64,000 nucleotides of DNA, from positions 862,513 to 926,512 of the forward strand of contig NZ_CP096016.1 in assembly GCF_023650515.1 (NCBI RefSeq), given 5' to 3'. Below, in pieces: positions 1 to 64,000 of this stretch (position 1 is the first letter of the stretch; each line of letters begins with the position of its first letter). Both the position numbers and the translations under genes were made by a program. Origin of the DNA: Alkalimarinus coralli (GTDB lineage Bacteria; Pseudomonadota; Gammaproteobacteria; Pseudomonadales; Oleiphilaceae). Below the pieces are notes generated by a model that worked only from the letters and a program-made list of their open reading frames with translations, did not search any database and was not told where the DNA came from.

Positions 1-824
1 CCAAAGGTGATGAGCTGAGGCGGGCCAAAAGGTTCGTTGTAAATTAATACTGCTAGCAAGAACGTGAGGCTGGGGGCGACATATTGCACTAGCCCTAAGG
101 TGGTCAGGCTCAGGCGGTTTGTGGCTGCTGCAAAAAAGATGAGTGGTAAAGAGGTGACTAACCCGGCGGCGATTAACAGCAGGTCGATGGTGCCACTTAG
201 GTGCAGAAAGGCCAGCTGATCCTTTGCTGAAAGCCATAGCAGATAGGCCATTGCAAAAGGCAATAATAGCAGTGTCTCGATGGTGAGCCCAATTACCGGG
301 TTGACACTGACTTTCTTTCGAAGCAGGCCGTAAAAGCCAAAACTAAACGCGAGTGTTAGTGCCACAATGGGCAGAGAACCGACCAAGGCGATCTGGTTAA
401 TGACACCCAAGCAGGCCACACTAATGGCAATCCACTGAATAGGGCGCAGCCGCTCTCCCAGAAATATCATGGCTAATAGCACACTGATTAACGGGTTAAT
501 GTAATAACCGAGACTGGTTTCGACGATTCGACCTACACTGACAGCCCAGATAAACACCAACCAGTTTATTGAAATTAATGAAGCCGAGAAAAACAGGCGC
601 AAAATGGTTTGCCGGTTTCTAACAACCGCTTTCAAAGAGTCCCACTGTTTGTTATACGTCACCAGCAATAGAAGAAAAATAACCGACCAAATGACCCTGT
701 GAGCCAGCACTTCAGTTGGCGTGACTGTCGAAACCGCTTTGAAGTAGATAGGGGCGAGCCCCCAAAGACCAAATGCCCCGAGAGCATAGAAAACGCCTTG
801 GCGTGATTGAAGCTCACTGTTCAT
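1..824 (-). CDS. rarD: RarD-type EamA/DMT transporter, 3' end cut by window edge
   Basis: About 274 N-terminal codons are present; the last 20 or so of a protein usually near 295 residues lie outside the window. The start reads MNSELQSRQGVFYALGAFG, followed by hydrophobic segments typical of the ten-helix drug/metabolite transporter fold. Near the edge the motif LIYNEPFGPPQLITF matches the C-terminal RarD signature. RarD members are inner-membrane permeases of uncertain substrate (the E. coli name comes from a chloramphenicol-sensitivity phenotype). The ATG at 824 overlaps the stop of the upstream membrane-protein gene by 11 bp, so the two are probably co-transcribed and translationally coupled. 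No ORF call existed for it because the stop is missing. Confidence 0.85.
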   Translation of the reverse strand, partial: MNSELQSRQGVFYALGAFGLWGLAPIYFKAVSTVTPTEVLAHRVIWSVIFLLLLVTYNKQWDSLKAVVRNRQTILRLFFSASLISINWLVFIWAVSVGRIVETSLGYYINPLISVLLAMIFLGERLRPIQWIAISVACLGVINQIALVGSLPIVALTLAFSFGFYGLLRKKVSVNPVIGLTIETLLLLPFAMAYLLWLSAKDQLAFLHLSGTIDLLLIAAGLVTSLPLIFFAAATNRLSLTTLGLVQYVAPSLTFLLAVLIYNEPFGPPQLITF

Positions 825-1869
825 GTTTGGTTACCTGAGCGGTATACAGGTAGCGCTCCTTAAATTCATTTGATCGACTCAGTAGCCATCTGGAGAGAAT
901 CGATATAACAATCAGCGAAAAAGCGATACGTAGCCACAAAGCACCGGATATATGGGCGCCCAGTAGCATCACCAGTAATGTGTCTTCAATAATGCTGTGA
1001 CAAAGTGCCAGCAACGCCATAGAGGAAAACACATCCTGTTTAGCGATGTGGCCGGCTTTAGCTTCTTTTATCAGTAGCCCTCCGCCAAACGATAGGCCAA
1101 GTGTAATGCCTACCATCGTAATGGTTGTGGCTTCTTTGCCAATTTTGAGTAGTGATAACAGCGGCGATAATAGCCAGTTAATTAACCGTTCGAAACCGAT
1201 GATTCGTAGTATCTTTAGTGTCGTTAATAGCACGCAAATGATCGCGAATACTGCGATAAGCCCTTGAACTTGTTCCAGTGCCCATTGCATTACGGACGTT
1301 GGCTCAGGGCTCGCGGCACCTAAACTATCCGGCTGCCAGATAAGGTTGTTGGGCTGCTGCAACCAGTCACCTGCTGTATAAAGTACATGAAGTAAGTAGC
1401 CGTAGAGCAGTGCCCCGCCGATTCTAAGTATTAACGTGATGGACAGTCGAATGCCTGCTTTTTGTGCAATTCGAGCTTCAACAGGGAGGCCATGTGCCAT
1501 CAGCATCATCCCGCTGAGCACGGTCACCTGAGCCACTGTTAACTGCTGCTCCATACCTTGAGTGATAAATACCAGCATTCCGGTATAGATGTTTGTTAGT
1601 AGTGTGGTCGCCCAAACGATGCCCGCTGATTCGGGCAGGCCAACACAGCTCATTACAGGGGCTAGCAGCTGGCCCAATAGCGTGATGCCCCCAAGCTCTT
1701 CCAGCAATTTGATGGCTATGAGGGTGGGAATCATGATCTTGAAAAGCGTCGTTGAAACCTCAATGATTTCACTAACTAGCTCTCGCAAAATCGTTACTGC
1801 GTTATGTTTATTCATTTGGGGGTTATTTCTTTGGGTGGCCGTGTTTAGCAGGTGATCATGTTCTGCCAT
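814..1869 (-). CDS. Nucleoside-recognition (Gate) domain membrane protein
   Basis: This 351-residue polytopic inner-membrane protein has about eight hydrophobic segments. It contains two Gate-like blocks: one near residues 45-150 (LLEELGGITLLGQLLAPVMSCVGLPES) and one near 210-330 (GLSFGGGLLIKEAKAG, then ALCHSIIEDTLLV). The Gate family covers nucleoside transporters and SpmA/YjiH-like proteins; the substrate here cannot be told. An internal ATG at 1815 (MNKHNAV) would remove the hydrophilic N-terminus and is an equally plausible start, since neither ATG has a clear Shine-Dalgarno. The 3' end overlaps the rarD start by 11 bp, so both form a small minus-strand operon. Confidence 0.7.
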   Translation of the reverse strand: MAEHDHLLNTATQRNNPQMNKHNAVTILRELVSEIIEVSTTLFKIMIPTLIAIKLLEELGGITLLGQLLAPVMSCVGLPESAGIVWATTLLTNIYTGMLVFITQGMEQQLTVAQVTVLSGMMLMAHGLPVEARIAQKAGIRLSITLILRIGGALLYGYLLHVLYTAGDWLQQPNNLIWQPDSLGAASPEPTSVMQWALEQVQGLIAVFAIICVLLTTLKILRIIGFERLINWLLSPLLSLLKIGKEATTITMVGITLGLSFGGGLLIKEAKAGHIAKQDVFSSMALLALCHSIIEDTLLVMLLGAHISGALWLRIAFSLIVISILSRWLLSRSNEFKERYLYTAQVTKHEQ

Positions 1870-2032
1870 TGTAACGTGCAGTGAGCAGAACGATTGGATT
1901 ATAAAAGCGTTTTGAAAAATATGTTATAAACTAAACAGAGCGCTATATGAAGTGAATTTTTTGAGTTGTACAGGCTTAGTGCTGTTAACGTTGAATGAAA
2001 GTATCCAAAATAATAATAGTTTTTATTAGCCA

Positions 2033-2100
2033 TTTTGAATAACTAAGTCGTTTTGAATGATTAAGTCGCTTTGAACGATTAAGCTGCTTTGAATAATAGT
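2033..2100. repeat. 18-bp tandem repeat, 3.8 copies
   Basis: Units at 2033-2050, 2051-2068, 2069-2086 and a partial 2087-2100 share the pattern TTTTGAATGATTAAGTCG with 1-4 changes each. The array ends 10 bp before the ATG of the L,D-transpeptidase-like gene, so it occupies the leader or promoter region. Confidence 0.85.
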
Positions 2101-2110
2101 GTAAGAATTA

Positions 2111-2608
2111 ATGATTAAATTTGCCTCCATTTTACTGCTCTGTTGTATGTCGTTTAGTGTAAAAAGCCTCGATCTGCCCAAGGCTGATCGTGTGTTGGTT
2201 AAAAAGTCTGAGCGCAAGCTGATGCTGCTTAAAGATGGCGAAGCCTTTCGGCACTATGATATTGCGTTGGGTGAGAATCCACTCGGGCATAAGCAGTTTG
2301 AGGGTGATGAAAAGACGCCCGAGGGCAGCTATATTCTCGATTGGCGTAATCAGAATAGTAAATTCTATCGATCAATTCATATCTCATATCCTAATGAACA
2401 AGATCAGCAGTTTGCGTTAGCGCAAGGGCGTGATCCGGGCGGCATGATCATGATTCATGGCAGGCCGAATAAGAGCCGTGACCCGGTTAGCGCATGGGTT
2501 TTGGATAAAATGGACTGGACTGACGGCTGTATTGCGGTAAAGAACGAAGAGATGGATGAGATATGGGCGGCGATAGATAACGGCACGCCAATCGACATAC
2601 ATCCTTAA
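2111..2608 (+). CDS. YkuD-domain L,D-transpeptidase family protein, exported
   Basis: The protein has 165 residues: a hydrophobic signal segment at 1-20 (ILLLCCMSF) and one YkuD catalytic domain at about 27-163. The conserved histidine lies in MIHGRPN (H116) and the catalytic cysteine in TDGCIAV (C140), matching the HG...S/T-x-GC pattern of L,D-transpeptidases in its TDGC variant seen in YafK-like members. Such proteins act on peptidoglycan peptides in the periplasm, either cross-linking or attaching or releasing proteins. No LysM or PG-binding domain is attached. Spacing from neighbours suggests a monocistronic gene. Several Cys near the N-terminus could mark a lipoprotein, but there is no clean lipobox. 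Confidence 0.8.
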   Translation: MIKFASILLLCCMSFSVKSLDLPKADRVLVKKSERKLMLLKDGEAFRHYDIALGENPLGHKQFEGDEKTPEGSYILDWRNQNSKFYRSIHISYPNEQDQQFALAQGRDPGGMIMIHGRPNKSRDPVSAWVLDKMDWTDGCIAVKNEEMDEIWAAIDNGTPIDIHP

Positions 2609-2995
2609 TAAGCTTGGCAGAGAAAAGTCTGGCAGCGTCTGCAATGTTGTGCAAAGGGCTCAATTCAAAATCCCATTCATAAAAATGTCACATCTTAATA
2701 ACAATCTATTCTAATAATCGCGCCTCATTTCAGGAGTAGCACTAGCGGACAGCTCTGGGGCGACTATACTGAAATTATCATTATTCAATGATCCTCGGTT
2801 AAACGCACTGCTTAATTCCCCACAAAGAGGGAGCGGCAAGCGGAATCAAATATATGCGTCTTCGATAAGCACAAGCGGGCTCATAGCCCTGTGCTGGCAT
2901 GGTTGATGGCGTTATTCGTACACGGAAGCAGGAACCGCTTTTGTTGATCGATATTTATTCTATTTTCCTTTATTTGAGTAGTATGCGGGGGATGT
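2609..2995. other. Intergenic region with a bulged hairpin
   Basis: No gene is supported in these 387 bases. The one structure noticed is a hairpin at 2869-2894: GCACA, a three-base bulge, GGGCT, loop CAT, AGCCC, TGTGC. It lies about 100 bp before the PEP-CTERM gene and could be part of its leader. No match to a riboswitch class I know was found. Confidence 0.4.
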
Positions 2996-3679
2996 ATGTT
3001 TAAGAATATTTCGATAGCTGCTTTATTCGGGTTGATGTCTGTAAGCGTTGCGAATGCAGCACTTATTTCACCGACTGGGTCTATTAGTGGGCTGGATTTA
3101 CGCTGGGGGATGTCAGAGTCGGAAACTCTGCAAACCTACGACGAAGCGCAAGGCGTTTATGTTAACGATGGTGAAGTGTTGGTTGACTACCTGTTGGGGG
3201 ACAACTTGTTTTATGGTGTGCCTCGTATAAAAGCCACCCACTCGCAAAGCGGGCTAACTTTGTCAGAAGGGCGCTACAACTCTCATCTATTGCACTTTGA
3301 CCCGGTAGGCATCGCCAAGGGCAAAATCAAAGGGTTAAGCATCTCATTCAGCGAAGATATTGTTGCTATTATTCTTGGGGACCGTTATCTAAACCTGTCA
3401 GATGGACTGTTTGGTGACCCCACAACGCGTTATCAAACTGATAAATCCAGAAGACTTGAGTCCCATGACATGTTTACGTTGAAAGACTCAACAACACTGG
3501 TACTGAATCGCTTGAGGGTTGGCAAGTACTGGATAGACGAAGCACGCGTGATTACCCGCATAGTGCCCGAACCCAGCTCTATAGCGCTGTTTGGTTTGGG
3601 TCTATTGGGTGTGGTGGGTTTTTCGCTTTCGCGTTCAGGCGGCGGAAATAAAAAAGCAGACCCTGAAGGTCTGCAGTAA
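2996..3679 (+). CDS. PEP-CTERM sorting-domain protein
   Basis: This 227-residue secreted protein has a signal peptide (about 1-21, ending VANA). At the C-terminus it carries a PEP-CTERM tail: VPEPSSIALFGLGLLGVVG, followed by a basic stretch SLSRSGGGNKK. PEP-CTERM tails are recognised by exosortase, which cleaves and sorts the protein at the envelope; no exosortase is encoded in this window. The middle region (about 25-190) is not recognised. The last nine codons, after the basic stretch, extend past the usual end of such tails and also contain a hairpin that works as a terminator on the opposite strand. Confidence 0.85.
   Translation: MFKNISIAALFGLMSVSVANAALISPTGSISGLDLRWGMSESETLQTYDEAQGVYVNDGEVLVDYLLGDNLFYGVPRIKATHSQSGLTLSEGRYNSHLLHFDPVGIAKGKIKGLSISFSEDIVAIILGDRYLNLSDGLFGDPTTRYQTDKSRRLESHDMFTLKDSTTLVLNRLRVGKYWIDEARVITRIVPEPSSIALFGLGLLGVVGFSLSRSGGGNKKADPEGLQ
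3650..3674 (-). terminator. Rho-independent terminator of the MaoC-type gene
   Basis: Read on the minus strand: GCAGACC, five-base loop, GGTCTGC, then six T. It lies about 70 bp beyond the stop of the minus-strand MaoC gene and inside the last codons of the convergent PEP-CTERM gene. Confidence 0.7.
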
Positions 3680-3741
3680 GGGCTTGAAAGGCCTGAAACA
3701 GATATTGGTAGTGACCATATTTAGTGGGCATTCGGGTTGTG

Positions 3742-4602
3742 CTAAAGCAGTGTAACTTTGCCTTTTAAGTGAGGCTTCGTTAGCCCTTTGTCCAACAACT
3801 GGAAGTCGATCACGTCATTGTTTTGCTGCCAGTTAAATTTTACCGTTCCCGGCAGATATACCGGGAGTTTAAAGTCTACATCCACCTTGAAAGGGCGTTC
3901 TCCCAAGGTGTCCGAAAGGGCTGCAATACAGCGGTTTTTTGACCACATGCCATGTATGATGGCGTGATTAAAACCAAACAGTTTAGCCGACCATGAGTAG
4001 AGGTGAATCAGGTTAAAATCGTTTGATACTTTTGCATACTGACGCCCAAGCTTGGCTGATAACTTCCAGGTTTCGTTATTCTGATAACTGGGGAGTGCCG
4101 TGCGGTTCTTTTTCTGTTTGGCCGGTTTTTTCTCAACCCGGCTAAGGAATGTTGATGTTTCCTCCCAGGCGACTTTCCCGGCGGCTGATACCTTGCTGAC
4201 AATATCAAACTTAATACCCAGCTCTGTGTGATGGCTATTTGAAAGCGTACACTCAATATCAAATAGCTCATTTATATTGAGTGGTCGGTGTTGTGTGATG
4301 CTGTTTTTATAGTGAACAAGCCCAAGTAATGGCAGCGGGAAGCGTTTATCTGTTAGCAACTTCATGTGCAGCGGGAACGCCATAATGTGAGGGAAGGCCG
4401 CTGGAAGATGAGCCTTAGACTCAAATCCGCATACCCGGCTATATCGTCTCAATAAGGCAGTTTCAGGCTTAATGCCCTTCAAGTCCACTGACAACTCTGG
4501 AATTTTGATTTCGCCCGATGCTTTTTTGGGCCACGCTGCACGAGATAATAGGCCAAAAATATTAGGGCTTTCCGATAGGTGAATAGTGCTGGTATGGCTC
4601 AT
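3742..4602 (-). CDS. MaoC-like (R)-hydratase/dehydratase family protein
   Basis: The protein has 286 residues with a C-terminal hot-dog domain carrying the hydratase-2 motif: YAKVSNDFNLIHLY followed by FNHAIIHGMWS, with the expected catalytic Asp and His. The family hydrates trans-2-enoyl thioesters to (R)-3-hydroxyacyl thioesters. The N-terminal half is the degenerate partner hot-dog. The ATG at 4602 (MSHTSTIHLS) was chosen because the longer frame up to 4713 begins with TTG. It resembles HtdX-type dehydratases, which in mycobacteria sit beside FabG4 and FadA2; similar genes occur here at 19.2-22.2 kb, so a joint role in acyl-CoA metabolism is plausible but inferred. Confidence 0.75.
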   Translation of the reverse strand: MSHTSTIHLSESPNIFGLLSRAAWPKKASGEIKIPELSVDLKGIKPETALLRRYSRVCGFESKAHLPAAFPHIMAFPLHMKLLTDKRFPLPLLGLVHYKNSITQHRPLNINELFDIECTLSNSHHTELGIKFDIVSKVSAAGKVAWEETSTFLSRVEKKPAKQKKNRTALPSYQNNETWKLSAKLGRQYAKVSNDFNLIHLYSWSAKLFGFNHAIIHGMWSKNRCIAALSDTLGERPFKVDVDFKLPVYLPGTVKFNWQQNNDVIDFQLLDKGLTKPHLKGKVTLL

Positions 4603-4933
4603 AATCTGACCTGGTATTTTGCCGCTGAGTGTATAAACCTTATTGAGTGATGTGTACAAACACTCATTAAGTGTAGTGCAATCATTTAGGGTGATAATTG
4701 GCAGTGCACACAAACCGGTTTTGGCGCAGCGGCCAATTTTGCTGTTGACTGCTCAGGTGAAAACTACAAGAAAGTGGAGAATTTGGGTGTGGGCAGGTAT
4801 GCTATCGACTCTTGGTTCGGTGGTATTTTGAGCCATAGTCTATCGGTCTTGAAGTAAGAAAACGAAAAACAGGTTTATTGCTTTATCGATTTGTTTTAAG
4901 GGATTGACCAGTATTCAAGTGAGTTGAGCGTGT

Positions 4934-5938
4934 ATGAGTGAGATGAGAGATGCAGGGGTATTAATCAGGCTGGCTGTTCAGGCAATGGTAAAAGCGGGAA
5001 TCGATTTACCGTTACTGTTTAGTAAGCTGGGAATTGATGAGTCGTATCTTCAAACGGCCCATTTGCGAACCCCTCATGAGGCCCAGCCCCTGTTCTGGGG
5101 GCTTCTGGAAGAGCAGACAGGGGATCCGGACATCGGGTTACACCTCGGACAACATCTACCGGTATTCAAAGGCCAGGTCATTGAGTATCTTTTTTTGAGT
5201 AGCCCGACCTTTGGCGATGGACTACGGCGTGCCCTTAACTATCAGCGATTAATTAGTGATGCTGCCGATTCAAATTTGATCGTTGAAGGCGATACCTGCT
5301 TTATACAAGTCGTAACCGCCACCGGTGGCACCAGAAAGATACGTCACTTTAATGAGTGCTTTGCCCAAGGGATGATCGCATTTTTTAAATCAATTACCGA
5401 CGATGCGTTTGAACCCGAGTGCATTGAATTCGAGCATGAAGAACCGCTCAATGTTGATGAGGTTAGGCGTGTATTTGGCTGCGATGTTAAATTTGGCTGC
5501 ACTGAGAACCGGCTCTACTTTAATACCAGCATGCTTGATAGGCGGTCACCCCACGCGGAGCCCGAACTGCTTGAACTGCACGAACAGTTTGCCAGTGAGC
5601 AGGTTGCCCGAATTGAAAAAGAAGATGTGGTTGTCCAGGTTAATAAAATTATTGCCGAACTGCTTGATTCAGGGGAAGTGACGCTGGAGTCAGTAGCGGA
5701 GCGGATGGAAATAAAACCTCGCAGCTTGCGCACTAAACTCTCTGATATTGATACCAACTTCAACCAGATATTGGCTGACTACCGCTATAAACTGGCGAGA
5801 CATTTATTAGCCAAAACCAGTGAGACTATAGATGAAATTGTCTATCTCACCGGGTTCTCGGAGCCCAGTACGTTTTATCGCGCTTTTAAACGCTGGTCTG
5901 GCATGACACCTATAGAGTACAGAAAGAGTAAACTATAG
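4934..5938 (+). CDS. AraC-family transcriptional regulator
   Basis: The protein has 334 residues. The N-terminal domain (about 10-200) is the Arabinose_bd-type ligand domain found in OruR/ArgR-like AraC regulators (LFWGLLEEQTGDPDIGLHLG). The C-terminal double helix-turn-helix covers about 235-333, with the second HTH reading IDEIVYLTGFSEPSTFYRAFKRWSGMTPIEYR, typical of the family. It is divergent from the MaoC-type hydratase, separated by about 330 bp, so it may control that gene. The effector is unknown; related regulators often respond to amino acids or fatty-acid-derived signals. Confidence 0.9.
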   Translation: MSEMRDAGVLIRLAVQAMVKAGIDLPLLFSKLGIDESYLQTAHLRTPHEAQPLFWGLLEEQTGDPDIGLHLGQHLPVFKGQVIEYLFLSSPTFGDGLRRALNYQRLISDAADSNLIVEGDTCFIQVVTATGGTRKIRHFNECFAQGMIAFFKSITDDAFEPECIEFEHEEPLNVDEVRRVFGCDVKFGCTENRLYFNTSMLDRRSPHAEPELLELHEQFASEQVARIEKEDVVVQVNKIIAELLDSGEVTLESVAERMEIKPRSLRTKLSDIDTNFNQILADYRYKLARHLLAKTSETIDEIVYLTGFSEPSTFYRAFKRWSGMTPIEYRKSKL

Positions 5939-5995
5939 TCGGCGTGAAGTCCGCAAAGCATAACAGCGGAATGTCATTTACTTAAGCTTTTTAGG

Positions 5996-6092
5996 GTGGC
6001 CACACATTTTGCCAAGTCTTGTACGAGGGAGCCCCGCGCCCGATTCTATGTTCGGCAGAAAACCAGAAGATACTAATAGGACTGCCATCTTA
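5996..6092 (+). repeat. Dispersed repeat family A, copy 1
   Basis: The unit starts GTGGCCACACATTTTGCCAAG, contains GAGGGAGCCCCGCGCCCGAT, and ends AGGACTGCCATC. It is nearly identical to the next copy 126 bp downstream, and its core is shared with repeats at about 36.2 and 36.9 kb. An open frame that runs through both copies is not a gene. Confidence 0.85.
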
Positions 6093-6121
6093 CTACCTCC
6101 GGGGCGCCCTCTTACTTCTTA

Positions 6122-6218
6122 GTGGCCACAGGTTTTGCCAAGTCTTGTACGAGGGAGCCCCGCGCCCGATTTTAAGTTCGGCAGAAAACCAGAAGATATT
6201 AGCAGGACAGCCATCGTA
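6122..6218 (+). repeat. Dispersed repeat family A, copy 2
   Basis: Direct repeat of 5996-6092 with about 10 differences. Upstream of it (about 6098-6112) a CCGGGGCGCCCTC segment forms a degraded inverted partner of the GAGGGAGCCCCGCG core, echoing the perfect inverted repeat of the 36.9 kb copy. Confidence 0.8.
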
Positions 6219-6309
6219 TAACGTCATTCATTTAATTTCTCAAGTAAGTGCCATTCACATAAGAGCCTATAACCACGGCCACGAAGACCCTCAACGAATG
6301 ACCGCCCTT

Positions 6310-6340
6310 GTAGCCTGATGCAGCGAAGCAGAATCAGGGG
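6310..6340 (+). repeat. GTAGCC-type intergenic repeat
   Basis: The sequence GTAGCCTGATGCAGC ... GAATCAGGGG belongs to the widespread proteobacterial family in which GTAGCC is followed by an imperfect inverted repeat and ends near AATC. Related copies lie at 49.9 and 52.3 kb. Confidence 0.7.
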
Positions 6341-6386
6341 TTAGGTTCGTACCTGATCATAGGTAATTAGTCTAATAAAGGGTGTT

Positions 6387-6449
6387 TTGTCGACAATATA
6401 TAGGTTTTTAGTTTGACGAAATGCATAATCTTCACTATATTGTCGACAC
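6387..6449 (+). promoter_or_regulatory. Promoter and twin GntR-type operators of the prp operon
   Basis: A perfect palindrome TTGTCGACAA lies at 6387-6396 and a second site TTGTCGACAC at 6440-6449. A sigma-70 promoter, TTGACG (6413-6418), 17-bp gap, TATATT (6436-6441), overlaps the second site, so binding there would block transcription. The same ten-base palindrome recurs inside the gntR coding sequence at 6592-6601. The inference is autoregulation of gntR-prpBC-acnD-prpF by the adjacent GntR protein. Confidence 0.75.
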
Positions 6450-6477
6450 TTTAAGCAACTTAATGGTGTAGCTGTCT

Positions 6478-7143
6478 ATGAGTTTTTTCACGGAACAACC
6501 TGTTACATCAGCAGATAAAACCTTTTTTCAGCTGCGAAAAGATATTGTCGAAGGCGATATTCAGGCGGGTTCAAAGCTCAGCGAAACCGAATTGTCGACA
6601 AAGTATGCTGTCAGCCGCTCTGTTATCCGCGAAGCAATTAATCGTTTGGTCTCATGTCATATTGTTGAGCGTAAAGCCAATGTCGGGGCGCGCGTAGTGT
6701 CGTTGACCGCAGAAGGTATTGTCGATCTCTATCAGATCAGGGAGTCTCTAGAGGGGATGGCCGCGCGTCTTGCGGCAAAGAATATGACTGATCACGAAAT
6801 AGCGGATCTGAACACTCTATTGAACTCCCATTTTCAAGACGTCAAAAACGGCGAATCCTATTATCAGGAAGCGGGCGATGTTGATTTTCACTACCGCATT
6901 ATTTTAGGCAGCAAGAACAACCACCTTATCTCAATGTTATTCGACGGACTTTATCACCTGGTTCGCATGTATCGCGTTCAACTCGGCATGGCGGGCCCCA
7001 GAGTCTCTGATGCGTTTGATGAGCACAAACATATCGTGCAAGCGATATCGAACCGGGACGAAGAGCTGGCAGAAATACTGATGCGTCGGCATATTCAGTA
7101 CTCGCGAAATAGCATTGAACAAAAACTTGTTAAGCATTTGTAG
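6478..7143 (+). CDS. GntR/FadR-type regulator (FCD domain) of the methylcitrate operon
   Basis: The protein has 221 residues: an N-terminal winged HTH at about 17-80 (LSETELSTKYAVSRSVIREAINRL, a classic GntR motif) and a C-terminal FCD all-helical ligand domain at about 90-215. The metal/ligand pocket elements include DVDFHYRII and an HKHIVQAI segment. It is the first gene before prpB, 26 bp upstream, and is preceded by TTGTCGACAA palindromes that overlap the -10 box. In many gammaproteobacteria a GntR protein rather than the sigma-54 activator PrpR controls propionate catabolism. The ligand is likely a cycle intermediate such as 2-methylcitrate; that is inference. Confidence 0.85.
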   Translation: MSFFTEQPVTSADKTFFQLRKDIVEGDIQAGSKLSETELSTKYAVSRSVIREAINRLVSCHIVERKANVGARVVSLTAEGIVDLYQIRESLEGMAARLAAKNMTDHEIADLNTLLNSHFQDVKNGESYYQEAGDVDFHYRIILGSKNNHLISMLFDGLYHLVRMYRVQLGMAGPRVSDAFDEHKHIVQAISNRDEELAEILMRRHIQYSRNSIEQKLVKHL

Positions 7144-7169
7144 GTCAAAGGCCATAGGAGAGAATGATC

Positions 7170-8048
7170 ATGAGCGCAGGCAAAAAATTTCGTCAGGCAT
7201 TAGCTGATAATAAACCGCTTCAAATTGTGGGGACGATTAACGCGTACTCGGCGATGATGGCCAAGCAGATCGGCCACAAAGCGATCTACTTGTCTGGGGG
7301 CGGTGTGGCAAATGCGTCCTATGGCCTTCCTGACTTGGGGATGACCTCGTTAAACGATGTGATTGTTGATGTTCAGCGCATCACCGCCGCTTGTGATCTG
7401 CCATTGTTGGTAGATATCGATACCGGGTGGGGAGGCGCGTTTAATATCGCAAAAACGATCCGTGATATGGAAAAGGCGGGTGCCGCTGCTGTGCATATTG
7501 AAGATCAGGTCGCGCAAAAGCGTTGTGGTCATCGTCCAAATAAAGAAATTGTTTCGGTGGAAGAGATGGTCGACCGCATCAAAGCAGCCGTTGACGCACG
7601 AACCGACCCTGACTTTTTTATCATGGCGCGAACTGACGCGTTTGCACAGGAAGGTTTGGATGCCGCCATAGCGCGTGCTAAGGCTTATGTCGCTGCTGGC
7701 GCTGACGGTATTTTTGCGGAAGCAGTAAAAACTGAAGAGCACTATCGAGCGTTTTCTGACGCGTTGGATGTGCCAATATTGGCTAATATTACTGAATTTG
7801 GCCAAACCGAATTATGGAATAAAGAGCAGTTAGGCGAGTGGGGCGCCAGCATGGTGCTTTATCCTCTCAGTGCTTTTCGAGCGATGAATAAAGCGGCGGA
7901 GAGGGTGTATCAATCTATTCTTGAAAAGGGTGATCAGAAGGCCGTTGTCGATACCATGCAAACCCGAATGGACTTATATGATTATTTGGGTTATCACGAT
8001 TATGAACAGAAGCTCGATAAGTTGTTTAGTGAAGGCAAGAACAAGTAG
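7170..8048 (+). CDS. prpB: 2-Methylisocitrate lyase
   Basis: The product splits 2-methylisocitrate into pyruvate and succinate, the last step of the methylcitrate cycle. The 292-residue protein shows the ICL/PEP-mutase signature: [11 protein letters not shown] (metal-binding Asp pair) and [11 protein letters not shown] with the catalytic cysteine. Length matches PrpB (about 295). Two in-frame ATGs are six bases apart; 7170 (MSAGKKF) was chosen because it stands nine bases after AGGAG, whereas 7164 is only three bases away. Cytoplasmic. It follows gntR and precedes prpC in the same direction. Confidence 0.95.
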
Positions 8049-8050
8049 GC

Positions 8051-8079
8051 AACTCAGGCAGCGAGTTAAGCCTGAGGTT
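8051..8079 (+). other. Hairpin between prpB and prpC
   Basis: CTCAGGC (8053-8059) and GCCTGAG (8070-8076) form a seven-base stem with a ten-base loop just after the prpB stop. There is no T-run, so an mRNA-processing or stability hairpin is more likely than a terminator. Confidence 0.4.
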
Positions 8080-8119
8080 TAACGAATTGCAGATATAAAA
8101 TTAAAATAAGGGGACGATC

Positions 8120-9244
8120 ATGACAGGTAAAAAACTGACAGGCGCTGGTCTAAGAGGCCAGAGTGCAGGCGAAACCAAACTGTGCACAGTGGGTAAATCA
8201 GGTTCTGGTTTAACGTACTGTGGTTACGACATCGCTGACTTAACAGAACACGCGACCTTCGAAGAGGTGGCATACCTGCTATTCAATGGTGAGCTGCCGA
8301 CCGTTGATCAGTTGGCCGCTTACAAAACTGAACTGAAGACAATGCGCGATTTACCGCAATCATTGAAAGAGGTTCTACAGCACATCCCGGCTGAAACTCA
8401 CCCAATGGATGTCATGCGTACAGGTTGTTCGTTTCTAGGTAACCTTGAACCCGAAGTTGATTTTTCGGAGCAAAACAGAGCGGCTAACCGTCTTTTAGCG
8501 GCGTTCCCGGCGATCATGTGTTACTGGTATCGATACAGCCACGACGGTGTTGAGATTGACTGTAACAGCGACGAAGATTCATTGGGCGGTCACTTCTTAA
8601 GGTTGCTTCATGGTAAGGCGCCATCTGAGCAGCATCGCCGTGTCATGGACGTATCGCTGATTCTTTATGCAGAACACGAGTTTAATGCTTCTACTTTTAC
8701 CGCTCGTGTCTGCGCCTCAACACTGTCAGACATGTTCTCATGCGTGACTGGCGCTATAGGTACGCTTCGTGGCCCTTTACATGGCGGTGCGAACGAAGCA
8801 GCAATGGATATGATTCAGAAGTTCAAGTCGCCCGCTGACGCCAAAGAGCAAATGGCTGGCATGTTAGCGCGCAAGGAAAAAATCATGGGATTCGGCCACG
8901 CTATTTATAGCGAGTCAGACCCACGTAACGTGATTATCAAAGCCTGGTCAGAAAAACTGGCGCAAGAGTTTGGTGATAGCTCGCTTTACGATATTTCGGT
9001 TGCCTGCGAAGAGTTTATGTGGGAGACCAAGAAGCTATTTTGTAACGCTGACTTTTTCCATGCATCGGCTTATCACTTTATGGGAATCCCCACTAAGTTG
9101 TTTACGCCTATCTTCGTATGCTCGCGTGTAACGGGGTGGTCTGCCCATGTTATGGAACAGCGCTCGAATAACCGGATTATTCGCCCAAGTGCCGACTATA
9201 TCGGGTCAGAGCCTAGAAAAGTGAAGCCTATTAGCGAACGATAA
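8120..9244 (+). CDS. prpC: 2-Methylcitrate synthase
   Basis: The product condenses propionyl-CoA with oxaloacetate to 2-methylcitrate, the entry step of the cycle. The 374-residue citrate-synthase fold carries PLHGGANEAAM (H221), GFGHAIY (H260) and CNADFFHA (D311), the three catalytic residues, plus HEFNASTF typical of short type-II citrate/methylcitrate synthases. Start ATG follows a good AAGGGGA site. Its place between prpB and acnD assigns it as PrpC rather than GltA. Confidence 0.95.
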   Translation: MTGKKLTGAGLRGQSAGETKLCTVGKSGSGLTYCGYDIADLTEHATFEEVAYLLFNGELPTVDQLAAYKTELKTMRDLPQSLKEVLQHIPAETHPMDVMRTGCSFLGNLEPEVDFSEQNRAANRLLAAFPAIMCYWYRYSHDGVEIDCNSDEDSLGGHFLRLLHGKAPSEQHRRVMDVSLILYAEHEFNASTFTARVCASTLSDMFSCVTGAIGTLRGPLHGGANEAAMDMIQKFKSPADAKEQMAGMLARKEKIMGFGHAIYSESDPRNVIIKAWSEKLAQEFGDSSLYDISVACEEFMWETKKLFCNADFFHASAYHFMGIPTKLFTPIFVCSRVTGWSAHVMEQRSNNRIIRPSADYIGSEPRKVKPISER

Positions 9245-9253
9245 GCATTAATC

Positions 9254-9394
9254 GAGAGTTTTGCACGACTACTGCGCTTACAAATACATCGTTAAAAAAT
9301 GGCTCAAAATGCTCATTTATTACATATAAACTGCGCTTTTTCGTCTTTTTTTGCCTTGTCTTTGATTCGCTCATAACATCGTGCAAAGCTCTCT
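9254..9394. mobile_element. 141-bp MITE-like element B, copy 1, between prpC and acnD
   Basis: The ends are inverted: GAGAGTTTTGCACGA on the left, and on the right the complement of AGAGAGCTTTGCACGA. The inside is non-coding (TACTGCGCTTACAAATAC ... GTCTTTGATTCGCTCATAAC). A close copy lies at 22452-22592 and a truncated left end at 25795. The element is flanked by the direct repeat TAATCGAGAGTTTTG at 9249-9263 and 9394-9408, which looks like a target duplication partly shared with the element end. It separates prpC and acnD inside the operon. Confidence 0.75.
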
Positions 9395-9417
9395 AATCGA
9401 GAGTTTTGGATTTAGTT

Positions 9418-12012
9418 ATGAATACAACATACCGCAAACCGTTGCCCGGTAGCGATTTAGATTTTTTTGATACCCGCGAAGCGGTTGAAGCGATCAAGCC
9501 TGGGTCATATGCAACGTTGCCTTATACATCACGTGTATTGGCAGAACAACTGGTTCGTCGATGCGAGCCAGAAGCGCTAACCGACTCTTTAACTCAAATA
9601 ATTGAGCGTAAACGTGATCTGGACTTTCCCTGGTATCCGGCACGGGTCGTGTGCCACGATATTTTGGGGCAGACTGCACTGGTTGATTTGGCAGGCTTAC
9701 GTGATGCGATTGCCGAGCAGGGAGGAGATCCATCAAAAGTAAACCCGGTAGTGCCAACCCAGTTGATTGTTGACCACTCTTTGGCCGTCGAACATGGAGG
9801 CTTTGAGGCTGACGCCTTTGAAAAGAACCGGGCCATTGAAGATCGCCGCAATGAAGATCGCTTTCATTTTATTGAGTGGACGAAAACAGCATTTGAGAAT
9901 GTTGATGTGATTCCTGCCGGTAACGGCATTATGCACCAGATCAACCTTGAGAAGATGTCCCCGGTGATTCAGGCGCGTGATGGCGTTGCATTCCCTGATA
10001 CCTGCGTTGGAACCGATAGTCATACCCCGCATGTTGATGCACTGGGGGTGATTGCGATTGGGGTCGGTGGTCTGGAGGCCGAAACGGTGATGTTAGGCCG
10101 TCCATCCATGATGCGCCTACCCGATATCATCGGGGTAAAACTGACCGGTAAGCGTCAACCGGGCATCACGGCTACTGATATTGTTTTAGCCATCACCGAG
10201 TTCTTGCGTAACGAGAAAGTTGTATCGTCTTATCTGGAGTTTTTTGGCGAAGGCGCGGCAGATCTCACATTGGGTGATCGTGCGACCATTTCCAATATGA
10301 CGCCAGAATTTGGTGCATCGGCCGGTATGTTCTATATCGATGAACAGACGATTGATTACCTGAAGCTGACCGGTCGCGACCCGGAGCAAGTTAAACTGGT
10401 AGAAACTTACGCTAAAGAAACAGGTCTTTGGGCGGATGACCTTAAAGAAGCGGAATATGAGCGAGTGCTTACATTTGACCTCTCAACAGTGTGCCGCAAT
10501 ATGGCCGGCCCTTCGAACCCTCATCGCCGTTTACCAACTACCGACCTTGAAGCAAGAGGGATAGCTGGAGAGTGGCAAGAGAAAGCAGGTGAAATGCCCG
10601 ATGGCGCGGTGATTATCGCTGCGATTACCAGCTGCACCAACACCAGTAACCCTCGCAATGTGGTTGCTGCTGGCTTGGTGGCGCGTAAAGCCAATGAGCT
10701 TGGGTTGATTCGAAAGCCTTGGGTGAAATCTTCTTTTGCACCGGGTTCAAAAGTGGCCAAGCTCTATCTGGAAGAGGCCGGGCTGCTGCCTGAAATGGAA
10801 AAACTGGGTTTTGGTATTGTGGCGTATGCCTGCACGACCTGTAACGGCATGAGTGGCGCGTTAGACCCTAAAATACAGCAAGAAATTATTGACCGTGATC
10901 TCTATGCCACGGCGGTACTTTCAGGCAACCGTAACTTTGATGGCCGCATCCACCCCTATGCGAAGCAGGCATTTTTGGCATCGCCACCGCTTGTGGTTGC
11001 GTATGCGATTGCGGGCACCATCCGCTTTGATATTGAAAAAGATGCGTTGGGAACCGATAAAGACGGCAACCCGATTACGTTAAAAGATATCTGGCCCAGT
11101 GATGATGAGATTGATGCAATTGTCGCCAAGTTTGTAAAACCTGAGCAGTTCAACCAAGTCTACATTCCGATGTTTGATATGGATAAGGTCGATAAGGCTG
11201 AAAGCCCTCTCTATGATTGGCGACCTCAGAGTACCTATATCCGCCGACCTCCTTACTGGGAAGGGGCGCTGGCTGGCGAACGCACCATGAAAGGTATGCG
11301 ACCATTGGCGGTATTGGGTGACAATATCACCACCGATCACCTTTCACCCTCTAACGCGATTATGCTTGAGAGTGCTGCGGGTGCTTACTTGCATAAAATG
11401 GGGCTGCCCGAAGAAGACTTTAACTCTTACGCGACACACCGGGGTGATCACCTGACGGCACAGCGCGCAACGTTTGCTAACCCCAAACTGTTGAACGAAA
11501 TGTGTCGTGATGAAAATGGCGAGATTAAGCAAGGCTCCTTGGCACGTATTGAGCCGGAAGGACAAGAAAGCCGCATGTGGGAGGCGATTGAAACCTATAT
11601 GGATCGTAAGCAGCCGCTCATTATTGTAGCGGGTGCCGATTATGGCCAGGGTTCGTCTCGTGATTGGGCTGCTAAAGGGGTTCGTTTAGCCGGTGTCGAA
11701 GCGATTGTCGCGGAAGGCTTTGAGCGTATTCACCGAACCAACCTTGTAGGTATGGGGGTTATGCCGCTTGAGTTTAAAGCAGGAGATAACCGCAACACCT
11801 ATGGCATAGATGGTACGGAAACATTTGATGTATTGGGTGAGCCAACGCCTCGTGCCACGCTGACATTAGTGATCAATCGTAAAAATGGTGAACGTGTAGA
11901 AGTGCCTGTAACATGCCGTCTTGATACTGCCGAAGAGGTATCGGTTTATCAGGCGGGTGGTGTGCTACAGCGATTTGCGCAGGACTTTTTAGAGTCGTCA
12001 GAGGCAAACTAA
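9418..12012 (+). CDS. acnD: Fe/S-dependent 2-methylcitrate dehydratase
   Basis: An aconitase-family protein of 864 residues that dehydrates 2-methylcitrate to a 2-methylaconitate isomer, which then needs PrpF. The [4Fe-4S] ligands are C406 in the SCTNTSNP motif and C472/C475 in CTTCNG. Other aconitase motifs are visible: GTDSHTPHVDALGV, and near the C-terminus LGDNITTDHLSP and DYGQGSSRDWAAKG. The ATG at 9418 (MNTTYRKPLPGSD) fits the family; the longer frame begins with TTG inside the flanking repeat of the mobile-looking element. That insertion lies immediately upstream and may have altered expression. The presence of acnD with prpF, and no prpD, places the pathway in the AcnD-PrpF variant. 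Confidence 0.95.
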   Translation: MNTTYRKPLPGSDLDFFDTREAVEAIKPGSYATLPYTSRVLAEQLVRRCEPEALTDSLTQIIERKRDLDFPWYPARVVCHDILGQTALVDLAGLRDAIAEQGGDPSKVNPVVPTQLIVDHSLAVEHGGFEADAFEKNRAIEDRRNEDRFHFIEWTKTAFENVDVIPAGNGIMHQINLEKMSPVIQARDGVAFPDTCVGTDSHTPHVDALGVIAIGVGGLEAETVMLGRPSMMRLPDIIGVKLTGKRQPGITATDIVLAITEFLRNEKVVSSYLEFFGEGAADLTLGDRATISNMTPEFGASAGMFYIDEQTIDYLKLTGRDPEQVKLVETYAKETGLWADDLKEAEYERVLTFDLSTVCRNMAGPSNPHRRLPTTDLEARGIAGEWQEKAGEMPDGAVIIAAITSCTNTSNPRNVVAAGLVARKANELGLIRKPWVKSSFAPGSKVAKLYLEEAGLLPEMEKLGFGIVAYACTTCNGMSGALDPKIQQEIIDRDLYATAVLSGNRNFDGRIHPYAKQAFLASPPLVVAYAIAGTIRFDIEKDALGTDKDGNPITLKDIWPSDDEIDAIVAKFVKPEQFNQVYIPMFDMDKVDKAESPLYDWRPQSTYIRRPPYWEGALAGERTMKGMRPLAVLGDNITTDHLSPSNAIMLESAAGAYLHKMGLPEEDFNSYATHRGDHLTAQRATFANPKLLNEMCRDENGEIKQGSLARIEPEGQESRMWEAIETYMDRKQPLIIVAGADYGQGSSRDWAAKGVRLAGVEAIVAEGFERIHRTNLVGMGVMPLEFKAGDNRNTYGIDGTETFDVLGEPTPRATLTLVINRKNGERVEVPVTCRLDTAEEVSVYQAGGVLQRFAQDFLESSEAN

Positions 12013-12052
12013 CACGTACTAAGAGGGGGCTGCTTGTCATCAATACCGACAA

Positions 12053-12080
12053 GTGGATCCCCGCATTTGCGAGGATGACA
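12053..12080 (-). repeat. REP-like palindromic repeat, inverted copy
   Basis: On the minus strand it reads GTCATCCTCGC ... GCGGGGATCCAC, a variant of the common REP-like GTCATTCCCGCG-N-GCGGGAATCCA family. It pairs head-to-head with the copy at 12102-12128 in the acnD-prpF gap. Confidence 0.8.
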
Positions 12081-12101
12081 AATTTTCCGTTTTACTTTCC
12101 T

Positions 12102-12128
12102 CGTCATTCCCGCGCAGGCGGGAATCCA
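12102..12128 (+). repeat. REP-like palindromic repeat, direct copy
   Basis: CGTCATTCCCGCG, two to three bases, CGGGAATCCAT. The two copies together could form a large stem-loop between acnD and prpF that stabilises or attenuates the mRNA; the effect is inference. Confidence 0.85.
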
Positions 12129-12165
12129 TTATTTTTCACTCCTCTCTTCTTCATAGGGTAACACT

Positions 12166-13344
12166 ATGTCCAATGTTCCTCAGGTTAAAATTCCCGCCAC
12201 CTATATCCGGGGTGGCACGAGTAAAGGTGTATTTTTCAGGCAACAAGACCTGCCTGCGTCGGCTCAGGTTCCTGGTCCGTCGAGAGATGCATTGTTGTTG
12301 AGAGTGATTGGCAGCCCAGACCCTTATGGTAAGCAGACCGATGGGATGGGGGGCGCAACTTCAAGTACGAGCAAAACGGTTATTCTGGCGAAAAGCAGTC
12401 AACCTGATCATGATGTTGACTATTTATTCGGCCAGGTATCGATTGATAAACCGTTTGTTGACTGGAGTGGTAACTGCGGAAATTTGTCAGCGGCCGTTGG
12501 CTCGTTTGCAGTAAGTGGTGGTTTGGTTGATGAAAGCCGAATCCCCCGGAACGGCGTTGCCATAGTCCGAATATGGCAAGCCAACATTGGTAAAACCATC
12601 ATTGCTCATGTGCCGATGACCGACGGAGAGGTTCAGGAAACCGGCGATTTTGAGCTTGATGGTGTGACATTCCCCGCCGCAGAAGTTCAGGTTGAGTTTC
12701 TTGACCCGGCAGACGGGGAGGGGGCAATGTTTCCAACAGGTAACCTTGTTGATGATCTCGAAGTCCCGGGAGTGGGAACTCTAAAGGCGACGATGATTAA
12801 TGCAGGAATCCCCACGATATTCGTGAATGCCGAGGATATTGGTTATACCGGCACAGAGCTGCAGGATGCGATTAACGGCGACGAGCAGGCACTGGCCAAG
12901 TTTGAAACTATTCGCGCTCATGGGGCTGTTCGTATGGGGTTGATTGATCATATCGATGATGCTGCAACACGTCAGCATACGCCTAAAGTGGCGTTTGTTT
13001 CGCCACCGGCAGAATATGTGTCATCCAGTGGCAAGCAAGTCAGTGTTAAAGATGTTGACCTGCTGGTACGGGCGCTCTCGATGGGCAAGCTTCATCATGC
13101 CATGATGGGAACCGCTGCCGTGGCTATCGGCACTGCTGCGGCTATACCCGGCACTTTGGTTAATCTCGCTGCGGGCGGTGGTGGACGCACTGCCGTGCGT
13201 TTTGGCCACCCATCCGGCACCTTGCGTGTGGGCGCTGAAGCGGTTGAGCAAAACGGCGAGTGGAGTGTGACCAAAGCCGTTATGAGCAGAAGTGCCCGAG
13301 TATTGATGGAAGGCTGGGTGCGTGTGCCGGGCGATTCGTTTTAA
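12166..13344 (+). CDS. prpF: 2-Methylaconitate cis-trans isomerase
   Basis: The 392-residue protein has the PrpF/DapF-like diaminopimelate-epimerase fold. Motifs: YIRGGTSKGVFF near the N-terminus, DGMGGATSSTSK at about 60, SGNCGNLSAAVG with the catalytic-type cysteine at about 107, and GGGGRTAVRFGHPSGTLRVGA near 345. PrpF isomerises the product of AcnD to cis-2-methylaconitate so that the cycle can proceed. It is the last gene of the prp cluster, 153 bp after acnD, with two REP-like repeats between them. Confidence 0.93.
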   Translation: MSNVPQVKIPATYIRGGTSKGVFFRQQDLPASAQVPGPSRDALLLRVIGSPDPYGKQTDGMGGATSSTSKTVILAKSSQPDHDVDYLFGQVSIDKPFVDWSGNCGNLSAAVGSFAVSGGLVDESRIPRNGVAIVRIWQANIGKTIIAHVPMTDGEVQETGDFELDGVTFPAAEVQVEFLDPADGEGAMFPTGNLVDDLEVPGVGTLKATMINAGIPTIFVNAEDIGYTGTELQDAINGDEQALAKFETIRAHGAVRMGLIDHIDDAATRQHTPKVAFVSPPAEYVSSSGKQVSVKDVDLLVRALSMGKLHHAMMGTAAVAIGTAAAIPGTLVNLAAGGGGRTAVRFGHPSGTLRVGAEAVEQNGEWSVTKAVMSRSARVLMEGWVRVPGDSF

Positions 13345-13919
13345 TTAAAAATTATGGCCTCCAAGCATCCCAAATTGGCTGTGACAAGCCGTTTGAGATG
13401 CTTGGGGTATATGTTAGGTTGCGTTCAGGCTTAGTTCTTTGGGCTCAGTTGTCCAGCTCAGGCTATTTTAAAATAGCCAATGGTTTGATGTAACTTCTGA
13501 GCGATGCTGGCTAACTGCTCGCTACTAGAAGAGGACTCATTTGCCGCGCCTACATTATTGCCTGTCATTTCACTGATTCTGGTGCCATTCTGGTTCACCT
13601 CTTCTGTGACCGCGCTTTGTTCTTCAGATGCGCTAGTTATTTTTGAATATCTGGATCACTCTCTATTTGTACAGTTTCAAGTCGTCGTGTTGCGCCAGCC
13701 AGTTGACTATTGATTTTGTCATCCAATGAATTAAAAAATTCTATCTCGCTGTCTATTTTTGCAATTTAATGGCTGATGACACGAGTGTGAACAGGGCTGC
13801 GTTCCTGCATCGTGTTTATCAGCCTCACCTCATATAAATATTGCGCATGGCTTTTTTAGGGTATATAAAACGTCTTATCAGTGTGCCACGTCTCGCGTCT
13901 TTTACTAAGGAACCGCTCA
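13345..13919. other. Gene-poor gap after prpF
   Basis: Apart from the MCP remnant (13458-13655, minus strand) this 575-base stretch holds no supported gene. It is probably a scar left by decay of a chemoreceptor gene. Confidence 0.5.
13458..13655 (-). pseudogene. C-terminal remnant of a methyl-accepting chemotaxis protein
   Basis: On the minus strand one frame reads KITSASEEQSAVTEEVNQN, continues through SEMTGNNVGAANESSSSSEQL and ends AQKLHQTIGYFKIA-stop. This is the end of an MCP signalling domain, including the methylation-helix region. The frame is closed by a stop at 13656-13658 and has no start codon; the rest of the receptor is absent. A further open stretch in another frame (13656-13765, ending LETVQIESDPDIQK) may be more debris of the same gene but is not recognised. 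The plus-strand frames here are shadows. Confidence 0.8.
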
Positions 13920-15467
13920 ATGACCGACGATATATTGATTGATGATCCTGAACACAAGCTCAATCTTCGACATCTGAAAATCGATGATTTTCCAGACTTA
14001 AAAAAATTAATGGATAGAGTTTATCCGGGGTTGGGTGGCTGCTGGCCAGAGAAGATTGTTCGCTCGCAGTTAAACGTATTTCCTGATGGGCAGATATGTA
14101 TCGAAGATCATGGTGTGGTGGTGGCGGCTGCTTTTACCGTGATTGTTGATTATGACAAGTTCGGTGACCAGCACACCTATGATGAAATAACCGGTAACGC
14201 TTACCTAACGACTCACGACCCAAAAGGTGACGTGTTATATGGTGTCGATATTTTTGTATCACCTGACTATCGCGGAATGCGTCTGGGGCGAAGGCTCTAT
14301 GAAGCACGTAAAGAGCTGTGTCAGAACTTAAACCTGAAAGCGATTATCGCGGGTGGTCGAATCCCCAATTACAAAGACTATGCAAACACCTTAACCCCTC
14401 AAGCGTATATTGAGCAGGTTAAACGAAAAGATATATACGATCCGATTCTTACCTTTCAGCTATCAAACGATTTTGACGTAAAACGAGTACTTAAGAACTA
14501 CTTGCCTGAAGATAAAGAATCACATGGCTATGCAACATTATTGGAATGGACCAACCTCTATTACGACCCTGAAAAATCAGCGCTGATTGGTGCCACACCA
14601 ACCACTGCGCGTATTGGTTGCATCCAGTGGCAGATGCGGCCATTTAGCTCTGTTGAAGATCTTATTCAGCAGGTCGAGTTTTTTATCGATGCATTGTCTG
14701 ATTATCAGTGCGATATGGCGCTATTTCCAGAGTTTTTTAACGCGCCATTAATGGGAATAGAAAACCACCAAAGCTCAATAGATTCTATTAAAGCTTTGGC
14801 GGAGTATAGTGTTGAAATTGTAGAGGCCATTTCAAGATTAGCAGTCTCATACAATATTAACGTCATTGCGGGCTCCATTCCTATTATCGAAGATGGCGAA
14901 CTGTTAAACATTGCCTACTTATGCCGCCGTGACGGAACGGTAGATTCTCAATATAAGATTCACCCGACACCTCATGAAAAGCGCGCCTGGATTATGCAAG
15001 GCGGCAACGACCTCAAGGTGTTCGATACCGACTTCGGTAAAATCGGGATTTTGATCTGCTACGATGTTGAGTTTCCTGAGTTGGCGCGTCTTCAATCTGA
15101 GCAGGGAATGCAGATACTCTTTGTGCCGTTCTGGACGGATACCAAAAACGGTTACCTTCGAGTCCGTTGTTGTGCTCAGGCGCGGGCCATCGAGAATGAG
15201 TGCTATGTTGCTATCGCCGGAAGCGTAGGCAACCTACCCAAAGTGGATGGGGCAGATATCCAGTACGCTCAATCTGCGGTATTTTCTCCTTCGGACTTTT
15301 CGTTTCCGCACGATGCCATCATGGCAGAGACAACGCCTAATACAGAAATGACGCTGATTGTAGATTTAGATCTTGAGAAGTTGAATAAGCTGCAAAATGA
15401 GGGCTCTGTAAGGAACTTTCTGGATCGTCGGCGGGACCTATACAAAATTGAATGGCTAAGAAAGTAA
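13920..15467 (+). CDS. GNAT acetyltransferase / carbon-nitrogen hydrolase fusion
   Basis: A 515-residue two-domain protein. Residues about 10-215 form a GNAT N-acetyltransferase (VSPDYRGMRLGRRLYEARKEL is the acetyl-CoA loop). Residues about 225-510 form a nitrilase-superfamily amidohydrolase with the complete triad: E271 in ALFPEFF, K346 in SQYKIHP and C380 in GILICYDVEFPE. The ATG at 13920 follows AAGGA; the longer frame from 13881 starts with GTG. Fusion suggests that acylation and deacylation or amide hydrolysis act on one substrate, which is unknown. It follows the prp cluster but is separated by 575 bp and is likely independent. Confidence 0.88.
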   Translation: MTDDILIDDPEHKLNLRHLKIDDFPDLKKLMDRVYPGLGGCWPEKIVRSQLNVFPDGQICIEDHGVVVAAAFTVIVDYDKFGDQHTYDEITGNAYLTTHDPKGDVLYGVDIFVSPDYRGMRLGRRLYEARKELCQNLNLKAIIAGGRIPNYKDYANTLTPQAYIEQVKRKDIYDPILTFQLSNDFDVKRVLKNYLPEDKESHGYATLLEWTNLYYDPEKSALIGATPTTARIGCIQWQMRPFSSVEDLIQQVEFFIDALSDYQCDMALFPEFFNAPLMGIENHQSSIDSIKALAEYSVEIVEAISRLAVSYNINVIAGSIPIIEDGELLNIAYLCRRDGTVDSQYKIHPTPHEKRAWIMQGGNDLKVFDTDFGKIGILICYDVEFPELARLQSEQGMQILFVPFWTDTKNGYLRVRCCAQARAIENECYVAIAGSVGNLPKVDGADIQYAQSAVFSPSDFSFPHDAIMAETTPNTEMTLIVDLDLEKLNKLQNEGSVRNFLDRRRDLYKIEWLRK

Positions 15468-15482
15468 GGGGAGCGGTGCCCG

Positions 15483-16607
15483 TTATTGGGGCACCAAACG
15501 CATGATCTTACCGCTATCGGTTGAGAAGTAAATCCAACCTTCGGGGCTTTGGGCTAGTGCTCTGATACGTTCGTTTAAATCACTCAGCAGCCGTTCTTCA
15601 GCGACCGCCTGACCTGCACGGTTTAGTTTGACCCTATTCAAGTGTTGCAGCTTCAGTGCGCCTGAGAACAAGTCACCCCGCCAGCCGGGAAAGGCGGTAC
15701 CGGTATATAAGAGTAAACTGCCAGGCGCAATTGAGGGGATGTAATATTTGACGGGTTGCTCCATCCCCTCTTTTGAGGTCGCTTCGCCAACATCGAATGG
15801 CCCCCAGTACTCCTTGCCATAAGAGATAACCGGCCAGCCATAGTTTTTTCCTGCCTGAATCAGATTAATTTCGTCTCCGCCTCTCGGCCCGTGCTCAATT
15901 AACCAAAGGCGTTTTTTTTCAGCGTCATAAACGAGCCCCTGTGGGTTTCTGTGACCATAGCTCCATATCTCGGGCAGGGCATCATTGCGTCCAACAAAGG
16001 GGTTGTCGTTAGGCACGCTGCCATCTTCATTCAGCCTTAGAACACTACCAGAATGAGTCAATAAGTTTTGTCCATTAGGGCGTTCACCTCGATCACCCAC
16101 GGTAAAAAAAAGATGACCTTGGTGATCGAACGCAATACGACTGCCAAAGTGACGGGTCGTGTCGGTGGCGGACTTTGTTATCAGCAAGTCCTTCCACGCT
16201 ACTAACGAACCCTTGTTATATTTGGCCCGGGCGAGGGTTGTCATGCCTTGTTTGTTGACAGGTTTACTATACGTGAAGTAGATCCAGTCTCCGCTGCTGT
16301 AACCAGGGGGAAGCGCGATATCCAGCAACCCGCCTTGGCCTTCTGCAAATACGGCTGGAATACCGGCGATATTTTGAAGTTCTCCTGAAACGGTATTTAG
16401 CCTTTTTAGCCTGCCGTTGCGTTCAGTAATGAGCATGTGTTGATGATCAATAAACACCATACCCCATGGAATAGATAACCCTTTAGCGACAGCCTCTACT
16501 CGATAACGCTCCTCGCTAGCATTGTTTGCCGCGAGTGCTTTGTTAAACGTATTGAGTGAGCAAATAAGCAACAAACACAATAAACAATAGCCCGCATACT
16601 TTGTCAT
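15483..16607 (-). CDS. PQQ-dependent aldose sugar dehydrogenase, periplasmic
   Basis: The 374-residue protein has a signal peptide (LLCLLLICSLNTFNKALA, about 9-26) and a six-bladed beta-propeller of the soluble glucose/sorbosone dehydrogenase family (YliI/Asd). Landmarks: GLSIPWGMVFIDHQHMLITER, GHRNPQGLVYDAEKKRLWLIEHGPRGGDEIN (PQQ/Ca-site region) and GKNYGWPVISYGKEY. Members oxidise aldoses in the periplasm using PQQ. No PQQ synthesis genes are in the window. It is convergent with the GNAT-nitrilase gene, with only 15 bp between stops. Confidence 0.88.
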   Translation of the reverse strand: MTKYAGYCLLCLLLICSLNTFNKALAANNASEERYRVEAVAKGLSIPWGMVFIDHQHMLITERNGRLKRLNTVSGELQNIAGIPAVFAEGQGGLLDIALPPGYSSGDWIYFTYSKPVNKQGMTTLARAKYNKGSLVAWKDLLITKSATDTTRHFGSRIAFDHQGHLFFTVGDRGERPNGQNLLTHSGSVLRLNEDGSVPNDNPFVGRNDALPEIWSYGHRNPQGLVYDAEKKRLWLIEHGPRGGDEINLIQAGKNYGWPVISYGKEYWGPFDVGEATSKEGMEQPVKYYIPSIAPGSLLLYTGTAFPGWRGDLFSGALKLQHLNRVKLNRAGQAVAEERLLSDLNERIRALAQSPEGWIYFSTDSGKIMRLVPQ

Positions 16608-16824
16608 ATTGATACTCTCTAAAGAGGCTTGGTTCAGTGGTAAATACTCAGAATGTAGTAAAAGTATAGGGCATCCCTTTGTGCTTCACTAGTCGTTTGC
16701 TTAAGGTCAGCGTCACAAGTCGAGCACCGCTGAGCTGGGCGGTGACCCGGTAGGCTTGGACGTAAGTGGTTATTGCGACTATCTTCTATTATGTGTCATT
16801 AAACGGTGAAAAAGGAGGTGTTAA

Positions 16825-17139
16825 ATGGACGTTAGATATTACATATATGAAGATATTGATTTTGATGTAGGCCCAGGTGAAACATTCGACTACCGGGCAA
16901 ATTGTCGAAACCCTGGAGAAGTGCCTATTGGTGGTGGGGCTCAGATAATTGTCGCAAATGACGATGATAGCTATAAAAAAGGGCTGGTGCTCTGTGAGAG
17001 TTATCCATATTTGCTAAGTGGAAGCGAGGGATGGGTTATAAGATACCAAAACGTTTCACAGTCCAACGTGTGCGGTATGTTCAGGGTGTATCTTGTCTGC
17101 CAGACTGGTGCGACTTATCAGTCTGATATCGTGGGGTAG
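16825..17139 (+). CDS. Small protein with a GGG/GW/VYLVC-type domain
   Basis: A 104-residue protein preceded by a very strong ribosome-binding site (AAAGGAGGTG). The pattern RANCRNPGEVPIGGGAQII, then SYPYLLSGSEGWVIRYQN, then FRVYLVC matches a domain I recognise from many secreted or phage-associated proteins (Cys-Pro-x-Gly ... GGGA ... GW ... VYAVC), where the two cysteines probably pair. Here it stands alone and has no signal peptide. Function is unknown. Confidence 0.6.
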   Translation: MDVRYYIYEDIDFDVGPGETFDYRANCRNPGEVPIGGGAQIIVANDDDSYKKGLVLCESYPYLLSGSEGWVIRYQNVSQSNVCGMFRVYLVCQTGATYQSDIVG

Positions 17140-17328
17140 CTACAGCGTATACAAAAAAAGGGGGCTCTATAACAACGGTTCTAATGGCTTGACGGCCTCT
17201 TTTGGAATCTGGATAAGGTCCTTCAAGGGCACTATCCAGGTTCCATACCGGTGAATAAGTTAAGCGAGTAGCGTGTTGGTCTGATTAGCTACTTAGTCGG
17301 CTTAACAGGGTTCGTTGCATTTATGGTT

Positions 17329-18099
17329 CTATCCGCGGCCGTTATTTTCGTTATTCCATTTAATGCATTCTTCAAGTGTTATGCCGCTGCCACCAAAAAT
17401 ATCTAAAGCACTGCCGATGGTTAAATCTACGTTACCGTCAGATAGCTGCTGAACCTTTTCAAGGTCTGCAATGTTGCGCGCTCCGCCAGCATAAACGGTA
17501 GGGATTGTCACTGTGCGTCCTAACAACGTAACAAGTTCGCTATCGATTCCACCTTGCAAGCCTTCAACATCAGCGGCGTGAATCAAAAATTCATCGCAGT
17601 GGGAGGCAAGTTTTAATAAGGTTTCTTCGTTAACTTCAGTATTAGTAACGGTTTGCCAGCGGTTGGTGGCGATAAACCAGCTATCGTCTTTTTTACGGCA
17701 ACTTAAATCGAGCACCAAGTGTTGTTTTCCAACTTCGGCTTTAATGCGCTCTAAGCGCTGCCATGAGAACTGATTATTCTCAAATAAATAAGAGGTCACA
17801 ATGATATGACTCGCACCAGCATCAAGGTATGAGACTGCATTTTCCGCATTAATACCACCGCCAACTTGCAGTCCGCCTGGCCAGGTATTCAATGCCAATT
17901 TCACTTGCGCCTGATTGCCTTCGCCTAAAGCAATGACATGGCCACCGGTTAAGTTATGGTCGCGGTATAGTTTTGCGTAATACGCGGCATCGTATTCACT
18001 GACATAGTTTGTTTGCGCGCCACTGGCGCTTAAGCTGCCACCAACGATTTGTTTAACTTTGCCTTGGTGCAAGTCGATACAGGGGCGAAATTGTGTCAC
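17329..18099 (-). CDS. hisA: HisA isomerase of the eukaryotic (HIS6) type
   Basis: The 256-residue TIM-barrel protein starts FRPCIDLHQGKVKQIVGG and carries GGHVIALGEGNQ, PGGLQVGGGINAENA, ASHIIVTSYLF, LVLDLSCRKKDDSW, TVYAGGARNIADLE and TIGSALDIFGG. These are the signatures of the fungal/plant form of phosphoribosylformimino-AICAR ribotide isomerase (fourth step of histidine synthesis), which differ clearly from bacterial HisA. Catalytic Asp residues are expected in CIDLHQG and in the YAGG half. It stands alone with no other his gene nearby, so it may replace or duplicate a canonical hisA elsewhere. Confidence 0.85.
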   Translation of the reverse strand: MTQFRPCIDLHQGKVKQIVGGSLSASGAQTNYVSEYDAAYYAKLYRDHNLTGGHVIALGEGNQAQVKLALNTWPGGLQVGGGINAENAVSYLDAGASHIIVTSYLFENNQFSWQRLERIKAEVGKQHLVLDLSCRKKDDSWFIATNRWQTVTNTEVNEETLLKLASHCDEFLIHAADVEGLQGGIDSELVTLLGRTVTIPTVYAGGARNIADLEKVQQLSDGNVDLTIGSALDIFGGSGITLEECIKWNNENNGRG

Positions 18100-18321
18100 G
18101 GGGCTCTCCGGTAAATATCTGTGCGGGTATTATGCCTCGTAAGAAAAGAGTTCCCAATAAGCAATTTCAATTTTAAGAGAATATTTAGTTGATGCTGCCT
18201 GGTGTTTAAGCGGTATTCAGTAATCGTCGTTTAATGCATTGCGCGTTGCAAAAATGTCGATGTTTTTTACGCAGATAAATATTCCTTTTTCTAACACTTT
18301 GTAAGTACGACAAAAAAATAT

Positions 18322-18336
18322 TGGTATAGTTATTGT
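18322..18336 (+). promoter_or_regulatory. Possible sigma-54 promoter of a PEP-CTERM gene
   Basis: TGGTATA-N4-TTGTA matches the -24/-12 consensus TGGYRYR-N4-YTGCW except at the final C. It lies about 57 bp before the start of the PEP-CTERM gene. Sigma-54 control by PrsR is known for some exosortase systems; this match alone is weak. Confidence 0.3.
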
Positions 18337-18392
18337 ATGTTGAATCGCGGTTATCTTAGCCATTAATCTAAACCAATGGATGGAGAGTTATA

Positions 18393-19064
18393 ATGAAGAA
18401 ATCGTTACAACTATTAGTAGGGCTATTCGCAAGTTTTGGCGCTATTCAAGCTAGCGCCATACCTGTTTATTTGAACCAAGATAATATATCTGTGCAAGTA
18501 GGTGCTGGCACCACTGCTACAACTTCGAACAATACGTTTTTCGGAGGCAACACCATAGATAAAGTTATTGACGCCCCAAGTGCAGGCGCGGCAGAGATCC
18601 ACAGTCAAGCCTCGCATATCTGGTATTCGGGCGGCGGCTTAGAGTTGCTTTTTGACTTCGGCACTCAATATGATTTGTCTACGTTACATTTTTGGAACTA
18701 CCATGGAGAGTCATACGACGTCGATAAAATTGATTTTACGTTTTTTGATTCCACAAGCACGCAAGTAGGTGCCCTTTCGTTAATGCCAGATCTTGGCTCT
18801 TCACCTAGTATATACGCGCAAGATATAGCACTGGCTGCTCCGCTAAACGTGCAGTATGTGACGGCGTTTTTGTCGGGAACCAATGGCCAGGTGGATTTCC
18901 AGAATATTGGTTTTACCGCAGACTTATCGACGGATCGTTGTCTGACCAACCCCAGCGACCCTATTTGTGATCCAGGTGGACCATCTTCATCAGTACCGGA
19001 GCCGAGCTCGTTAATGCTGTTTGGGCTTGCCGCCCTTGTACTGGGTAGGAGAAGATCAAACTAG
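18393..19064 (+). CDS. PEP-CTERM sorting-domain protein
   Basis: A 223-residue secreted protein: signal peptide about 1-22 (ending ASA), an unrecognised beta-rich domain with a discoidin-like flavour (HIWYSGGGLELLFDFGTQYDLSTLHFWNY), a Cys-containing linker (DRCLTNPSDPICDPGG) and the PEP-CTERM tail VPEPSSLMLFGLAALVLGRRR. The tail is canonical: PEP motif, helix, arginine cluster. It should be exported and processed by an exosortase encoded outside the window. Two terminators follow. Confidence 0.9.
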   Translation: MKKSLQLLVGLFASFGAIQASAIPVYLNQDNISVQVGAGTTATTSNNTFFGGNTIDKVIDAPSAGAAEIHSQASHIWYSGGGLELLFDFGTQYDLSTLHFWNYHGESYDVDKIDFTFFDSTSTQVGALSLMPDLGSSPSIYAQDIALAAPLNVQYVTAFLSGTNGQVDFQNIGFTADLSTDRCLTNPSDPICDPGGPSSSVPEPSSLMLFGLAALVLGRRRSN

Positions 19065-19077
19065 CTAGCCCATAACT

Positions 19078-19104
19078 AAAGCCCGCTAGTTTTCTCGTGG
19101 GCTT
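19078..19104 (+). terminator. Terminator-like hairpin after PEP-CTERM gene
   Basis: AAGCCCGC, an eleven-base loop and GTGGGCTT, 14 bases after the stop codon. Stem has one mismatch pair and no long T-run. Confidence 0.5.
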
Positions 19105-19127
19105 GAACGTCTAAGTCTGTAGAAGAA

Positions 19128-19156
19128 ACAAGGCCCTCAAAGGGCCTTGTTTTGGG
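19128..19156. terminator. Bidirectional Rho-independent terminator
   Basis: A perfect ten-base stem ACAAGGCCCT / AGGGCCTTGT with a three-base loop, followed by TTT. It sits between the PEP-CTERM gene (+) and the convergent FabG-like gene (-) and can serve both. Confidence 0.8.
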
Positions 19157-19241
19157 TAAGCACATTAATCGTTAAAGTTTCCAACTTAAAGGTGCAGGTT
19201 TCGAACTTGATGTGTTGTTATCAGGCGCTTCTTGGCAAGTG

Positions 19242-20657
19242 TTACTTACCAATCAAGCTCTGTCCGCACACTCTTAAAACATTACCATTCACGCCTTGAG
19301 AAGCCGGGCTTGAGAAGAAGGCGATGGCTTCTGCGACATCTTCTGGTTGGCCGCCTTGATTAAGCGAGTTCATGCGTCTGCCAGCCTCTCTAATCATAAA
19401 TGGAATCGCTGCGGTCATTTGCGTTTCAATAAACCCTGGAGCTACGGCATTAATCGTTATACCGCCCTTGAGTTGCTTGCTTAAGGATTCAACATAACCA
19501 ATGACACCGGATTTTGAAGCCGCATAGTTGCTTTGCCCAACATTACCGGCGATACCGCTGATTGATGAGACGCAGACAATACGCGCGTTTTTGTTAAATA
19601 CTTCGTTGGCAAAGAGTGCGTCGTTAATACGTTCTTCTGATGATAAGTTTATATCGATCAGTAGATCCCAGAAGTGATCAGGCATTCTGCCGAGGGTCTT
19701 ATCCCGTGTGATACCGGCGTTGTGAACGACGATATCCAGCCCACCAAACTTCTCTTTAAAGTATGATGAAATAACCTCTGGCGCGTTGGGCTCAGTAATA
19801 TCAAGCGCCAACGTATTGCCACCAATGCTGGTTGCGACAGATTCCAGCGCTTCTTTGGCTTGAGGGACGTCCAGGCAGACCACGTGCGCACCGTCTCGGG
19901 CGAGTGTTTTGGCGATGGCTTCACCAATACCGCGTGATGCGCCAGTAACCAATGCTACTTTGCCATTAAGCGGCGCGTTCCAGTCCAGCGCAGATTTGGG
20001 CTTTGCTGCCTTTGAAACCGATATTGCCTGGCCTGATACATAGGCAGAACGAGGTGACAGGAAGAAGCGAAGAGGTGACTCAATTTGATTTTCTGAACCC
20101 GGTGTTGCGTAAATCACCTGGGCAGTAACGCCTTTTTTACCGGTCTCTTTTGCAACACTGCGGATAAAGCCTTCCAATGCTTTTTGCGAAGCGGCCATCG
20201 CAGGCGTCGCGCACGCAGAAGGCTCGGTGCCGATGATAACAACACGGCCACATTTGCCTACGTTACGAATGACTGGGTGAAAGAACTCATAAACCGCTTT
20301 AAGATCTTCTGTTGTTGTAATACCGGTGGCATCAAATACCAGCGCTTTAAAGCGTCTTTTGGCATCGATAGCATCTGCTTTCAGTGGCGATATTTTGGTC
20401 TTGGATTTCATCTCACCGGCAGGCACTAATGTCTTTTGATCAAGCGCGAACAGGCTGGCAGTGCTGGCGCCCAAAACGGAACAGATTGTTTCAATTGCTT
20501 TTCCACCCGGCGCGGCGCTGACGAGCACTTCACCCTCAAGAAAAGGGGCATTTGGACGGTTGTGCCTTTCCAGAACAACAGGGGCGGGTAAATTAAGTGC
20601 GCTAACGACAGAGCGACCTACAGGAGAGTTTGAAACTTTATGGTACAAGTCGGACAT
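19242..20657 (-). CDS. High-molecular-weight 3-oxoacyl-ACP/CoA reductase (FabG4 type)
   Basis: A 471-residue SDR, much longer than ordinary FabG (about 245). The C-terminal half is a full FabG: TGASRGIG at 238-245, NAG at 313-315, S365, and Y378/K382 in YAASK. The N-terminal half (about 1-225) is a degenerate Rossmann domain, as in mycobacterial FabG4 (HMwFabG). It reduces 3-oxoacyl thioesters, probably CoA-bound and NADH-preferring by analogy. It is divergent from the thiolase gene 269 bp away, the same pairing as fabG4-fadA2 in Mycobacterium tuberculosis. The 20658-20926 spacer should hold both promoters; a GTATC-N4-GATAC inverted repeat lies at 20842-20855. Confidence 0.9.
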   Translation of the reverse strand: MSDLYHKVSNSPVGRSVVSALNLPAPVVLERHNRPNAPFLEGEVLVSAAPGGKAIETICSVLGASTASLFALDQKTLVPAGEMKSKTKISPLKADAIDAKRRFKALVFDATGITTTEDLKAVYEFFHPVIRNVGKCGRVVIIGTEPSACATPAMAASQKALEGFIRSVAKETGKKGVTAQVIYATPGSENQIESPLRFFLSPRSAYVSGQAISVSKAAKPKSALDWNAPLNGKVALVTGASRGIGEAIAKTLARDGAHVVCLDVPQAKEALESVATSIGGNTLALDITEPNAPEVISSYFKEKFGGLDIVVHNAGITRDKTLGRMPDHFWDLLIDINLSSEERINDALFANEVFNKNARIVCVSSISGIAGNVGQSNYAASKSGVIGYVESLSKQLKGGITINAVAPGFIETQMTAAIPFMIREAGRRMNSLNQGGQPEDVAEAIAFFSSPASQGVNGNVLRVCGQSLIGK

Positions 20658-20926
20658 ACTGTATCCCTTTAATTGAATGGCCCCCTGACGTCGATCTAAA
20701 TATGGACTCAGGGTAGAAAAAACTGAATTTAGGCTTCCATTGTGGCGTCTATCTAATCAAAATAAAACAGTTGTTTGATTGACCGAGTGCAAACTGCTTA
20801 TTGTCAGTTGCGCCAATGCCATAGATTTGAACAGATGTACAGTATCTGACGATACATTATTGCGGATGCAGAGAGCGACAAATGCTATATCTCTCTGCCC
20901 ATACCATTAGAATAAGGACACATGTA

Positions 20927-22207
20927 ATGACTGCGCAAACCGTACGTAAAGTCGCCATTATTGGCGGAAACCGAATTCCTTTTGCCCGCTCTAACACCGT
21001 TTATTCCAAACTAGGTAACCAGGAGCTATTAACCGCTGCACTGAGAGGTTTGGTTGACCGTTATAACCTGCAAGGAGAAACGCTAGGTGAAGTGGCAGCA
21101 GGTGCGGTTATCAAGCACTCAAGAGACTTTAACCTGGCGCGAGAATGTACGCTAAGCTCAGGCCTTGCCCCTGAAACGCCTGCTTATGATGTTCAACAGG
21201 CGTGTGGTACCGGTTTGGAAGCAGCTGTGCTCGTTGCTAACAAAATTGCGCTTGGCCAGATTGAATGTGGTATTGCAGGTGGTTCTGATACCACATCTGA
21301 TGCGCCGATTGTTCTGAGTGATGGTCTGCGTGAAATCTTGCTGGATCTCAACCGTGCCAAGAGCAATAGCGAGCGATTGAAGATTATTTCTCGTTTCCGC
21401 CCAGGCTTTTTGGCGCCATTGGTACCAGAAAATGGTGAACCTCGTACCGGTCTGTCAATGGGGGATCATTGCCAAATTACTGCTCATGAGTGGAATATAC
21501 CTCGCGAAGAGCAGGATGAGCTAGCATGGAATAGCCACCAAAACCTGAATAAAGCGTATATGGAAGGCTTCTTTGAAGATTTGATGACGCCACTCGCAGG
21601 GCTGGAAAAAGATAATGTGCTGCGCCCTGATACCACACTGGAGAAACTCGGCTCGCTAAAACCATGCTTCGACAAAGACCGAGGAACCATGACAGCAGGG
21701 AACAGTACCAACCTTACTGACGGTGCATCCTGTGTCCTATTGGCAAGTGAGGAGTGGGCAAAAGAGCGAGGGTTGCCAGTTCGCGCTTATCTAACCTTCT
21801 CTGAAGTGGCTGCGGTCGATTTTGTGGATAAAAAAGAAGGATTGCTGATGGCTCCTGCCTATGCGGTGCCAAGAATGCTGGAAAAAGCAGGGCTGACACT
21901 TCAGGATTTCGATTTCTACGAAATTCACGAGGCGTTTGCGGCTCAGGTTCTTTCGACACTGAAAGCGTGGGAAGATGAGCAGTTCTGTACAGAAAAACTG
22001 GGCCTTAAGAAAGCGCTAGGCGCGATTGACCGCACCAAGTTGAATGTTAAAGGCAGTAGTTTGGCAACAGGTCACCCTTTTGCAGCAACCGGTGGTCGAA
22101 TTATTTCAACACTGGCTAAATTGCTCGAAGAGAAAGGTTCTGGCCGAGGTTTGATCTCAATCTGCGCAGCAGGCGGGCAGGGTATCACCGCGATTGTTGA
22201 GCGATAA
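20927..22207 (+). CDS. Acetyl-CoA C-acyltransferase (thiolase, FadI/FadA2-like)
   Basis: The 426-residue thiolase has its nucleophile C93 in QQACGTGLEA, the general-base H383 in TGHPFAATGGR and the second catalytic C413 in SICAAGGQG. The ATG at 20927 (MTAQTVRKVAIIGG) was preferred over 20882 because it follows AAGGACA and matches family starts. The enzyme cleaves or forms 3-oxoacyl-CoA. Divergent neighbour FabG4-type reductase and the MaoC-type hydratase at 3.7 kb could complete an acyl-CoA cycle. The family length (about 430) is that of FadI rather than FadA (about 390). Confidence 0.9.
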   Translation: MTAQTVRKVAIIGGNRIPFARSNTVYSKLGNQELLTAALRGLVDRYNLQGETLGEVAAGAVIKHSRDFNLARECTLSSGLAPETPAYDVQQACGTGLEAAVLVANKIALGQIECGIAGGSDTTSDAPIVLSDGLREILLDLNRAKSNSERLKIISRFRPGFLAPLVPENGEPRTGLSMGDHCQITAHEWNIPREEQDELAWNSHQNLNKAYMEGFFEDLMTPLAGLEKDNVLRPDTTLEKLGSLKPCFDKDRGTMTAGNSTNLTDGASCVLLASEEWAKERGLPVRAYLTFSEVAAVDFVDKKEGLLMAPAYAVPRMLEKAGLTLQDFDFYEIHEAFAAQVLSTLKAWEDEQFCTEKLGLKKALGAIDRTKLNVKGSSLATGHPFAATGGRIISTLAKLLEEKGSGRGLISICAAGGQGITAIVER

Positions 22208-22270
22208 TATTCTTGCAGCCGTTTTATCGTAAGGCACATTACGGTGCGCAAGCACACCCTATATAGAGGG

Positions 22271-22306
22271 GCTTCTGAAATTATAGAGGCTCCTCAAATT
22301 ATAGGG
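22271..22306. repeat. 18-bp tandem duplication
   Basis: GCTTCTGAAATTATAGAG is followed directly by GCTCCTCAAATTATAGGG, a four-mismatch copy. Confidence 0.75.
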
Positions 22307-22451
22307 CTTGCGCACTAAACTAAATATCTTTTCTTCTAAGTCTATAGATTATATTTATAGTCCTATATAAATATAATCAATTCGATTTATTGGTTGCCAC
22401 TCCGTAAACTCTTTATCAATAGATAAGCAAGTTGGCTTTTTAATCTTATAC

Positions 22452-22592
22452 GAGACTTTTGCACGACTACTGCGCTTACAAATACAGCGTTAAAAAATGA
22501 CCCAAAATGCTCATTTATAGACCATAAACTGCGCTTCTTCGTCATTTTTTGCCTTGTCTTTGATTCGCTCATAACGTCGTGCAATGGTCTCT
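22452..22592. mobile_element. 141-bp MITE-like element B, copy 2
   Basis: Ends GAGACTTTTGCACGAC and, inverted, GAGACCATTGCACGAC. The interior matches the copy at 9254-9394 closely, including TACTGCGCTTACAAATAC and GCCTTGTCTTTGATTCGCTC. It has no coding capacity and lies just before the Old Yellow Enzyme gene. Confidence 0.8.
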
Positions 22593-22620
22593 ATACAACG
22601 TTTTAATGTTGGGGTGATGA

Positions 22621-23733
22621 ATGAGTAATCCACTAGGCGTGCTATTTTCTTCTTTTTCAAACAAGTCTCTTAATCTTAACAACCGTGTAGCCATGGCGCC
22701 GATGACCCGTACGTTTTCACCGGGTTATGTGCCTGGCCCTCATGTGGCGGCTTACTATCGTCGTCGTGCGGAAGCGGGAGTGGGGCTTATTATCACTGAG
22801 GGGACAACTGTTCCCCATAAGGCCGCTAATGGCTATGAGCGTGTACCGGCTATGCATGGCGAAGAGGCGCTAGCAGGCTGGAAGCATGTGGTAGATGAAG
22901 TTCACGCCGCCGGAGGTCAGATTATCCCTCAAATCTGGCACGTCGGCGCGGTGCGAAAAGCAGGCGTTGGCCCTGATAAGGATGTACCTGGCTACAGCCC
23001 TTCGGGACTTTTCAAGCCTGGTAAAGAGAGTGGCATTGCAATGACCCAAGACGACATCAACGATGTTGTTGAGGCGTTTGCACAGGCTGCTCTTAATGCT
23101 AAAGAGGCCGGTTTTGATGGCGTCGAAATTCATGGCGCTCACGGTTATTTGATTGACCAGTTTTTTTGGGAAGGCACGAATCAGCGAGACGACCAATACG
23201 GTGGATCATTGGAAAACCGAGTCCGTTTTGGTGTTGAGATTGTTAAAGCGGTTCGTGAAGCCGTAGGTGATGATTTCTCAATCGTATTCCGCTTTTCACA
23301 GTGGAAACAGCAAGACTATGATGCTCGCCTGGCACAGACACCTGAAGAGCTGGAAAGGTTCTTGACGCCACTAAGTGAAGCAGGGGTGGATATATTTCAC
23401 GCCAGTACCCGCCGATTCTGGGAGCCAGAATTTGAAGGATCGGACTTAAACCTGGCAGGCTGGACTAAAAAAATCACCGGTAAGCCGACTATTACGGTGG
23501 GGAGTGTCGGTTTGGATGGTGACTTTGTGGGTGATGGAAACTTTGACATGCGTAGTTCTGCCAACCCTACGGGCGTAGAGAAGCTGATAGAGCGAATCAA
23601 TAACGGCGAGTTTGACCTAGTTGCGGTAGGGCGTGCACTGCTGGTTGACCCGGAATGGTTGCAAAAAGTGCAGAACAACGCACTCGATGAGATTAAACCA
23701 TATACCAAAGATGCGCTGATGACGTTGAGTTAA
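22621..23733 (+). CDS. Old Yellow Enzyme family NADH:flavin oxidoreductase
   Basis: A 370-residue FMN-binding TIM barrel. Motifs: NRVAMAPMTRTF near the N-terminus, QIWHVGAV, the substrate-binding EIHGAHGYLIDQFFW with paired His, NQRDDQYGGSLENRVRF and LVAVGRALLVDPEW. Members reduce activated C=C bonds of enals, enones, nitroesters or maleimides. An FxVDxP-type redox partner is not attached, so it is a soluble single-domain enzyme. The start sits close after GGGGTGATGA. The sole upstream neighbour is mobile-looking element B, so it likely has its own promoter. Confidence 0.9.
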   Translation: MSNPLGVLFSSFSNKSLNLNNRVAMAPMTRTFSPGYVPGPHVAAYYRRRAEAGVGLIITEGTTVPHKAANGYERVPAMHGEEALAGWKHVVDEVHAAGGQIIPQIWHVGAVRKAGVGPDKDVPGYSPSGLFKPGKESGIAMTQDDINDVVEAFAQAALNAKEAGFDGVEIHGAHGYLIDQFFWEGTNQRDDQYGGSLENRVRFGVEIVKAVREAVGDDFSIVFRFSQWKQQDYDARLAQTPEELERFLTPLSEAGVDIFHASTRRFWEPEFEGSDLNLAGWTKKITGKPTITVGSVGLDGDFVGDGNFDMRSSANPTGVEKLIERINNGEFDLVAVGRALLVDPEWLQKVQNNALDEIKPYTKDALMTLS

Positions 23734-23913
23734 CCGATACTCCTATGCCTACGCCGATTAAGTGAACCGGGCTCAATGAGACCATGTTCACTTAATTCCT
23801 CCCTAGATCTCACTATTGTTTATTAATTCCGCTTATTGTGCTGCATCTTTGCTATAGTTCAGTGTAAGAAATACTCGTAACTTACTGACATTTAAACGCA
23901 AGCTAAGAATATT

Positions 23914-24984
23914 ATGCAGCCAGATATTTCAGACTCCTTAGAATCCAACCAACAGTCAACTCAGTCTTCTTCCGAATTTACTCGAGATAATCAATACGCT
24001 GCCTCTCGAGATAGTCAATTCTATGTCCAACAACTGATTGATGTTTTGCAGAAACGGAATCGTTTTATGGGCGTAATGCTAGCGCTACTGGTTTTGGTTA
24101 CGATAGCAGCGGCATTTGGCGCATTTAAATTTTATCTTGATAAACAGTCTGCCATTCAGAATATTAGTAGCCTGCAAGATGAAGAAGGGGAGCGTAAGCA
24201 AACCATTCAGACTCTCCAACAAAAGTTTGATGACTTGCAGTCGAAGCACAGTGAACTCAAAGAGGTTAACGATAATCGAGAAAAGCAACTTGATGCATCT
24301 TCATCAAAGCTGATTACCGCCCAGCAGATGGTCGAGGCGCTGAAAACAAATCTGGATTTGGTCAAGGCTCAAAATAAGCAGCTTGAACATGAGAATACAA
24401 TTATTCGTTCTGCTCTTGATACCACCGCCGCCGGTAAGGAGAAAACGCTTTCATTAATTGACGAGAAAGAGCGGTTGATGAAAAAACAGATGGAACAACT
24501 TAAATTCAACCAGCAGCAAAATGTCGCGCTAAAACAAGAGGTTGAAAACCGCAAGAATGCCTTTGAAGCGCTGTCAAAGCGTTATCAAAATATTAAAGGT
24601 GATATTTTCTCTTTGGAGCAGACGCTCGACCAATCCAACCAACAGTTGGTTTCTAAAAATAAAGAGTTAAAACGTTTGCAGACCCAGTCGGTTAAACAAC
24701 AGAGTGAAATTAATCGCCTGAAAAAAGAGTATGAATCACTGAAAGCAAGCCTTCGCAGCGCAGTTCAGCCTATTGCGCCAGTGACTAGCCCTGCTACAAA
24801 TAAGGTTTCGAAAACGGTTACTCCCCCTGTGTCAGGGTCTTCATTGACAACAAAACCGATAAAAAAAGAACAGCCGCAAGAGGCTACAGAGTCACCTAAT
24901 CAGCCGAAAAAAGTAGCCCCGTTAACATCGGGAAACAGTAATACATTGGATATCCCCGATCAGGTCATTATTGACCTGAATTAG
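23914..24984 (+). CDS. Single-pass membrane protein with long coiled coil
   Basis: 356 residues. Residues 1-45 are polar and Ser/Gln rich (cytoplasmic by the positive-inside rule, KRNR before the helix). One transmembrane helix covers about 52-74 (GVMLALLVLVTIAAAFGAFKFYL). Residues about 80-285 form a continuous coiled coil with heptads rich in Gln, Lys and Glu. A Pro/Thr/Ser-rich tail ends PNQPKKVAPLTSG...VIIDLN. No known domain is recognised. The stop is 20 bp before the following SDR start, so the two are one operon. A scaffold or envelope-linked role is a guess from architecture only. Confidence 0.65.
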   Translation: MQPDISDSLESNQQSTQSSSEFTRDNQYAASRDSQFYVQQLIDVLQKRNRFMGVMLALLVLVTIAAAFGAFKFYLDKQSAIQNISSLQDEEGERKQTIQTLQQKFDDLQSKHSELKEVNDNREKQLDASSSKLITAQQMVEALKTNLDLVKAQNKQLEHENTIIRSALDTTAAGKEKTLSLIDEKERLMKKQMEQLKFNQQQNVALKQEVENRKNAFEALSKRYQNIKGDIFSLEQTLDQSNQQLVSKNKELKRLQTQSVKQQSEINRLKKEYESLKASLRSAVQPIAPVTSPATNKVSKTVTPPVSGSSLTTKPIKKEQPQEATESPNQPKKVAPLTSGNSNTLDIPDQVIIDLN

Positions 24985-25004
24985 TGCTAAGGAGAACACT
25001 AGAC

Positions 25005-25748
25005 ATGGCAAAGACAGTATTTATCACCGGAGCAAGCTCAGGCCTGGGTGAAGGCATGGCAAGAGAGTTTGCAAAACGAGGTTATAACCTAATATTGGCG
25101 GCTCGTCGAAAAGAGTCTCTTGATCAATTGGCGGCAGAGTTGGCAAAAAAATCTCCCGCGCTACGCATCGATACCATTAAGTTGGATGTCACTGACGTTG
25201 CAGCGGTGCAGAAGTCGATCCCTGAACTGGCCAAAACCGTCGGAAAACTGGATATCGTTGTTGCCAATGCAGGCGTTGCTGGCGGCGGCGCGATTGGAAG
25301 CGACAAGTTTGATGAAGATGCAGCGATTGTTCAAACGAATATTTTAGGGGCCATGGCCACGATCGATTCCGCAGTCAAACTCTTCAAGCAGCAAGGCAGC
25401 GGGCAAATTGTTGGTATCGCCTCGGTAGCCGGTTTTAGGGGCTTGCCGGGCGCAAGTGTCTATTGCGCATCAAAAGCCGCTATCGCAACGTACATGGATG
25501 CGTTGCAGTTAGAACTGCATAAATCCCCGATTGATGTAACCTGTTTATACCCGGGCTATATTGATACGCCGATCAACAACAAGATGAAGAGCCGCCCATT
25601 TTTGATTGATGTAGAAAAAGGCTCTCGAATTCTGGTTGATCTCATCGAAAAGAAAGTTAAGAAGTCTACGGTTCCTGTATATCCGTGGAATGTTGTGGGG
25701 CAACTCTTAAAAGTGATTCCGCAATCGCTCTTGGCTGGACGGGTGTAG
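25005..25748 (+). CDS. SDR-family oxidoreductase
   Basis: The 247-residue classical short-chain dehydrogenase has TGASSGLGEGMA (Rossmann motif, about 8-19), NAGVAGGG, the catalytic Ser in GIASVAGFRGLPGASVYCASK and YxxxK with Tyr and Lys, then LYPGYIDTPI. ATG at 25005 follows AAGGAGA; an upstream GTG frame is not needed. Substrate is unknown; similar proteins are often annotated as acyl-CoA or steroid reductases. Transcribed with the upstream coiled-coil protein. Confidence 0.88.
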   Translation: MAKTVFITGASSGLGEGMAREFAKRGYNLILAARRKESLDQLAAELAKKSPALRIDTIKLDVTDVAAVQKSIPELAKTVGKLDIVVANAGVAGGGAIGSDKFDEDAAIVQTNILGAMATIDSAVKLFKQQGSGQIVGIASVAGFRGLPGASVYCASKAAIATYMDALQLELHKSPIDVTCLYPGYIDTPINNKMKSRPFLIDVEKGSRILVDLIEKKVKKSTVPVYPWNVVGQLLKVIPQSLLAGRV

Positions 25749-25794
25749 TTTTCCCTGTACCGGCTTACACGCATTAAGTTACTTAAATAGATAC

Positions 25795-25855
25795 CTTTTG
25801 CACGACGACTACTGGGCTCACAAAGGTCTCAAAAAATTGCAGTAAACGCTTATCG
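25795..25855. repeat. Truncated end of element B
   Basis: CTTTTGCACGAC is followed by a three-base duplication (GAC) and TACTGGGCTCACAAA, corresponding to the left end of the element at 9254 and 22452. The remainder is missing and the fragment abuts the stop of the GGDEF-EAL gene. Confidence 0.6.
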
Positions 25856-27877
25856 TCAATGATAGTTATACTGACTGAGAAACGCCATAAACGCTGCATC
25901 GGGCCTTGAAGGGCTCACCAGGAAGCCTTGAATATATTCACAGCTGCATTGCTGCAAAAACAATCGTTGATCCTGATTTTCGACGCCTTCGGCAATCACT
26001 TTGAGTTTAAGGCTTTGCGCTAACGATATTATCGCGAGGGTAATGGCAGTATCGTTGGTGTCGTGCAACATGTCATCAATGAACGAGCGGTCAATTTTAA
26101 GATTATCAACCGGAAGCTTGCTCAGATACGAAAGTGACGAGTAGCCCGTGCCAAAATCATCAATCGAAACCCTTGAGCCAAGCTGCTTCAGCGCATTGAG
26201 TGTTTGAATGCAGCGCTCCATCTCATTCATTAATGTATTTTCTGTTACTTCAAAACAAATGGATTTTGCGGGCACTTGGTATTGATTTAAATACGCTTTA
26301 ATTTTTTCCAATAGATAATTTTGTCTTAGTATTGCCGGTGATAGATTTACCGCGACGGAGAAGTCGTCATCAAACTGATGGCGAGATTTAGCGATAAACT
26401 GGCATACCGATTCGATGACAAACAGACTTAACGGGAAAATAAGCCCTGTGCTTTCGGCGATAGGGATAAACTCGGCGGGAGAGATTTTTCCAAGCTCCGG
26501 ATGGCTCCATCTTATCAATGCTTCTGCTCCGACTATTTTATCGCTGTTCAAGTCAACAACAGGCTGATACTCAACGTGCAGCTGGTTCTTTTTCAGCGCT
26601 AACCTTAATGCATTGGCCAGTGTATGCTTACGGGCAACAACCGCGTTGATTCTTTCCTCATAAAAATAGTAAGCATTTTTACCTCGCTCTTTAGCCTGGT
26701 ACATTGCGCTGTCCGCAGCTTTCATCAGCTCGACAGATGTGCTGGCATCGTCAGGGTATACCGCGATGCCAATGCTGGCAGATGCAGTGATCACGTTATC
26801 CATGATGTTGAAATCCTGAGCGACGGCTGAAATACACTTTTCGGCGACATTGGCCAAGTCAGTTTTTGAGCTGAAGTCTGTCAGAATAACGACAAATTCA
26901 TCTCCGCCCAGTCGGGCCAGGGTATCTCCCTGCCTAAGCGCATTACCAAGGTTTCGACTCACTTCTATTAATAGAATATCGCCGGCGTTGTGACCTAGAA
27001 AATCGTTCACATCCTTGAAGTTATCGAGATCGATAAACATCAGAGCAACTTTGTTTTCATGCCGACCTTCCTTGGCGATGGCTTGCGTCAGGCGGTCAAG
27101 GCAAAGTGCTCTATTTGGTAGCCTTGTTAGCGAGTCGTAGTTTGCCAGGGTGTGCATTTCCTTGATTGCATTATTCCGCTCAGTCAGTCGTTGTTCCATT
27201 GCTTCGAGCATTTTGTTGAATGAAAGGCTTAAGCTTCCTATCTCATCCTGGCTCTTAACTTGAACGCGGAAATCATAATTCTCTTCACTGCAGACCTGCT
27301 TGGTCGCGGCTTCAAGATCCAGAATTGGCTGCGAGATATATGACTGTAGGCGTTTGGCAAGGAAGTAACTAAAGGCGATAGAGAGCAGGGTAAAGACCAG
27401 CGCCCAATATACAAAAATTCGAACGCTTTGATAAAATGGCAACGTGGATATTTTAAAAACGACCATGCCGAGCTTTTCACCTGAAACGTCGAGCATGGGC
27501 TGAGTCACCCAGAGCCACTGGTTTTCCCATATGCTGCCTGATGCCTGGCAGACGGTTGCATCATCAATTTTTCCTCCCCCTGCATTCACCTGGATTATTT
27601 TTGCGGGGTCAAAGTCACAGACTGCGCTGGTGTGGTCGCTTGAAATCAATACGTCACCGAGTATGCGCTCAAGGTCATCGTGGAAGTTAAGTGCGACGGG
27701 AACCTGACTATAGCTGGCCACCAATTTGGCTTCCTGCGCCATTCCATCAATTAAGCTGCTCTTGTTTTCGTTATAGTATGAGAGTGTTATACCGGCAAAG
27801 CCGAACATAAGCGTAACCGTCGTTACTAGCGTAATGATGAGTGTTAATTTGTTCTTTATCGATAGTGTTCTAAACAT
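25856..27877 (-). CDS. Membrane HAMP-GGDEF-EAL c-di-GMP enzyme (YfiN-like with EAL)
   Basis: 673 residues. TM1 about 9-31, a periplasmic domain about 32-150 of the CHASE8 kind found in YfiN/TpbB (SQVPVALNFHDDLERIL), TM2 about 152-172, HAMP about 173-228, GGDEF about 245-405 with intact LARLGGDEFVV, and EAL about 425-665 with GAEALIRW, ENTLMNE and DDFGTGYSSLSYL motifs. Both catalytic sites look complete, so it could make and break c-di-GMP. It lies 7 bp after the YfiR-like gene, and in the YfiR-YfiN pair the periplasmic YfiR represses the cyclase; the same arrangement is inferred here. Classical YfiN lacks EAL. Confidence 0.9.
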   Translation of the reverse strand: MFRTLSIKNKLTLIITLVTTVTLMFGFAGITLSYYNENKSSLIDGMAQEAKLVASYSQVPVALNFHDDLERILGDVLISSDHTSAVCDFDPAKIIQVNAGGGKIDDATVCQASGSIWENQWLWVTQPMLDVSGEKLGMVVFKISTLPFYQSVRIFVYWALVFTLLSIAFSYFLAKRLQSYISQPILDLEAATKQVCSEENYDFRVQVKSQDEIGSLSLSFNKMLEAMEQRLTERNNAIKEMHTLANYDSLTRLPNRALCLDRLTQAIAKEGRHENKVALMFIDLDNFKDVNDFLGHNAGDILLIEVSRNLGNALRQGDTLARLGGDEFVVILTDFSSKTDLANVAEKCISAVAQDFNIMDNVITASASIGIAVYPDDASTSVELMKAADSAMYQAKERGKNAYYFYEERINAVVARKHTLANALRLALKKNQLHVEYQPVVDLNSDKIVGAEALIRWSHPELGKISPAEFIPIAESTGLIFPLSLFVIESVCQFIAKSRHQFDDDFSVAVNLSPAILRQNYLLEKIKAYLNQYQVPAKSICFEVTENTLMNEMERCIQTLNALKQLGSRVSIDDFGTGYSSLSYLSKLPVDNLKIDRSFIDDMLHDTNDTAITLAIISLAQSLKLKVIAEGVENQDQRLFLQQCSCEYIQGFLVSPSRPDAAFMAFLSQYNYH

Positions 27878-27884
27878 AGCGAGA

Positions 27885-28493
27885 TCACTGTACTATTTTT
27901 GCGTATCGAAAGAGCTGGGTGCTCACTTGAAACCCTGCGCTATCGAGCGTATTTTTGTTGAGCTCAAAGGCAACGTTATCTCCGCTTTCAAAAAAATTAA
28001 TATGTACGCCCATTTTCCCGTAGCCCTTTTCCGAGCTGACGGTTAGCACGCCTGATTCGCCAGCACTTTTCAAAATGGGTTCAAATGACTCGCCAGAAGA
28101 GGGAACGACATAGGCTAGGTCACATTGGCTTAAATCCTCTGAGTTAATATTGATGATGTTCGCCTTTTTGCCCTTTATCACCTTTCCGGTAAAGATGTCC
28201 CTGAACTGCTTGGCCAGCGAGCTTGAGTTGTAGATACAGATATTGAATGTCGTACTGTTATCTCTTCGGTGGCTTTCAGGCCACTTAATCAAGTGGGTAA
28301 AGTTCTTTATCAGCGCCGCTTGAACATTAATCGGGGTTACGTTGCTTTTTGCAAAAGTCCGGTTTTTCACATACGTGCTGTTATTGGCATAGGCGCTTTC
28401 CGTACAGAACGCATAGATGCAACCTATGACCAGTGCTGCAAGAAGTGAGTGCGACACTGCTCTTGGTTTTGCATTTAACGTAAGCGCTTTCAT
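27885..28493 (-). CDS. YfiR-family periplasmic protein (DUF4154)
   Basis: 202 residues with an N-terminal export segment (HSLLAALVIGCIYAFCTESAYA, about 15-36). The mature part has VQAALIKNFTHLIKWPE, TFNICIYNSS, DLAYVVPSS and GVLTVSSEKGYGKMGVHINFFESGDNVAFELNKNTLDSAG, the pattern of YfiR/DUF4154 proteins. YfiR inhibits a partner inner-membrane cyclase from the periplasm. The cyclase gene follows seven bases later on the same strand, and an acyltransferase precedes it by 68 bp. Confidence 0.88.
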   Translation of the reverse strand: MKALTLNAKPRAVSHSLLAALVIGCIYAFCTESAYANNSTYVKNRTFAKSNVTPINVQAALIKNFTHLIKWPESHRRDNSTTFNICIYNSSSLAKQFRDIFTGKVIKGKKANIININSEDLSQCDLAYVVPSSGESFEPILKSAGESGVLTVSSEKGYGKMGVHINFFESGDNVAFELNKNTLDSAGFQVSTQLFRYAKIVQ

Positions 28494-28561
28494 TTTATGG
28501 GTCCAGCCATCTTAACGCTCCCAACCTGGGCATTTGTCTCGGGTGGAAGCGCATGACCCAT

Positions 28562-29323
28562 TCAAGTCACTTGGCTTTCAATGTAGTGAAAAAAACCGTT
28601 CAGTAGTGATGGCATTGCTTGAATATCCTCTTGAATTGATTCTCGGCTAAAGTAGTAAACGGCCCTCTGGCCATGATAGTCGGCCAACTCACTCACTTGG
28701 TGAAACCTAACCCCCAGCATTGATAGGCTTCTTACCAGCCGGGGCTCGGTGGCTACAAAGATTTGCTTTTTTTGACTGGCTAGGAATAGGGCGCCGGCAG
28801 CTAGATAAAGGCTTGGGGCTATGTAAGGAAAGCGGCGTGTTTGCTCAATGTCTTCGTCGCTTACTTTTATACTGTTGGCCAAGCCATCTTTTGATGACTT
28901 CTCGCCAGCCCGGCGCCTGAATTCAGACACGACGGCAACTCTTGATATTTCGCATACTTCGCCGGGGTTTATGGTGTTGGGGTCTACCTGATCGCGATAT
29001 AGGGAATCAGCACAGTGGGTGATGAAGGGGAGAACCAGCTTTTTTTTTGTTTCGGGGAGAGAAATAACCCGAATACACCCCACTTTCTTACCGGATGTTT
29101 TATGTGTCAGCAGGCAATGGCTGGAATAGCGGTCAAACTCATCTCGCTCCAAACCTCGGTGGCTGGGCAGTTTAAAACCGAACTCCTTACAATATACGCC
29201 ATAGCGAATTCGGTAGACCTCCTTTAGGACGTCTGGACTTTCTGCACGCTGAATATCAAAGTACTGCTTAAACCCTTGTATCAGAACGTTATTTGATTCT
29301 TCAATCTGGATCGGTGAATCCAT
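28562..29323 (-). CDS. PEP-CTERM/exosortase system-associated acyltransferase
   Basis: 253 residues with the acyltransferase fold of autoinducer (LuxI-like) and N-acyl amino-acid synthases. Visible motifs: YRIRYGVYCKEFGF, DEFDRYSSHCLLTHKTSGKKVGCIRVI, NPGEVCEISRVAVVSEFRRR and SLSMLGVRFHQVSE. It matches the family defined by co-occurrence with exosortases and PEP-CTERM proteins (TIGR03694 as I recall). Substrate is unknown. It is placed between a TonB receptor gene and a YfiR-cyclase pair, all minus strand, suggesting a shared signalling or envelope role. It is the only exosortase-linked enzyme in the window. Confidence 0.85.
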   Translation of the reverse strand: MDSPIQIEESNNVLIQGFKQYFDIQRAESPDVLKEVYRIRYGVYCKEFGFKLPSHRGLERDEFDRYSSHCLLTHKTSGKKVGCIRVISLPETKKKLVLPFITHCADSLYRDQVDPNTINPGEVCEISRVAVVSEFRRRAGEKSSKDGLANSIKVSDEDIEQTRRFPYIAPSLYLAAGALFLASQKKQIFVATEPRLVRSLSMLGVRFHQVSELADYHGQRAVYYFSRESIQEDIQAMPSLLNGFFHYIESQVT

Positions 29324-29365
29324 GGGATTGTCTCCATGCTCGTTCGGGTCTACGCTTGCATCGTT

Positions 29366-29409
29366 ATTTTAGATTGTTATCTTAGCTATTTTAGATTGTT
29401 ACCTTAGAC
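29366..29409. repeat. 22-bp tandem duplication
   Basis: ATTTTAGATTGTTATCTTAG with CT at its end is repeated immediately with two changes. It lies in the 115-bp gap between the TonB receptor stop and the acyltransferase start. Confidence 0.85.
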
Positions 29410-29438
29410 TGTTTTTGAGTCTGCTTTTCCTCTTGTCT

Positions 29439-31520
29439 TCAGTGTTTATATCGCAGGGTCATCGCAGCATCAAATTCAATGTCTGGAACCCCGTTATAAC
29501 TGTTTGCAAGGGATGGAAGTACGTTATCTCTATCGAATATGTTCCTAATGGCTAGCCCGACTTCCCAGCGCTCCTTAAACGATTTGTTAATAGTGAGGTC
29601 TGTTCGAAAGTAGGCTGGAGCTTCATCTTGCGCGAAAGGGGGAAGGGCCTGATCACCGGTATATGCCATATTGTGAAAGCGATTTGTGACAAACAACTCT
29701 ATCTGTTGTGCAGGCCAGCTATATCCGACGCCTATATTGAAAATGAGTTTAGGAAACACGCTGTTCCATTGATTTGTTTCAGTGTTTTCACTAAAAATAT
29801 AGGAGGCGCTGGTTTCAAGCAGCCAACGGTCTAGTTGCCCCTTTAGGCTGACTTCGGTACCGCTTGACTCACTCTCGCCCGAATTAACATAGCGTGATGT
29901 GAATCCACCCTGATTAAATGGAACCAGAACAATTCGGTCATCCCACTGGTTCTGAAATAGTGTCCACTCCAATTCCCATAGCTCTGCTGTTTTTACTAAC
30001 CCAAGCTCGATGTTTTGCATTACTTCGGGTTGAAGGCTTGTGGAGCCTTGCGCAAAAGACGAGCCTTTAAGTTCAACTGCTGAGGGCGCTCTAAATGCCT
30101 CGCTATAGACCAGTTTAAGTGCAATCTCATCGTCAGGTTGGTAGATCACACCAACGCGGGGGCTGAACTCGTTGCCAAAGGTATCGTAGTGGTCATACCT
30201 ACCACCCCAAATTGCGCTCCATTGTGTTGCTACTTGTGTATTTGCATCTACCGAAAGCCCAATAATTGACTGGTCGGTGCCACTGTAGTCAACCGAATTT
30301 GAGGGTACAACTGCTCCCGTGTTGAGGCTGGTTCGTTTTTGCCTATTGCTGTCTATCCCGGCTTCTTCGTAGCTAGTTTCTAGCGACCAGCGTGTTTTGA
30401 TTGCTTCAACTTCCTGGCGCAGTATTGCAGATACGCCGCCTCGGGTTTCATCATACTCTGTTGCTTCTAGCAGGGTATCGGTGAAGAACGGGATTAGTAC
30501 CTCCTGACTGTGCTCCATTTGCCAGTAATAGAGCTTGGCTTCAAAACCGATATCGTATGCCAACGGCTGTTTATAGCCGATGCGGGCCATGCTCAGACGC
30601 CCGTCATGACCTCCCCGGTCACGATCAAAGGAAGGAAAAGAAGCGTTGCCACCGCCCTGAAAGTCATCGAAGTCGTTACCTGAATAGTATAGGCTGGCGC
30701 TAAACCCTTTATTGTCTTCTGAATTTTGCATCAGGTGCATGACTGCCGTTTGAGAATCCCAATTTAACTCCCGCTCTGCTGAGTGTGTTTGGTTATCAAG
30801 CGGCGATACGTAGTCAAAAGCGCTGTCTTGATCACCTTCCTGAGAAGCCGAAAGTGACAGGCCAAACAGCCAGTCATTGCCAAGAAGGTGGCTGGATTGC
30901 AGGCTCCCGTGGTAGTAGTCGTTTTGCCCGGCTGATAACTGTGACTGCTTCGTTTCGCTGTTCGGTTTCCAGGTTTTATAGGACACTGCCGAGTGGAATG
31001 CGTCACTGCCATAAAGAGTAGAGCTTGGGCCTCTTACCAGCTCAATACGTTCCAGTGTTGATAGCTCAATATTGTCCACCGAAAACACATCGGTGCCAAA
31101 GATAAAGCTATTAATGGGTACGTCGTCCAACAGTGTCGCCTTACCTTTTACCGACCCTGTGCCATAGCCGCGAACCTGGATAGAGTCACCGCCAGTGGGA
31201 ACGGGCAACACCATTACTCCGGGAAGGTGCTGGAAGGCATCGGATGTGCGGCGTGCTCCGCGTTTTTCCCAGTCATCGCGTTTAATAACACTCACGCTGC
31301 TGGGGGTTGTCAGAGTAGACTCCGAGAATCGCGACGCCGATGTGATCTGAACCTTGAGAAGCTCTTCGATATCCATTGACCAAAGGTCTTCTGTATCCAT
31401 CTCATCTGCGTGTGCAAGTGCGACGGACAAGCCGATTAGACAGGTTAAGGTAGTAATATTTCTGTTGATCATAACGAAAACATCACTAAGAATCTCCGGT
31501 AAATGCGTACCATTAATCAA
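29439..31520 (-). CDS. TonB-dependent outer-membrane receptor
   Basis: 693 residues. Plug domain about 60-180 (TTPSSVSVIKRDDWEKRGARRTSDAFQHLPGVMV ... DSIQVRGYGTG ... ERIELVRGPSSTLYGSDAF), then a beta-barrel to the C-terminus, which ends in an aromatic beta-strand (DAAMTLRYKH). The mature start DEMDTEDLWSMDIEELLKVQITSASR is the type I associate with TonB receptors next to YfiR genes. The signal peptide is about residues 17-39, so the real start may be the in-frame ATG at 31472. The ligand is unknown; no TonB box was verified. It heads the minus-strand operon with acyltransferase, YfiR and GGDEF-EAL genes. Confidence 0.88.
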   Translation of the reverse strand: MINGTHLPEILSDVFVMINRNITTLTCLIGLSVALAHADEMDTEDLWSMDIEELLKVQITSASRFSESTLTTPSSVSVIKRDDWEKRGARRTSDAFQHLPGVMVLPVPTGGDSIQVRGYGTGSVKGKATLLDDVPINSFIFGTDVFSVDNIELSTLERIELVRGPSSTLYGSDAFHSAVSYKTWKPNSETKQSQLSAGQNDYYHGSLQSSHLLGNDWLFGLSLSASQEGDQDSAFDYVSPLDNQTHSAERELNWDSQTAVMHLMQNSEDNKGFSASLYYSGNDFDDFQGGGNASFPSFDRDRGGHDGRLSMARIGYKQPLAYDIGFEAKLYYWQMEHSQEVLIPFFTDTLLEATEYDETRGGVSAILRQEVEAIKTRWSLETSYEEAGIDSNRQKRTSLNTGAVVPSNSVDYSGTDQSIIGLSVDANTQVATQWSAIWGGRYDHYDTFGNEFSPRVGVIYQPDDEIALKLVYSEAFRAPSAVELKGSSFAQGSTSLQPEVMQNIELGLVKTAELWELEWTLFQNQWDDRIVLVPFNQGGFTSRYVNSGESESSGTEVSLKGQLDRWLLETSASYIFSENTETNQWNSVFPKLIFNIGVGYSWPAQQIELFVTNRFHNMAYTGDQALPPFAQDEAPAYFRTDLTINKSFKERWEVGLAIRNIFDRDNVLPSLANSYNGVPDIEFDAAMTLRYKH

Positions 31521-31828
31521 TATCCTAATGTGAAATAAGCTTAGTCGCCTTTTGGCAATTCACAAGTCATCAAGATGGCCGGAATTCAAGGGCTAGATGG
31601 GGTGTTTGGAGAGTTTAGCCTATCATCCAAGCGTTTGGCTGACTTAGCTCAGCTAAGCTTTGCTGGCCGAGCGATAGTCTGGCGCTAACAAACGTTGAGT
31701 TATTCACTGTGCTATCAATTTTTGAATATGAATGCGGTGTAGAGGAACCGTTATGCTATTTATAACTGGAAAGTGGCTCTACTGTGTCTATTCTTTACTT
31801 AAAGATAGGACACATACAAGGACTATAG
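31521..31828. other. Divergent promoter region
   Basis: 308 bases between the TonB receptor gene (-) and the L7/L12-like gene (+). It holds an imperfect inverted repeat TGTGTCTAT (31783-31791) / ATAGGACACA (31805-31814). No small gene is supported. Confidence 0.4.
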
Positions 31829-32083
31829 ATGAACACAAATAGTGAATTAGAGCCCGAGGTCATAGCGGCTTTAAGTCGTGGTAAAAAAATAGAGGCGATA
31901 AAGGCGTTACGAGAAGCCAGAGGAATTGGCCTTAAAGAAGCGAAAGAGCAGGTAGAAGCATATGCAATAGCGCATAACCTGGATAATGTGTCGGTTCAGA
32001 AGGTTAGTTCCAATAATGGCGTTGTTATGGTGGTTTTCTTAGCTGTGGCGGCTTATTTGATCTATCACTTTTTCTTTAAGTAG
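31829..32083 (+). CDS. L7/L12 C-terminal-domain-like small membrane protein
   Basis: 84 residues. Residues about 8-50 match the ribosomal L7/L12 CTD (VIAALSRGKKIEAIKALREARGIGLKEAKEQVEA), and a C-terminal hydrophobic helix (VVMVVFLAVAAYLIYHFFF, 65-83) anchors it to the membrane. Ribosomal L12 lacks this anchor, and this gene is far from rpoBC, so it is not the ribosomal stalk protein. Stand-alone CTD proteins are widespread but uncharacterised. The TAG stop is embedded in the first unit of a short tandem repeat (TTTAAGTAGGGC). Confidence 0.8.
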   Translation: MNTNSELEPEVIAALSRGKKIEAIKALREARGIGLKEAKEQVEAYAIAHNLDNVSVQKVSSNNGVVMVVFLAVAAYLIYHFFFK

Positions 32084-32129
32084 GGCACGGCTTTTTAAGT
32101 AGGGCGCAAATTATTAAATAGGACACAGG
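32074..32129 (+). repeat. Degenerate 17-19 bp tandem repeat
   Basis: Three units sharing TTTAAGTAGGGC / TTTTTAAGTAGGGCGC / ATTAAATAGGACAC run from the last codons of the L7/L12-like gene to its terminator. Confidence 0.6.
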
Positions 32130-32130
32130 C

Positions 32131-32163
32131 AAAAAAGGAACTCCTGCTGGAGCTCCTTTTTTG
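32131..32163. terminator. Bidirectional Rho-independent terminator
   Basis: AAAAAAGGA-a-CTCC, loop TGCT, GGAG-c-TCCTTTTTT. A-run on one side and T-run on the other let it end both the L7/L12-like gene and the convergent phosphatase gene. Confidence 0.85.
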
Positions 32164-32171
32164 CTGCTATT

Positions 32172-33185
32172 TTATAAACATCCGCTGTGTGGGGTATTGG
32201 GGTATGCAACCTCGTTCAGGTGCTCCCAGTAGCTGCCATTGGCAACAGCTTGAGTGCCATTTGCACCCGCATTTTTACCGATAATATAAGTTTCCGCTTT
32301 TGGAATACCCGCCGCTTCATAGGCTTCAATATCGGTTGTGGCGTTACCATATGCGCGCAATATTTCGATGCCTTGGGCTTGAAATTCGTTGAGTGCATTG
32401 GCTTTGTACTCTGCGACATTGAACAAGCCGGTTTCATTACTCATGGTTGTTCTTAACGTAAAGTCAGGTACGTTTAAGTAATTGGCCAACCAGTTTCTGG
32501 AGCCTTTGGCATACCAGTATGAACGGCCAGTTACGAAGATGGGGTGGTAGCCTCGCTCGACGTAGTGACGCACTAGCTCTCCTGCTCCGCCGCGGGCATC
32601 TGCTGCTTCAATACCGGTGTAATCGAGGATTTGCTCAAGGTCAGATGCCGTCAGTGTTTCGTCAATATCAAATAAAACCGCCTTAGCACCTTGTTTTATA
32701 GAGGTCACATAAGCCGTTGTTTCTGAACGGTCGCCGCGAACAACCATTTTAACCTGATATTGACCCTCAGAAAGAGGTGGCACAGAAACGTATATCTTGC
32801 CATCGCTGTTAGTCTTATAGCGACCCAGGCTCTGCCAGTCATTCATGCCTGTGCCGTATAAGTAGGCGTTTACGTATTCGAACTCAAGGTCTTTATGAAA
32901 CACCGCGCCGTAGTCAAATTTGCCAACAACCGTTGTGCCTTGGCCTTCTTGCACTATTTGGTCGTGGCCCATGTGGTATGGCGTATCTTTCGCCAACCAC
33001 TTGTTCCAAAACAACCGAAACCCTGTGCGAGAAGGGTAGTCCAACGCTGGTGCGTAGTTAACGGCGTCGTAGTCTGTGCAGATATTGTCTGCGGCAGTTG
33101 CCGTAGCGGGTAACCAGCTTAATGCTGCCATGGCTGAAGCCAGGCCCAGAGATCGAAGAAGATTTGAGTGATGCCTTTTTTTCAT
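32172..33185 (-). CDS. Secreted lipin-like (LNS2) HAD phosphatase
   Basis: 337 residues with a clear Sec signal (ASAMAALSWLPATATAAD). Residues about 85-160 form a beta-sandwich-like domain (GTTVVGKFDYGAVFHKDLEFEYVNAYLYGTGM). Residues about 165-320 are an HAD phosphatase of the LNS2 (lipin/Nir2) type, with the catalytic DIDET at 173-177 (D173, D175), FVTGRSYWYAKGSRNWLANY and AYGNATTDIEAYEAAGIP. Lipins dephosphorylate phosphatidate to diacylglycerol. A secreted bacterial form suggests processing of lipid or host/environmental phosphate esters. The C-terminal Cys (SGCL end) is unexplained. Confidence 0.82.
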   Translation of the reverse strand: MKKRHHSNLLRSLGLASAMAALSWLPATATAADNICTDYDAVNYAPALDYPSRTGFRLFWNKWLAKDTPYHMGHDQIVQEGQGTTVVGKFDYGAVFHKDLEFEYVNAYLYGTGMNDWQSLGRYKTNSDGKIYVSVPPLSEGQYQVKMVVRGDRSETTAYVTSIKQGAKAVLFDIDETLTASDLEQILDYTGIEAADARGGAGELVRHYVERGYHPIFVTGRSYWYAKGSRNWLANYLNVPDFTLRTTMSNETGLFNVAEYKANALNEFQAQGIEILRAYGNATTDIEAYEAAGIPKAETYIIGKNAGANGTQAVANGSYWEHLNEVAYPNTPHSGCL

Positions 33186-33355
33186 TTTTATTTTCCAAGC
33201 TATTGAGTGATTTATTTTATTATTGAGTTATTGCACTAAAGTGACAATATCTCGCGTATTATAGTAAAAAACAATTATGAGACTATGGTGTTATTTTCTT
33301 TTGTTAACTCCTTCACATTGATGCTTGGGAATCGATGTTAACTGTAAATGCCCCT

Positions 33356-35209
33356 TTACGGGGAGGAGGAGTCCATACATCTCTTACAATGGGTCATCTC
33401 ATGGTTTTCTAGCTCATGGACAACCTTTCTCGGATGAGTAAGTTGAGGATTATGGCCTGCTCCCTTTATCACAATGACGGGATAATCCTCAGAAAATACG
33501 GGTTGGTCATGCTCGCCTGCTATCAGTAATGAAGGAACATTTGTCTCGCTATAACATGATCTTAACAGAAACGCATTCTTCCAGGCATTATTGAGCCAGT
33601 AAGCAATGGCTGGCAGAAAATACCTGGAATCAGTATCCAATAATAATTGTGCTTTCGCGTTTTTAACGCCGGGTCCAATACCGTCTATAAACTTACGTAA
33701 TCTTAATTTCGGAATAACCTTAGTTATCGTTCTAAAGGCGACTTGATTCGTCATCCATTTGGCAGGCTTCTTCCCCAGGAAGTATGGTGATATCAATACT
33801 AAGCCAGCTATTTTTTCAGGAAAACGATGGGCCAATTCAACAGCGAGCCCGGTGCCAAGTGAGTGCCCCATCAGTATGGGGGGCGCCTTCATGGTTGAAA
33901 TAAGGTCTGCAAGCCAACTAACAAAATCTGCCTGATTGTAGGTAGATCGCCCCAGTCCCGGCAGATCAATGCGTAATGTCTTATCTGGATAGTGATTCTC
34001 GATCGCTTTCCAGGAGTCACTGTTTAATGGCAGGCCGTGTAACAGAACATATTGGGGGTCTTCTACGTTGCCCACAACGTACACCTTTCCAGTACCAGTG
34101 TGTAAAAGCCGTGCAGCAGGCGTTGCATCACTTTGTAGAAACCGTGTCATCAACAGGTAATCAGCGAAGTTCTGGAAATACTCCTCAAAAGGGGGGAGAT
34201 CCAGCCCCAGTTGAGAGGCCATCGATTTTGTATTGTCAATGTTGTAACGGTCTGATGAGATGAAACTCAGCGGCTCGCTCGGAAGGGGCAATACGCTTTC
34301 AAGGCCGAGTTTTGCGATTGTTTTTAAGAGCAATATGGGGACTCGCCTTTTAACGACAGGGATGAAAAACGAATGAGATAGAAATCCCAGCATAGTTGCC
34401 AAATCTGGCGTTCTGTCGTCTATTAAGGTGTAGTGCTGGTTTTCGCTTTGCGGTGCGTTAATGACTCTGGCGGTAAATCTTGCAACAAAGTCCACTGGTA
34501 TTACCGGTAGCCAGTCTTTGGGAGTTCCAGGTATGGCGGGTAGGGTGCCTTTGTATAATTCATGTATCATGGCTACTATGCTGTCATACTGTGTGATCTC
34601 CCCTGTAGCGCTGTGACCGATTACTGCGCCCGGGTTGATAACCGTATAGGGAATGGATTTCTGTTTTAGTAAGGAAACCAGTTTGAAATGGGATTCATAT
34701 TTTGACGCTTCATAGCTCCCTAAACGTTTGTAAAGAGACAGCCAGTGCTTATCTGAGACTGATTCTGCCTGCGATAAACCTAATTCGGTTTTGCGCTTTT
34801 CGTTCTCTATCATGAACCCCGTCATTTGAACGAACCGCTTGAAGTTGGGTGAGCGTTCTGCGAGCTTAGTCAATAACGTCACAGGACGAACGTTAACTTC
34901 TCGTGCTTCGGCGATTGGCAAATTCCACTTCATTACAGCACCAAGATGAAAGATGTACTCAAGGTGAGTGAGTTTGCGGAAGTCGTTTGCACTAAGGCCC
35001 AGGTTTTCCTGTGATAAGTCACCCTGAATGGCTGTTAGCTTTTGATCATCACCACCACGTTGACTGATCCATTCTTTAAGCCTTGGAAGTTGCGTATCCG
35101 GGTTTCTCATTAGCGCGGTGATGGTATGGCCTTGTGAAATTAAATCCAATACCAGCCACTTCCCGATAAAACCTGTTGCGCCCGTCACTAGAGTCGTTGC
35201 TTCGTGCAT
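33356..35209 (-). CDS. SDR (thioester-reductase-like) / alpha-beta hydrolase fusion
   Basis: 617 residues. Residues about 5-350 are an extended NAD(P)-dependent SDR of the NAD_binding_4 kind: TGATGFIG at 9-16, YEASK (Y166, K170), NPGAVIGHS. Residues about 385-600 are an alpha/beta hydrolase with HGLPLNSDSW oxyanion region, the nucleophile S450 in GHSLG, D568 in GEHDQP and H586 in GAGHNP. All three catalytic residues are present, so both domains look active. The fusion suggests that a fatty or aromatic ester or thioester is both hydrolysed and reduced. A TetR regulator lies just upstream (51 bp) with matching operators. Confidence 0.88.
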   Translation of the reverse strand: MHEATTLVTGATGFIGKWLVLDLISQGHTITALMRNPDTQLPRLKEWISQRGGDDQKLTAIQGDLSQENLGLSANDFRKLTHLEYIFHLGAVMKWNLPIAEAREVNVRPVTLLTKLAERSPNFKRFVQMTGFMIENEKRKTELGLSQAESVSDKHWLSLYKRLGSYEASKYESHFKLVSLLKQKSIPYTVINPGAVIGHSATGEITQYDSIVAMIHELYKGTLPAIPGTPKDWLPVIPVDFVARFTARVINAPQSENQHYTLIDDRTPDLATMLGFLSHSFFIPVVKRRVPILLLKTIAKLGLESVLPLPSEPLSFISSDRYNIDNTKSMASQLGLDLPPFEEYFQNFADYLLMTRFLQSDATPAARLLHTGTGKVYVVGNVEDPQYVLLHGLPLNSDSWKAIENHYPDKTLRIDLPGLGRSTYNQADFVSWLADLISTMKAPPILMGHSLGTGLAVELAHRFPEKIAGLVLISPYFLGKKPAKWMTNQVAFRTITKVIPKLRLRKFIDGIGPGVKNAKAQLLLDTDSRYFLPAIAYWLNNAWKNAFLLRSCYSETNVPSLLIAGEHDQPVFSEDYPVIVIKGAGHNPQLTHPRKVVHELENHEMTHCKRCMDSSSP

Positions 35210-35229
35210 ATTTATCTCCGTTAAATAAC

Positions 35230-35241
35230 TAGACCAGTCTA
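35230..35241. promoter_or_regulatory. TetR-type operator before the SDR/hydrolase gene
   Basis: The palindrome TAGACCAGTCTA lies 20 bp upstream of the SDR/hydrolase start. A near-identical core AGACCGGTCT occurs in front of the regulator gene (35879-35888), so both are likely bound by the same protein. Confidence 0.65.
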
Positions 35242-35260
35242 TATATTAAAGGTTTAAATT

Positions 35261-35833
35261 TTATCCATTCTCTACCAAAATAGCAGCCAAATGAGCACTG
35301 CACTTTTCCAAAGGTTCTACCGATTTGTTCGCTTTCGATAAAACCAGAGCTCCTTCTATCAACATTAATATGATTTCAGCCTGCTCAGCTTTAGCGTCCC
35401 CCAAGCCTTGTTTGAGGATCGACAACCAACTGCCATAGATTTCTTCACATACAGCCTGCATCCGGTCAATATCGCCGGCCGTTTCCAGTGCAACCGTTGC
35501 GACAGGGCACCCTTTACTGAACCCGGTCGCTATGAGTTCACTCTTAAAATATGAAATGCACTGGTCTAATGCTTGTTGTAGATCCTCACCTTGACCGAAA
35601 GCCTGTTGTAATAACAAAGATACCTGCTCACCAGAAGCACGTAAGGCGGCTTCGATGATCTGTTCTTTTCCTTCAGGAAAGTGGAAATAAAGTGACCCTT
35701 TAGGTGCGCCAGAGTTTTTAATGATTTGATTCATTCCAGTGGCATTGAAGCCATGACGATGTATCAAGTCTGCTGCTGCCGCCACTATGCGTTGCTTTGT
35801 TGCTTCGCCTTTTGCATTTGTATTCCGAGTCAC
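35261..35833 (-). CDS. TetR/AcrR-family regulator
   Basis: 190 residues. N-terminal HTH about 10-60 (TKQRIVAAAADLIHRHGFNATGMNQIIKNSGAPKGSLYFHFP is the typical TetR segment). The C-terminal ligand domain resembles LmrA/YxaF-type members (SKGCPVATVALETAGD is characteristic). It is transcribed with, and just upstream of, the SDR/hydrolase gene, and an AGACCGGTCT palindrome lies upstream of its own start, so autorepression and repression of the neighbour are expected. The inducing ligand is unknown. Confidence 0.88.
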   Translation of the reverse strand: MTRNTNAKGEATKQRIVAAAADLIHRHGFNATGMNQIIKNSGAPKGSLYFHFPEGKEQIIEAALRASGEQVSLLLQQAFGQGEDLQQALDQCISYFKSELIATGFSKGCPVATVALETAGDIDRMQAVCEEIYGSWLSILKQGLGDAKAEQAEIILMLIEGALVLSKANKSVEPLEKCSAHLAAILVENG

Positions 35834-35878
35834 GCCTTGCTTTCCTGCTGATTGTCGTTGCTAATTCGGATAATATAC

Positions 35879-35888
35879 AGACCGGTCT
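35879..35888. promoter_or_regulatory. TetR-type operator before the regulator gene
   Basis: AGACCGGTCT, perfect palindrome, 46 bp upstream of the TetR start. See the matching site at 35230-35241. Confidence 0.65.
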
Positions 35889-36004
35889 ATTCTGTCAATT
35901 GCTCAGTTTGATGCTTCAGAATTGTAATCAAGGATGATGCAAGGAAAGAACAATGCCAGAAAGCCAAGAATGTATATGGCGGGTGTGCCCTGTTATGTTA
36001 TTCA

Positions 36005-36036
36005 ACGTTGAATTAACAAGACGTTGAATTAACAAG
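36005..36036. repeat. 16-bp tandem duplication
   Basis: ACGTTGAATTAACAAG occurs twice without change, directly before repeat C copy 1. Confidence 0.9.
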
Positions 36037-36324
36037 ACACTCATTGTATAGCACCTTATTTAACTCTATAAATTGCCTCTTAAGTAAGCGCTATTTCACT
36101 GCGAACCTCATATTACCCATCTGCTGATGAAAGCTCATTTTATCGGGCGCGGGGCACCCTCCAACTTCTTTGTAGCCACACATTTTGCCGAGGTCTTTGT
36201 AAGAGGGCACCCCATGCTCGATTCTATAGTGATTATTTTCGAGAAAATGGATCTAGAGCTAGTATGGCTTCCTTGCCGAGTCTTTAGCGAATAGCCCCGC
36301 GCAAAATAGCCAACCATCTCCATA
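36026..36324. repeat. 299-bp direct repeat C, copy 1
   Basis: Begins GAATTAACAAGACAC and ends CCATCTCCATA. The same segment recurs at 36729-37027, an offset of exactly 703 at both ends, so no net insertion or deletion separates the copies. It contains a 20-base inverted repeat (36142-36161 and 36203-36222), here with a few mismatches. The right end includes 13 codons plus stop that match the end of the zinc-peptidase gene on the minus strand (LWRWLAILRGAIR), differing only at synonymous positions. Confidence 0.9.
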
Positions 36325-36493
36325 AATTAGCCTTTGCATACCTTACTGTGAGGTAGCCACGTAGGTGAGAACTGTATTTTTGGGAGGAGTTTATATCCAG
36401 CGCTTGCTATCTTCGCAGATGCCATACTCATAATTCACCTCTATAGATCAAAATGGTATCCTGTTTTTTATATTACAGCGAGGTATATCTGTC

Positions 36494-36709
36494 ATGACTC
36501 ATATCGATAAAACTATTGTTGGAGATGCTCTTTCATTGCCAGTAACCCAAAGAGTCGAACTGGTTGAGTTGCTCCTGTCTAGCTTGGATAACCCAGACAA
36601 GAAAATTGATAAATTATGGGCTGCGGAAGCTGAAAGTAGAATTGATGGATACGAGGAGGGTAAAATTAAAACTGTATCTTTGGAACGCGTATTATCAAAA
36701 TATAAATGA
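36494..36709 (+). CDS. Addiction-module antitoxin (putative, Unstab_antitox family)
   Basis: 71 residues. The pattern LSLPVTQRVELVELLLSSLD...KIDKLWAAEAESRIDGYEEGKIKTVSLERVLSK is that of the small putative addiction-module component family (TIGR02574/PF09720 as I recall), usually the antitoxin before a RelE/ParE toxin. The stop TGA overlaps ATG of a following frame that reads MNVEFLEN, the typical toxin start, and then ends. The toxin is therefore truncated. The gene lies between two 299-bp direct repeats, an arrangement typical of a mobile or integrated cassette. Confidence 0.85.
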   Translation: MTHIDKTIVGDALSLPVTQRVELVELLLSSLDNPDKKIDKLWAAEAESRIDGYEEGKIKTVSLERVLSKYK

Positions 36710-36735
36710 TGAATGTTGAGTTTTTAGAGAATTAA
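36709..36735 (+). pseudogene. Truncated RelE/ParE toxin start
   Basis: ATG at 36709 overlaps the antitoxin stop and encodes MNVEFLEN before a stop. The first seven residues (MNVEFLE) match starts of ParE/RelE toxins. The reading frame breaks at 36729, where repeat C copy 2 begins, so the rest of the toxin has been replaced by repeat sequence. Confidence 0.65.
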
Positions 36736-37027
36736 CAAGACACTCATTGTATAGCACCTTATTTAACTCTATAAATTGCCTCTTAAGTAAGCACTATTTC
36801 ACTGCGAGCCTCATATTACCCACCTGCTGCTGAAAGCTCATTTTATCGGGCGCGGGGCACCCTCCAACTTCTTTGTAGCCACACATTTTGCCAAGCTCTT
36901 TGTATGAGGGTGCCCCGCGCCCGATTCTATAGTAATAGCTTCCTAAAAAATGGATCTAGAGCTAGTGCGGTTTCCTTGCCGAGTCTCTAGCGAATAGCCC
37001 CGCGCAAAATAGCCAGCCATCTCCATA
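36729..37027. repeat. 299-bp direct repeat C, copy 2
   Basis: Same sequence as 36026-36324 with scattered substitutions. Here the inverted repeat is perfect: 36845-36864 pairs with 36906-36925 over all 20 bases, loop of 41. The right end (36987-37027) encodes the last codons of the zinc peptidase. Confidence 0.9.
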
Positions 37028-37682
37028 GCCTCAGCATATCCGCCAGCGCGGCAGCTACGTAAGTCAGCGCGGCTGCACGCAGTACACTTTTTACAGCGGT
37101 TTCTTGTTCTCGGTGAATGTAGTTGCCTTCAACCAGAATGGGGAGCGCTTTGTTGAAGCTGGCGTCCCACTCCAGTGGCAAAACAATTAATTGAACGAGT
37201 ACCGCAGCTAACATTCCCGATGCGCCGACGAGGGCGGTTAGCAGTGCTACGTGGGGTACTTTAAATATGACTGTTACCAGCGGAATGGAAAACAGAATGC
37301 CAATGGATATTTTTTCGATAGTCTTGGCTAAGGGCGTAAATTTTTTTCTTAAATGGGTGATCTGCTCTTGTCGATAAAACTGAATGGCATGGCCTACCTC
37401 ATGGGCTGCAACTGCAATCGCAGTGAGCGACTTGCCGTTATATATCGAGGGTGATAGCCGTACTTTTTTGTCATTATCATCATAATGATCGCTGTTCGGC
37501 GCAGTTTGCTCAGCGTCTACTCCTTTTAGCTGAAACTGTTTGATCAGATGTTGTGCTAACTCCCCACCGGTGCCAGGTATATTGCTAAGTTCAGCAGAGT
37601 GTTTTTTCATCACATAACGAACCCATATCTGGGGGCCGTAAATTAATGTGCAGAGCAGAATTAAAGCAAAGATAATAATCAC
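36987..37682 (-). CDS. Zinc metallopeptidase, membrane (YugP-type)
   Basis: 231 residues. A TM helix at 1-20, a catalytic HEVGH at 94-98 (AVAAHEVGHAIQ) and further hydrophobic segments at about 130-175 (FSIPLVTVIFKV, LTALVGASGMLAAVLVQLIVLPLEWDASFNKAL). This is the neutral zinc-peptidase family of Bacillus YugP and similar proteins; substrates are unknown. The 3' end lies within direct repeat C copy 2, so the last 13 codons are duplicated in the other copy 703 bp away. Confidence 0.85.
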   Translation of the reverse strand: MIIIFALILLCTLIYGPQIWVRYVMKKHSAELSNIPGTGGELAQHLIKQFQLKGVDAEQTAPNSDHYDDNDKKVRLSPSIYNGKSLTAIAVAAHEVGHAIQFYRQEQITHLRKKFTPLAKTIEKISIGILFSIPLVTVIFKVPHVALLTALVGASGMLAAVLVQLIVLPLEWDASFNKALPILVEGNYIHREQETAVKSVLRAAALTYVAAALADMLRLWRWLAILRGAIR

Positions 37683-37886
37683 AGGCAGACTCTTTTAATG
37701 AGAGGCCTTTGTGCTGCTATGTTCGAAGCGTGGTGAAAAGGTCTCTATGAAACGTTTATGGGGGAACAATGCAATGTTATATGAGCTTGTTTTCCCTTTG
37801 GTGGCATAGCTATCTGCTGTATCGAACGCCACAGACTATATTGTGTGCCACTCATATGTTCAGTAGCAAGCCCTTTTATTCATTAA

Positions 37887-38063
37887 GGCTTAACGATTGC
37901 TTACCTCCCAAAGCCACTGAAAAGCACGCCTTACTTCAATGTGTTTTCCAAATCATCAACGCACCCCAAAAAGGAATTTATTATGCAACATTACGATGAA
38001 GTTCTTGCCCGAATGAAGAGGGAAGGAACAATTCAAAAAATCTATGATGGCTATCTGGACTAG
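37887..38063 (+). pseudogene. C-terminal remnant of an amino-acid-type solute-binding protein
   Basis: One frame (no start, bounded by a TAA at 37884) reads GLTIAYLPKPLKSTPYF, continues VFSKSSTHPKKEFI and ends DEVLARMKREGTIQKIYDGYLD-stop. This is the end of an SBP_bac_3 (family 3 periplasmic binding protein). The rest of the gene is missing. Upstream sequence (37771-37860) may hold a degraded signal-peptide region but is not certain. Confidence 0.7.
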
Positions 38064-38236
38064 CTGAGTGTTTCAGTTTACTGGTGGCTGCGTCAACAGG
38101 TTGTCTATTTTATCCACTTTGCTCGACTTTGTGTTTTCAACTCTTTATAGTTCGCCTCCCTTTAGGTAAGTCATTTTTACCAGCAGAAGGCGCGGTCACC
38201 GACGCGCTATTTGAAATTCCAGTTTTCAGGAACAAT

Positions 38237-38518
38237 ATGAAAAAAACATTCTCAATGAGTCACCCCAAAATCAAGACTGCCCGGTTATTTGAAGCGGCAA
38301 AACATGATGCTAAGAAATACATTAAACGGGAGCGGAACAAAAAGCTGCCTCAAGGGGCCGACTTTTGGGATTTCGACTGTAAATTTGGCCACACAGAGGC
38401 AGAAGCCAAAGTGATTCACATGGCTGATATCGGTAAATGTATTGATGAAGCTGAAAAGTTAAATCTGGAGTCATTTTATTTGGAAATAATGGCAAGAGCC
38501 GCTGTTCGAGGCGCTTAG
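38237..38518 (+). CDS. DUF6172 family protein
   Basis: 93 residues. MKKTFSMSHPKIKTARLFEAAKHDAKKYIKRERNKKLPQGADFWDFDCKFG... is the pattern of the small conserved DUF6172 family. The ATG at 38237 follows AGGAACA; a longer frame upstream adds hydrophobic sequence unlike the family and was rejected. Basic, soluble, no signal peptide. Function is unknown. Confidence 0.8.
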   Translation: MKKTFSMSHPKIKTARLFEAAKHDAKKYIKRERNKKLPQGADFWDFDCKFGHTEAEAKVIHMADIGKCIDEAEKLNLESFYLEIMARAAVRGA

Positions 38519-38600
38519 TCACTGAGTGACCTGTCGCGGTCTGAAAGCAAGCAGGTGCTTTTAAGGTGGATTACGGCCTTGTCCTATATAGCTCATCTGC

Positions 38601-41600
38601 TTAACGTTCTTTCTGTTGTTGTTTTTCCAATTTGGGGCTCTCTTTCTGCTGGCCTTCGAGATAGGGAATGACGTGGTCAATCGGGAGGGGTTTCGAGAAA
38701 TAATACCCCTGAATCATGTCGCAGTTCAGTTCGCTCAGTAGTGTGAGCTGTTCTTGCGTTTCGACCCCCTCGGCAATCACTTGTAACCCCATGCTTTTTG
38801 CGAGGGCAATAATCGCCTTGACGATTGTCATACTGTCTTTTTCTTCGCAAATATCCTGAATAAAACCCCGATCAATTTTTAGCGTCTGTATCGGCAGCGC
38901 CTTTAAATATTGTAAGGATGAATATCCTGTACCGAAATCATCAATACTGATTTGAATACCCATCGCGTTGATCTTCTCAAGAATTGAGGTGCACTCCTGT
39001 ACGTTCTCCATCAATGCACTTTCTGTAATTTCCAGCTCAAGGTAGCTCGGGTCGAGATTTGACTGTTTAATTGCTCGCTCAATGACGCCAACCAGATCGT
39101 GTTTGAACTGGTACGCCGACAAGTTGACCGCTACTTCTATTCTTACGTCAGAAAAAACCGGCAGCTTATTCCACTCAGACAGCTGTCGGCAGGCAGTATT
39201 GAGAACCCACTCTCCAATGGGGACGATAAGCCCAACTTCTTCTGCAATGGGAATAAACTCAGCTGGGCTAACATGGCCTAATTCCGGGTTGTGCCAGCGC
39301 AACAAAGCCTCAAACCCAATCACGCCGCTGGATGCAATATCGACCTGAGGCTGGAAGAATATTTCCAGTTCATTGTTATCAACGGCATAACGTAGCGCAT
39401 TTTCAATACTGACACGACGAGTGACCTCTGAGTGAAGGGCTTCTGAATAAAAGTGATATTTATTTCGTCCATCCTCTTTTGCCCGATACATGGCGATATC
39501 TGCTGATTTCATCAGTGCTTCGCAGTCCTCACCGCACTCGGGGTAGGTGGCGATACCGACACTGGTGGTCACAATTACCTTATTGCCATTGAGATCAATT
39601 GCAGCCTGCATCGAGTCGATAATTTTCTTTGCTACGGTCGCGGCGTCGCTTGGTTTATTAACCCCTTCTATCAATACTGTAAACTCGTCTCCGCCCAGTC
39701 GTGCAACTAAGTCTTCCTGCCGGGTGCAGTTGGTTATTCGTTCCGCAACGGTTTGCAGTAACAGGTCTCCCGCGTCGTGTCCCAGGGTATCGTTAATCTG
39801 TTTAAACTTATCGAGGTCGAGAAATAGCAGACCCAACTTTTTGTTCTGCCGTTGGCAACGTGCCAGGGTCTTTTTCAGGCTCTTCTGAAACATGGCTCTG
39901 TTTGCCAGCTTGGTTAAGCTGTCAAAGTACGCTGTTTGCCTGAGCTTCTCTTCCGCGAGTTTTTTCTCGGTGATATCCTGAATAAATGCATTAAAGTGGA
40001 AACCCTCGTTGCAGGGTTCGGCCCAGACAGTAATGTTAACCGGGAACTCGTCTCCGTTATGTTTTCGCATTACCCATTCGCGAACATCACTAAAACCTTT
40101 AGTTGTGCCTGTGTTAGTCAATTGTTTAACGGCGGTTCTCCATGTCTCCTGATAATGCTCCAGAATGCCTAATGGCGCAAAGAACTGGTTGAGAATCTCT
40201 GCCCGTGACCAGCCAAAAAGATGCTCTGCCGCGGTATTCCACTCAATCACCGCTCCATTCGAGTCGAGTCTTAAAAACGCATCGTGAGCAGAGCTTAGGA
40301 GGGATTTCACCTGGGAGATATCTCTAATGTTAACGATGTATAGCTCTCGCCCGGCTAAACCTGCTGGCATGACGGTCAGCAAAACGGGCAGCTTACGGCC
40401 ATCCTGCTTTATGACAGTCATTTCTTTTGTTAAAGGCTGAGGTGTGGCCTGTTGCTTCGCATCAATAAACAGCGCGTTAAAATGCGCTTTTTCTTCACTC
40501 GAAAACAGGATGTTGATATTTTCGATCAGCATTTCAGCAGAGCTATAACCAAACATCTTTTCTGCACTGCGGCTAAAGAGTTCAATAAAGCCTGCACTAT
40601 CGCAAGTGATAATGGCATCTGTTGCATTGTCGAGTACGTTGCCCAGCATTAACTCTTTGTTCTCTAATGCTTTTTGAACACGCAGTCGCTCGCTGACATC
40701 CCTCATCATCAGCGTTGTGTGTTGTTCGCCGTCAATGGTAAAGCGGCTGGCACTGGTTTCGACGGGGATTTGCTGGCCATCTGAACGATGCGCATTCAGC
40801 AGGCAGTTTTCTTCTTGCAGAAAATCTTCATCCAGCAACTCGCTGACCGGGCGCACCACACCAAAATGGTTGCCTTGCATAGACAGGTAGTCATTGATTG
40901 AGTGGCCCATCAGCTCAGACTGTGTACACGAGAGTATGTCCGTCAAGCCAACATTGGCTGATTCTATTTCACCCGCGCTGTTTAGTGTAACGATGCCTTC
41001 ACTGGAGCTGTCGAGAATCGCTTTCATATAGCTGCGTTCTCTATTGAGGGCTTTTTCCATCAATTTCTGTTGGGTGATATCGGTTTGTAACGAGACATAC
41101 CCGGCTAACTCATTTGTGCTGTTCTTTACTGCACTAATTGAAAAGTATGCATTGTAAAGCGCTCCGTTTTTGGTTTTATTGACGGCTTCTCCTCTCCAGA
41201 ACCCTTCTTTGCGGATGCTCTCCCATATTGCTTGATAAAACCCTTCTCCGTGCTGGCCTGATGCCCAGGTGGAGGGTGTTTTTCCGAGCAATTCAGCAAG
41301 GCTATAACCTGATATTCTCTCGAATGCCGGATTGGCATACACCACTCTGAGCTTCGGGTCGGTAATGATGACTCCATCCTGAGAGTTTTTGAGTGCTGAC
41401 GAGTGCATTCTAAAGCGGCTGAAAAGGGAAAAACGATCGGCTGTCAGCTTGGCAAGGTATGCAGAGACTATTGCGAACAGAATAATGAGATAGATAAAAT
41501 CCTGGGCATAGCCTTGGTTGAGACTACGCTTGATGGCACTCAGTTGCGGAGTGCTGAGTTCAGTAATGACCTTCCAGCTTTGCTCGCAGGGGGCTGGCTC

Positions 41601-42494
41601 ATCAGCTGCCAGTGCCGGGTTAAACAGCTCGTTGATACAGAATGTGGCAAAGGTATACAGGCCGCTTTCTGTTAGTATTTGTCCGCTATCCTTGCTCGAT
41701 ATCGCCTGCCACTCGCCTGCATGATGGTCTGCATAAACCGTTTGGTGCCCAAGCATAAAGCCCCATTCAGATTCTCGCTTATCTGACAGCAGGTAAAAGC
41801 CCTGCTGATTGACCATGCTGATATTCCCTAATGTATGCGCTTTGTTCTCTCGGAGGCGCTCTATCATGTCAGCAGCCAGATAATTGAAGGCAAGCGCACC
41901 GATAAATTGGCCCTCTGAGAAAACGGGTTTTACAAACCGAATGATCGGTTTATGGGGCGTTTCCAGCTTTCCAAGCTCCACGTTCAGATCCAGCGGCGAG
42001 ACGTAGACAGCGTCGGGCTCTATCGCTAAGGCCTCTTTAAAATAATAGCGTTCAGACTTGTTTTGCAGATTATTGTTGGCGATTACGACGCCCCGACCTT
42101 GCCGATATTCAATGCGGATTTTCTCCATGCCATGCGGGTCTAAAAAGCGGATTTGGTCGTAGCGTCGTGTGTCCTGAATAAAATCGATTAACCGCTCTTC
42201 AAATAACGCTCTGTCTGACTCACTATGGGTCTCTATATAGCGATTTACTACAGGCTTGCTTAATACCGCGTCGATATCTGGCAGTACCGGACTTAGTGCA
42301 TTTTTAATTGACTCAATTGAACTCTTTGCCTGAACCTGCTCAGCCGTTTTAATCAATTCGAGTTCGTGATGAAAACGAACTTTGTTTGAGTTCCACATGA
42401 CATATGCTGTCACGCCCGAAAACAGTAAGAAGTAGATTAAGAAATACTGAATCAGGCGAAGTGGTTTTGATTCTTGAAGCATGGAGTTATTCAT
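38601..42494 (-). CDS. Multi-PAS GGDEF-EAL c-di-GMP regulator
   Basis: About 1297 residues. TM helices at about 15-32 and 330-350 bracket a periplasmic Cache-like domain. Four PAS domains follow (starts near SQDGVIITDPKLRVVYANPAF, SSEGIVTLNSAGEIESANV, ATDAIITCDSAGFIELFSR and AHDAFLRLDSNGAVIEWNTA), then GGDEF with intact LVARLGGDEFTV and EAL with GFEALLRW, DDFGTGYSSLQYL and AEGVETQEQ. Both catalytic cores look complete. The ATG at 42494 (MNNSMLQ) was chosen because the longest frame starts with TTG at 42527. It probably tunes c-di-GMP according to an extracellular small molecule. Confidence 0.92.
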   Translation of the reverse strand: MNNSMLQESKPLRLIQYFLIYFLLFSGVTAYVMWNSNKVRFHHELELIKTAEQVQAKSSIESIKNALSPVLPDIDAVLSKPVVNRYIETHSESDRALFEERLIDFIQDTRRYDQIRFLDPHGMEKIRIEYRQGRGVVIANNNLQNKSERYYFKEALAIEPDAVYVSPLDLNVELGKLETPHKPIIRFVKPVFSEGQFIGALAFNYLAADMIERLRENKAHTLGNISMVNQQGFYLLSDKRESEWGFMLGHQTVYADHHAGEWQAISSKDSGQILTESGLYTFATFCINELFNPALAADEPAPCEQSWKVITELSTPQLSAIKRSLNQGYAQDFIYLIILFAIVSAYLAKLTADRFSLFSRFRMHSSALKNSQDGVIITDPKLRVVYANPAFERISGYSLAELLGKTPSTWASGQHGEGFYQAIWESIRKEGFWRGEAVNKTKNGALYNAYFSISAVKNSTNELAGYVSLQTDITQQKLMEKALNRERSYMKAILDSSSEGIVTLNSAGEIESANVGLTDILSCTQSELMGHSINDYLSMQGNHFGVVRPVSELLDEDFLQEENCLLNAHRSDGQQIPVETSASRFTIDGEQHTTLMMRDVSERLRVQKALENKELMLGNVLDNATDAIITCDSAGFIELFSRSAEKMFGYSSAEMLIENINILFSSEEKAHFNALFIDAKQQATPQPLTKEMTVIKQDGRKLPVLLTVMPAGLAGRELYIVNIRDISQVKSLLSSAHDAFLRLDSNGAVIEWNTAAEHLFGWSRAEILNQFFAPLGILEHYQETWRTAVKQLTNTGTTKGFSDVREWVMRKHNGDEFPVNITVWAEPCNEGFHFNAFIQDITEKKLAEEKLRQTAYFDSLTKLANRAMFQKSLKKTLARCQRQNKKLGLLFLDLDKFKQINDTLGHDAGDLLLQTVAERITNCTRQEDLVARLGGDEFTVLIEGVNKPSDAATVAKKIIDSMQAAIDLNGNKVIVTTSVGIATYPECGEDCEALMKSADIAMYRAKEDGRNKYHFYSEALHSEVTRRVSIENALRYAVDNNELEIFFQPQVDIASSGVIGFEALLRWHNPELGHVSPAEFIPIAEEVGLIVPIGEWVLNTACRQLSEWNKLPVFSDVRIEVAVNLSAYQFKHDLVGVIERAIKQSNLDPSYLELEITESALMENVQECTSILEKINAMGIQISIDDFGTGYSSLQYLKALPIQTLKIDRGFIQDICEEKDSMTIVKAIIALAKSMGLQVIAEGVETQEQLTLLSELNCDMIQGYYFSKPLPIDHVIPYLEGQQKESPKLEKQQQKER

Positions 42495-42667
42495 TACCGT
42501 TACTGACGGGTTTACTTTTAGAGGCAACCACAGGGTTAGTCGTCAATTTCAGTATAGACAGCTTTATTCGGGGAAGGGGAGAGGATAGCTAAATAAGCTA
42601 AGAAAATATCGTCGCTGGCCAATTGGTTGAGTTCCCTTGTCTATAATAGAGGGAGGGAGGTGTGGTT

Positions 42668-43468
42668 ATGGCGAACTCTGCTTGTGGCTTCAACTCAAGA
42701 TCGTTGGCACGTCTGATTTACTTTGCTCTGTTCGGCATCATTACAATGCATGCATTAACGGGCAGGGCTCTGGCCAGCGAGCTAGAGGTTGGTAAGGTGT
42801 GCCCGGTCGCATACCAAGGCCATGAGGTAGGCAACTTGGTGGTATCCAGGCCCTGGTATCATAGTAGCCGACTGGATGCGGCCTATACTGCCATGGATAA
42901 CGCGACGGGTATTGGCGTTGAAATTCACTTTTTCTCGAATGTTGCGGGTGATACCCGTCATCAAAATATAGCTGAGTGTGACCGGTTTCGTTTGCTGCAA
43001 ACCCGAGATTCCACGGCGCGGCTGGTGCCAGGAGAAAAAACATCGCAGCTCGATATTCCTTCGGTATTTGATGAACCGTTTAGCGATAATAGCCCCCTGG
43101 AACACGGGCGAGGAACCCACTTAACCCCTCATGATGATAGAGACAAACCCTGGCAGGGGCGTGTAAGCCGCTCTTCTACCGTGGCTCTCTATGACACGCC
43201 TTATGTATCTGATGGTTTTGGTGTTGAAGGGGAAGATATTGCGGTGAAATTTCACACTTGTGTGGTATGTGAGCGAGAGGTCGGTTTCGATAATGTACTG
43301 TCATGTGTTGATTGGGGTTACCGCCGCGAATACATGGGAGGGATGACGGGCTGGGCAGAACCCGACCTGCTGCCGATGCAATGTCAGCTAACCGCGCCGC
43401 AAACATTGGAAGAGACACTTGATAACGATAATCAAGTGTCTTATCAGCATTGGTTAAATTGGCGGTAA
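42668..43468 (+). CDS. Secreted protein of unknown function
   Basis: 266 residues. Signal peptide about 1-38 (IYFALFGIITMHALTGRALAS). The mature part has seven or so Cys in pairs (VCPVAY, ECDRF, FHTCVVCERE, LSCVDW, MQCQL) that suggest disulfides, and a Trp/His-rich mid-region (GTHLTPHDDRDKPWQGRVSRSS). The family is not recognised. ATG at 42668 lies seven bases from GGAGG. A 10-bp stem hairpin (43414-43440) is encoded near its 3' end. It is divergent from the multi-PAS gene and convergent with the ceramidase gene. Confidence 0.6.
   Translation: MANSACGFNSRSLARLIYFALFGIITMHALTGRALASELEVGKVCPVAYQGHEVGNLVVSRPWYHSSRLDAAYTAMDNATGIGVEIHFFSNVAGDTRHQNIAECDRFRLLQTRDSTARLVPGEKTSQLDIPSVFDEPFSDNSPLEHGRGTHLTPHDDRDKPWQGRVSRSSTVALYDTPYVSDGFGVEGEDIAVKFHTCVVCEREVGFDNVLSCVDWGYRREYMGGMTGWAEPDLLPMQCQLTAPQTLEETLDNDNQVSYQHWLNWR
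43414..43440 (+). terminator. Hairpin near the 3' end of the secreted-protein gene
   Basis: GACACTTGAT, seven-base loop, ATCAAGTGTC, inside the last codons of the upstream gene, followed by TTATC. It is AT-rich and lacks a long T-run, so its role as terminator is weak. Confidence 0.35.
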
Positions 43469-43517
43469 AGCAGCCAATCGGTTGATTATAAATGGTTAAT
43501 ACATGCTTAATACCTTT

Positions 43518-45617
43518 TTAATACACCGTAAAGTTTCGGCTGGTGCCTGTATAACCCACAATGTTGCCTGACCACGGTTTCTTTCTGTCGCCGTAGTGTC
43601 TGATACGGTAAGTTCCAACGGCCGCATTGGCGGGAATATTCCAGGTTAATATAGCGTGAGAGGTTCCCCAGAAGCCGTCAATACGCTTCCACTGGTATAT
43701 CGTTTGCCAGTCGTTATCGGTGGCTACAACCTCCCAGCTAGCACCATTCCAACGTTGTACTTCCATAAACGTACCCTGCGTGCGCAAGTTGTTCTTGGGA
43801 TGGCCTGACCAGAACTTAACCACTACAGACTGACCCTTTTGATAACTGGCGTTTGCATTCTGCACAACATCACCAATTTGTTTAAAGATAGGGGCCTGAT
43901 CATGTACAACGCCGGTTTGGAAATTAATGGTTTCGCCTGTTAAATCTCTGGGAATGGGCTCAACAGCGGGAAAAGGCACCGGGTTTAAGCCTGGCGCAGG
44001 CGTTTGACCTGCGGGCAACATTGCAGCGGCGAGCTGGTAAAATGACTGCTGGTAGGCTGCCAGGGTCCAAGGGCCAAAATGGGTTGAGCCCCCTTCATAG
44101 TGCTGCATGTCATACTCTTCTTTGGTGGTGACATAACCGCTATATGCATTTGAAAGCCCTGCAACCACGGTGTAATCCAGTTGCTGCCCTAGTACACTCT
44201 CTACGGTACCCATGAGTCGTCTGCCTGACATAATGGTGAACTCGGCGGGCACCGCCAGTATGCCTAATTGACCAATTTTATGCAGGGAAAGAGGCAGTAC
44301 CTCTGGCGACCAAGGATAAGGGGATGTTTTTCCCTGGGCTAGCAATACCGCTTTGGGGGCATGGCATGCCAAATCAGCCTGACTCGGGGCAACAATCATA
44401 CTTCCAATAAACTGGAAGAACGGGTTTGCCTGCGTTGTGCCTTCACTGAACAGATCCGGGCCTCGTCCGTCTTCAGTGCCTGCTGCAAATGACTCGCCCA
44501 ATGCTGCAACACAGGTCGTCTTTTGGCTACCGTCAGTAAAGTCACCGGATACCACAGTGGAAGACATATCAACATAGCGGTGGGAAAACTCGATGCTACC
44601 GGTTAGCTGTTCGCTCGCTGTATTGTAAAGCTCAACGGCTTTTTCGTACTGCCTTTCGCCAATAATTCTGACATTCTCGAAACGGTTGGAGGTGGGGCCA
44701 CGCCCCTCTGAGTCGGGGTTAACATTGGGGGACATATCGCCTGCATTACTGATTGCGAATGCGGCAACGAAATTGTTATTCCCCTGATAGGTAGAGTTCT
44801 TTAGCTCTTTCTCAAACAGGTATGAAGCATGGCCTTTGTTATCTCCACTTAATAGCTTAATGTCTTTACCCATGGCATTGGGGTGAGTTGCAAACCAGCT
44901 GATCATACCAACTTCATTGTTGTTGCCTTGAAGTAGTTTTAATACGGTCATTGGTTTTTCAATAGCAGAGTTATATTGGTTTTTCTCTGCGCTGGGGTTG
45001 TTATTGTAAGCCTCAATCGAGCGATTGTAGCTGGCATTGTCCAGGTCTCCTCGGTTAACCAGAATTCGCCCTGGTTTCAGGTCGTTATGAGCCTTTTCGA
45101 TTGAGGCAACGATGCCGTTGACTTGAGCGTCATAGGCCTGCTGTATAAACCCCAGAATAGTAATGTCATAAAGTGCATAGTGGGATTGCCCACCGGCCGC
45201 TGCGTGGGTATGAGTCGCACTTAAAATGACATTTCTCTCTGTATAGGTGTCACCGTACTTTTCCCCGAGCTTGTTAATGACACCTTGAAACACCGACTGA
45301 AACAGCGCACCTGCATCAGCACTGACAAATACCACGCGCTTATCGGTATTAGGGTCAGCAATCACATAGGCGCGAGACCAGTGTCTAAAGTGAATGCCGG
45401 CACTTTTTTGATCAGGGTTAGCGTAACCCATCAGGCCGACTTCAGCAGCAGGGCCAGTAATATCGTGTATGCCTCGACCAACCAGATAATTGTTCTCAAC
45501 ACTCCAAGCGTTAAGGGCTGGGGAGGACATACTCAGAAGCAGCAGTGCCTTTGGCAACAGCGGGTAGAGGGTTTGTTTAAGTGTCTTTTTTAATCTTATT
45601 TTTATTCTAAAAAACAT
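43518..45617 (-). CDS. Neutral ceramidase, secreted
   Basis: 699 residues. Export segment about 10-36. The N-terminal catalytic domain shows LVGRGIHDITGPAAEVGLMGYANPDQKSAGIHFRHWSRAYVI, the zinc motif ATHTHAAAGG (134-143), SWFATHPNAMG (H245) and the active Ser region NAGDMSPNVN (S296). The C-terminal immunoglobulin-like domain (about 540-699) ends the protein. Length and motifs match neutral ceramidases such as PA0845 (about 670), which split ceramide into sphingosine and fatty acid. Bacterial forms usually act on external lipids. The only evidence for regulation is the twin palindrome in its upstream gap. Confidence 0.9.
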   Translation of the reverse strand: MFFRIKIRLKKTLKQTLYPLLPKALLLLSMSSPALNAWSVENNYLVGRGIHDITGPAAEVGLMGYANPDQKSAGIHFRHWSRAYVIADPNTDKRVVFVSADAGALFQSVFQGVINKLGEKYGDTYTERNVILSATHTHAAAGGQSHYALYDITILGFIQQAYDAQVNGIVASIEKAHNDLKPGRILVNRGDLDNASYNRSIEAYNNNPSAEKNQYNSAIEKPMTVLKLLQGNNNEVGMISWFATHPNAMGKDIKLLSGDNKGHASYLFEKELKNSTYQGNNNFVAAFAISNAGDMSPNVNPDSEGRGPTSNRFENVRIIGERQYEKAVELYNTASEQLTGSIEFSHRYVDMSSTVVSGDFTDGSQKTTCVAALGESFAAGTEDGRGPDLFSEGTTQANPFFQFIGSMIVAPSQADLACHAPKAVLLAQGKTSPYPWSPEVLPLSLHKIGQLGILAVPAEFTIMSGRRLMGTVESVLGQQLDYTVVAGLSNAYSGYVTTKEEYDMQHYEGGSTHFGPWTLAAYQQSFYQLAAAMLPAGQTPAPGLNPVPFPAVEPIPRDLTGETINFQTGVVHDQAPIFKQIGDVVQNANASYQKGQSVVVKFWSGHPKNNLRTQGTFMEVQRWNGASWEVVATDNDWQTIYQWKRIDGFWGTSHAILTWNIPANAAVGTYRIRHYGDRKKPWSGNIVGYTGTSRNFTVY

Positions 45618-45829
45618 AGTAAATTCCTTGAATAGACTACAAGGAATCTCTTTTGCACCAGCATTTTCTATGCTGTTGCTACTGCGTAAAGAGACTCAGC
45701 GGGCTCAATAAACGCACTCAGTACTACAACAACGGCTCCATACAGCAATCAGAGGGCGTACTTCTGTTATCTGAAATGGTTAGGTTAAGAGACGCATCGA
45801 CCGTCAGTTCATCTCAAATGAAATATAAC

Positions 45830-45844
45830 GTGACAATGTGTCAC
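45830..45844. promoter_or_regulatory. Operator-like palindrome 1
   Basis: GTGACA-ATG-TGTCAC. Centre is 42 bp from the second copy (four helical turns). No regulator gene is adjacent. Confidence 0.6.
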
Positions 45845-45871
45845 CTATATAGATAGTCCATAATTCAAAAC

Positions 45872-45886
45872 ATGACAATGTGTCAT
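45872..45886. promoter_or_regulatory. Operator-like palindrome 2
   Basis: ATGACA-ATG-TGTCAT. The inner 13 bases are identical to palindrome 1. Confidence 0.6.
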
Positions 45887-45928
45887 CTATTAATTTTCTG
45901 CTACTGGTAGCGGGCAGTGATAAAATTG

Positions 45929-45942
45929 TGACGAATACGTCA
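45929..45942. promoter_or_regulatory. Operator-like palindrome 3 (variant)
   Basis: TGACGAATACGTCA is a related but not identical palindrome with a longer spacer. It lies further toward the DUF5610 gene. Confidence 0.4.
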
Positions 45943-46091
45943 TATTATAATCTCTCAATAGCTAAAGATGGCGGGTCGGCTGATTGGATAATCGGTAGGC
46001 AAGAAGGTGACCTATTAACGAGAGATTATTGGCTGATGGCGGGTTATTGGGCGATACTATGAGTAGAGAACAGGTTTACTTGGAGGCACTC

Positions 46092-46703
46092 ATGGCGACT
46101 CAATCCATTGATTCACAATCGCAGAAGCTATCCGTTCAAGGCAGACAAACAGCGCCATCAGCTGATAGTCAGGCTGAAAAAGGTAAAGCGGCCGAGGGGC
46201 AACAGGCTGATAATGTCTCGATACAACAGGTAAGCCAGCGAAAGCTAAATGTCGCCATTCTACAGTCTCATCATGAAGTCAGCCTTAGCGTCAAAGATGA
46301 GCCGTTAGCACTCGTCTACAAAACGGCGCTTGAGGCGATCAACAAAGAACTGGAAGGGGAACTCGGTGAAAATGCAATACAGCAAGGGTATGAGAGCGGG
46401 CTGGATGTCTCATCCGAAGCCACTGCTGAACGAATCGTTAGCTTTTCTACCGGTCTTTTTCCGCTCTTTCAACAGCAGCACCCCGAATTAAATGAGTCCC
46501 AGCAGGTCGATCGGTTTCTTGAGGTCATAGGCGGAGGCATTGATCAAGGCTTTGCCGAGGCACGAGAAATTCTGGACGGCTTAGGTGTATTAGAAGGCGA
46601 GATTGCCGACAATGTTGATAAAACCTATGACTTGGTGCAAGAGGGATTAGCAGCATTTAGAAGCAGGTTTGAGTCACCTCAGAGTAATGAGTTGGCCGAA
46701 TAA
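46092..46703 (+). CDS. DUF5610 family protein
   Basis: 203 residues. The C-terminal half (about 70-195) matches DUF5610: DEPLALVYKTALEAINKELEGELGENAIQQGYESGLDVSSEATAERIVSFSTGLF ... GGGIDQGFAEAREILDGLGVLEGEIADNVDKTYDLVQEGLAAFR. ATG at 46092 is five bases after GGAGG; longer frames start at TTG or at an ATG without such a site. The N-terminal half is Ser/Gln-rich and disordered. Function is unknown; it shares no domain with its neighbours. Confidence 0.8.
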   Translation: MATQSIDSQSQKLSVQGRQTAPSADSQAEKGKAAEGQQADNVSIQQVSQRKLNVAILQSHHEVSLSVKDEPLALVYKTALEAINKELEGELGENAIQQGYESGLDVSSEATAERIVSFSTGLFPLFQQQHPELNESQQVDRFLEVIGGGIDQGFAEAREILDGLGVLEGEIADNVDKTYDLVQEGLAAFRSRFESPQSNELAE

Positions 46704-46817
46704 GCGGTTCCCGTTGTAACGGCTGCTTGAAGCGCTAGACCTTTAGTAGCGGGTTTAGTAGGGTGTGCGTTTGTTAAGACCCACAAGATTTAACCCATAC
46801 TAAAGGCAAACTCAAGA

Positions 46818-47489
46818 ATGAACGCAACAACGAATAACACCGACGATGATATTGGCTTTCAAAAATATGTTGCAAACCGGCTATCGCCACTGAGTGATGT
46901 CGAGTTTGAAGTATTGCGATCTTTAATCTGTGGGTGCACTTATAAAGAGTACTTTGACCCGGCACAGTTCAGCGAAGCAAAGTACAACACTGTCTTTAGT
47001 GAATTGCAGGCAATGGTTAACGAGCCTGACCCTTCACTGTTTTTAGATGCGGCCTATAAGTGTGGGCTTGTCGTCAAGTCTCCTACACCTGCTATCTCAA
47101 TCCTTTGGCCGTTGTTTAAATCTATGGAAGAAGACAAAGTCGAAGACGGGCTTTATCTATGGTCTGTTCATGAAGTTTTCCAAACCATGAAGCAGGAACT
47201 GGCCGACTTTGAAGCTCAGGATGATGAGCGACAAAAAGCAATGCTGGATGCCAGCCAAAAGGGCGAAGCGCTAATGATGTACTCACTGGAGTTAGCTGCA
47301 TTAAACGCTGAGAACAAACAGCAGGTTGAGTCACTGGCGGCACTGGGAGAAAACGGGCTGTTTCTGTTTTTGAAGCGGCGTATTGAAGATTACTTAAATG
47401 TCGATATGAGCACCCAGCAGGGAGTCGAAGCGAAAGAACAACTTCAGAGGCTCGTTAATCAAACTCTTCAAGGTGAAACGGAGGGGTAG
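46818..47489 (+). CDS. Conserved-looking protein of unknown function
   Basis: 223 residues, acidic and soluble, no signal peptide or TM segment. C38 and C40 lie in LICGCTYKEYF. Helical regions about 105-150 and 170-215 look like coiled coil (QELADFEAQDDERQKAMLDASQKGEALMMYSLELAALNAENKQQVESLAAL). No family was recognised. Start ATG is after AACTCAAGA, a weak site. It follows the DUF5610 gene by 114 bp on the same strand. Confidence 0.55.
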   Translation: MNATTNNTDDDIGFQKYVANRLSPLSDVEFEVLRSLICGCTYKEYFDPAQFSEAKYNTVFSELQAMVNEPDPSLFLDAAYKCGLVVKSPTPAISILWPLFKSMEEDKVEDGLYLWSVHEVFQTMKQELADFEAQDDERQKAMLDASQKGEALMMYSLELAALNAENKQQVESLAALGENGLFLFLKRRIEDYLNVDMSTQQGVEAKEQLQRLVNQTLQGETEG

Positions 47490-47525
47490 CCTTTCTCAAC
47501 TATACGGCTTATTGAGAAATAAACA

Positions 47526-47560
47526 GCCATAACCATTACCTGTCAGGTAATGGTTATGGC
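47526..47560. terminator. 35-bp near-perfect palindrome
   Basis: GCCATAACCATTACCTG, one base, then its exact reverse complement: a 17-bp stem. It lies 37 bp after the stop of the unknown gene and may terminate it, but no T-run follows. Confidence 0.5.
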
Positions 47561-47628
47561 TCTCCACATTGAATAGGCTATTCTTTACCTGCTCAAAACA
47601 CAGGTTTTTTCAATGTAAGGAGACTGTT

Positions 47629-48030
47629 ATGAAAACTGAAACACTGGTTGTTAAATGCTACGCTGTTATCTCGGTGCTGTTTGCACTGCCCGCCTTTTTA
47701 ATGCCTGAGCTATTCGCACAGATACTGAAATACAATATTGATTTGCCTGCTGCAAAGATGGAGTTTGTCGCAGCGTACGGTGGCCTTATTCTAGGGTTGG
47801 GGGTGTTTCTTATGGTTTGCGCGAAGGAAAATGTTCGACTGGGTCTAATAGCCATACTTTGCATCGTCGGCACGTTATTTGTCGGGCGAGTAATAGGCTA
47901 TCTCTTAGACGTTGAATCAACCCCGGTACAAAATTCATTTCTATTGATAGAGTTTTTGACCGTCTTGTTTATGGTTAAACTGTTGAGCCGCCATCGAAAT
48001 AAACAGGCGCAACCTGTTACCTCTGTATAA
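47629..48030 (+). CDS. Small four-helix membrane protein
   Basis: 133 residues with four hydrophobic segments at about 8-29, 47-70, 77-95 and 104-123 (LVVKCYAVISVLFALPAFLM, VAAYGGLILGLGVFLMVCA, LGLIAILCIVGTLFVGRVIG, SFLLIEFLTVLFMVKLL). ATG at 47629 follows TAAGGAGA; an upstream frame from 47569 lacks a better start. It resembles small DUF4345-like integral membrane proteins; a similar protein is at 54.1 kb. No functional evidence. Confidence 0.7.
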   Translation: MKTETLVVKCYAVISVLFALPAFLMPELFAQILKYNIDLPAAKMEFVAAYGGLILGLGVFLMVCAKENVRLGLIAILCIVGTLFVGRVIGYLLDVESTPVQNSFLLIEFLTVLFMVKLLSRHRNKQAQPVTSV

Positions 48031-48078
48031 GGTGCGTTGGCAGTGTGACTCTGCACTGTTGCTTTTGAGTGCTTGTGC

Positions 48079-48744
48079 CTATTTATGCTGAAAGCCTGTG
48101 TGTTTCCATGCAAAATAACTCACAATAAACTGCAATATCATCACTATTGCAAAGCTCCACTCAATTGCGTCATTGATTTCGTTAAAGCGTTCATAAAGCA
48201 AGTTTAAAATGCCATTCGCAGTGCCCCCCAAAACAAGCAGTGTGCTCAGGCCAAGTTGCCAGTAATAAACCGCCTTAATGGGTGACGCTGAGTGGGGGGC
48301 GCAGTAGCTTGAAAGTTGCTTGACCACCAAAATGTGTGAAAAAGCGGTGAAACCGAAAAATAGGGTAATGCCGATTCTACGTACAGTCTGAAAAGCATCT
48401 CCCACGATGCCTAACGCTGCGGTGTATAGAATTAATGCCAGCCCTGCGAGAACGCCCAGTACATGAATGACTGTCAAGTGCGATGCCTGCGTACTGTTCA
48501 GCTCAAATAGCCATTGTTTTGTTAACGCCCAATAGTGCATCATCAATAGGGCGGTCGGTATCATCAGCAGTTTAAAAATGAAAAACTCCGGTGGGTGTCG
48601 TCCTGTCGCACTAATTGACGTACAGCTTTCCCAATAGGGGATGCACCATGGCACATGACCATAACTGGCAGCCACTATATAACACAGGTGAACACAAACA
48701 ATTGGCAATACCCCGGCGCTTAAGGCAACCGTCGATGGTTTCAT
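48079..48744 (-). CDS. Frag1/DRAM-like multi-pass membrane protein
   Basis: 221 residues, about six TM segments. The first loop VPWCIPYWESCTSISATGRHPPEFFIFK, between TM1 and TM2, resembles the conserved loop of the Frag1/DRAM/Sfk1 family, known from eukaryotes and some bacteria. The remaining helices are at about 60-80, 92-112, 130-150, 165-185 and 195-213. Function unknown. The family assignment rests on this loop alone. Confidence 0.55.
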   Translation of the reverse strand: MKPSTVALSAGVLPIVCVHLCYIVAASYGHVPWCIPYWESCTSISATGRHPPEFFIFKLLMIPTALLMMHYWALTKQWLFELNSTQASHLTVIHVLGVLAGLALILYTAALGIVGDAFQTVRRIGITLFFGFTAFSHILVVKQLSSYCAPHSASPIKAVYYWQLGLSTLLVLGGTANGILNLLYERFNEINDAIEWSFAIVMILQFIVSYFAWKHTGFQHK

Positions 48745-48991
48745 TGCACCCTCCTATGACTAAACCGTCCCAAATAGGGATGGCCAGGTTGCTATACTTA
48801 GAGCCCACAAACCTACTCTTTAGCTTAGACCATCCCGCTGTCCGGTGTTTCTCTTGGTGCAACGAGTTGTTTAATCCGCGCACTTAAAGAGACATTGGGC
48901 TAACCTAACGGTGTTATGTTAAAACCTGCAATGGTAAGAACAGGCAAATACCTGCGAGAGCCAACGGTTGAGATACTAAAAAGGAGCGACT

Positions 48992-49627
48992 ATGAGTATT
49001 ACTGAATCTGCAAACTGTGATCTTGTTTTTTATACCAACCCGATGTCTCGTGGCCAAATCGTCCGCTGGATGCTCGAAGAAGTGGGGGCTCCCTATCGTC
49101 AGGAGCTAATAGAGTACGGCCCAGCGATGAAGTCGCCTGACTATCTTAAAATCAACCCCATGGGCAAAGTGCCGGCAATAACCCATAAAGGGGATGTCAT
49201 TACCGAATGCGCAGCCATTTGCGGCTATCTGGCCGACGCATTCCCCGATGCTAACCTCGCGCCCGAGCTTGCAAACCGGGCTGACTACTACCGTTGGTTG
49301 TTTTTTGCTGCCGGGCCGCTTGAAGCTGCTGTGATTGATCGTGCTCTTAAGGTAACTATTGAGCAAGAACAGCAGCGCATGGTTGGTTACGGCACATTTG
49401 AGCGCACAATAGACGTTTTAGCGTCGGCTGTTAGCACGTCGGAGTATATTGCCGGTGATAAGTTTTCAGCGGCAGACGTATATGTTGGTGCTCATGTGAT
49501 ATGGGGGATGCAGTTTGGTTCGTTACCAAAACGTAGCGAGTTTGAAGCCTACGCCGAAAAGCTGGTTACCCGTCCCGCTTATATAAGAGCCAAAGAGATT
49601 GACGAGTCGCTGGGTAATAATGGTTAA
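48992..49627 (+). CDS. Glutathione S-transferase
   Basis: 211 residues. N-terminal thioredoxin fold about 8-85: LVFYTNPMSRGQIVRWMLEEVGAPYRQELIEYG, with the Ser/Arg-Gly active-site region (SRGQ), then MGKVPAITHKGDVITECAAICGYLADAF (cis-Pro and the glutathione-binding E-S/C). All-helical C-terminal domain about 92-200 (GDKFSAADVYVGAHVI N-cap motif). Preceded by AAAAAGGAGC. Likely conjugation or isomerisation of electrophiles; substrate is unknown. Confidence 0.9.
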   Translation: MSITESANCDLVFYTNPMSRGQIVRWMLEEVGAPYRQELIEYGPAMKSPDYLKINPMGKVPAITHKGDVITECAAICGYLADAFPDANLAPELANRADYYRWLFFAAGPLEAAVIDRALKVTIEQEQQRMVGYGTFERTIDVLASAVSTSEYIAGDKFSAADVYVGAHVIWGMQFGSLPKRSEFEAYAEKLVTRPAYIRAKEIDESLGNNG

Positions 49628-49874
49628 GTAATAGAGGTTGACTGAATCGGTGACCGCTTAATCTGCTCTGAGTGTTGGTTGTTTTGAGAGGCCAAGAGTG
49701 AGTGAGAATAATAATTGTAAACAGGGCTGCTGTAGTGATGGAGCAATTATTGGTGATTTTAACAATAGGTGCTGTGTGGGTGAGGCATATCGTTAATCCT
49801 ATTTGTGTTGGTGAGAGGTTTTTTTAAATAAAACGATCCCTGATTTCTTATGACGCATTTAAAGTGCGCCATAT

Positions 49875-49912
49875 GTAGCCTTGCATGAAAGGAGGTACGA
49901 CTGGAATTAAGG
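49875..49912 (+). repeat. GTAGCC-type repeat, direct copy
   Basis: GTAGCCTTGCATGAAAGGAG ... GGAATTAAGG. An inverted partner is at 49967-50004; together they could fold as a long stem with a roughly 55-base loop. Confidence 0.7.
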
Positions 49913-49966
49913 TAATTCAAAGAGCATTGATTATCCTTAGTGATATTTCGTGTACGGAGAAGAAAA

Positions 49967-50004
49967 CCTTGATTCCGTTCGTTCCTCACTGCATACAAGG
50001 CTAC
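49967..50004 (-). repeat. GTAGCC-type repeat, inverted copy
   Basis: On the minus strand it reads GTAGCCTTGTATGCAGTGAG ... GGAATCAAGG, matching the copy at 49875. Confidence 0.7.
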
Positions 50005-50125
50005 AGTCTGCGGGAGACATCGACTCTAATTACAAGGTTTGAATGTCAATATCTAGACTGAGGGTATATTTATATAAGGCTACTTTTTACCATTAGCGGT
50101 AGTGATATTGATATGTTCAGTATAT

Positions 50126-50171
50126 TGTACATGTTGTAGTGGTTAGATATACTTGTACTATTCAATGTACA
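50126..50171 (+). promoter_or_regulatory. YefM-type operator region
   Basis: The hexamer TGTACA occurs at 50126-50131 and 50166-50171, with the related TTGTACTA at 50153-50160. TGTACA is the core of the long and short palindromes of the E. coli yefM-yoeB operator, so autoregulation by the downstream pair is expected. Confidence 0.65.
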
Positions 50172-50184
50172 TGTCGAGGCGCTT

Positions 50185-50439
50185 ATGAAAATTGTATCTT
50201 TTACTGAAGCTCGCAATGGTTTAAAGGCTGTTTTGGATTCCGTTGTAAACGATGCAGATTCAGCGATTATTACTCGCCGTGACTCTGAAGATGCTGTTGT
50301 AATGTCATTAAATTACTACAACAGTTTAATGGAAACTGTTCACTTATTAAGATCCCCGGCTAATGCTGAGCATTTAGCCAAGTCTATTGATCAATTTAGA
50401 AAAGGGTCTGCCACTCCCAGAGATCTAATAGATGAGTAG
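50185..50439 (+). CDS. yefM: Antitoxin of the Phd/YefM family
   Basis: 84 residues. MKIVSFTEARNGLKAVLDSVVNDADSAIITRRDSEDAVVMSLNYYNSLMETVHLLRSPANAEHLAKSIDQFRKG matches E. coli YefM closely in pattern. The N-terminal half dimerises and binds DNA; the C-terminal half wraps the toxin. The stop overlaps the yoeB start by eight bases, which couples translation. Confidence 0.93.
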   Translation: MKIVSFTEARNGLKAVLDSVVNDADSAIITRRDSEDAVVMSLNYYNSLMETVHLLRSPANAEHLAKSIDQFRKGSATPRDLIDE

Positions 50440-50695
50440 CCGGTTACTTGTATGGACTGATGAAGCGTGGAGTGACTATTTGTATTGGCAAGGTCAGGAT
50501 AAAAAGACGCTAAAGCGTATTAACAAGCTTATCAGTGACTCCAAGAGAGCACCGTTCGAGGGGATAGGTAAACCAGAACCGTTAAAAGAGTACCTGTCTG
50601 GTTTTTGGTCTCGCAGAATTGATGATACAAATAGGTTGGTATATGCAGTAGATAATACATCACTAACAGTTATTTCTTGCAGATACCACTACTAG
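50432..50695 (+). CDS. yoeB: Toxin of the Txe/YoeB family
   Basis: 87 residues. LLVWTDEAWSDYLYWQGQDKKTLKRINKLISDSKRAPFEGIGKPEPLKEYLSGFWSRRIDDTNRLVYAV...ISCRYHY matches YoeB, a ribosome-dependent endoribonuclease that blocks initiation. Active-site residues expected in this family (Glu, Arg, His and Tyr near the C-terminal end, RYHY) are present. Overlap with yefM marks a complete, probably functional pair. Confidence 0.93.
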   Translation: MSSRLLVWTDEAWSDYLYWQGQDKKTLKRINKLISDSKRAPFEGIGKPEPLKEYLSGFWSRRIDDTNRLVYAVDNTSLTVISCRYHY

Positions 50696-51269
50696 AACAG
50701 ATTACATCCAACCTGGCCATATGAATCACTCAGTCAAAATAGCTCTATGTCTTTAGTCGGTGTTATTCAGGGCGGTGACAACGGCAATCGTTATCGCTTT
50801 CCTCCGCCCTTTTTCACGCGTATCCACAAACTAAAATAGCGCTGAACCGAATGTGGGTAGGTTAAAAAATGAGGCAGCGCTTTCCCTGACTTGTACGTTC
50901 ATTGTGATAATCCCCTTGTTGAGTAAATGTAATGGCAGCACTGTTGTTTAGTGATGGTTTATTATCGTGGTAGGCCTGCGAATGTATGTGGTGCTTTTTT
51001 GGACAAAATAAGACGGCTTCGCATCAAAGGAGAGAGACTAATGGACAAATTGAGACAGACAAAAATAGTGACCTTCATCCCGAGTAAAGCTCACGCGAAT
51101 CGTTCGTTTGGCATACCGCACCGCATTAGCGGTTGATATCTTGATGAAATCTACATAGGTTACTCCTTTGTTGTAGCTTATTTCTTTCGCGCTAAACTAT
51201 GTTCACTGCCGCACAGGCAGCTTAGAAAACCAGCAGGTAAGGTGTTCAAGTAGATTTTTGGAGTGATAG
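50696..51269. other. Gene-poor gap after the toxin-antitoxin pair
   Basis: 574 bases. A minus-strand frame at 50753-50902 starts with a Met after AAGGGGATT and has a single internal TAG at codon 24; a plus-strand frame at 51041-51136 (31 codons) follows AAAGGAGAG. Neither is recognised. Confidence 0.4.
51041..51136 (+). CDS. Possible small protein of 31 residues
   Basis: MDKLRQTKIVTFIPSKAHAN and so on, preceded by AAAGGAGAG at suitable distance, ending before the GNAT gene. Basic, no domain. Supported only by its ribosome-binding site. Confidence 0.2.
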   Translation: MDKLRQTKIVTFIPSKAHANRSFGIPHRISG

Positions 51270-51743
51270 ATGAATATAAGGAAAATGGAAGAGAGGGATA
51301 TTGAAGCCGTGAGTACTGTTTGTTTGGCTTCATTTACAAACTCAATTGCAGATACTTTGTCAGATAAAGGCGTTTCAACCTTTTCTGAAATCGCTGCAAG
51401 TAGCGCCTTTCTGAAAAGAATGAAAGAAGATAATTTAATGCTTGTCGCAGAGTGCGGCGGCGAGATTGAAGGAGTCATTGAGCTTAGAGAGGGGCGTCAT
51501 GTTGCAATGCTGTTTGTTGAGCCGGAAAAACAAATGAAGGGTATTGGAAAGAAGCTGCTTTTATCAGCTCTACGTTATGCGAGAGTAGACACGGTCACTG
51601 TCAGTGCTTCGTTACCTTCAATTCCTGCTTATAAAAAATATGGTTTTGAATGTAAGGGCGATATCGCTGAGTCTGCTGGTTTGGTTTATCAACCGATGGA
51701 AATAGTGCTTAACCATTCAGTCCAGCCGGTCATTACAGCGTAG
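51270..51743 (+). CDS. GNAT-family N-acetyltransferase
   Basis: 157 residues. Fold motifs: NIRKMEERDIEAVSTVCLASF (beta1/alpha1), VAMLFVEPEKQMKGIGKKLLLSALRYA (acetyl-CoA loop, normally Q/RxxGxG/A) and SIPAYKKYGFECKGD. Substrate unknown. ATG at 51270 with weak SD. It is 22 bp upstream of a second GNAT gene, so the two are probably one unit. Confidence 0.85.
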   Translation: MNIRKMEERDIEAVSTVCLASFTNSIADTLSDKGVSTFSEIAASSAFLKRMKEDNLMLVAECGGEIEGVIELREGRHVAMLFVEPEKQMKGIGKKLLLSALRYARVDTVTVSASLPSIPAYKKYGFECKGDIAESAGLVYQPMEIVLNHSVQPVITA

Positions 51744-51765
51744 GTTGACAGAGACGTTAGGCACT

Positions 51766-52284
51766 ATGGACATACAAATATATTCTGAAGAATGGGCTGA
51801 GGAAATCGCTGACCTGTTTTATCAATCAGTTCATGCTATTGATTCCTCTGTTTATACCTTGGAGCAAAAAACAGCGTGGGCACCCGCACCTATCGATTAT
51901 GGGTTTTGGTCCCGTCGATTGAGTGAGAAAATGCCACTTATAGCCATCAGTGAAAACCGCGTAGCCGGGTTTATGGAGATGGATGACAGTGGTCACATTG
52001 ACGTTGCTTATACTCATCCTGACTTTCAGGGAAAGGGCGTTGCATCTACTTTGTATGGGTATTTACTGAGGGGCGCAAAGAATAAAAATATCGACCGTTT
52101 ATATGTTGAGGCGTCACTTGTTGCTAAGCCGTTCTTCGAGCATCGCGGCTTTTCAGTGGTCAAGAAGAATGAAGTGCAACGAAACGGGGTATTGTTAGTC
52201 AATTTCTCGATGGAAAAGCGTCTAAGCTCTGACATTAACGGTAGTCGACCCGAATGGCACGTACTTAAGCGTAACGGGAGGTGA
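51766..52284 (+). CDS. GNAT-family N-acetyltransferase
   Basis: 172 residues. The ATG at 51766 (MDIQIYSEEW) was chosen; the longer frame begins with TTG. Motifs: VAGFMEMDDSGHIDVAYTHPDFQGKGVASTLYGYLLRGA and ASLVAKPFFEHRGFSVVKKNEV, the latter the signature of the YafP-like acetyltransferases. The pair of GNATs could be paralogous but share little sequence beyond the fold. Confidence 0.85.
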   Translation: MDIQIYSEEWAEEIADLFYQSVHAIDSSVYTLEQKTAWAPAPIDYGFWSRRLSEKMPLIAISENRVAGFMEMDDSGHIDVAYTHPDFQGKGVASTLYGYLLRGAKNKNIDRLYVEASLVAKPFFEHRGFSVVKKNEVQRNGVLLVNFSMEKRLSSDINGSRPEWHVLKRNGR

Positions 52285-52321
52285 TTTCTAACATCATTTG
52301 GTGCGCAAGCGCATATGCGTT

Positions 52322-52358
52322 GTAGCCTTGATGAAAGGAGGTACGACTGTAATCAGGG
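52322..52358 (+). repeat. GTAGCC-type repeat, direct copy
   Basis: GTAGCCTTGATGAAAGGAGG ... GTAATCAGGG. Similar to 49875-49912. A degraded inverted partner lies near 52394-52424 (on the minus strand ... GCTATAAAGCAGTGTAGCG AAATCAAGG). Confidence 0.65.
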
Positions 52359-52498
52359 TTGGGTTATTCGAGATTTCAGTGTGACGGGCTCCTTGATTTC
52401 GCTACACTGCTTTATAGCCTTCATCAGCGTGGGCCTGTAATATTCCATAGGGTCAATATGAGCACGCTTTGAGAGTGCTAACAATCAGGAAGCCTGTT

Positions 52499-52942
52499 AT
52501 GAATTTAAGAGTCATTATTTTTGTTTTGGCTGCGTTTTTAAGCGGTTGTAATATCGCTGATGAGCTATGTGCATCGGATGCCGTTGCCGATAAGAAGCAA
52601 CTTTGGGTATTTATGCAATTTAATGTGCCAGAGGAGGGGGAAAAGATTGAGTCTTATTACTACTTCGGCAAAATATCAGGGTCTCTATATGAGAAGATTA
52701 GCAGTAATGCAAAAAGCAGTGGCTTCGTAAAGCTTGAAGATGTTCGGTACTGGGGGGAAGATGATCTGGTGCACGAGTACCGTGACAATGAGTATACCGG
52801 TGAGCTGGTTTTTAAAATCGAGCATCTGGCCCGTGTAAAAGTATTAAAAATGGATCCGATGCTTGGGTTTAAGGAATCTGAGCTGGACGATGCCGCGCCT
52901 GTAGTGGAACCCGAAGGAGAAACCCCTAACGCAGCATCATAG
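52499..52942 (+). CDS. Predicted lipoprotein of unknown function
   Basis: 147 residues. Signal peptide with lipobox LSGC (VLAAFLSGCN) at about 12-20. The mature part is acidic and has a conserved-looking segment YYYFGKISGSLYEKISSNAKSSGFVKLEDVRYWGEDDLVHEYRDNEYTGELVFKIEHLARVKVL. No family recognised. ATG at 52499 follows AGGAAGC. Confidence 0.7.
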   Translation: MNLRVIIFVLAAFLSGCNIADELCASDAVADKKQLWVFMQFNVPEEGEKIESYYYFGKISGSLYEKISSNAKSSGFVKLEDVRYWGEDDLVHEYRDNEYTGELVFKIEHLARVKVLKMDPMLGFKESELDDAAPVVEPEGETPNAAS

Positions 52943-53011
52943 GTTTGACGCTGCAATGTTCGCTGCAACCTTCACACAGAGGTTGCAGGCCTCATAACTA
53001 AGGACAGTTAA

Positions 53012-53650
53012 ATGAAAAAACTTATCATACTCTTATCAATTGTAGCGGCGTCAGGTTGTTCTTTTTTTACCCCTCAAATAAATGACCCTGTCATAGAAGA
53101 CAAACTAGGGCCGAGTTTCTGGACGAAAAGAGAAAACATCGGCACCCTATCGCTAACACCTGAGCGAAGGGTGGTGTTGGTTAACTTCTTTAACCAGCGG
53201 TTTTGTGCAGAAGCACCTTCTGAAACCGGACTGGACTTATCAAATATCATTAACGCGACTGGCTCTGCCGATGCATCGGCTCAAGGGAATATAGCGTTGG
53301 GCCTGCTTATTGGCTCCAGTAGCGGTAACTCGGTGCTAAACAAGCGTTCGCAAGCAGTGCAGATGTTCTTGGCCAACTCTTACTATACCTGCCAGATGTA
53401 TATGAATGGGGCTATTAGCGGTGAACAGATGGTCGAGTTCCAGATTAAAACCATGAACCAGATAATACCTGTTCTAATGGCAGAACTGCCTCTGCTATAC
53501 GGTTCGAACGAACCGCTTCAGACATCAAAAGTTCAACCGTTGGATGTTAATCAGGCCATTAAGGATATATTTAACAGCACGCTTAAAACCACTGAGCAAG
53601 AGCAGGCAGAAAAACCAAAACAACAGATTAGAAAGGAAATTTTAAGGTAA
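53012..53650 (+). CDS. Predicted lipoprotein of unknown function
   Basis: 212 residues. Lipoprotein signal (LSIVAASGCSFF, Cys at about 16). The middle part carries ALGLLIGSSSGNSVLNKRSQAVQMFLANSYYTCQMYMNGAISGEQM, with a Cys and two Tyr. C-terminal tail is rich in Glu/Lys/Gln. No family recognised. It follows the previous lipoprotein gene by 69 bp, same strand; both may act at the outer membrane. Confidence 0.65.
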   Translation: MKKLIILLSIVAASGCSFFTPQINDPVIEDKLGPSFWTKRENIGTLSLTPERRVVLVNFFNQRFCAEAPSETGLDLSNIINATGSADASAQGNIALGLLIGSSSGNSVLNKRSQAVQMFLANSYYTCQMYMNGAISGEQMVEFQIKTMNQIIPVLMAELPLLYGSNEPLQTSKVQPLDVNQAIKDIFNSTLKTTEQEQAEKPKQQIRKEILR

Positions 53651-53685
53651 CACCCGGCGGAGAAACTCCGCAACTCCACGGAATG

Positions 53686-53724
53686 ACGAACCAGGCTTTC
53701 AACCGCTCCTGGAGCCTGGTTCGT
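53686..53724. terminator. Hairpin downstream of the lipoprotein gene
   Basis: ACGAACCAGGCT, 15-base loop, AGCCTGGTTCGT: perfect 12-bp stem. No T-run; it may be a terminator or mRNA-protecting element. Confidence 0.5.
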
Positions 53725-53748
53725 ACTAATAAGGAGCGAATAAACTAA

Positions 53749-54003
53749 ATGGACTTATGTATGAAAGACGTATTTTTCTTTGATTCAATGTTAACCCCTA
53801 AAATCATCACCTTTGTTTATTGGCTGATGTTGCTTGGTGCGCTTACTTCAGGCCTGGTCACGATGTTTGTTGGGTACAATACTAACTTTTTAGGTGGTTT
53901 AGGGATGATTATTGGCGGTGCAATTGGTTCCAGAATTTGGTGTGAGCTGTTGATAGTGCTATTTAAAATCCATGAGAACCTTCAAAAGGTCGCAAACAAA
54001 TAG
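53749..54003 (+). CDS. DUF4282-like small membrane protein
   Basis: 84 residues with two TM segments at about 17-39 and 43-66 (IITFVYWLMLLGALTSGLVTMFVG; FLGGLGMIIGGAIGSRIWCELLIVLFKIHENLQ). The pattern with RIWCE-x-LIVLFKI-x-ENL is that of DUF4282. The start at 53749 has SD AAGGAG at 11 bases; another ATG at 53761 is possible. Confidence 0.75.
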   Translation: MDLCMKDVFFFDSMLTPKIITFVYWLMLLGALTSGLVTMFVGYNTNFLGGLGMIIGGAIGSRIWCELLIVLFKIHENLQKVANK

Positions 54004-54021
54004 GCAAACTTAACCTAACAG

Positions 54022-54053
54022 AAGGCTGCATTATCCAGTGCAGCCTTTATTTG
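54022..54053 (+). terminator. Rho-independent terminator
   Basis: AGGCTGCA, eight-base loop, TGCAGCCT, then TTATTTG. Located 19 bp after the DUF4282-like gene. Confidence 0.75.
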
Positions 54054-54084
54054 TTTCAACGGCGTTAATAATAAGGAAGAACGA

Positions 54085-54492
54085 ATGGAATCAACACTCA
54101 AATATATGTTGTATGCAATATCTTTGGTTGCACTGGGAACAGGGCTGAACGTTATGATTGGCGGAGCGTCAGCAATACCTGGCGCAAGTGGTGAAGTTGA
54201 AGCAACCGTCGACAATGAACTCAGATTCTTTGCTGTATTTTGGATTGCCTATGGCGCGTTTGGTGCTTGGATTGCGAGAAATATTAGAACGCAGTACATC
54301 TTTATCCCATTTATTGCATTGGTGTTTTTTCTGGGAGGTGTTGGCCGCTTGCTTTCGACGCTATTAGTTGGCGCGCCTGCTGATATCTTGATTCCGGCCA
54401 TGGTTCTTGAGTTTGTCGTACCCATTGTTCTTTATCTGATCTACCGAAGATTGTTTAAAACGAGTGATACGTTGCAACCAGACTGTCCATAG
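54085..54492 (+). CDS. DUF4345-like membrane protein
   Basis: 135 residues, four TM segments at about 8-28, 50-64, 72-92 and 101-118. ALGTGLNVMIGGASAIPG, ELRFFAVFWIAYGAFGAWIARN and FLGGVGRLLSTLLVG are typical DUF4345 motifs. Start ATG follows AAGGAAGAACG. Function unknown. Confidence 0.8.
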   Translation: MESTLKYMLYAISLVALGTGLNVMIGGASAIPGASGEVEATVDNELRFFAVFWIAYGAFGAWIARNIRTQYIFIPFIALVFFLGGVGRLLSTLLVGAPADILIPAMVLEFVVPIVLYLIYRRLFKTSDTLQPDCP

Positions 54493-54637
54493 AGCGTTTA
54501 AGCCGTGCAGCGTCACTGGGTATTGTTTGCCCCAAACCGGACTTTCTCGAATAATGCCTGAGATAAAACGGCATAATTTGGACGGTTGATATACTCTGTT
54601 TATATCTCGTTTAGAATAATCGGGCTAGAGGCAGACA

Positions 54638-55336
54638 ATGCGTAACGGACAGGTTAGTAAATGGTTGTTTACAGCGTTTTATCTTGTATCGGGGTGTGCA
54701 GCCAAGCCCTATGCAATCGAACACTCTGAGCAATCTATGCTAGGTGGTTCTCATCGTGTCTGTATCGTTAACCATGGCTGGCATACCGGTTTTGTTGTTC
54801 CCGGAGAGGCTATTAAAAATAGCGTCCCGCAGTTAAAGAACAGGTTTGCCGACGCTGAATATGTAGAGTTTGGTTGGGGAGATAAAGGCTTTTACCAGGC
54901 AAAAGAAATTACCTTTGGGTTAGCGGTTCAGGCATTGTTTTGGTCTTCTGAGTCGGTCATCCATGTGGTATCGGTACCGGGAGACGTTCAAGATTATTTC
55001 TCAAATAGCAACATTGAGTGTTTTTGTTTAAATAATGGTGATTTTGCTTCGTTATTGGCGTTTATTTCAAATAGTTTTCTGCGCAACGAAGCTGGAGAAG
55101 TGGTGCCACAGGAGGCAGGCCTTTATGGAGACAGCCAGTTTTACGCCGGTATTGGTGATTATTATTTAATGAATACCTGTAACCAATGGACAGCGAAAGG
55201 TCTGCAAAGTGCAGGGTTTGAAATTTCTACTACGTTCAAATTAACGGCTGGAAGCATCATGGACTATCTAAACAGTCAGCCAGCAAATCTGCCAAATAGG
55301 TGTGATGATATTACCACGTCTGGCGAGCATAAATAG
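54638..55336 (+). CDS. DUF2459 family lipoprotein
   Basis: 232 residues. Lipoprotein-like start (TAFYLVSGCAAKPY). Conserved core: VCIVNHGWHTGFVVPGEAI, FADAEYVEFGWGDKGFYQ, VIHVVSVPGDVQDYFS and AGIGDYYLMNTCNQWTAKGLQSAGFEI, which are the hallmarks of DUF2459 (TIGR02117), with a candidate Cys/His pair. Related proteins are thought to be periplasmic cysteine-type hydrolases by fold, but function is unproven. Likely monocistronic. Confidence 0.85.
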   Translation: MRNGQVSKWLFTAFYLVSGCAAKPYAIEHSEQSMLGGSHRVCIVNHGWHTGFVVPGEAIKNSVPQLKNRFADAEYVEFGWGDKGFYQAKEITFGLAVQALFWSSESVIHVVSVPGDVQDYFSNSNIECFCLNNGDFASLLAFISNSFLRNEAGEVVPQEAGLYGDSQFYAGIGDYYLMNTCNQWTAKGLQSAGFEISTTFKLTAGSIMDYLNSQPANLPNRCDDITTSGEHK

Positions 55337-55495
55337 GGAGAAAACCGATGCGGATATTCATAAAACAAGCCGTGTTTCTGGCACGATGGTGAGCCCGGTC
55401 GTAGCAAGTGATATCTTCAATTTCATTGATCAAAGAGCCAAAGCAAAGCGGCATGCAACAGTCATTAAGGTCGTCTCAGCTAAGGTCGCAATAGT

Positions 55496-55578
55496 TTAGA
55501 TAGCAGTTAAGGCAGTAGTTAGGATAGCAGTTATTAGGGTAGGTGTTGTTAGGGTAGGTGTTGTTAGGATAGCCGTTA
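55496..55578. repeat. 15-bp tandem repeat array
   Basis: Clean units at 55519-55533, 55534-55548, 55549-55563 and 55564-55578, the middle two identical (TTAGGGTAGGTGTTG), the outer two TTAGGATAGCAGTTA and TTAGGATAGCCGTTA; degraded units extend to 55496. It has stops in all frames that were checked, so it is not coding. The array ends 52 bp before the VOC gene start. Confidence 0.85.
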
Positions 55579-55629
55579 AGGAAATTGATACAGAGTCGAT
55601 ATTTCAGTGAGCGAATCAAGGAGAAAGAG

Positions 55630-56025
55630 ATGAAAGTAAATCAACTATCTACATGCTTTTGCACAAACGAAGTGTCTAAGTGCAAAGATTTTTATAAGCA
55701 GTATTTTGATGCAAAAATTACATTCGACTGTGGTTGGTATTTAAGTATGGATATAGGCACAAACGGGGCAAATATTCAGTTTATGGAACCACAAGGTGAT
55801 ATGGCTGTTTTTAGTGGCACAGGCGTAACGCTAAATTTGATTGTTGATGATGTTGACGCAGAACATCAGCGTTTAATGAACGCCGGCTTGTCCGAGGATA
55901 TGCCGCTGGAAGACCATCCTTGGGGGGACAGAGGGTTTTCTGTCATAGACCCAATAGGGAATTCGGTTTATATCTACTCAGAGCGGGAGCCAACCGAGGA
56001 GTTTAAGCAGTTTATAAAGGCTTGA
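55630..56025 (+). CDS. VOC/glyoxalase-fold protein
   Basis: 131 residues with two beta-alpha-beta-beta-beta modules. Motifs: LSTCFCTNEVSKCKDFYKQYFDAKI and HPWGDRGFSVIDPIGNSVYIYSE. Active-site Glu and His ligands of true glyoxalase I are not all identifiable, so it may be a resistance or dioxygenase-like member. ATG at 55630 follows AAGGAGAAAG; the longer frame was rejected. Single-gene unit. Confidence 0.8.
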   Translation: MKVNQLSTCFCTNEVSKCKDFYKQYFDAKITFDCGWYLSMDIGTNGANIQFMEPQGDMAVFSGTGVTLNLIVDDVDAEHQRLMNAGLSEDMPLEDHPWGDRGFSVIDPIGNSVYIYSEREPTEEFKQFIKA

Positions 56026-56068
56026 TGCCGCCAACCTGATAGTCGCTAGTGTATAACAGGGAACGACA

Positions 56069-56449
56069 ATGGAAATTAAACCAATAATGGAGGGACGCTG
56101 CCACTGTGGCGGCGTCGAATTTGAGGTGAAGCTGCCTAACGGGTTCGAAGAGCTAAGCCGATGCGATTGCTCTATGTGCAGCCGCAGAGGCGCGGTGGTA
56201 ACCTCTGTCCCAATTGAGTTATTTAGAATTACAAACGGCAGTGAGCTTTTAACGTTATACGAATTCAATACCAAAACGGCCAAGCATTATTTCTGTTCGA
56301 GATGTGGTATCTATACTCATCACAAGAGGCGTTCAAACCCTAATCATTATGCTCTGAATGTGGCATGTCTGGATGGTATTAACCCATTCGAATTAGGCGA
56401 TATACCCACCACTGACGGCATAAATCACTCTGCTGATCGAGATAAGTAA
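56069..56449 (+). CDS. GFA-family zinc protein
   Basis: 126 residues. Zinc-binding cysteines: C11-H-C13 in GRCHCGG, C32-D-C34-S-M-C37 in CDCSMCS and YFCSRCG. This is the Gfa-like CENP-V domain; the founding member was proposed to help glutathione react with formaldehyde, but most homologues are uncharacterised. It is in the same direction as and close after the VOC gene, which suggests a shared detoxification role, as inference. Confidence 0.82.
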   Translation: MEIKPIMEGRCHCGGVEFEVKLPNGFEELSRCDCSMCSRRGAVVTSVPIELFRITNGSELLTLYEFNTKTAKHYFCSRCGIYTHHKRRSNPNHYALNVACLDGINPFELGDIPTTDGINHSADRDK

Positions 56450-56574
56450 CCAGCTGGATATTTATCTGAGCAGGGTGGTTGTTGTTTACCGTCCTGCTCA
56501 CTTTAAAAGTAAAAACTAATCTATCCCTAAAGTAACAATCGAACCTGTCGATACAGAGTAATCAGCCTGTATGG

Positions 56575-58242
56575 ATGGACCCAGTGATGAAACTACCCGC
56601 GATAAACCCTTTATATATACCATCAAATTCCACCTCGGTAAGCGTTTCTGAAGGTCAAAAGATCTCCGCAGACAAAATGGAAGAGATTCGAAAAACAGTC
56701 GTTGATGATCAATCTGCACTCAGTGATGTTCCAGCAGATATCACCCCTTTCACCGTTGAGTTATCCATTCCCGAATCCAAACCCTCCTATGTTCAGCACC
56801 AGGGCGTGGTGCGATATACGCCAGGTGGGCAACTGGAGCGTGAGGGGAAAGGCAGTGAGTGGAGACTCGATGCATTAGCGCATGGACTCGACTATCAAAA
56901 TAGCAACAGAACATTTTCTCCAGGTTCAATTCTTTCGAACCTGACGGCGCTGAATGTTTCCAGTGGTTCCTATTATGATGCGTCGCGTTCTTACGTTGGT
57001 TCGGTACGTGTTGACGAAGCAGGGCAGCCTATCAAGCCAGGCTTTAACTCGTTTAGTGATGCGAATACTACGGCGACGTTTAGTTTGGATATTGAAACCC
57101 GCGATGGGGATAAAGTCTCCATTGAAATTGAGACAGAAGAGGGGTTCGGTAATTTCTTACGCTTTAATGGGACGTCTTTTAGTTTAGATATTGATGGTGA
57201 GTTGGATGAAGACGAACTGGAAGCCATTCAGGCGCTGGCTGTTGAGCTCAGTAATGCCTCTGGCGCATTTTATAATGGCCGGGGCATGGTTCAGCTGAAT
57301 GGGTTGCAGAGTTTTGATCGAGAAGAGTTGGCCGGGTTTGACTTGGCTCTGAATGGCGAACTGCCGTCAAAAGGGGCGACGTTTCACTTTGATATTGACG
57401 AGCAAAGTGGGGAGCAAACGCTGGAAGCCTCACAAATGGGGCTTAAATATAACATCACGTTAGAACTGAATAACCGGCTGGTGAGTGAAAACGTACATCA
57501 GGATCTGGATAGCAATGAGCAGTTTTTGGCTTACCTTAAGACCATCGACTCTGCGTCTCGGGCCTATAAAGCGGCGGGCGTATCACCTCGGGATATTGCG
57601 ACTTTTTTCAAAGATGGTTTCTCTACCGCGTTTCAGCTTTATCCTGATTCGTCTCAGGAAGCAGGCGAACCAAGCCCTTTGGAGGGCAACGTTAGTCCAC
57701 AACAAGCGGCTTTAGCCCAGTCCGCTTTAAGTGGGCTGGCAGACTTTCAGGCAGACTTTTTTGCTGTAGGTCGTGATGGCATCAGCCCAAACCCGGAAAA
57801 ACCATCGGAACGTTCTTTTATGTCTCTCGAAATGGAACAAGAGACAAAAATCCGAGGTAGCCATGCCCCCTATGGTGGCCCCGTCAAAGTAGAGCAATAT
57901 TCACATTATGAGGCAGATATACGCCAACATAAGCCGCTGCCGGGCCTTGAACAGGTCGATTTTGAAAATAAAAATTATCAGTACGAAACACTGAAACAGC
58001 AGGAAACGCTGGTCAGATCGCTTGATATTGATAAAGAGGGCAGACTGGACTCTGGCAGTGTGGCGCATACGTATGACAAAGTAGAAACGGAAAAAGAGTA
58101 CCGGGAAGGGCGGCTGGAAAAAGACCTTATGAGCAAAGAGCAGCAGGCTACCTTGCTGGCGAGTACAGACCTTGAAGCATTGCAACAAGATAAAGTAAAC
58201 CGCCAACTGGGCATGTATAAAATTATTGATTCGCTCAGCTAG
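56575..58242 (+). CDS. Large acidic protein of unknown function
   Basis: 555 residues, no signal peptide or TM segment. Internal regions with beta-strand character at 165-205 (ATFSLDIETRDGDKVSIEIETEEGFGNFLRFNGTSFSLDIDGELDEDELEAIQALAVELS) and a probable EF-hand-like Asp/Glu cluster (DIDGELDEDEL). The C-terminal third is charged and low in hydrophobics (EKEYREGRLEKDLMSKEQQATLLASTDLEALQQDKVNRQLG). The segment ETRDGDKVSIEIETEEG recalls text seen in DUF5610-type proteins, but no domain was assigned. Start could also be 56587. Possibly a surface or flagellum-associated protein; unproven. Confidence 0.5.
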   Translation: MDPVMKLPAINPLYIPSNSTSVSVSEGQKISADKMEEIRKTVVDDQSALSDVPADITPFTVELSIPESKPSYVQHQGVVRYTPGGQLEREGKGSEWRLDALAHGLDYQNSNRTFSPGSILSNLTALNVSSGSYYDASRSYVGSVRVDEAGQPIKPGFNSFSDANTTATFSLDIETRDGDKVSIEIETEEGFGNFLRFNGTSFSLDIDGELDEDELEAIQALAVELSNASGAFYNGRGMVQLNGLQSFDREELAGFDLALNGELPSKGATFHFDIDEQSGEQTLEASQMGLKYNITLELNNRLVSENVHQDLDSNEQFLAYLKTIDSASRAYKAAGVSPRDIATFFKDGFSTAFQLYPDSSQEAGEPSPLEGNVSPQQAALAQSALSGLADFQADFFAVGRDGISPNPEKPSERSFMSLEMEQETKIRGSHAPYGGPVKVEQYSHYEADIRQHKPLPGLEQVDFENKNYQYETLKQQETLVRSLDIDKEGRLDSGSVAHTYDKVETEKEYREGRLEKDLMSKEQQATLLASTDLEALQQDKVNRQLGMYKIIDSLS

Positions 58243-58326
58243 AAAGTGATATGTCGATAGAATAACCGTGGGGGCGGAGCTCGCATTAGGTAGCGACTTC
58301 TGCCAGCACCAAGTCCGTCCAGCATT

Positions 58327-58875
58327 TTAAATGTTGTCTAAAATGGCGGTTTCTTTGCCATCCAAACTTACCGTGTTTTTCTCTTTCCAGTACTCTTTTA
58401 CACCCTCGCTACCTTTTTTCTCGGCCCACTTGGCCAGGGTGGGGCGCTCACTTTTCAAGTCATATAAAGGCACGGCATAACCACAAGAGGTTTGAACCAG
58501 GTCTATTTCAAGTTCAAATATCTGACGGGCACCGGGTGATTCGGGAAACAACGAATATAACTCGTTCCAGCGCTCATCTTTAGTGTGATGGGCGGTAGCC
58601 TCTCCATAAAGCCTTAAAATCAGGGGTTGTTTGTCAAAAGAGCAAAACATCACGGTCATGCGCGGGTTTTCTGAAACATGGGCGGCTGTCTCATTGCCGC
58701 TGCCTGTCAGGTTTAACCAGGCAACTTCGGAGGGGCTGATTACCCTAAAGCTATCCATTCCTTTTGGCGATACGTTAACACGTCCTTCAGAGCCCGCCGT
58801 GCCAACAAAATAGAGGTGTTGGTTTTGTATAAACGCAATATGCTTGTCGTTAAGTCGCTCGAATTTCTCTGACAT
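58327..58875 (-). CDS. Pyridoxamine-5'-phosphate-oxidase-like FMN-binding protein
   Basis: 182 residues. HIAFIQNQHLYFVGTAGSEGRVNVSPKGMDSFRVIS and RMTVMFCSFDKQPLILRLYGEA are the split-barrel FMN/F420-binding motifs. Such proteins reduce or bind FMN and are called general-stress or PNPOx-like. It is the reverse neighbour of the large unknown gene. Confidence 0.85.
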   Translation of the reverse strand: MSEKFERLNDKHIAFIQNQHLYFVGTAGSEGRVNVSPKGMDSFRVISPSEVAWLNLTGSGNETAAHVSENPRMTVMFCSFDKQPLILRLYGEATAHHTKDERWNELYSLFPESPGARQIFELEIDLVQTSCGYAVPLYDLKSERPTLAKWAEKKGSEGVKEYWKEKNTVSLDGKETAILDNI

Positions 58876-59023
58876 GAGGCATTCCGTGGTATTGTTAATA
58901 ATGACTGTATGCTAATCGTGACCGTATTAAAAAATCTTGATGGCCGAGAGAAACCTTACGTTATCACTCATTAACCATAAGCGCCAGCCAGCTCTCGTTC
59001 ACAACCGAGGCTGTTTTTCTTTG

Positions 59024-59758
59024 TCAGGCCATGAGTTCATCACGGTTGAGCTCAATCCACTGGGTTGATGCGTCATACAGCTCTTTTTTGCTTTTTCCAT
59101 CAGGGCGGATGGGCGCTCCAATTTTCACCGTAATTTTACCGGGGGTTAATATTAAGCTGTTTGACGGTACGCAAAGCCCTGCGTTGTGAGCAACCGGCAC
59201 AATGGGCAGTTTGCTATGGTGAGCCAGCGCTGCACCACCACGATTAAACTTTACGGTCTGGCCTTTTTTGACACGAGTCCCTTCAGGGAATATCAGTACC
59301 GAACGCTTATCCAAAACCCGTTCATGACCCTGTGCGATTAATTGCTTGAAGGCCTGTATCGGGTGGCCTCTATCAATGGCAATGGGCTCCAGGAAACGCA
59401 TTCCCCAGCCAAACAGGGGGATCTTTAACAGCTCTTTTTTGAGCACGGTGCTGAGTGGGGAGAAGAGTGTTTGTAGCAGAAATGTCTCCCAGCTACTCTG
59501 GTGGTTGCTGAGAATAATGCAAGGGCCGTCTGGAATATTTTCTTGTCCTTCGATCTCGTAATGCACTCCACAAATAACTTTGCTCCACCACAAAACAAAT
59601 ATGTTGTATCGCGTGAACACGTATTGTCGCTGCTCTATATTTAATAGCGGGGCAATGAGTAGCGTTGAGCAGCAGTGCAATAGTAACGTTATACTGCACC
59701 CGGCATGAAAAATGATGGATCGTATTACCAGAATGATGTTTGCGCTAATGTCTTTCAT
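59024..59758 (-). CDS. plsC: 1-acyl-sn-glycerol-3-phosphate acyltransferase
   Basis: 244 residues. N-terminal TM at about 9-30. Acyltransferase motifs: NHQSSWETF (HX4D/E block with Glu, as in many PlsC), PLFGWGMRFLEPIAIDRG, LIFPEGTRVKKGQ and IPVAHNAG. It acylates lysophosphatidate to phosphatidate at the inner membrane. Context gives no operon partner. Gene symbol is by family, other PlsC paralogues may exist. Confidence 0.88.
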   Translation of the reverse strand: MKDISANIILVIRSIIFHAGCSITLLLHCCSTLLIAPLLNIEQRQYVFTRYNIFVLWWSKVICGVHYEIEGQENIPDGPCIILSNHQSSWETFLLQTLFSPLSTVLKKELLKIPLFGWGMRFLEPIAIDRGHPIQAFKQLIAQGHERVLDKRSVLIFPEGTRVKKGQTVKFNRGGAALAHHSKLPIVPVAHNAGLCVPSNSLILTPGKITVKIGAPIRPDGKSKKELYDASTQWIELNRDELMA

Positions 59759-59928
59759 GGTGTCTTACGCTGGCGATGTTTGAGGCTGCCCTATGGTTAA
59801 TGAGTTGAACTGAGGGTTATTTTAATTTCAAATGAAATTTGAGTCTTGTCATTAGGTAACAATGGCTTGACCGGATACATCATTGAGTTAGATAGCCTTG
59901 TTCATGAGGTTGGTTTGTCAGCGGGCGT

Positions 59929-60303
59929 ATGTTAGTTTTTCATAAAGACTCAAAGGGGGGGCTCATCTTGATTAGTCAATCGCTTGCTAAATTATCTGAT
60001 ATCGCTACTGAAGCACATACGCGAATTCAACAAACATTCGCACATATCGACCCCATCGTGGGTGTCAATCAAAGTATGCGTAAGAGCGGTGTACCCGCTG
60101 ACCTAATGACGATAGACTGTCTAAAAAGTGGCAAACGAATCATTCTTGTTCTGCATGACCAGACGCCTGATGTCATCAGTTATCAATTCTCATACAAAGA
60201 TCAAGACCCGGCTGATACCTTTGAACGTATCAAGTTTGCAGAGTTAACGTCAGCGACCCTGTATGACTGGATGAAGAGTTACTTTTTACCCCCGCAAAGC
60301 TAG
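59929..60303 (+). CDS. Small protein of unknown function
   Basis: 124 residues. KSGVPADLMTIDCLKSGKRIILVLHDQTPDVISYQFSYKDQDPADTFERIKFAELTSATLYDWMKSYF is a compact alpha/beta pattern with no recognised family. ATG at 59929 has no clear SD; an in-frame TTG at 59968 sits six bases after AAAGGGGGG and is an equally likely start (about 111 residues). Confidence 0.55.
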   Translation: MLVFHKDSKGGLILISQSLAKLSDIATEAHTRIQQTFAHIDPIVGVNQSMRKSGVPADLMTIDCLKSGKRIILVLHDQTPDVISYQFSYKDQDPADTFERIKFAELTSATLYDWMKSYFLPPQS

Positions 60304-60308
60304 CCTGT

Positions 60309-60356
60309 TTTGAATAAGGGAGTATTTGAATAAAGGAATATTTGAATAAGGGAATC
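60309..60356 (+). repeat. 16-bp tandem repeat, three copies
   Basis: Units 60309-60324, 60325-60340, 60341-60356, consensus TTTGAATAAGGGAATA. The last copy supplies the AAGGGA ribosome-binding site of the DinB gene, so the duplication gives three SD-like segments. Confidence 0.85.
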
Positions 60357-60360
60357 AACG

Positions 60361-60888
60361 ATGGCACTTAAACAGAATTTTGAATTAATGGCTGGTTACA
60401 ATCAGTGGATGAACGAGAAAGTATACACTGCTGCGGCAAGCTTCGACCAGATTCAACTTGCTGAAGATAAGGGCGCGTTTTTTGGTTCTATACTGGGGTC
60501 ACTTAATCACATTTTGGTTGGCGACACTATCTGGTTGAAACGGTTTGCTTTGCACCCGGCGCAATACTCCTCGTTGGAGGCCGTTAGGTCGTTTCCTGTT
60601 CCAGCGGCGTTAAACCAGATTCTCTACAATAATTTTACCGACCTGAGAAATGCCCGTTCAGAACTGGATAAGACAATTGTTAGCTGGTCTGTAGAGGCAT
60701 CAGAGAGCGACTACGAGCGTGATCTATCATATAGCAATACCAAAGGCCTCTCTTTTACTAAAAAATTTGGTTTCCTGGTTCATCACTTTTACAACCATCA
60801 AACCCACCATCGGGGACAGATTACGACGCTGTTGACACAGTGTGGCGCAGACGTGGGTGTTACCGACCTTGTTGCGTTTATGCCTTAG
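60361..60888 (+). CDS. DinB-family putative metalloprotein
   Basis: 175 residues, four-helix DinB/YfiT fold. Metal-binding His expected at SLNHILVGD and in HHFYNHQTHHRGQ near the C-terminus, which are both present. Family members are often thiol-transferases in bacillithiol or mycothiol species, otherwise of unknown role. ATG at 60361 after the repeated SD. Confidence 0.85.
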   Translation: MALKQNFELMAGYNQWMNEKVYTAAASFDQIQLAEDKGAFFGSILGSLNHILVGDTIWLKRFALHPAQYSSLEAVRSFPVPAALNQILYNNFTDLRNARSELDKTIVSWSVEASESDYERDLSYSNTKGLSFTKKFGFLVHHFYNHQTHHRGQITTLLTQCGADVGVTDLVAFMP

Positions 60889-60928
60889 AATAAGCCGCTG
60901 GCATGAGGGCCTGGGCATAGATGTTGTG

Positions 60929-61273
60929 CTAACTATTCGCCGCTTTGTTGTCCTGTTTTAGTAAGGCCATAAACTTTTTGCTCAGGTCAAGAAATCGCGG
61001 TGTTGGGCCAATATCTTCGTAGAGAGGGTCTCCCTGTTCATCTTCTGCGATCACTTTGCTCCCTGTTTTATAGGGAAAGCTGGTTTCAAGTTCATCAAGT
61101 GCAGCTGAAAGTAGCTCACTAAGTAGCTCTTCTTCCGTTCGTTTAGGGTACATTTCAGAAAGCGCAGCAATACGAGCGGCATCTTCAATAGGGAGGCGTA
61201 AAGCGTACTCTTTGCTGGTGAGTCGTGCTTTTGCTGAGTTTTCCCAATGTTTGGCAAGAGTTGATATTTTCAT
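60929..61273 (-). CDS. Conserved small protein beside ppc
   Basis: 114 residues. KHWENSAKARLTSKEYALRLPIEDAARIAALSEMYPKRTEEELLSELLSAALDELETSFPYKTGSKVIAEDEQGDPLYEDIGPTPRFLDLSKKF is a pattern I recognise from a gammaproteobacterial gene neighbouring ppc. It looks like a ribbon-helix-helix-style N-terminus with an acidic tail. ATG at 61273 after AGGTG; the longer frame adds a hydrophobic leader without ribosome-binding site. Divergent from ppc, 187 bp apart. Function unknown. Confidence 0.72.
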   Translation of the reverse strand: MKISTLAKHWENSAKARLTSKEYALRLPIEDAARIAALSEMYPKRTEEELLSELLSAALDELETSFPYKTGSKVIAEDEQGDPLYEDIGPTPRFLDLSKKFMALLKQDNKAANS

Positions 61274-61460
61274 CGTCACACCTGCTATTCTAATGTTAGA
61301 AATCATTATGTTAGCGATAAGAAACACGTAATATATCGCGATAAAAAATTGTTTTTTTCTTTATTTAAGTGTAGACCTATCACTATAAAGTCCAAGTGAA
61401 TTTTTAGAATTCACTCTAAATTTTAGGGCTGCTTATGCATTTTCGTTTATGGAGAAAGAT

Positions 61461-64000
61461 ATGTCTGAGCTACATCCATCGTTAAGAGACAATGTACGGA
61501 CGCTTGGGGAGCTTCTTGGATCAAGCATTGAGGAGCATTTAGGCCCGGATTTTCTAAACAAAATCGAGGCGATACGTGCCGCCGCGAAAGACGACCGAGG
61601 GCGTAAAGGCGAATCCAGCCCCGCATTGTTAAAAATTCTCTCTGAAATGAAAGATACCGAGCTGGTGCCGGTGACTCGTGCGTTTAATCAGTTTTTGAAT
61701 CTGGCTAATATTGCTGAGCAGTATCATGGGATTCGTCGCCATAAAGAAGATGACTCGGTTGATGATCTGGAGTCACTATCAGAACTGTTTGCCCGCTTGA
61801 AAGCGTCTGGTATCAGCACAGATAAAATTCGTCAGCTAGTGAGTGAACTCAATGTTGAATTTGTTTTGACTGCCCACCCTACAGAGGTCACTCGTCGTAC
61901 ACTGATTATGAAATATGAGTCGATAGCGGGTTGTTTGGCCGCACTGGATCAGAATGATCTGTCGACAGACGAAAAGCAGGCGATTATCGATGAGCTAAAA
62001 ATACTGGTTGCTGAGGCGTGGCATACTGATGAGATCAGGCACGACCGGCCGACCTCGGTGGATGAAGCCAAATGGGGCTTTGCGGTTATTGAAAACAGCC
62101 TTTGGTACGCCGTGCCGAAATTTCTTAGAGGCATGGATAAAGCGTTGCATGAGCAGTGTGGTGAAGGGTTGTCGACGAACTCATGCCCAATACGGATTGC
62201 TTCGTGGATGGGGGGAGACAGAGATGGTAACCCCAACGTGACAGCACCGGTAACACAGGAAGTGATGTTGCTTAGCCGCTGGATGGCGGCCGACTTATAT
62301 CTACGTGATATCAACGCGTTGAGAAACCAGCTGTCAATGTGGGATGCCAGTGATGAGTTGCAGAAACAAGCGGGTAGTAGCCGGGAGCCATACCGTGAGC
62401 TGTTAGGTCGTTTACGCAGGCAGTTAATAGCCACCAGACATTGGGCTGAAAAGACGATTGATTGTCTCAAAAAGGGGCAGACAGATTTATTGACTCCCGA
62501 GCCGAACGTGTTGCTTGAAAATAGCCGTTTGGTTGAACCGCTACTGACGTGTTATCGCTCTTTAACTGAAAAAGGTCTCCATACCATTGCCAATGGCCAG
62601 CTACTGGATACCATAAGGCGGGTACACTGTTTTGGCCTTGAGCTGGTAAAGCTCGATATCCGCCAAGACTCGGAGCGCCACCGAAATGTGCTGAATGAAG
62701 TTACGCAGTACCTGGGCATGGGGGCATTCTCGGCCTGGAGTGAAGACGAAAAAGTGGCGTTTTTGGTAAAAGAGCTGCAAAGCAATCGTCCATTAATTCC
62801 ACAAAAGTGGCCCGCCTCAGATGAAGTGGCTGAGGTCTTGTCTACATGCCGGGTTATCGCACAGCAGCCGCCTGAAGCATTAGGGTCTTACGTGATATCA
62901 ATGGCGGGTCTGCCGTCTGACGTATTGACGGTGATTTTGCTACTCAGAGAGAGCGGAATGGCGCATCCAATGCGTATAGTTCCGCTTTTCGAAACACTTG
63001 ATGATTTACGCTATGCCCCTGAATGTATTGATCGTTTGTTATCAAACAACTGGTACAAAGCATATACCCAAGGGCATCAGGAAGTGATGATTGGCTATTC
63101 TGACTCTGCCAAAGATGCAGGTCAGATGATGGCGGCCTGGGCGCAATACCAGGCACAGGAAAAACTGGTCACAACGGCTGGGCAGCATGGTGTTCGCCTG
63201 ACACTGTTCCATGGTCGAGGCGGTACGGTCGGACGAGGTGGCGGCCCGGCAAATCGCGCTATTCGGTCACAGCCACCCGGTTCTGTGAATGGCACGTTTA
63301 GAATTACCGAACAGGGTGAGATGATCCGTTTTAAGTTTGGTCTGCCAAAAGTAGCCGAGCAAAGCTTAGCGGTATATACCTCGGCAGTTATTGAAGCCTC
63401 ATTACTGCCGCCGCCACAGCCAAAAGGGGAGTGGCGTGAAACGATGGACTGGTTGACCGAGCGTTCATTGAAGTCTTATCGCAATATTGTGCGAGAACAC
63501 CCAGACTTCGTCAGTTATTTCCGCGACGGTACGCCAGAGCAGGAGCTGGGTAAGCTGGCGCTGGGCAGTCGCCCGGCTAAGCGTAAAGCGACCGGCGGCG
63601 TTGAGAGTCTCAGGGCTATCCCGTGGATTTTTGCCTGGACGCAAAACAGGTTGATGTTACCCGCGTGGTTAGGTGGGGACGAAGCAATTAAGGCCGCGCT
63701 GGAAGAAGGTAAAACGGCGATGCTGCAAACCATGATTAAAGAGTGGCCATTCTTTAAAACCCATATTGATATGCTGGAAATGGTGGTTGCAAAAGCGGAT
63801 ACCCGCATTGCCCGCTATTACGATAACCGTTTGGTTGCGGAAAACCTTAAACCATTGGGCAAACTGCTAAGGCAGAGACTCAAAGATACAGTTAAATGGG
63901 TGAACGAGCTTAAGCAACAGGAGTCGCTGTTACGCGATAACCCCGCTTTCAAGCATTCAATGATCGTTCGAAACCCCTATACCGATCCGCTTCATTATCT
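61461..64000 (+). CDS. ppc: Phosphoenolpyruvate carboxylase, 3' end cut by window edge
   Basis: About 846 codons present of the usual 880. It adds bicarbonate to PEP to give oxaloacetate, replenishing the TCA cycle; oxaloacetate is also the co-substrate of PrpC. Catalytic segments: VLTAHPTEVTRR with H139, SWMGGDRDGNPNVTA, GYSDSAKDAGQM and FHGRGGTVGRGGGPANRAI with its phosphate-binding loop. The ATG follows GGAGAAAG. A divergent small gene precedes it. Enzyme is cytoplasmic and tetrameric; allosteric control is usual in the family. Confidence 0.97.
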   Translation, partial: MSELHPSLRDNVRTLGELLGSSIEEHLGPDFLNKIEAIRAAAKDDRGRKGESSPALLKILSEMKDTELVPVTRAFNQFLNLANIAEQYHGIRRHKEDDSVDDLESLSELFARLKASGISTDKIRQLVSELNVEFVLTAHPTEVTRRTLIMKYESIAGCLAALDQNDLSTDEKQAIIDELKILVAEAWHTDEIRHDRPTSVDEAKWGFAVIENSLWYAVPKFLRGMDKALHEQCGEGLSTNSCPIRIASWMGGDRDGNPNVTAPVTQEVMLLSRWMAADLYLRDINALRNQLSMWDASDELQKQAGSSREPYRELLGRLRRQLIATRHWAEKTIDCLKKGQTDLLTPEPNVLLENSRLVEPLLTCYRSLTEKGLHTIANGQLLDTIRRVHCFGLELVKLDIRQDSERHRNVLNEVTQYLGMGAFSAWSEDEKVAFLVKELQSNRPLIPQKWPASDEVAEVLSTCRVIAQQPPEALGSYVISMAGLPSDVLTVILLLRESGMAHPMRIVPLFETLDDLRYAPECIDRLLSNNWYKAYTQGHQEVMIGYSDSAKDAGQMMAAWAQYQAQEKLVTTAGQHGVRLTLFHGRGGTVGRGGGPANRAIRSQPPGSVNGTFRITEQGEMIRFKFGLPKVAEQSLAVYTSAVIEASLLPPPQPKGEWRETMDWLTERSLKSYRNIVREHPDFVSYFRDGTPEQELGKLALGSRPAKRKATGGVESLRAIPWIFAWTQNRLMLPAWLGGDEAIKAALEEGKTAMLQTMIKEWPFFKTHIDMLEMVVAKADTRIARYYDNRLVAENLKPLGKLLRQRLKDTVKWVNELKQQESLLRDNPAFKHSMIVRNPYTDPLHY

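Follow-up and report, generated by a model that had tools for sequence, protein, structure and literature searches.

Here we describe a four-gene cassette in the window (the whole 64,000-nucleotide stretch of Alkalimarinus coralli DNA analysed) in which an acyltransferase would, most likely, make the self-made ligand of a c-di-GMP relay with a ScrABC-like layout. The genes, all on the minus strand, encode in order a TonB-dependent receptor (TBDR), a TIGR03694 acyltransferase (ACT), a YfiR protein and a HAMP-GGDEF-EAL protein (Table 1), and open reading frame coordinates together with domain calls confirmed both this order and the gaps of 115, 68 and 7 bp given in the initial annotation. We tentatively regard the set as a c-di-GMP relay that spans the envelope and includes the synthase of its ligand, a reading to which we give somewhat less than an even chance. 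To our knowledge, few YfiR-type relays have a known ligand. The benefit of N-acyl amino-acid synthases to the bacteria that produce them is described, in the passages cited here, as not clear (PMC4897644). The cassette joins these two questions in one small testable unit.

Table 1 Features of the cassette in the window
Feature	Coordinates	Strand	Basis
TBDR	29439..31472	-	Plug PF07715 and barrel PF00593; probable start by orthologue alignment
ACT, TIGR03694, fold group of N-acyl amino-acid and autoinducer synthases	28562..29323	-	TIGR03694 and Pfam scores
YfiR-like periplasmic protein (DUF4154), signal-like N-terminal stretch	27885..28493	-	Pfam and predicted model
Inner-membrane HAMP-GGDEF-EAL protein, sensor half YfiN-like / YfiR-associated	25856..27877	-	Pfam, NCBIfam and motifs

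The receptor was correctly identified at the outset by its domains (Pfam scores of 77 bits for the plug and 140 bits for the barrel), but its start had been placed at a TTG (31520); alignment of the orthologues favoured the ATG at 31472, a methionine that opens two of the five orthologous frames and is probably the true start. A crude scan of the three minus-strand gaps of the cassette, with a site yield not above that of shuffled sequence, found no promoter-like or terminator-like site.

Assignment of the ACT to the fold group of autoinducer and N-acyl amino-acid synthases held up, with 203.4 bits against TIGR03694 (cut-off 111.95) and scores above the Pfam cut-offs for PF13444, FeeM and Autoind_synth (27.9 versus 24 for the last). 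All 10 aligned relatives share residues R40, D61, D64, R85, E125 and R128 and, judging from these residues and from family membership, the enzyme probably makes fatty-acylated amino acids. It is 37% identical to the enzyme of locus L050, from Thalassotalea sp. PP2-459, the neighbours of which are ThiF-family and nitroreductase-family genes, apparently those of the thalassotalic-acid cluster; this strain is described as a thalassotalic-acid producer in the cited part of PMC12479983. Such a relative points to an N-acyl aromatic amino acid as the probable product. Neither a LuxI-type AHL synthase (NCBIfam scores of 29 versus 292 and 23 versus 250 bits) nor an ornithine-lipid enzyme of the OlsB type (23.5 versus 350 bits) was retained as an identity for the ACT; matches to solved AHL synthases were weak and local, and the predicted structure (mean pLDDT of 38) was too poor for use. 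Exosortase linkage was likewise rejected as a reading of the cassette enzyme, the sole exosortase of the genome lying ~850 kb away. The single-seed exosortase profile is insensitive and gave few matches.

The YfiR protein scored 104.9 bits against Pfam DUF4154 (cut-off 24.9), and its predicted model (mean pLDDT of 74) matched Pseudomonas aeruginosa YfiR (4yn9/4yn7) with a TM-score by target of ~0.8; a sequence search of the PDB returned no match at 0.01. The HAMP, GGDEF and EAL domains of the fourth protein scored 31, 168 and 262 bits in Pfam. The motifs of its EAL domain had been noted as apparently intact; inspection by eye showed that all five genus orthologues keep the GGDEF signature, the RxxD site and the EAL, DDFGTG, AEGVE and IQGF motifs. 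Residues 12-396 reached 223 bits against the DgcN/YfiN model NF007423 (cut-off 325).

Within the genus the four-gene order was kept in 5/5 genomes, with proteins 54–86% identical, which makes it likely that the cassette is a functional unit. In one of these genomes (G004) the order persists although the flanks on both sides differ from those of the others. Values of dN among the genus cassette genes were 0.09–0.41, while dS was saturated and not computable in 11 of 12 comparisons. Comparison by eye on coordinates found the exact four-gene order in only 5 of 97 relatives, all of them members of the genus. The same comparison found no YfiR-ACT linkage in the 92 non-genus relatives, and none of the 101 non-genus ACT loci had a YfiR within 5 kb.

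Beyond the genus, proximity of the acyltransferase gene to c-di-GMP genes, in line with the initial annotation, was seen in only part of the family. A total of 110 ACT loci were scanned in all six frames (sites above cut-off at G062:C283, G081:C17 and G008:C108 lie outside this set), and receptor, DUF4154 and barrel-like loci were scanned in six frames with flanks of 1.5 kb on each side. Some TIGR03694-family ACTs do adjoin c-di-GMP enzymes, but 84 of the 101 non-genus loci had no match to GGDEF/EAL, TBDR or module B (another type of envelope relay, with a binding-protein-like plus a barrel-like gene) within 5 kb. The 17 positive loci comprise 12 with module B, 10 of which also have a GGDEF/EAL gene, two with a TBDR (L084 and L213) and three with a lone GGDEF/EAL gene (L053, L057 and L194). 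The barrel-like protein profile (A6) was built from ACT-linked rows, so that its top ranks favour such rows. With genus loci included, 19 GGDEF/EAL genes lay at <2.5 kb from an ACT (647 kb searched) versus 8 at 2.5–10 kb (1315 kb). Because the ACT recurs beside a second kind of relay, the idea reaches past one genus and is more than a single-genus curiosity; in several further bacteria, related ACTs adjoin relays of a similar sort, which suggests a little-explored type of self-made chemical signal. Locus L216 holds the ACT of G097, overlapping another open reading frame.

Phylogenies bear on how these associations arose. Module B labels on the ACT tree force at least three changes, and a single clade was rejected (p = 1e-4); the ACT-module B coupling was gained or lost more than once. 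A second family carries, in 2/2 genomes, a TBDR-ACT pair followed by neither YfiR nor GGDEF genes; the ACT therefore does not need the cassette relay. The seven ACT-linked receptors formed one clade (support 100/99) in a tree of 29 receptors, and the ACTs of the pairs, those of the cassettes and the genus paralogues formed another (95/86) in a domain-trimmed tree of 55 rows. This second tree includes hand-picked rows from 30 other loci and leaves out L086 and three of the five genus paralogues; its starred clade holds the TBDR-linked ACTs plus two paralogues. Since receptor and ACT trees each unite the pairs, TBDR and ACT seem to have moved as a unit. In a 35-row tree, L086, the second ACT of G088 with no TBDR beside it, nests among the TBDR-linked ACTs; there, a clade of the seven TBDR-linked ACTs alone was rejected (p = 0.0001), and one that also holds L086 was not (p = 0.188). 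Conversely, TBDR-YfiR-sensor modules without an ACT occur at L217, L236 and L104, so this relay does not need the ACT, and the YfiR/GGDEF-EAL half of the cassette resembles them. The L236 receptor reads as two broken frames.

Among characterized systems, ScrABC of Vibrio parahaemolyticus is described in the cited passages of PMC11315295 as one operon for a synthase, a periplasmic protein and an inner-membrane GGDEF-EAL enzyme that is switched by a self-made signal. The cassette shares this layout of synthase, periplasmic switch and GGDEF-EAL enzyme, a likeness in layout: as that source describes them, ScrA is an aminotransferase and ScrB a periplasmic binding protein, and the cited passages mention no TBDR, whereas the cassette has a GNAT acyltransferase, YfiR and a TBDR. 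With P. aeruginosa YfiBNR, as portrayed in the cited parts of PMC4655355 and PMC4887326, it shares the YfiR fold and a sensor that resembles YfiN and carries HAMP and GGDEF domains, but its outer-membrane partner is a TBDR rather than the lipoprotein YfiB, no YfiB being found by Pfam among the cassette genes. It also differs in the added EAL domain, in the ACT inside and in a YfiR below the equivalog cut-off (NF053586, 28.9 versus 85 bits). Receptor, YfiR and sensor half each match one of three models that, judging from their names, form one module: NF053590 (TOL_0244; 93 bits, curated cut-off 645), NF053591 (TOL_0243 type; 74 versus 125) and, for residues 6-228, NF053592 ('sensor histidine kinase, YfiR-like protein-associated'; 92 versus 194). 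All three scores fall below the curated cut-offs and, unlike these families, the cassette ends in a GGDEF-EAL protein instead of a kinase and contains an ACT. The ACT itself, which passes the TIGR03694 and FeeM cut-offs, is like the N-acyl amino-acid synthases (thalassotalic acid cluster, Nas354 and FeeM), although it adjoins envelope c-di-GMP genes in place of ThiF/nitroreductase tailoring genes. RpfF is a crotonase-type enzyme. In the RpfF/RpfR (BDSF) system, too, an acyl-signal synthase gene adjoins that of a GGDEF-EAL protein, and the phosphodiesterase of RpfR is triggered by the BDSF signal; as presented in the cited passages, RpfR senses through a PAS domain, with no TBDR or YfiR, both of which the cassette has (PMC6361424).

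Under the self-made-ligand reading, the ACT would acylate an amino acid, most likely an aromatic one, with a long-chain group. Once outside the cell, the acylated product would either bind to the TBDR or be taken back up through it, and would reach YfiR. Ligand-bound or receptor-held YfiR might then alter its grip on the sensor, shifting the balance of c-di-GMP synthesis and breakdown in either direction and so tuning attachment or matrix production. That the TonB receptor is a gate for a self-made quorum signal is a further proposal, which we hold to be rather unlikely. P. aeruginosa YfiR is reported to bind L-Trp at the YfiB-binding site, with an affinity only in the ten-millimolar range (PMC4887326, in the part cited).

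The distant likeness of the receptor to the TOL_0244 model (93 bits against a cut-off of 645) opens a different reading, in which the product is a tool and not a signal: the ACT would make an N-acyl amino-acid surfactant that aids uptake or sensing of alkanes or some other hydrophobic nutrient, which the TBDR would take up or detect, and YfiR/GGDEF-EAL would set biofilm on the oil surface. According to the cited passages, TOL_0244 is a Thalassolituus TBDR that is sevenfold up on n-C28 and has been compared with OmpS, an alkane receptor (PMC6304351), and N-acyltyrosines are surfactants (PMC4897644). We nevertheless find this account rather improbable, and the module B relays beside ACTs carry a different outer-membrane-like protein. 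Of the genome's five FA_desaturase-family genes, three had no NCBIfam match at 1e-10 and two weakly matched a desaturase model, so that none could be named as an alkane hydroxylase, a result that leaves alkane degradation neither favoured nor disfavoured.

We place still less weight on control in the reverse sense, whereby c-di-GMP or the relay would control the ACT, its product would be a matrix or envelope lipid of surface growth and co-location would mean co-regulation. The authors who described a NAS-PilZ fusion proposed on its account that c-di-GMP controls enzymes of this kind (PMC4897644, as far as cited), and TIGR03694 is named for exosortase systems, which the genome represents with one exosortase and 13 PEP-CTERM matches over cut-off. 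Against this, the cassette ACT has no PilZ match in Pfam, sits between receptor and YfiR, and in another family pairs with the receptor alone, an arrangement unneeded for an output gene. Chance insertion of an ACT into a TBDR-YfiR-sensor operon of the genus ancestor, retained for an unrelated reason, would fit the ACT-free modules, the confinement of the exact order to one genus among the relatives and ACT loci searched, and the many ACT loci without such neighbours, but it is the least plausible of these accounts and decidedly improbable, given the TBDR-ACT pair with agreeing trees in a second family, the repeated coupling of ACTs to other c-di-GMP relays and the retention of the cassette block while its flanks changed.

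In the source genome, a single contig of 4.83 Mb, the four minus-strand genes of the cassette (a TonB-dependent receptor, a TIGR03694 acyltransferase, the DUF4154 periplasmic protein YfiR and a HAMP-GGDEF-EAL protein) are separated by 115, 68 and 7 bp, just as the initial annotation described, and the TIGR03694 and DUF4154 scores lie well above the curated cut-offs. The receptor probably starts at 31472, since this is where the frame opens in two of the five orthologues. The same order on one strand was found in all five genomes of the genus (G000–G004, G000 being the window's own), with identities to the window's proteins of 68–80% for the receptor, 68–85% for the acyltransferase, 54–64% for YfiR and 73–86% for the GGDEF-EAL protein. 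In G004 the cassette is whole, yet on both sides its neighbours differ: none matches the SDR and coiled-coil genes that flank it in the window. The 7-bp gap ahead of the GGDEF-EAL gene is common to the window and three other cassette loci (L040, L042, L043). Aligned across the genus, the GGDEF signature, RxxD and EAL catalytic motifs of the cassette enzyme are invariant, which bears out the earlier impression of intact EAL motifs.

The four-gene order of the initial annotation recurs within the genus and, in the genomes and loci searched, was not found outside it. Among 97 relatives, TIGR03694 exceeded its cut-off in 30 and DUF4154 in 43, and a comparison of coordinates by eye placed the two side by side in no genomes but the five of the genus. 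An all-frame scan of 110 acyltransferase loci placed YfiR within 5 kb only in the four cassette loci, and at none of the 101 non-genus or five genus-paralogue loci.

The receptor and acyltransferase are nevertheless paired, head to tail and 74 and 90 bp apart, in G088 and G097, both of the genomes examined from one genus in another family; the all-frame scan detected neither YfiR nor GGDEF/EAL 3' of the acyltransferase in these loci. A YbjN-domain gene lies just before the G097 receptor, and a gene judged by eye to be similar in sequence lies ahead of the G088 receptor's first fragment. The receptor profile, run against 390 genomes of the order, matched 29 places in 22 genomes, the top match outside the genus being G097 (485 bits; next 384). 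By six-frame scan, an acyltransferase stands at three of these loci (G000, G097, G088) and YfiR at five (L215 of G000, L217, L236, L243, L234). Of these, L236 and L243 represent a single place in G091, whereas the L234 match is weak (40 bits) and on the opposite strand. When 29 receptors were placed on a tree, all seven acyltransferase-linked ones fell in one clade (support 100/99); on a tree of 55 acyltransferase domains, the five cassette members grouped with both pair members and two genus paralogues in one clade (95/86). The latter grouping recurs with weak support (50/88) in a tree of 35 full-length rows, where it includes all five genus paralogues and the second G088 acyltransferase (L086). 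Since each tree groups the linked members, joint inheritance or joint transfer of receptor and acyltransferase would be the simplest reading.

A different arrangement, module B (a binding-protein-like gene, a barrel-like gene and often a GGDEF/EAL gene), lies within 5 kb of the acyltransferase at 12 of the 101 non-genus loci, in 12 genomes from nine family codes (f36 twice, f72 three times, and f64, f88, f98, f107, f112, f203 and f210). Its small gene encodes ~150 aa, with a sub-cut-off PBP_like_2 match in the L178 copy (24.3 vs 27 bits). The second encodes ~400 aa, ends in F in 10/10 aligned copies and gave no Pfam match for copies from L178 (one scanned) and L191; we infer that it may be an outer-membrane barrel. 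A GGDEF/EAL gene is included in 10 of the 12 loci; the enzyme is dCache_3-PAS-GGDEF-EAL in all three copies scanned and reads as two open frames in L089. Across 369 genomes of the class, TIGR03694 was found in 47 (E ≤ 1e-28) and the barrel-like gene at 38 places in 32. The acyltransferase lies within the short flanks of 9 of 30 barrel-like loci examined, plus three more in longer loci (L191, L199, L089), so module B also exists without a nearby acyltransferase. On the 55-row tree the module-B acyltransferases require five label changes, at least three of them forced by starred branches, counts that cannot separate gain from loss; their placement as one clade was rejected (p 1e-4). Genus loci included, 19 GGDEF/EAL genes lie within 2.5 kb of an acyltransferase (647 kb searched), against one at 2.5–5 kb and seven at 5–10 kb (1315 kb together). 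This pattern is not general, however: at 84 of the 101 non-genus loci there is no GGDEF/EAL, module-B or receptor match within 5 kb.

Receptor, YfiR and sensor genes also form modules without the acyltransferase: L217 (receptor, YfiR, GGDEF sensor), L104, and L236, whose receptor is interrupted by stops. At 29 further DUF4154 loci, a sensor or GGDEF-EAL profile match lies within 1.5 kb in 27, the strand not always shared, and a receptor-profile match in one. The window's sensor half resembles YfiN and, at 92 bits (below the cut-off), an NCBIfam domain described from kinases that neighbour YfiR. Normalised by target, TM is ~0.8 for the predicted YfiR model against structures of P. aeruginosa YfiR; a weaker match is 3lft, an ABC-type protein solved with L-Trp. 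PMC4887326 reports that P. aeruginosa YfiR itself takes up L-Trp where YfiB would bind, with an affinity in the ten-millimolar range; an acylated aromatic amino acid might sit in such a pocket.

As to the enzyme, R40, D61, D64, R85, E125 and R128, residues conserved across the fold group, are kept in 10/10 aligned rows. PMC4897644 reports that Nas354 needs Glu103 for activity, makes N-acyltyrosine and is linked to a PilZ domain. Outside the genus, a contig scan returned just two acyltransferase loci from named organisms, both of Thalassotalea (37%). At L050 (strain PP2-459), exosortase-A-associated ligase and decarboxylase genes precede the acyltransferase, and a ThiF gene follows by 8 bp, then a nitroreductase-family gene. 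These last two fit, by gene family and strain, the cluster for thalassotalic acids (N-acyl dehydrotyrosines) that PMC12479983 describes in PP2-459. The 670-aa protein of L077 is perhaps a fused pair of such tailoring enzymes.

The favoured, though tentative, reading of the cassette is a c-di-GMP relay responding to a self-made ligand. Among systems known to work, ScrABC comes closest: according to PMC11315295, the S-signal made by ScrA is bound in the periplasm by ScrB, and ScrC switches from cyclase to phosphodiesterase. RpfF/RpfR (PMC6361424) is another synthase adjoining a GGDEF-EAL receptor. The direction of control cannot be read from sequence. The main rival is surfactant-aided sensing of a hydrophobic nutrient, because the window's receptor is distantly similar to the family named for TOL_0244, which was raised on n-C28 alkane (PMC6304351). 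Among the full-text matches listed, by titles and abstract openings and with few subscription journals covered, none reported TIGR03694 or N-acyl amino-acid synthase genes in operons with TonB-dependent receptor, YfiR or GGDEF-EAL genes. The sole exosortase of the genome lies ~850 kb away, despite two PEP-CTERM matches inside the window.

Coordinates of further features in the window and at related loci
Location	Feature	Observation
window ~3563	PEP-CTERM match	second match, placed by genome coordinates
window 18393-19064	PEP-CTERM match	21.8 bits vs 16
window 32172-33185	protein with PITM/LNS2-like domains	domain types described chiefly in phosphatidylinositol-transfer proteins of eukaryotes
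window 43518-45617	neutral/alkaline ceramidase	12 kb off cassette; 613 bits; enzyme type that cleaves amide bonds in acylated lipids
L043 12460-14682 (G004)	further GGDEF-EAL-like gene	upstream of receptor, same strand; 43% to window's over 433 aa
L039 18256-20000	second YfiR of genome	5 bp ahead of CHASE8-HAMP-HisKA kinase; no match to window's receptor in its 20 kb stretch
L038 15068-15838 (G000:C1:2541118); L044-L047	second TIGR03694 acyltransferase of genus	41-43% to first; 5/5 genomes
L044	surroundings of second acyltransferase	Smr and DUF294 genes one side; Aldolase_II and HAD genes (presumably methionine-salvage-like), then type VI secretion genes, other side
L077 9319-12099	acyltransferase, then 670-aa protein	single chain joining ThiF-like and nitroreductase-like parts
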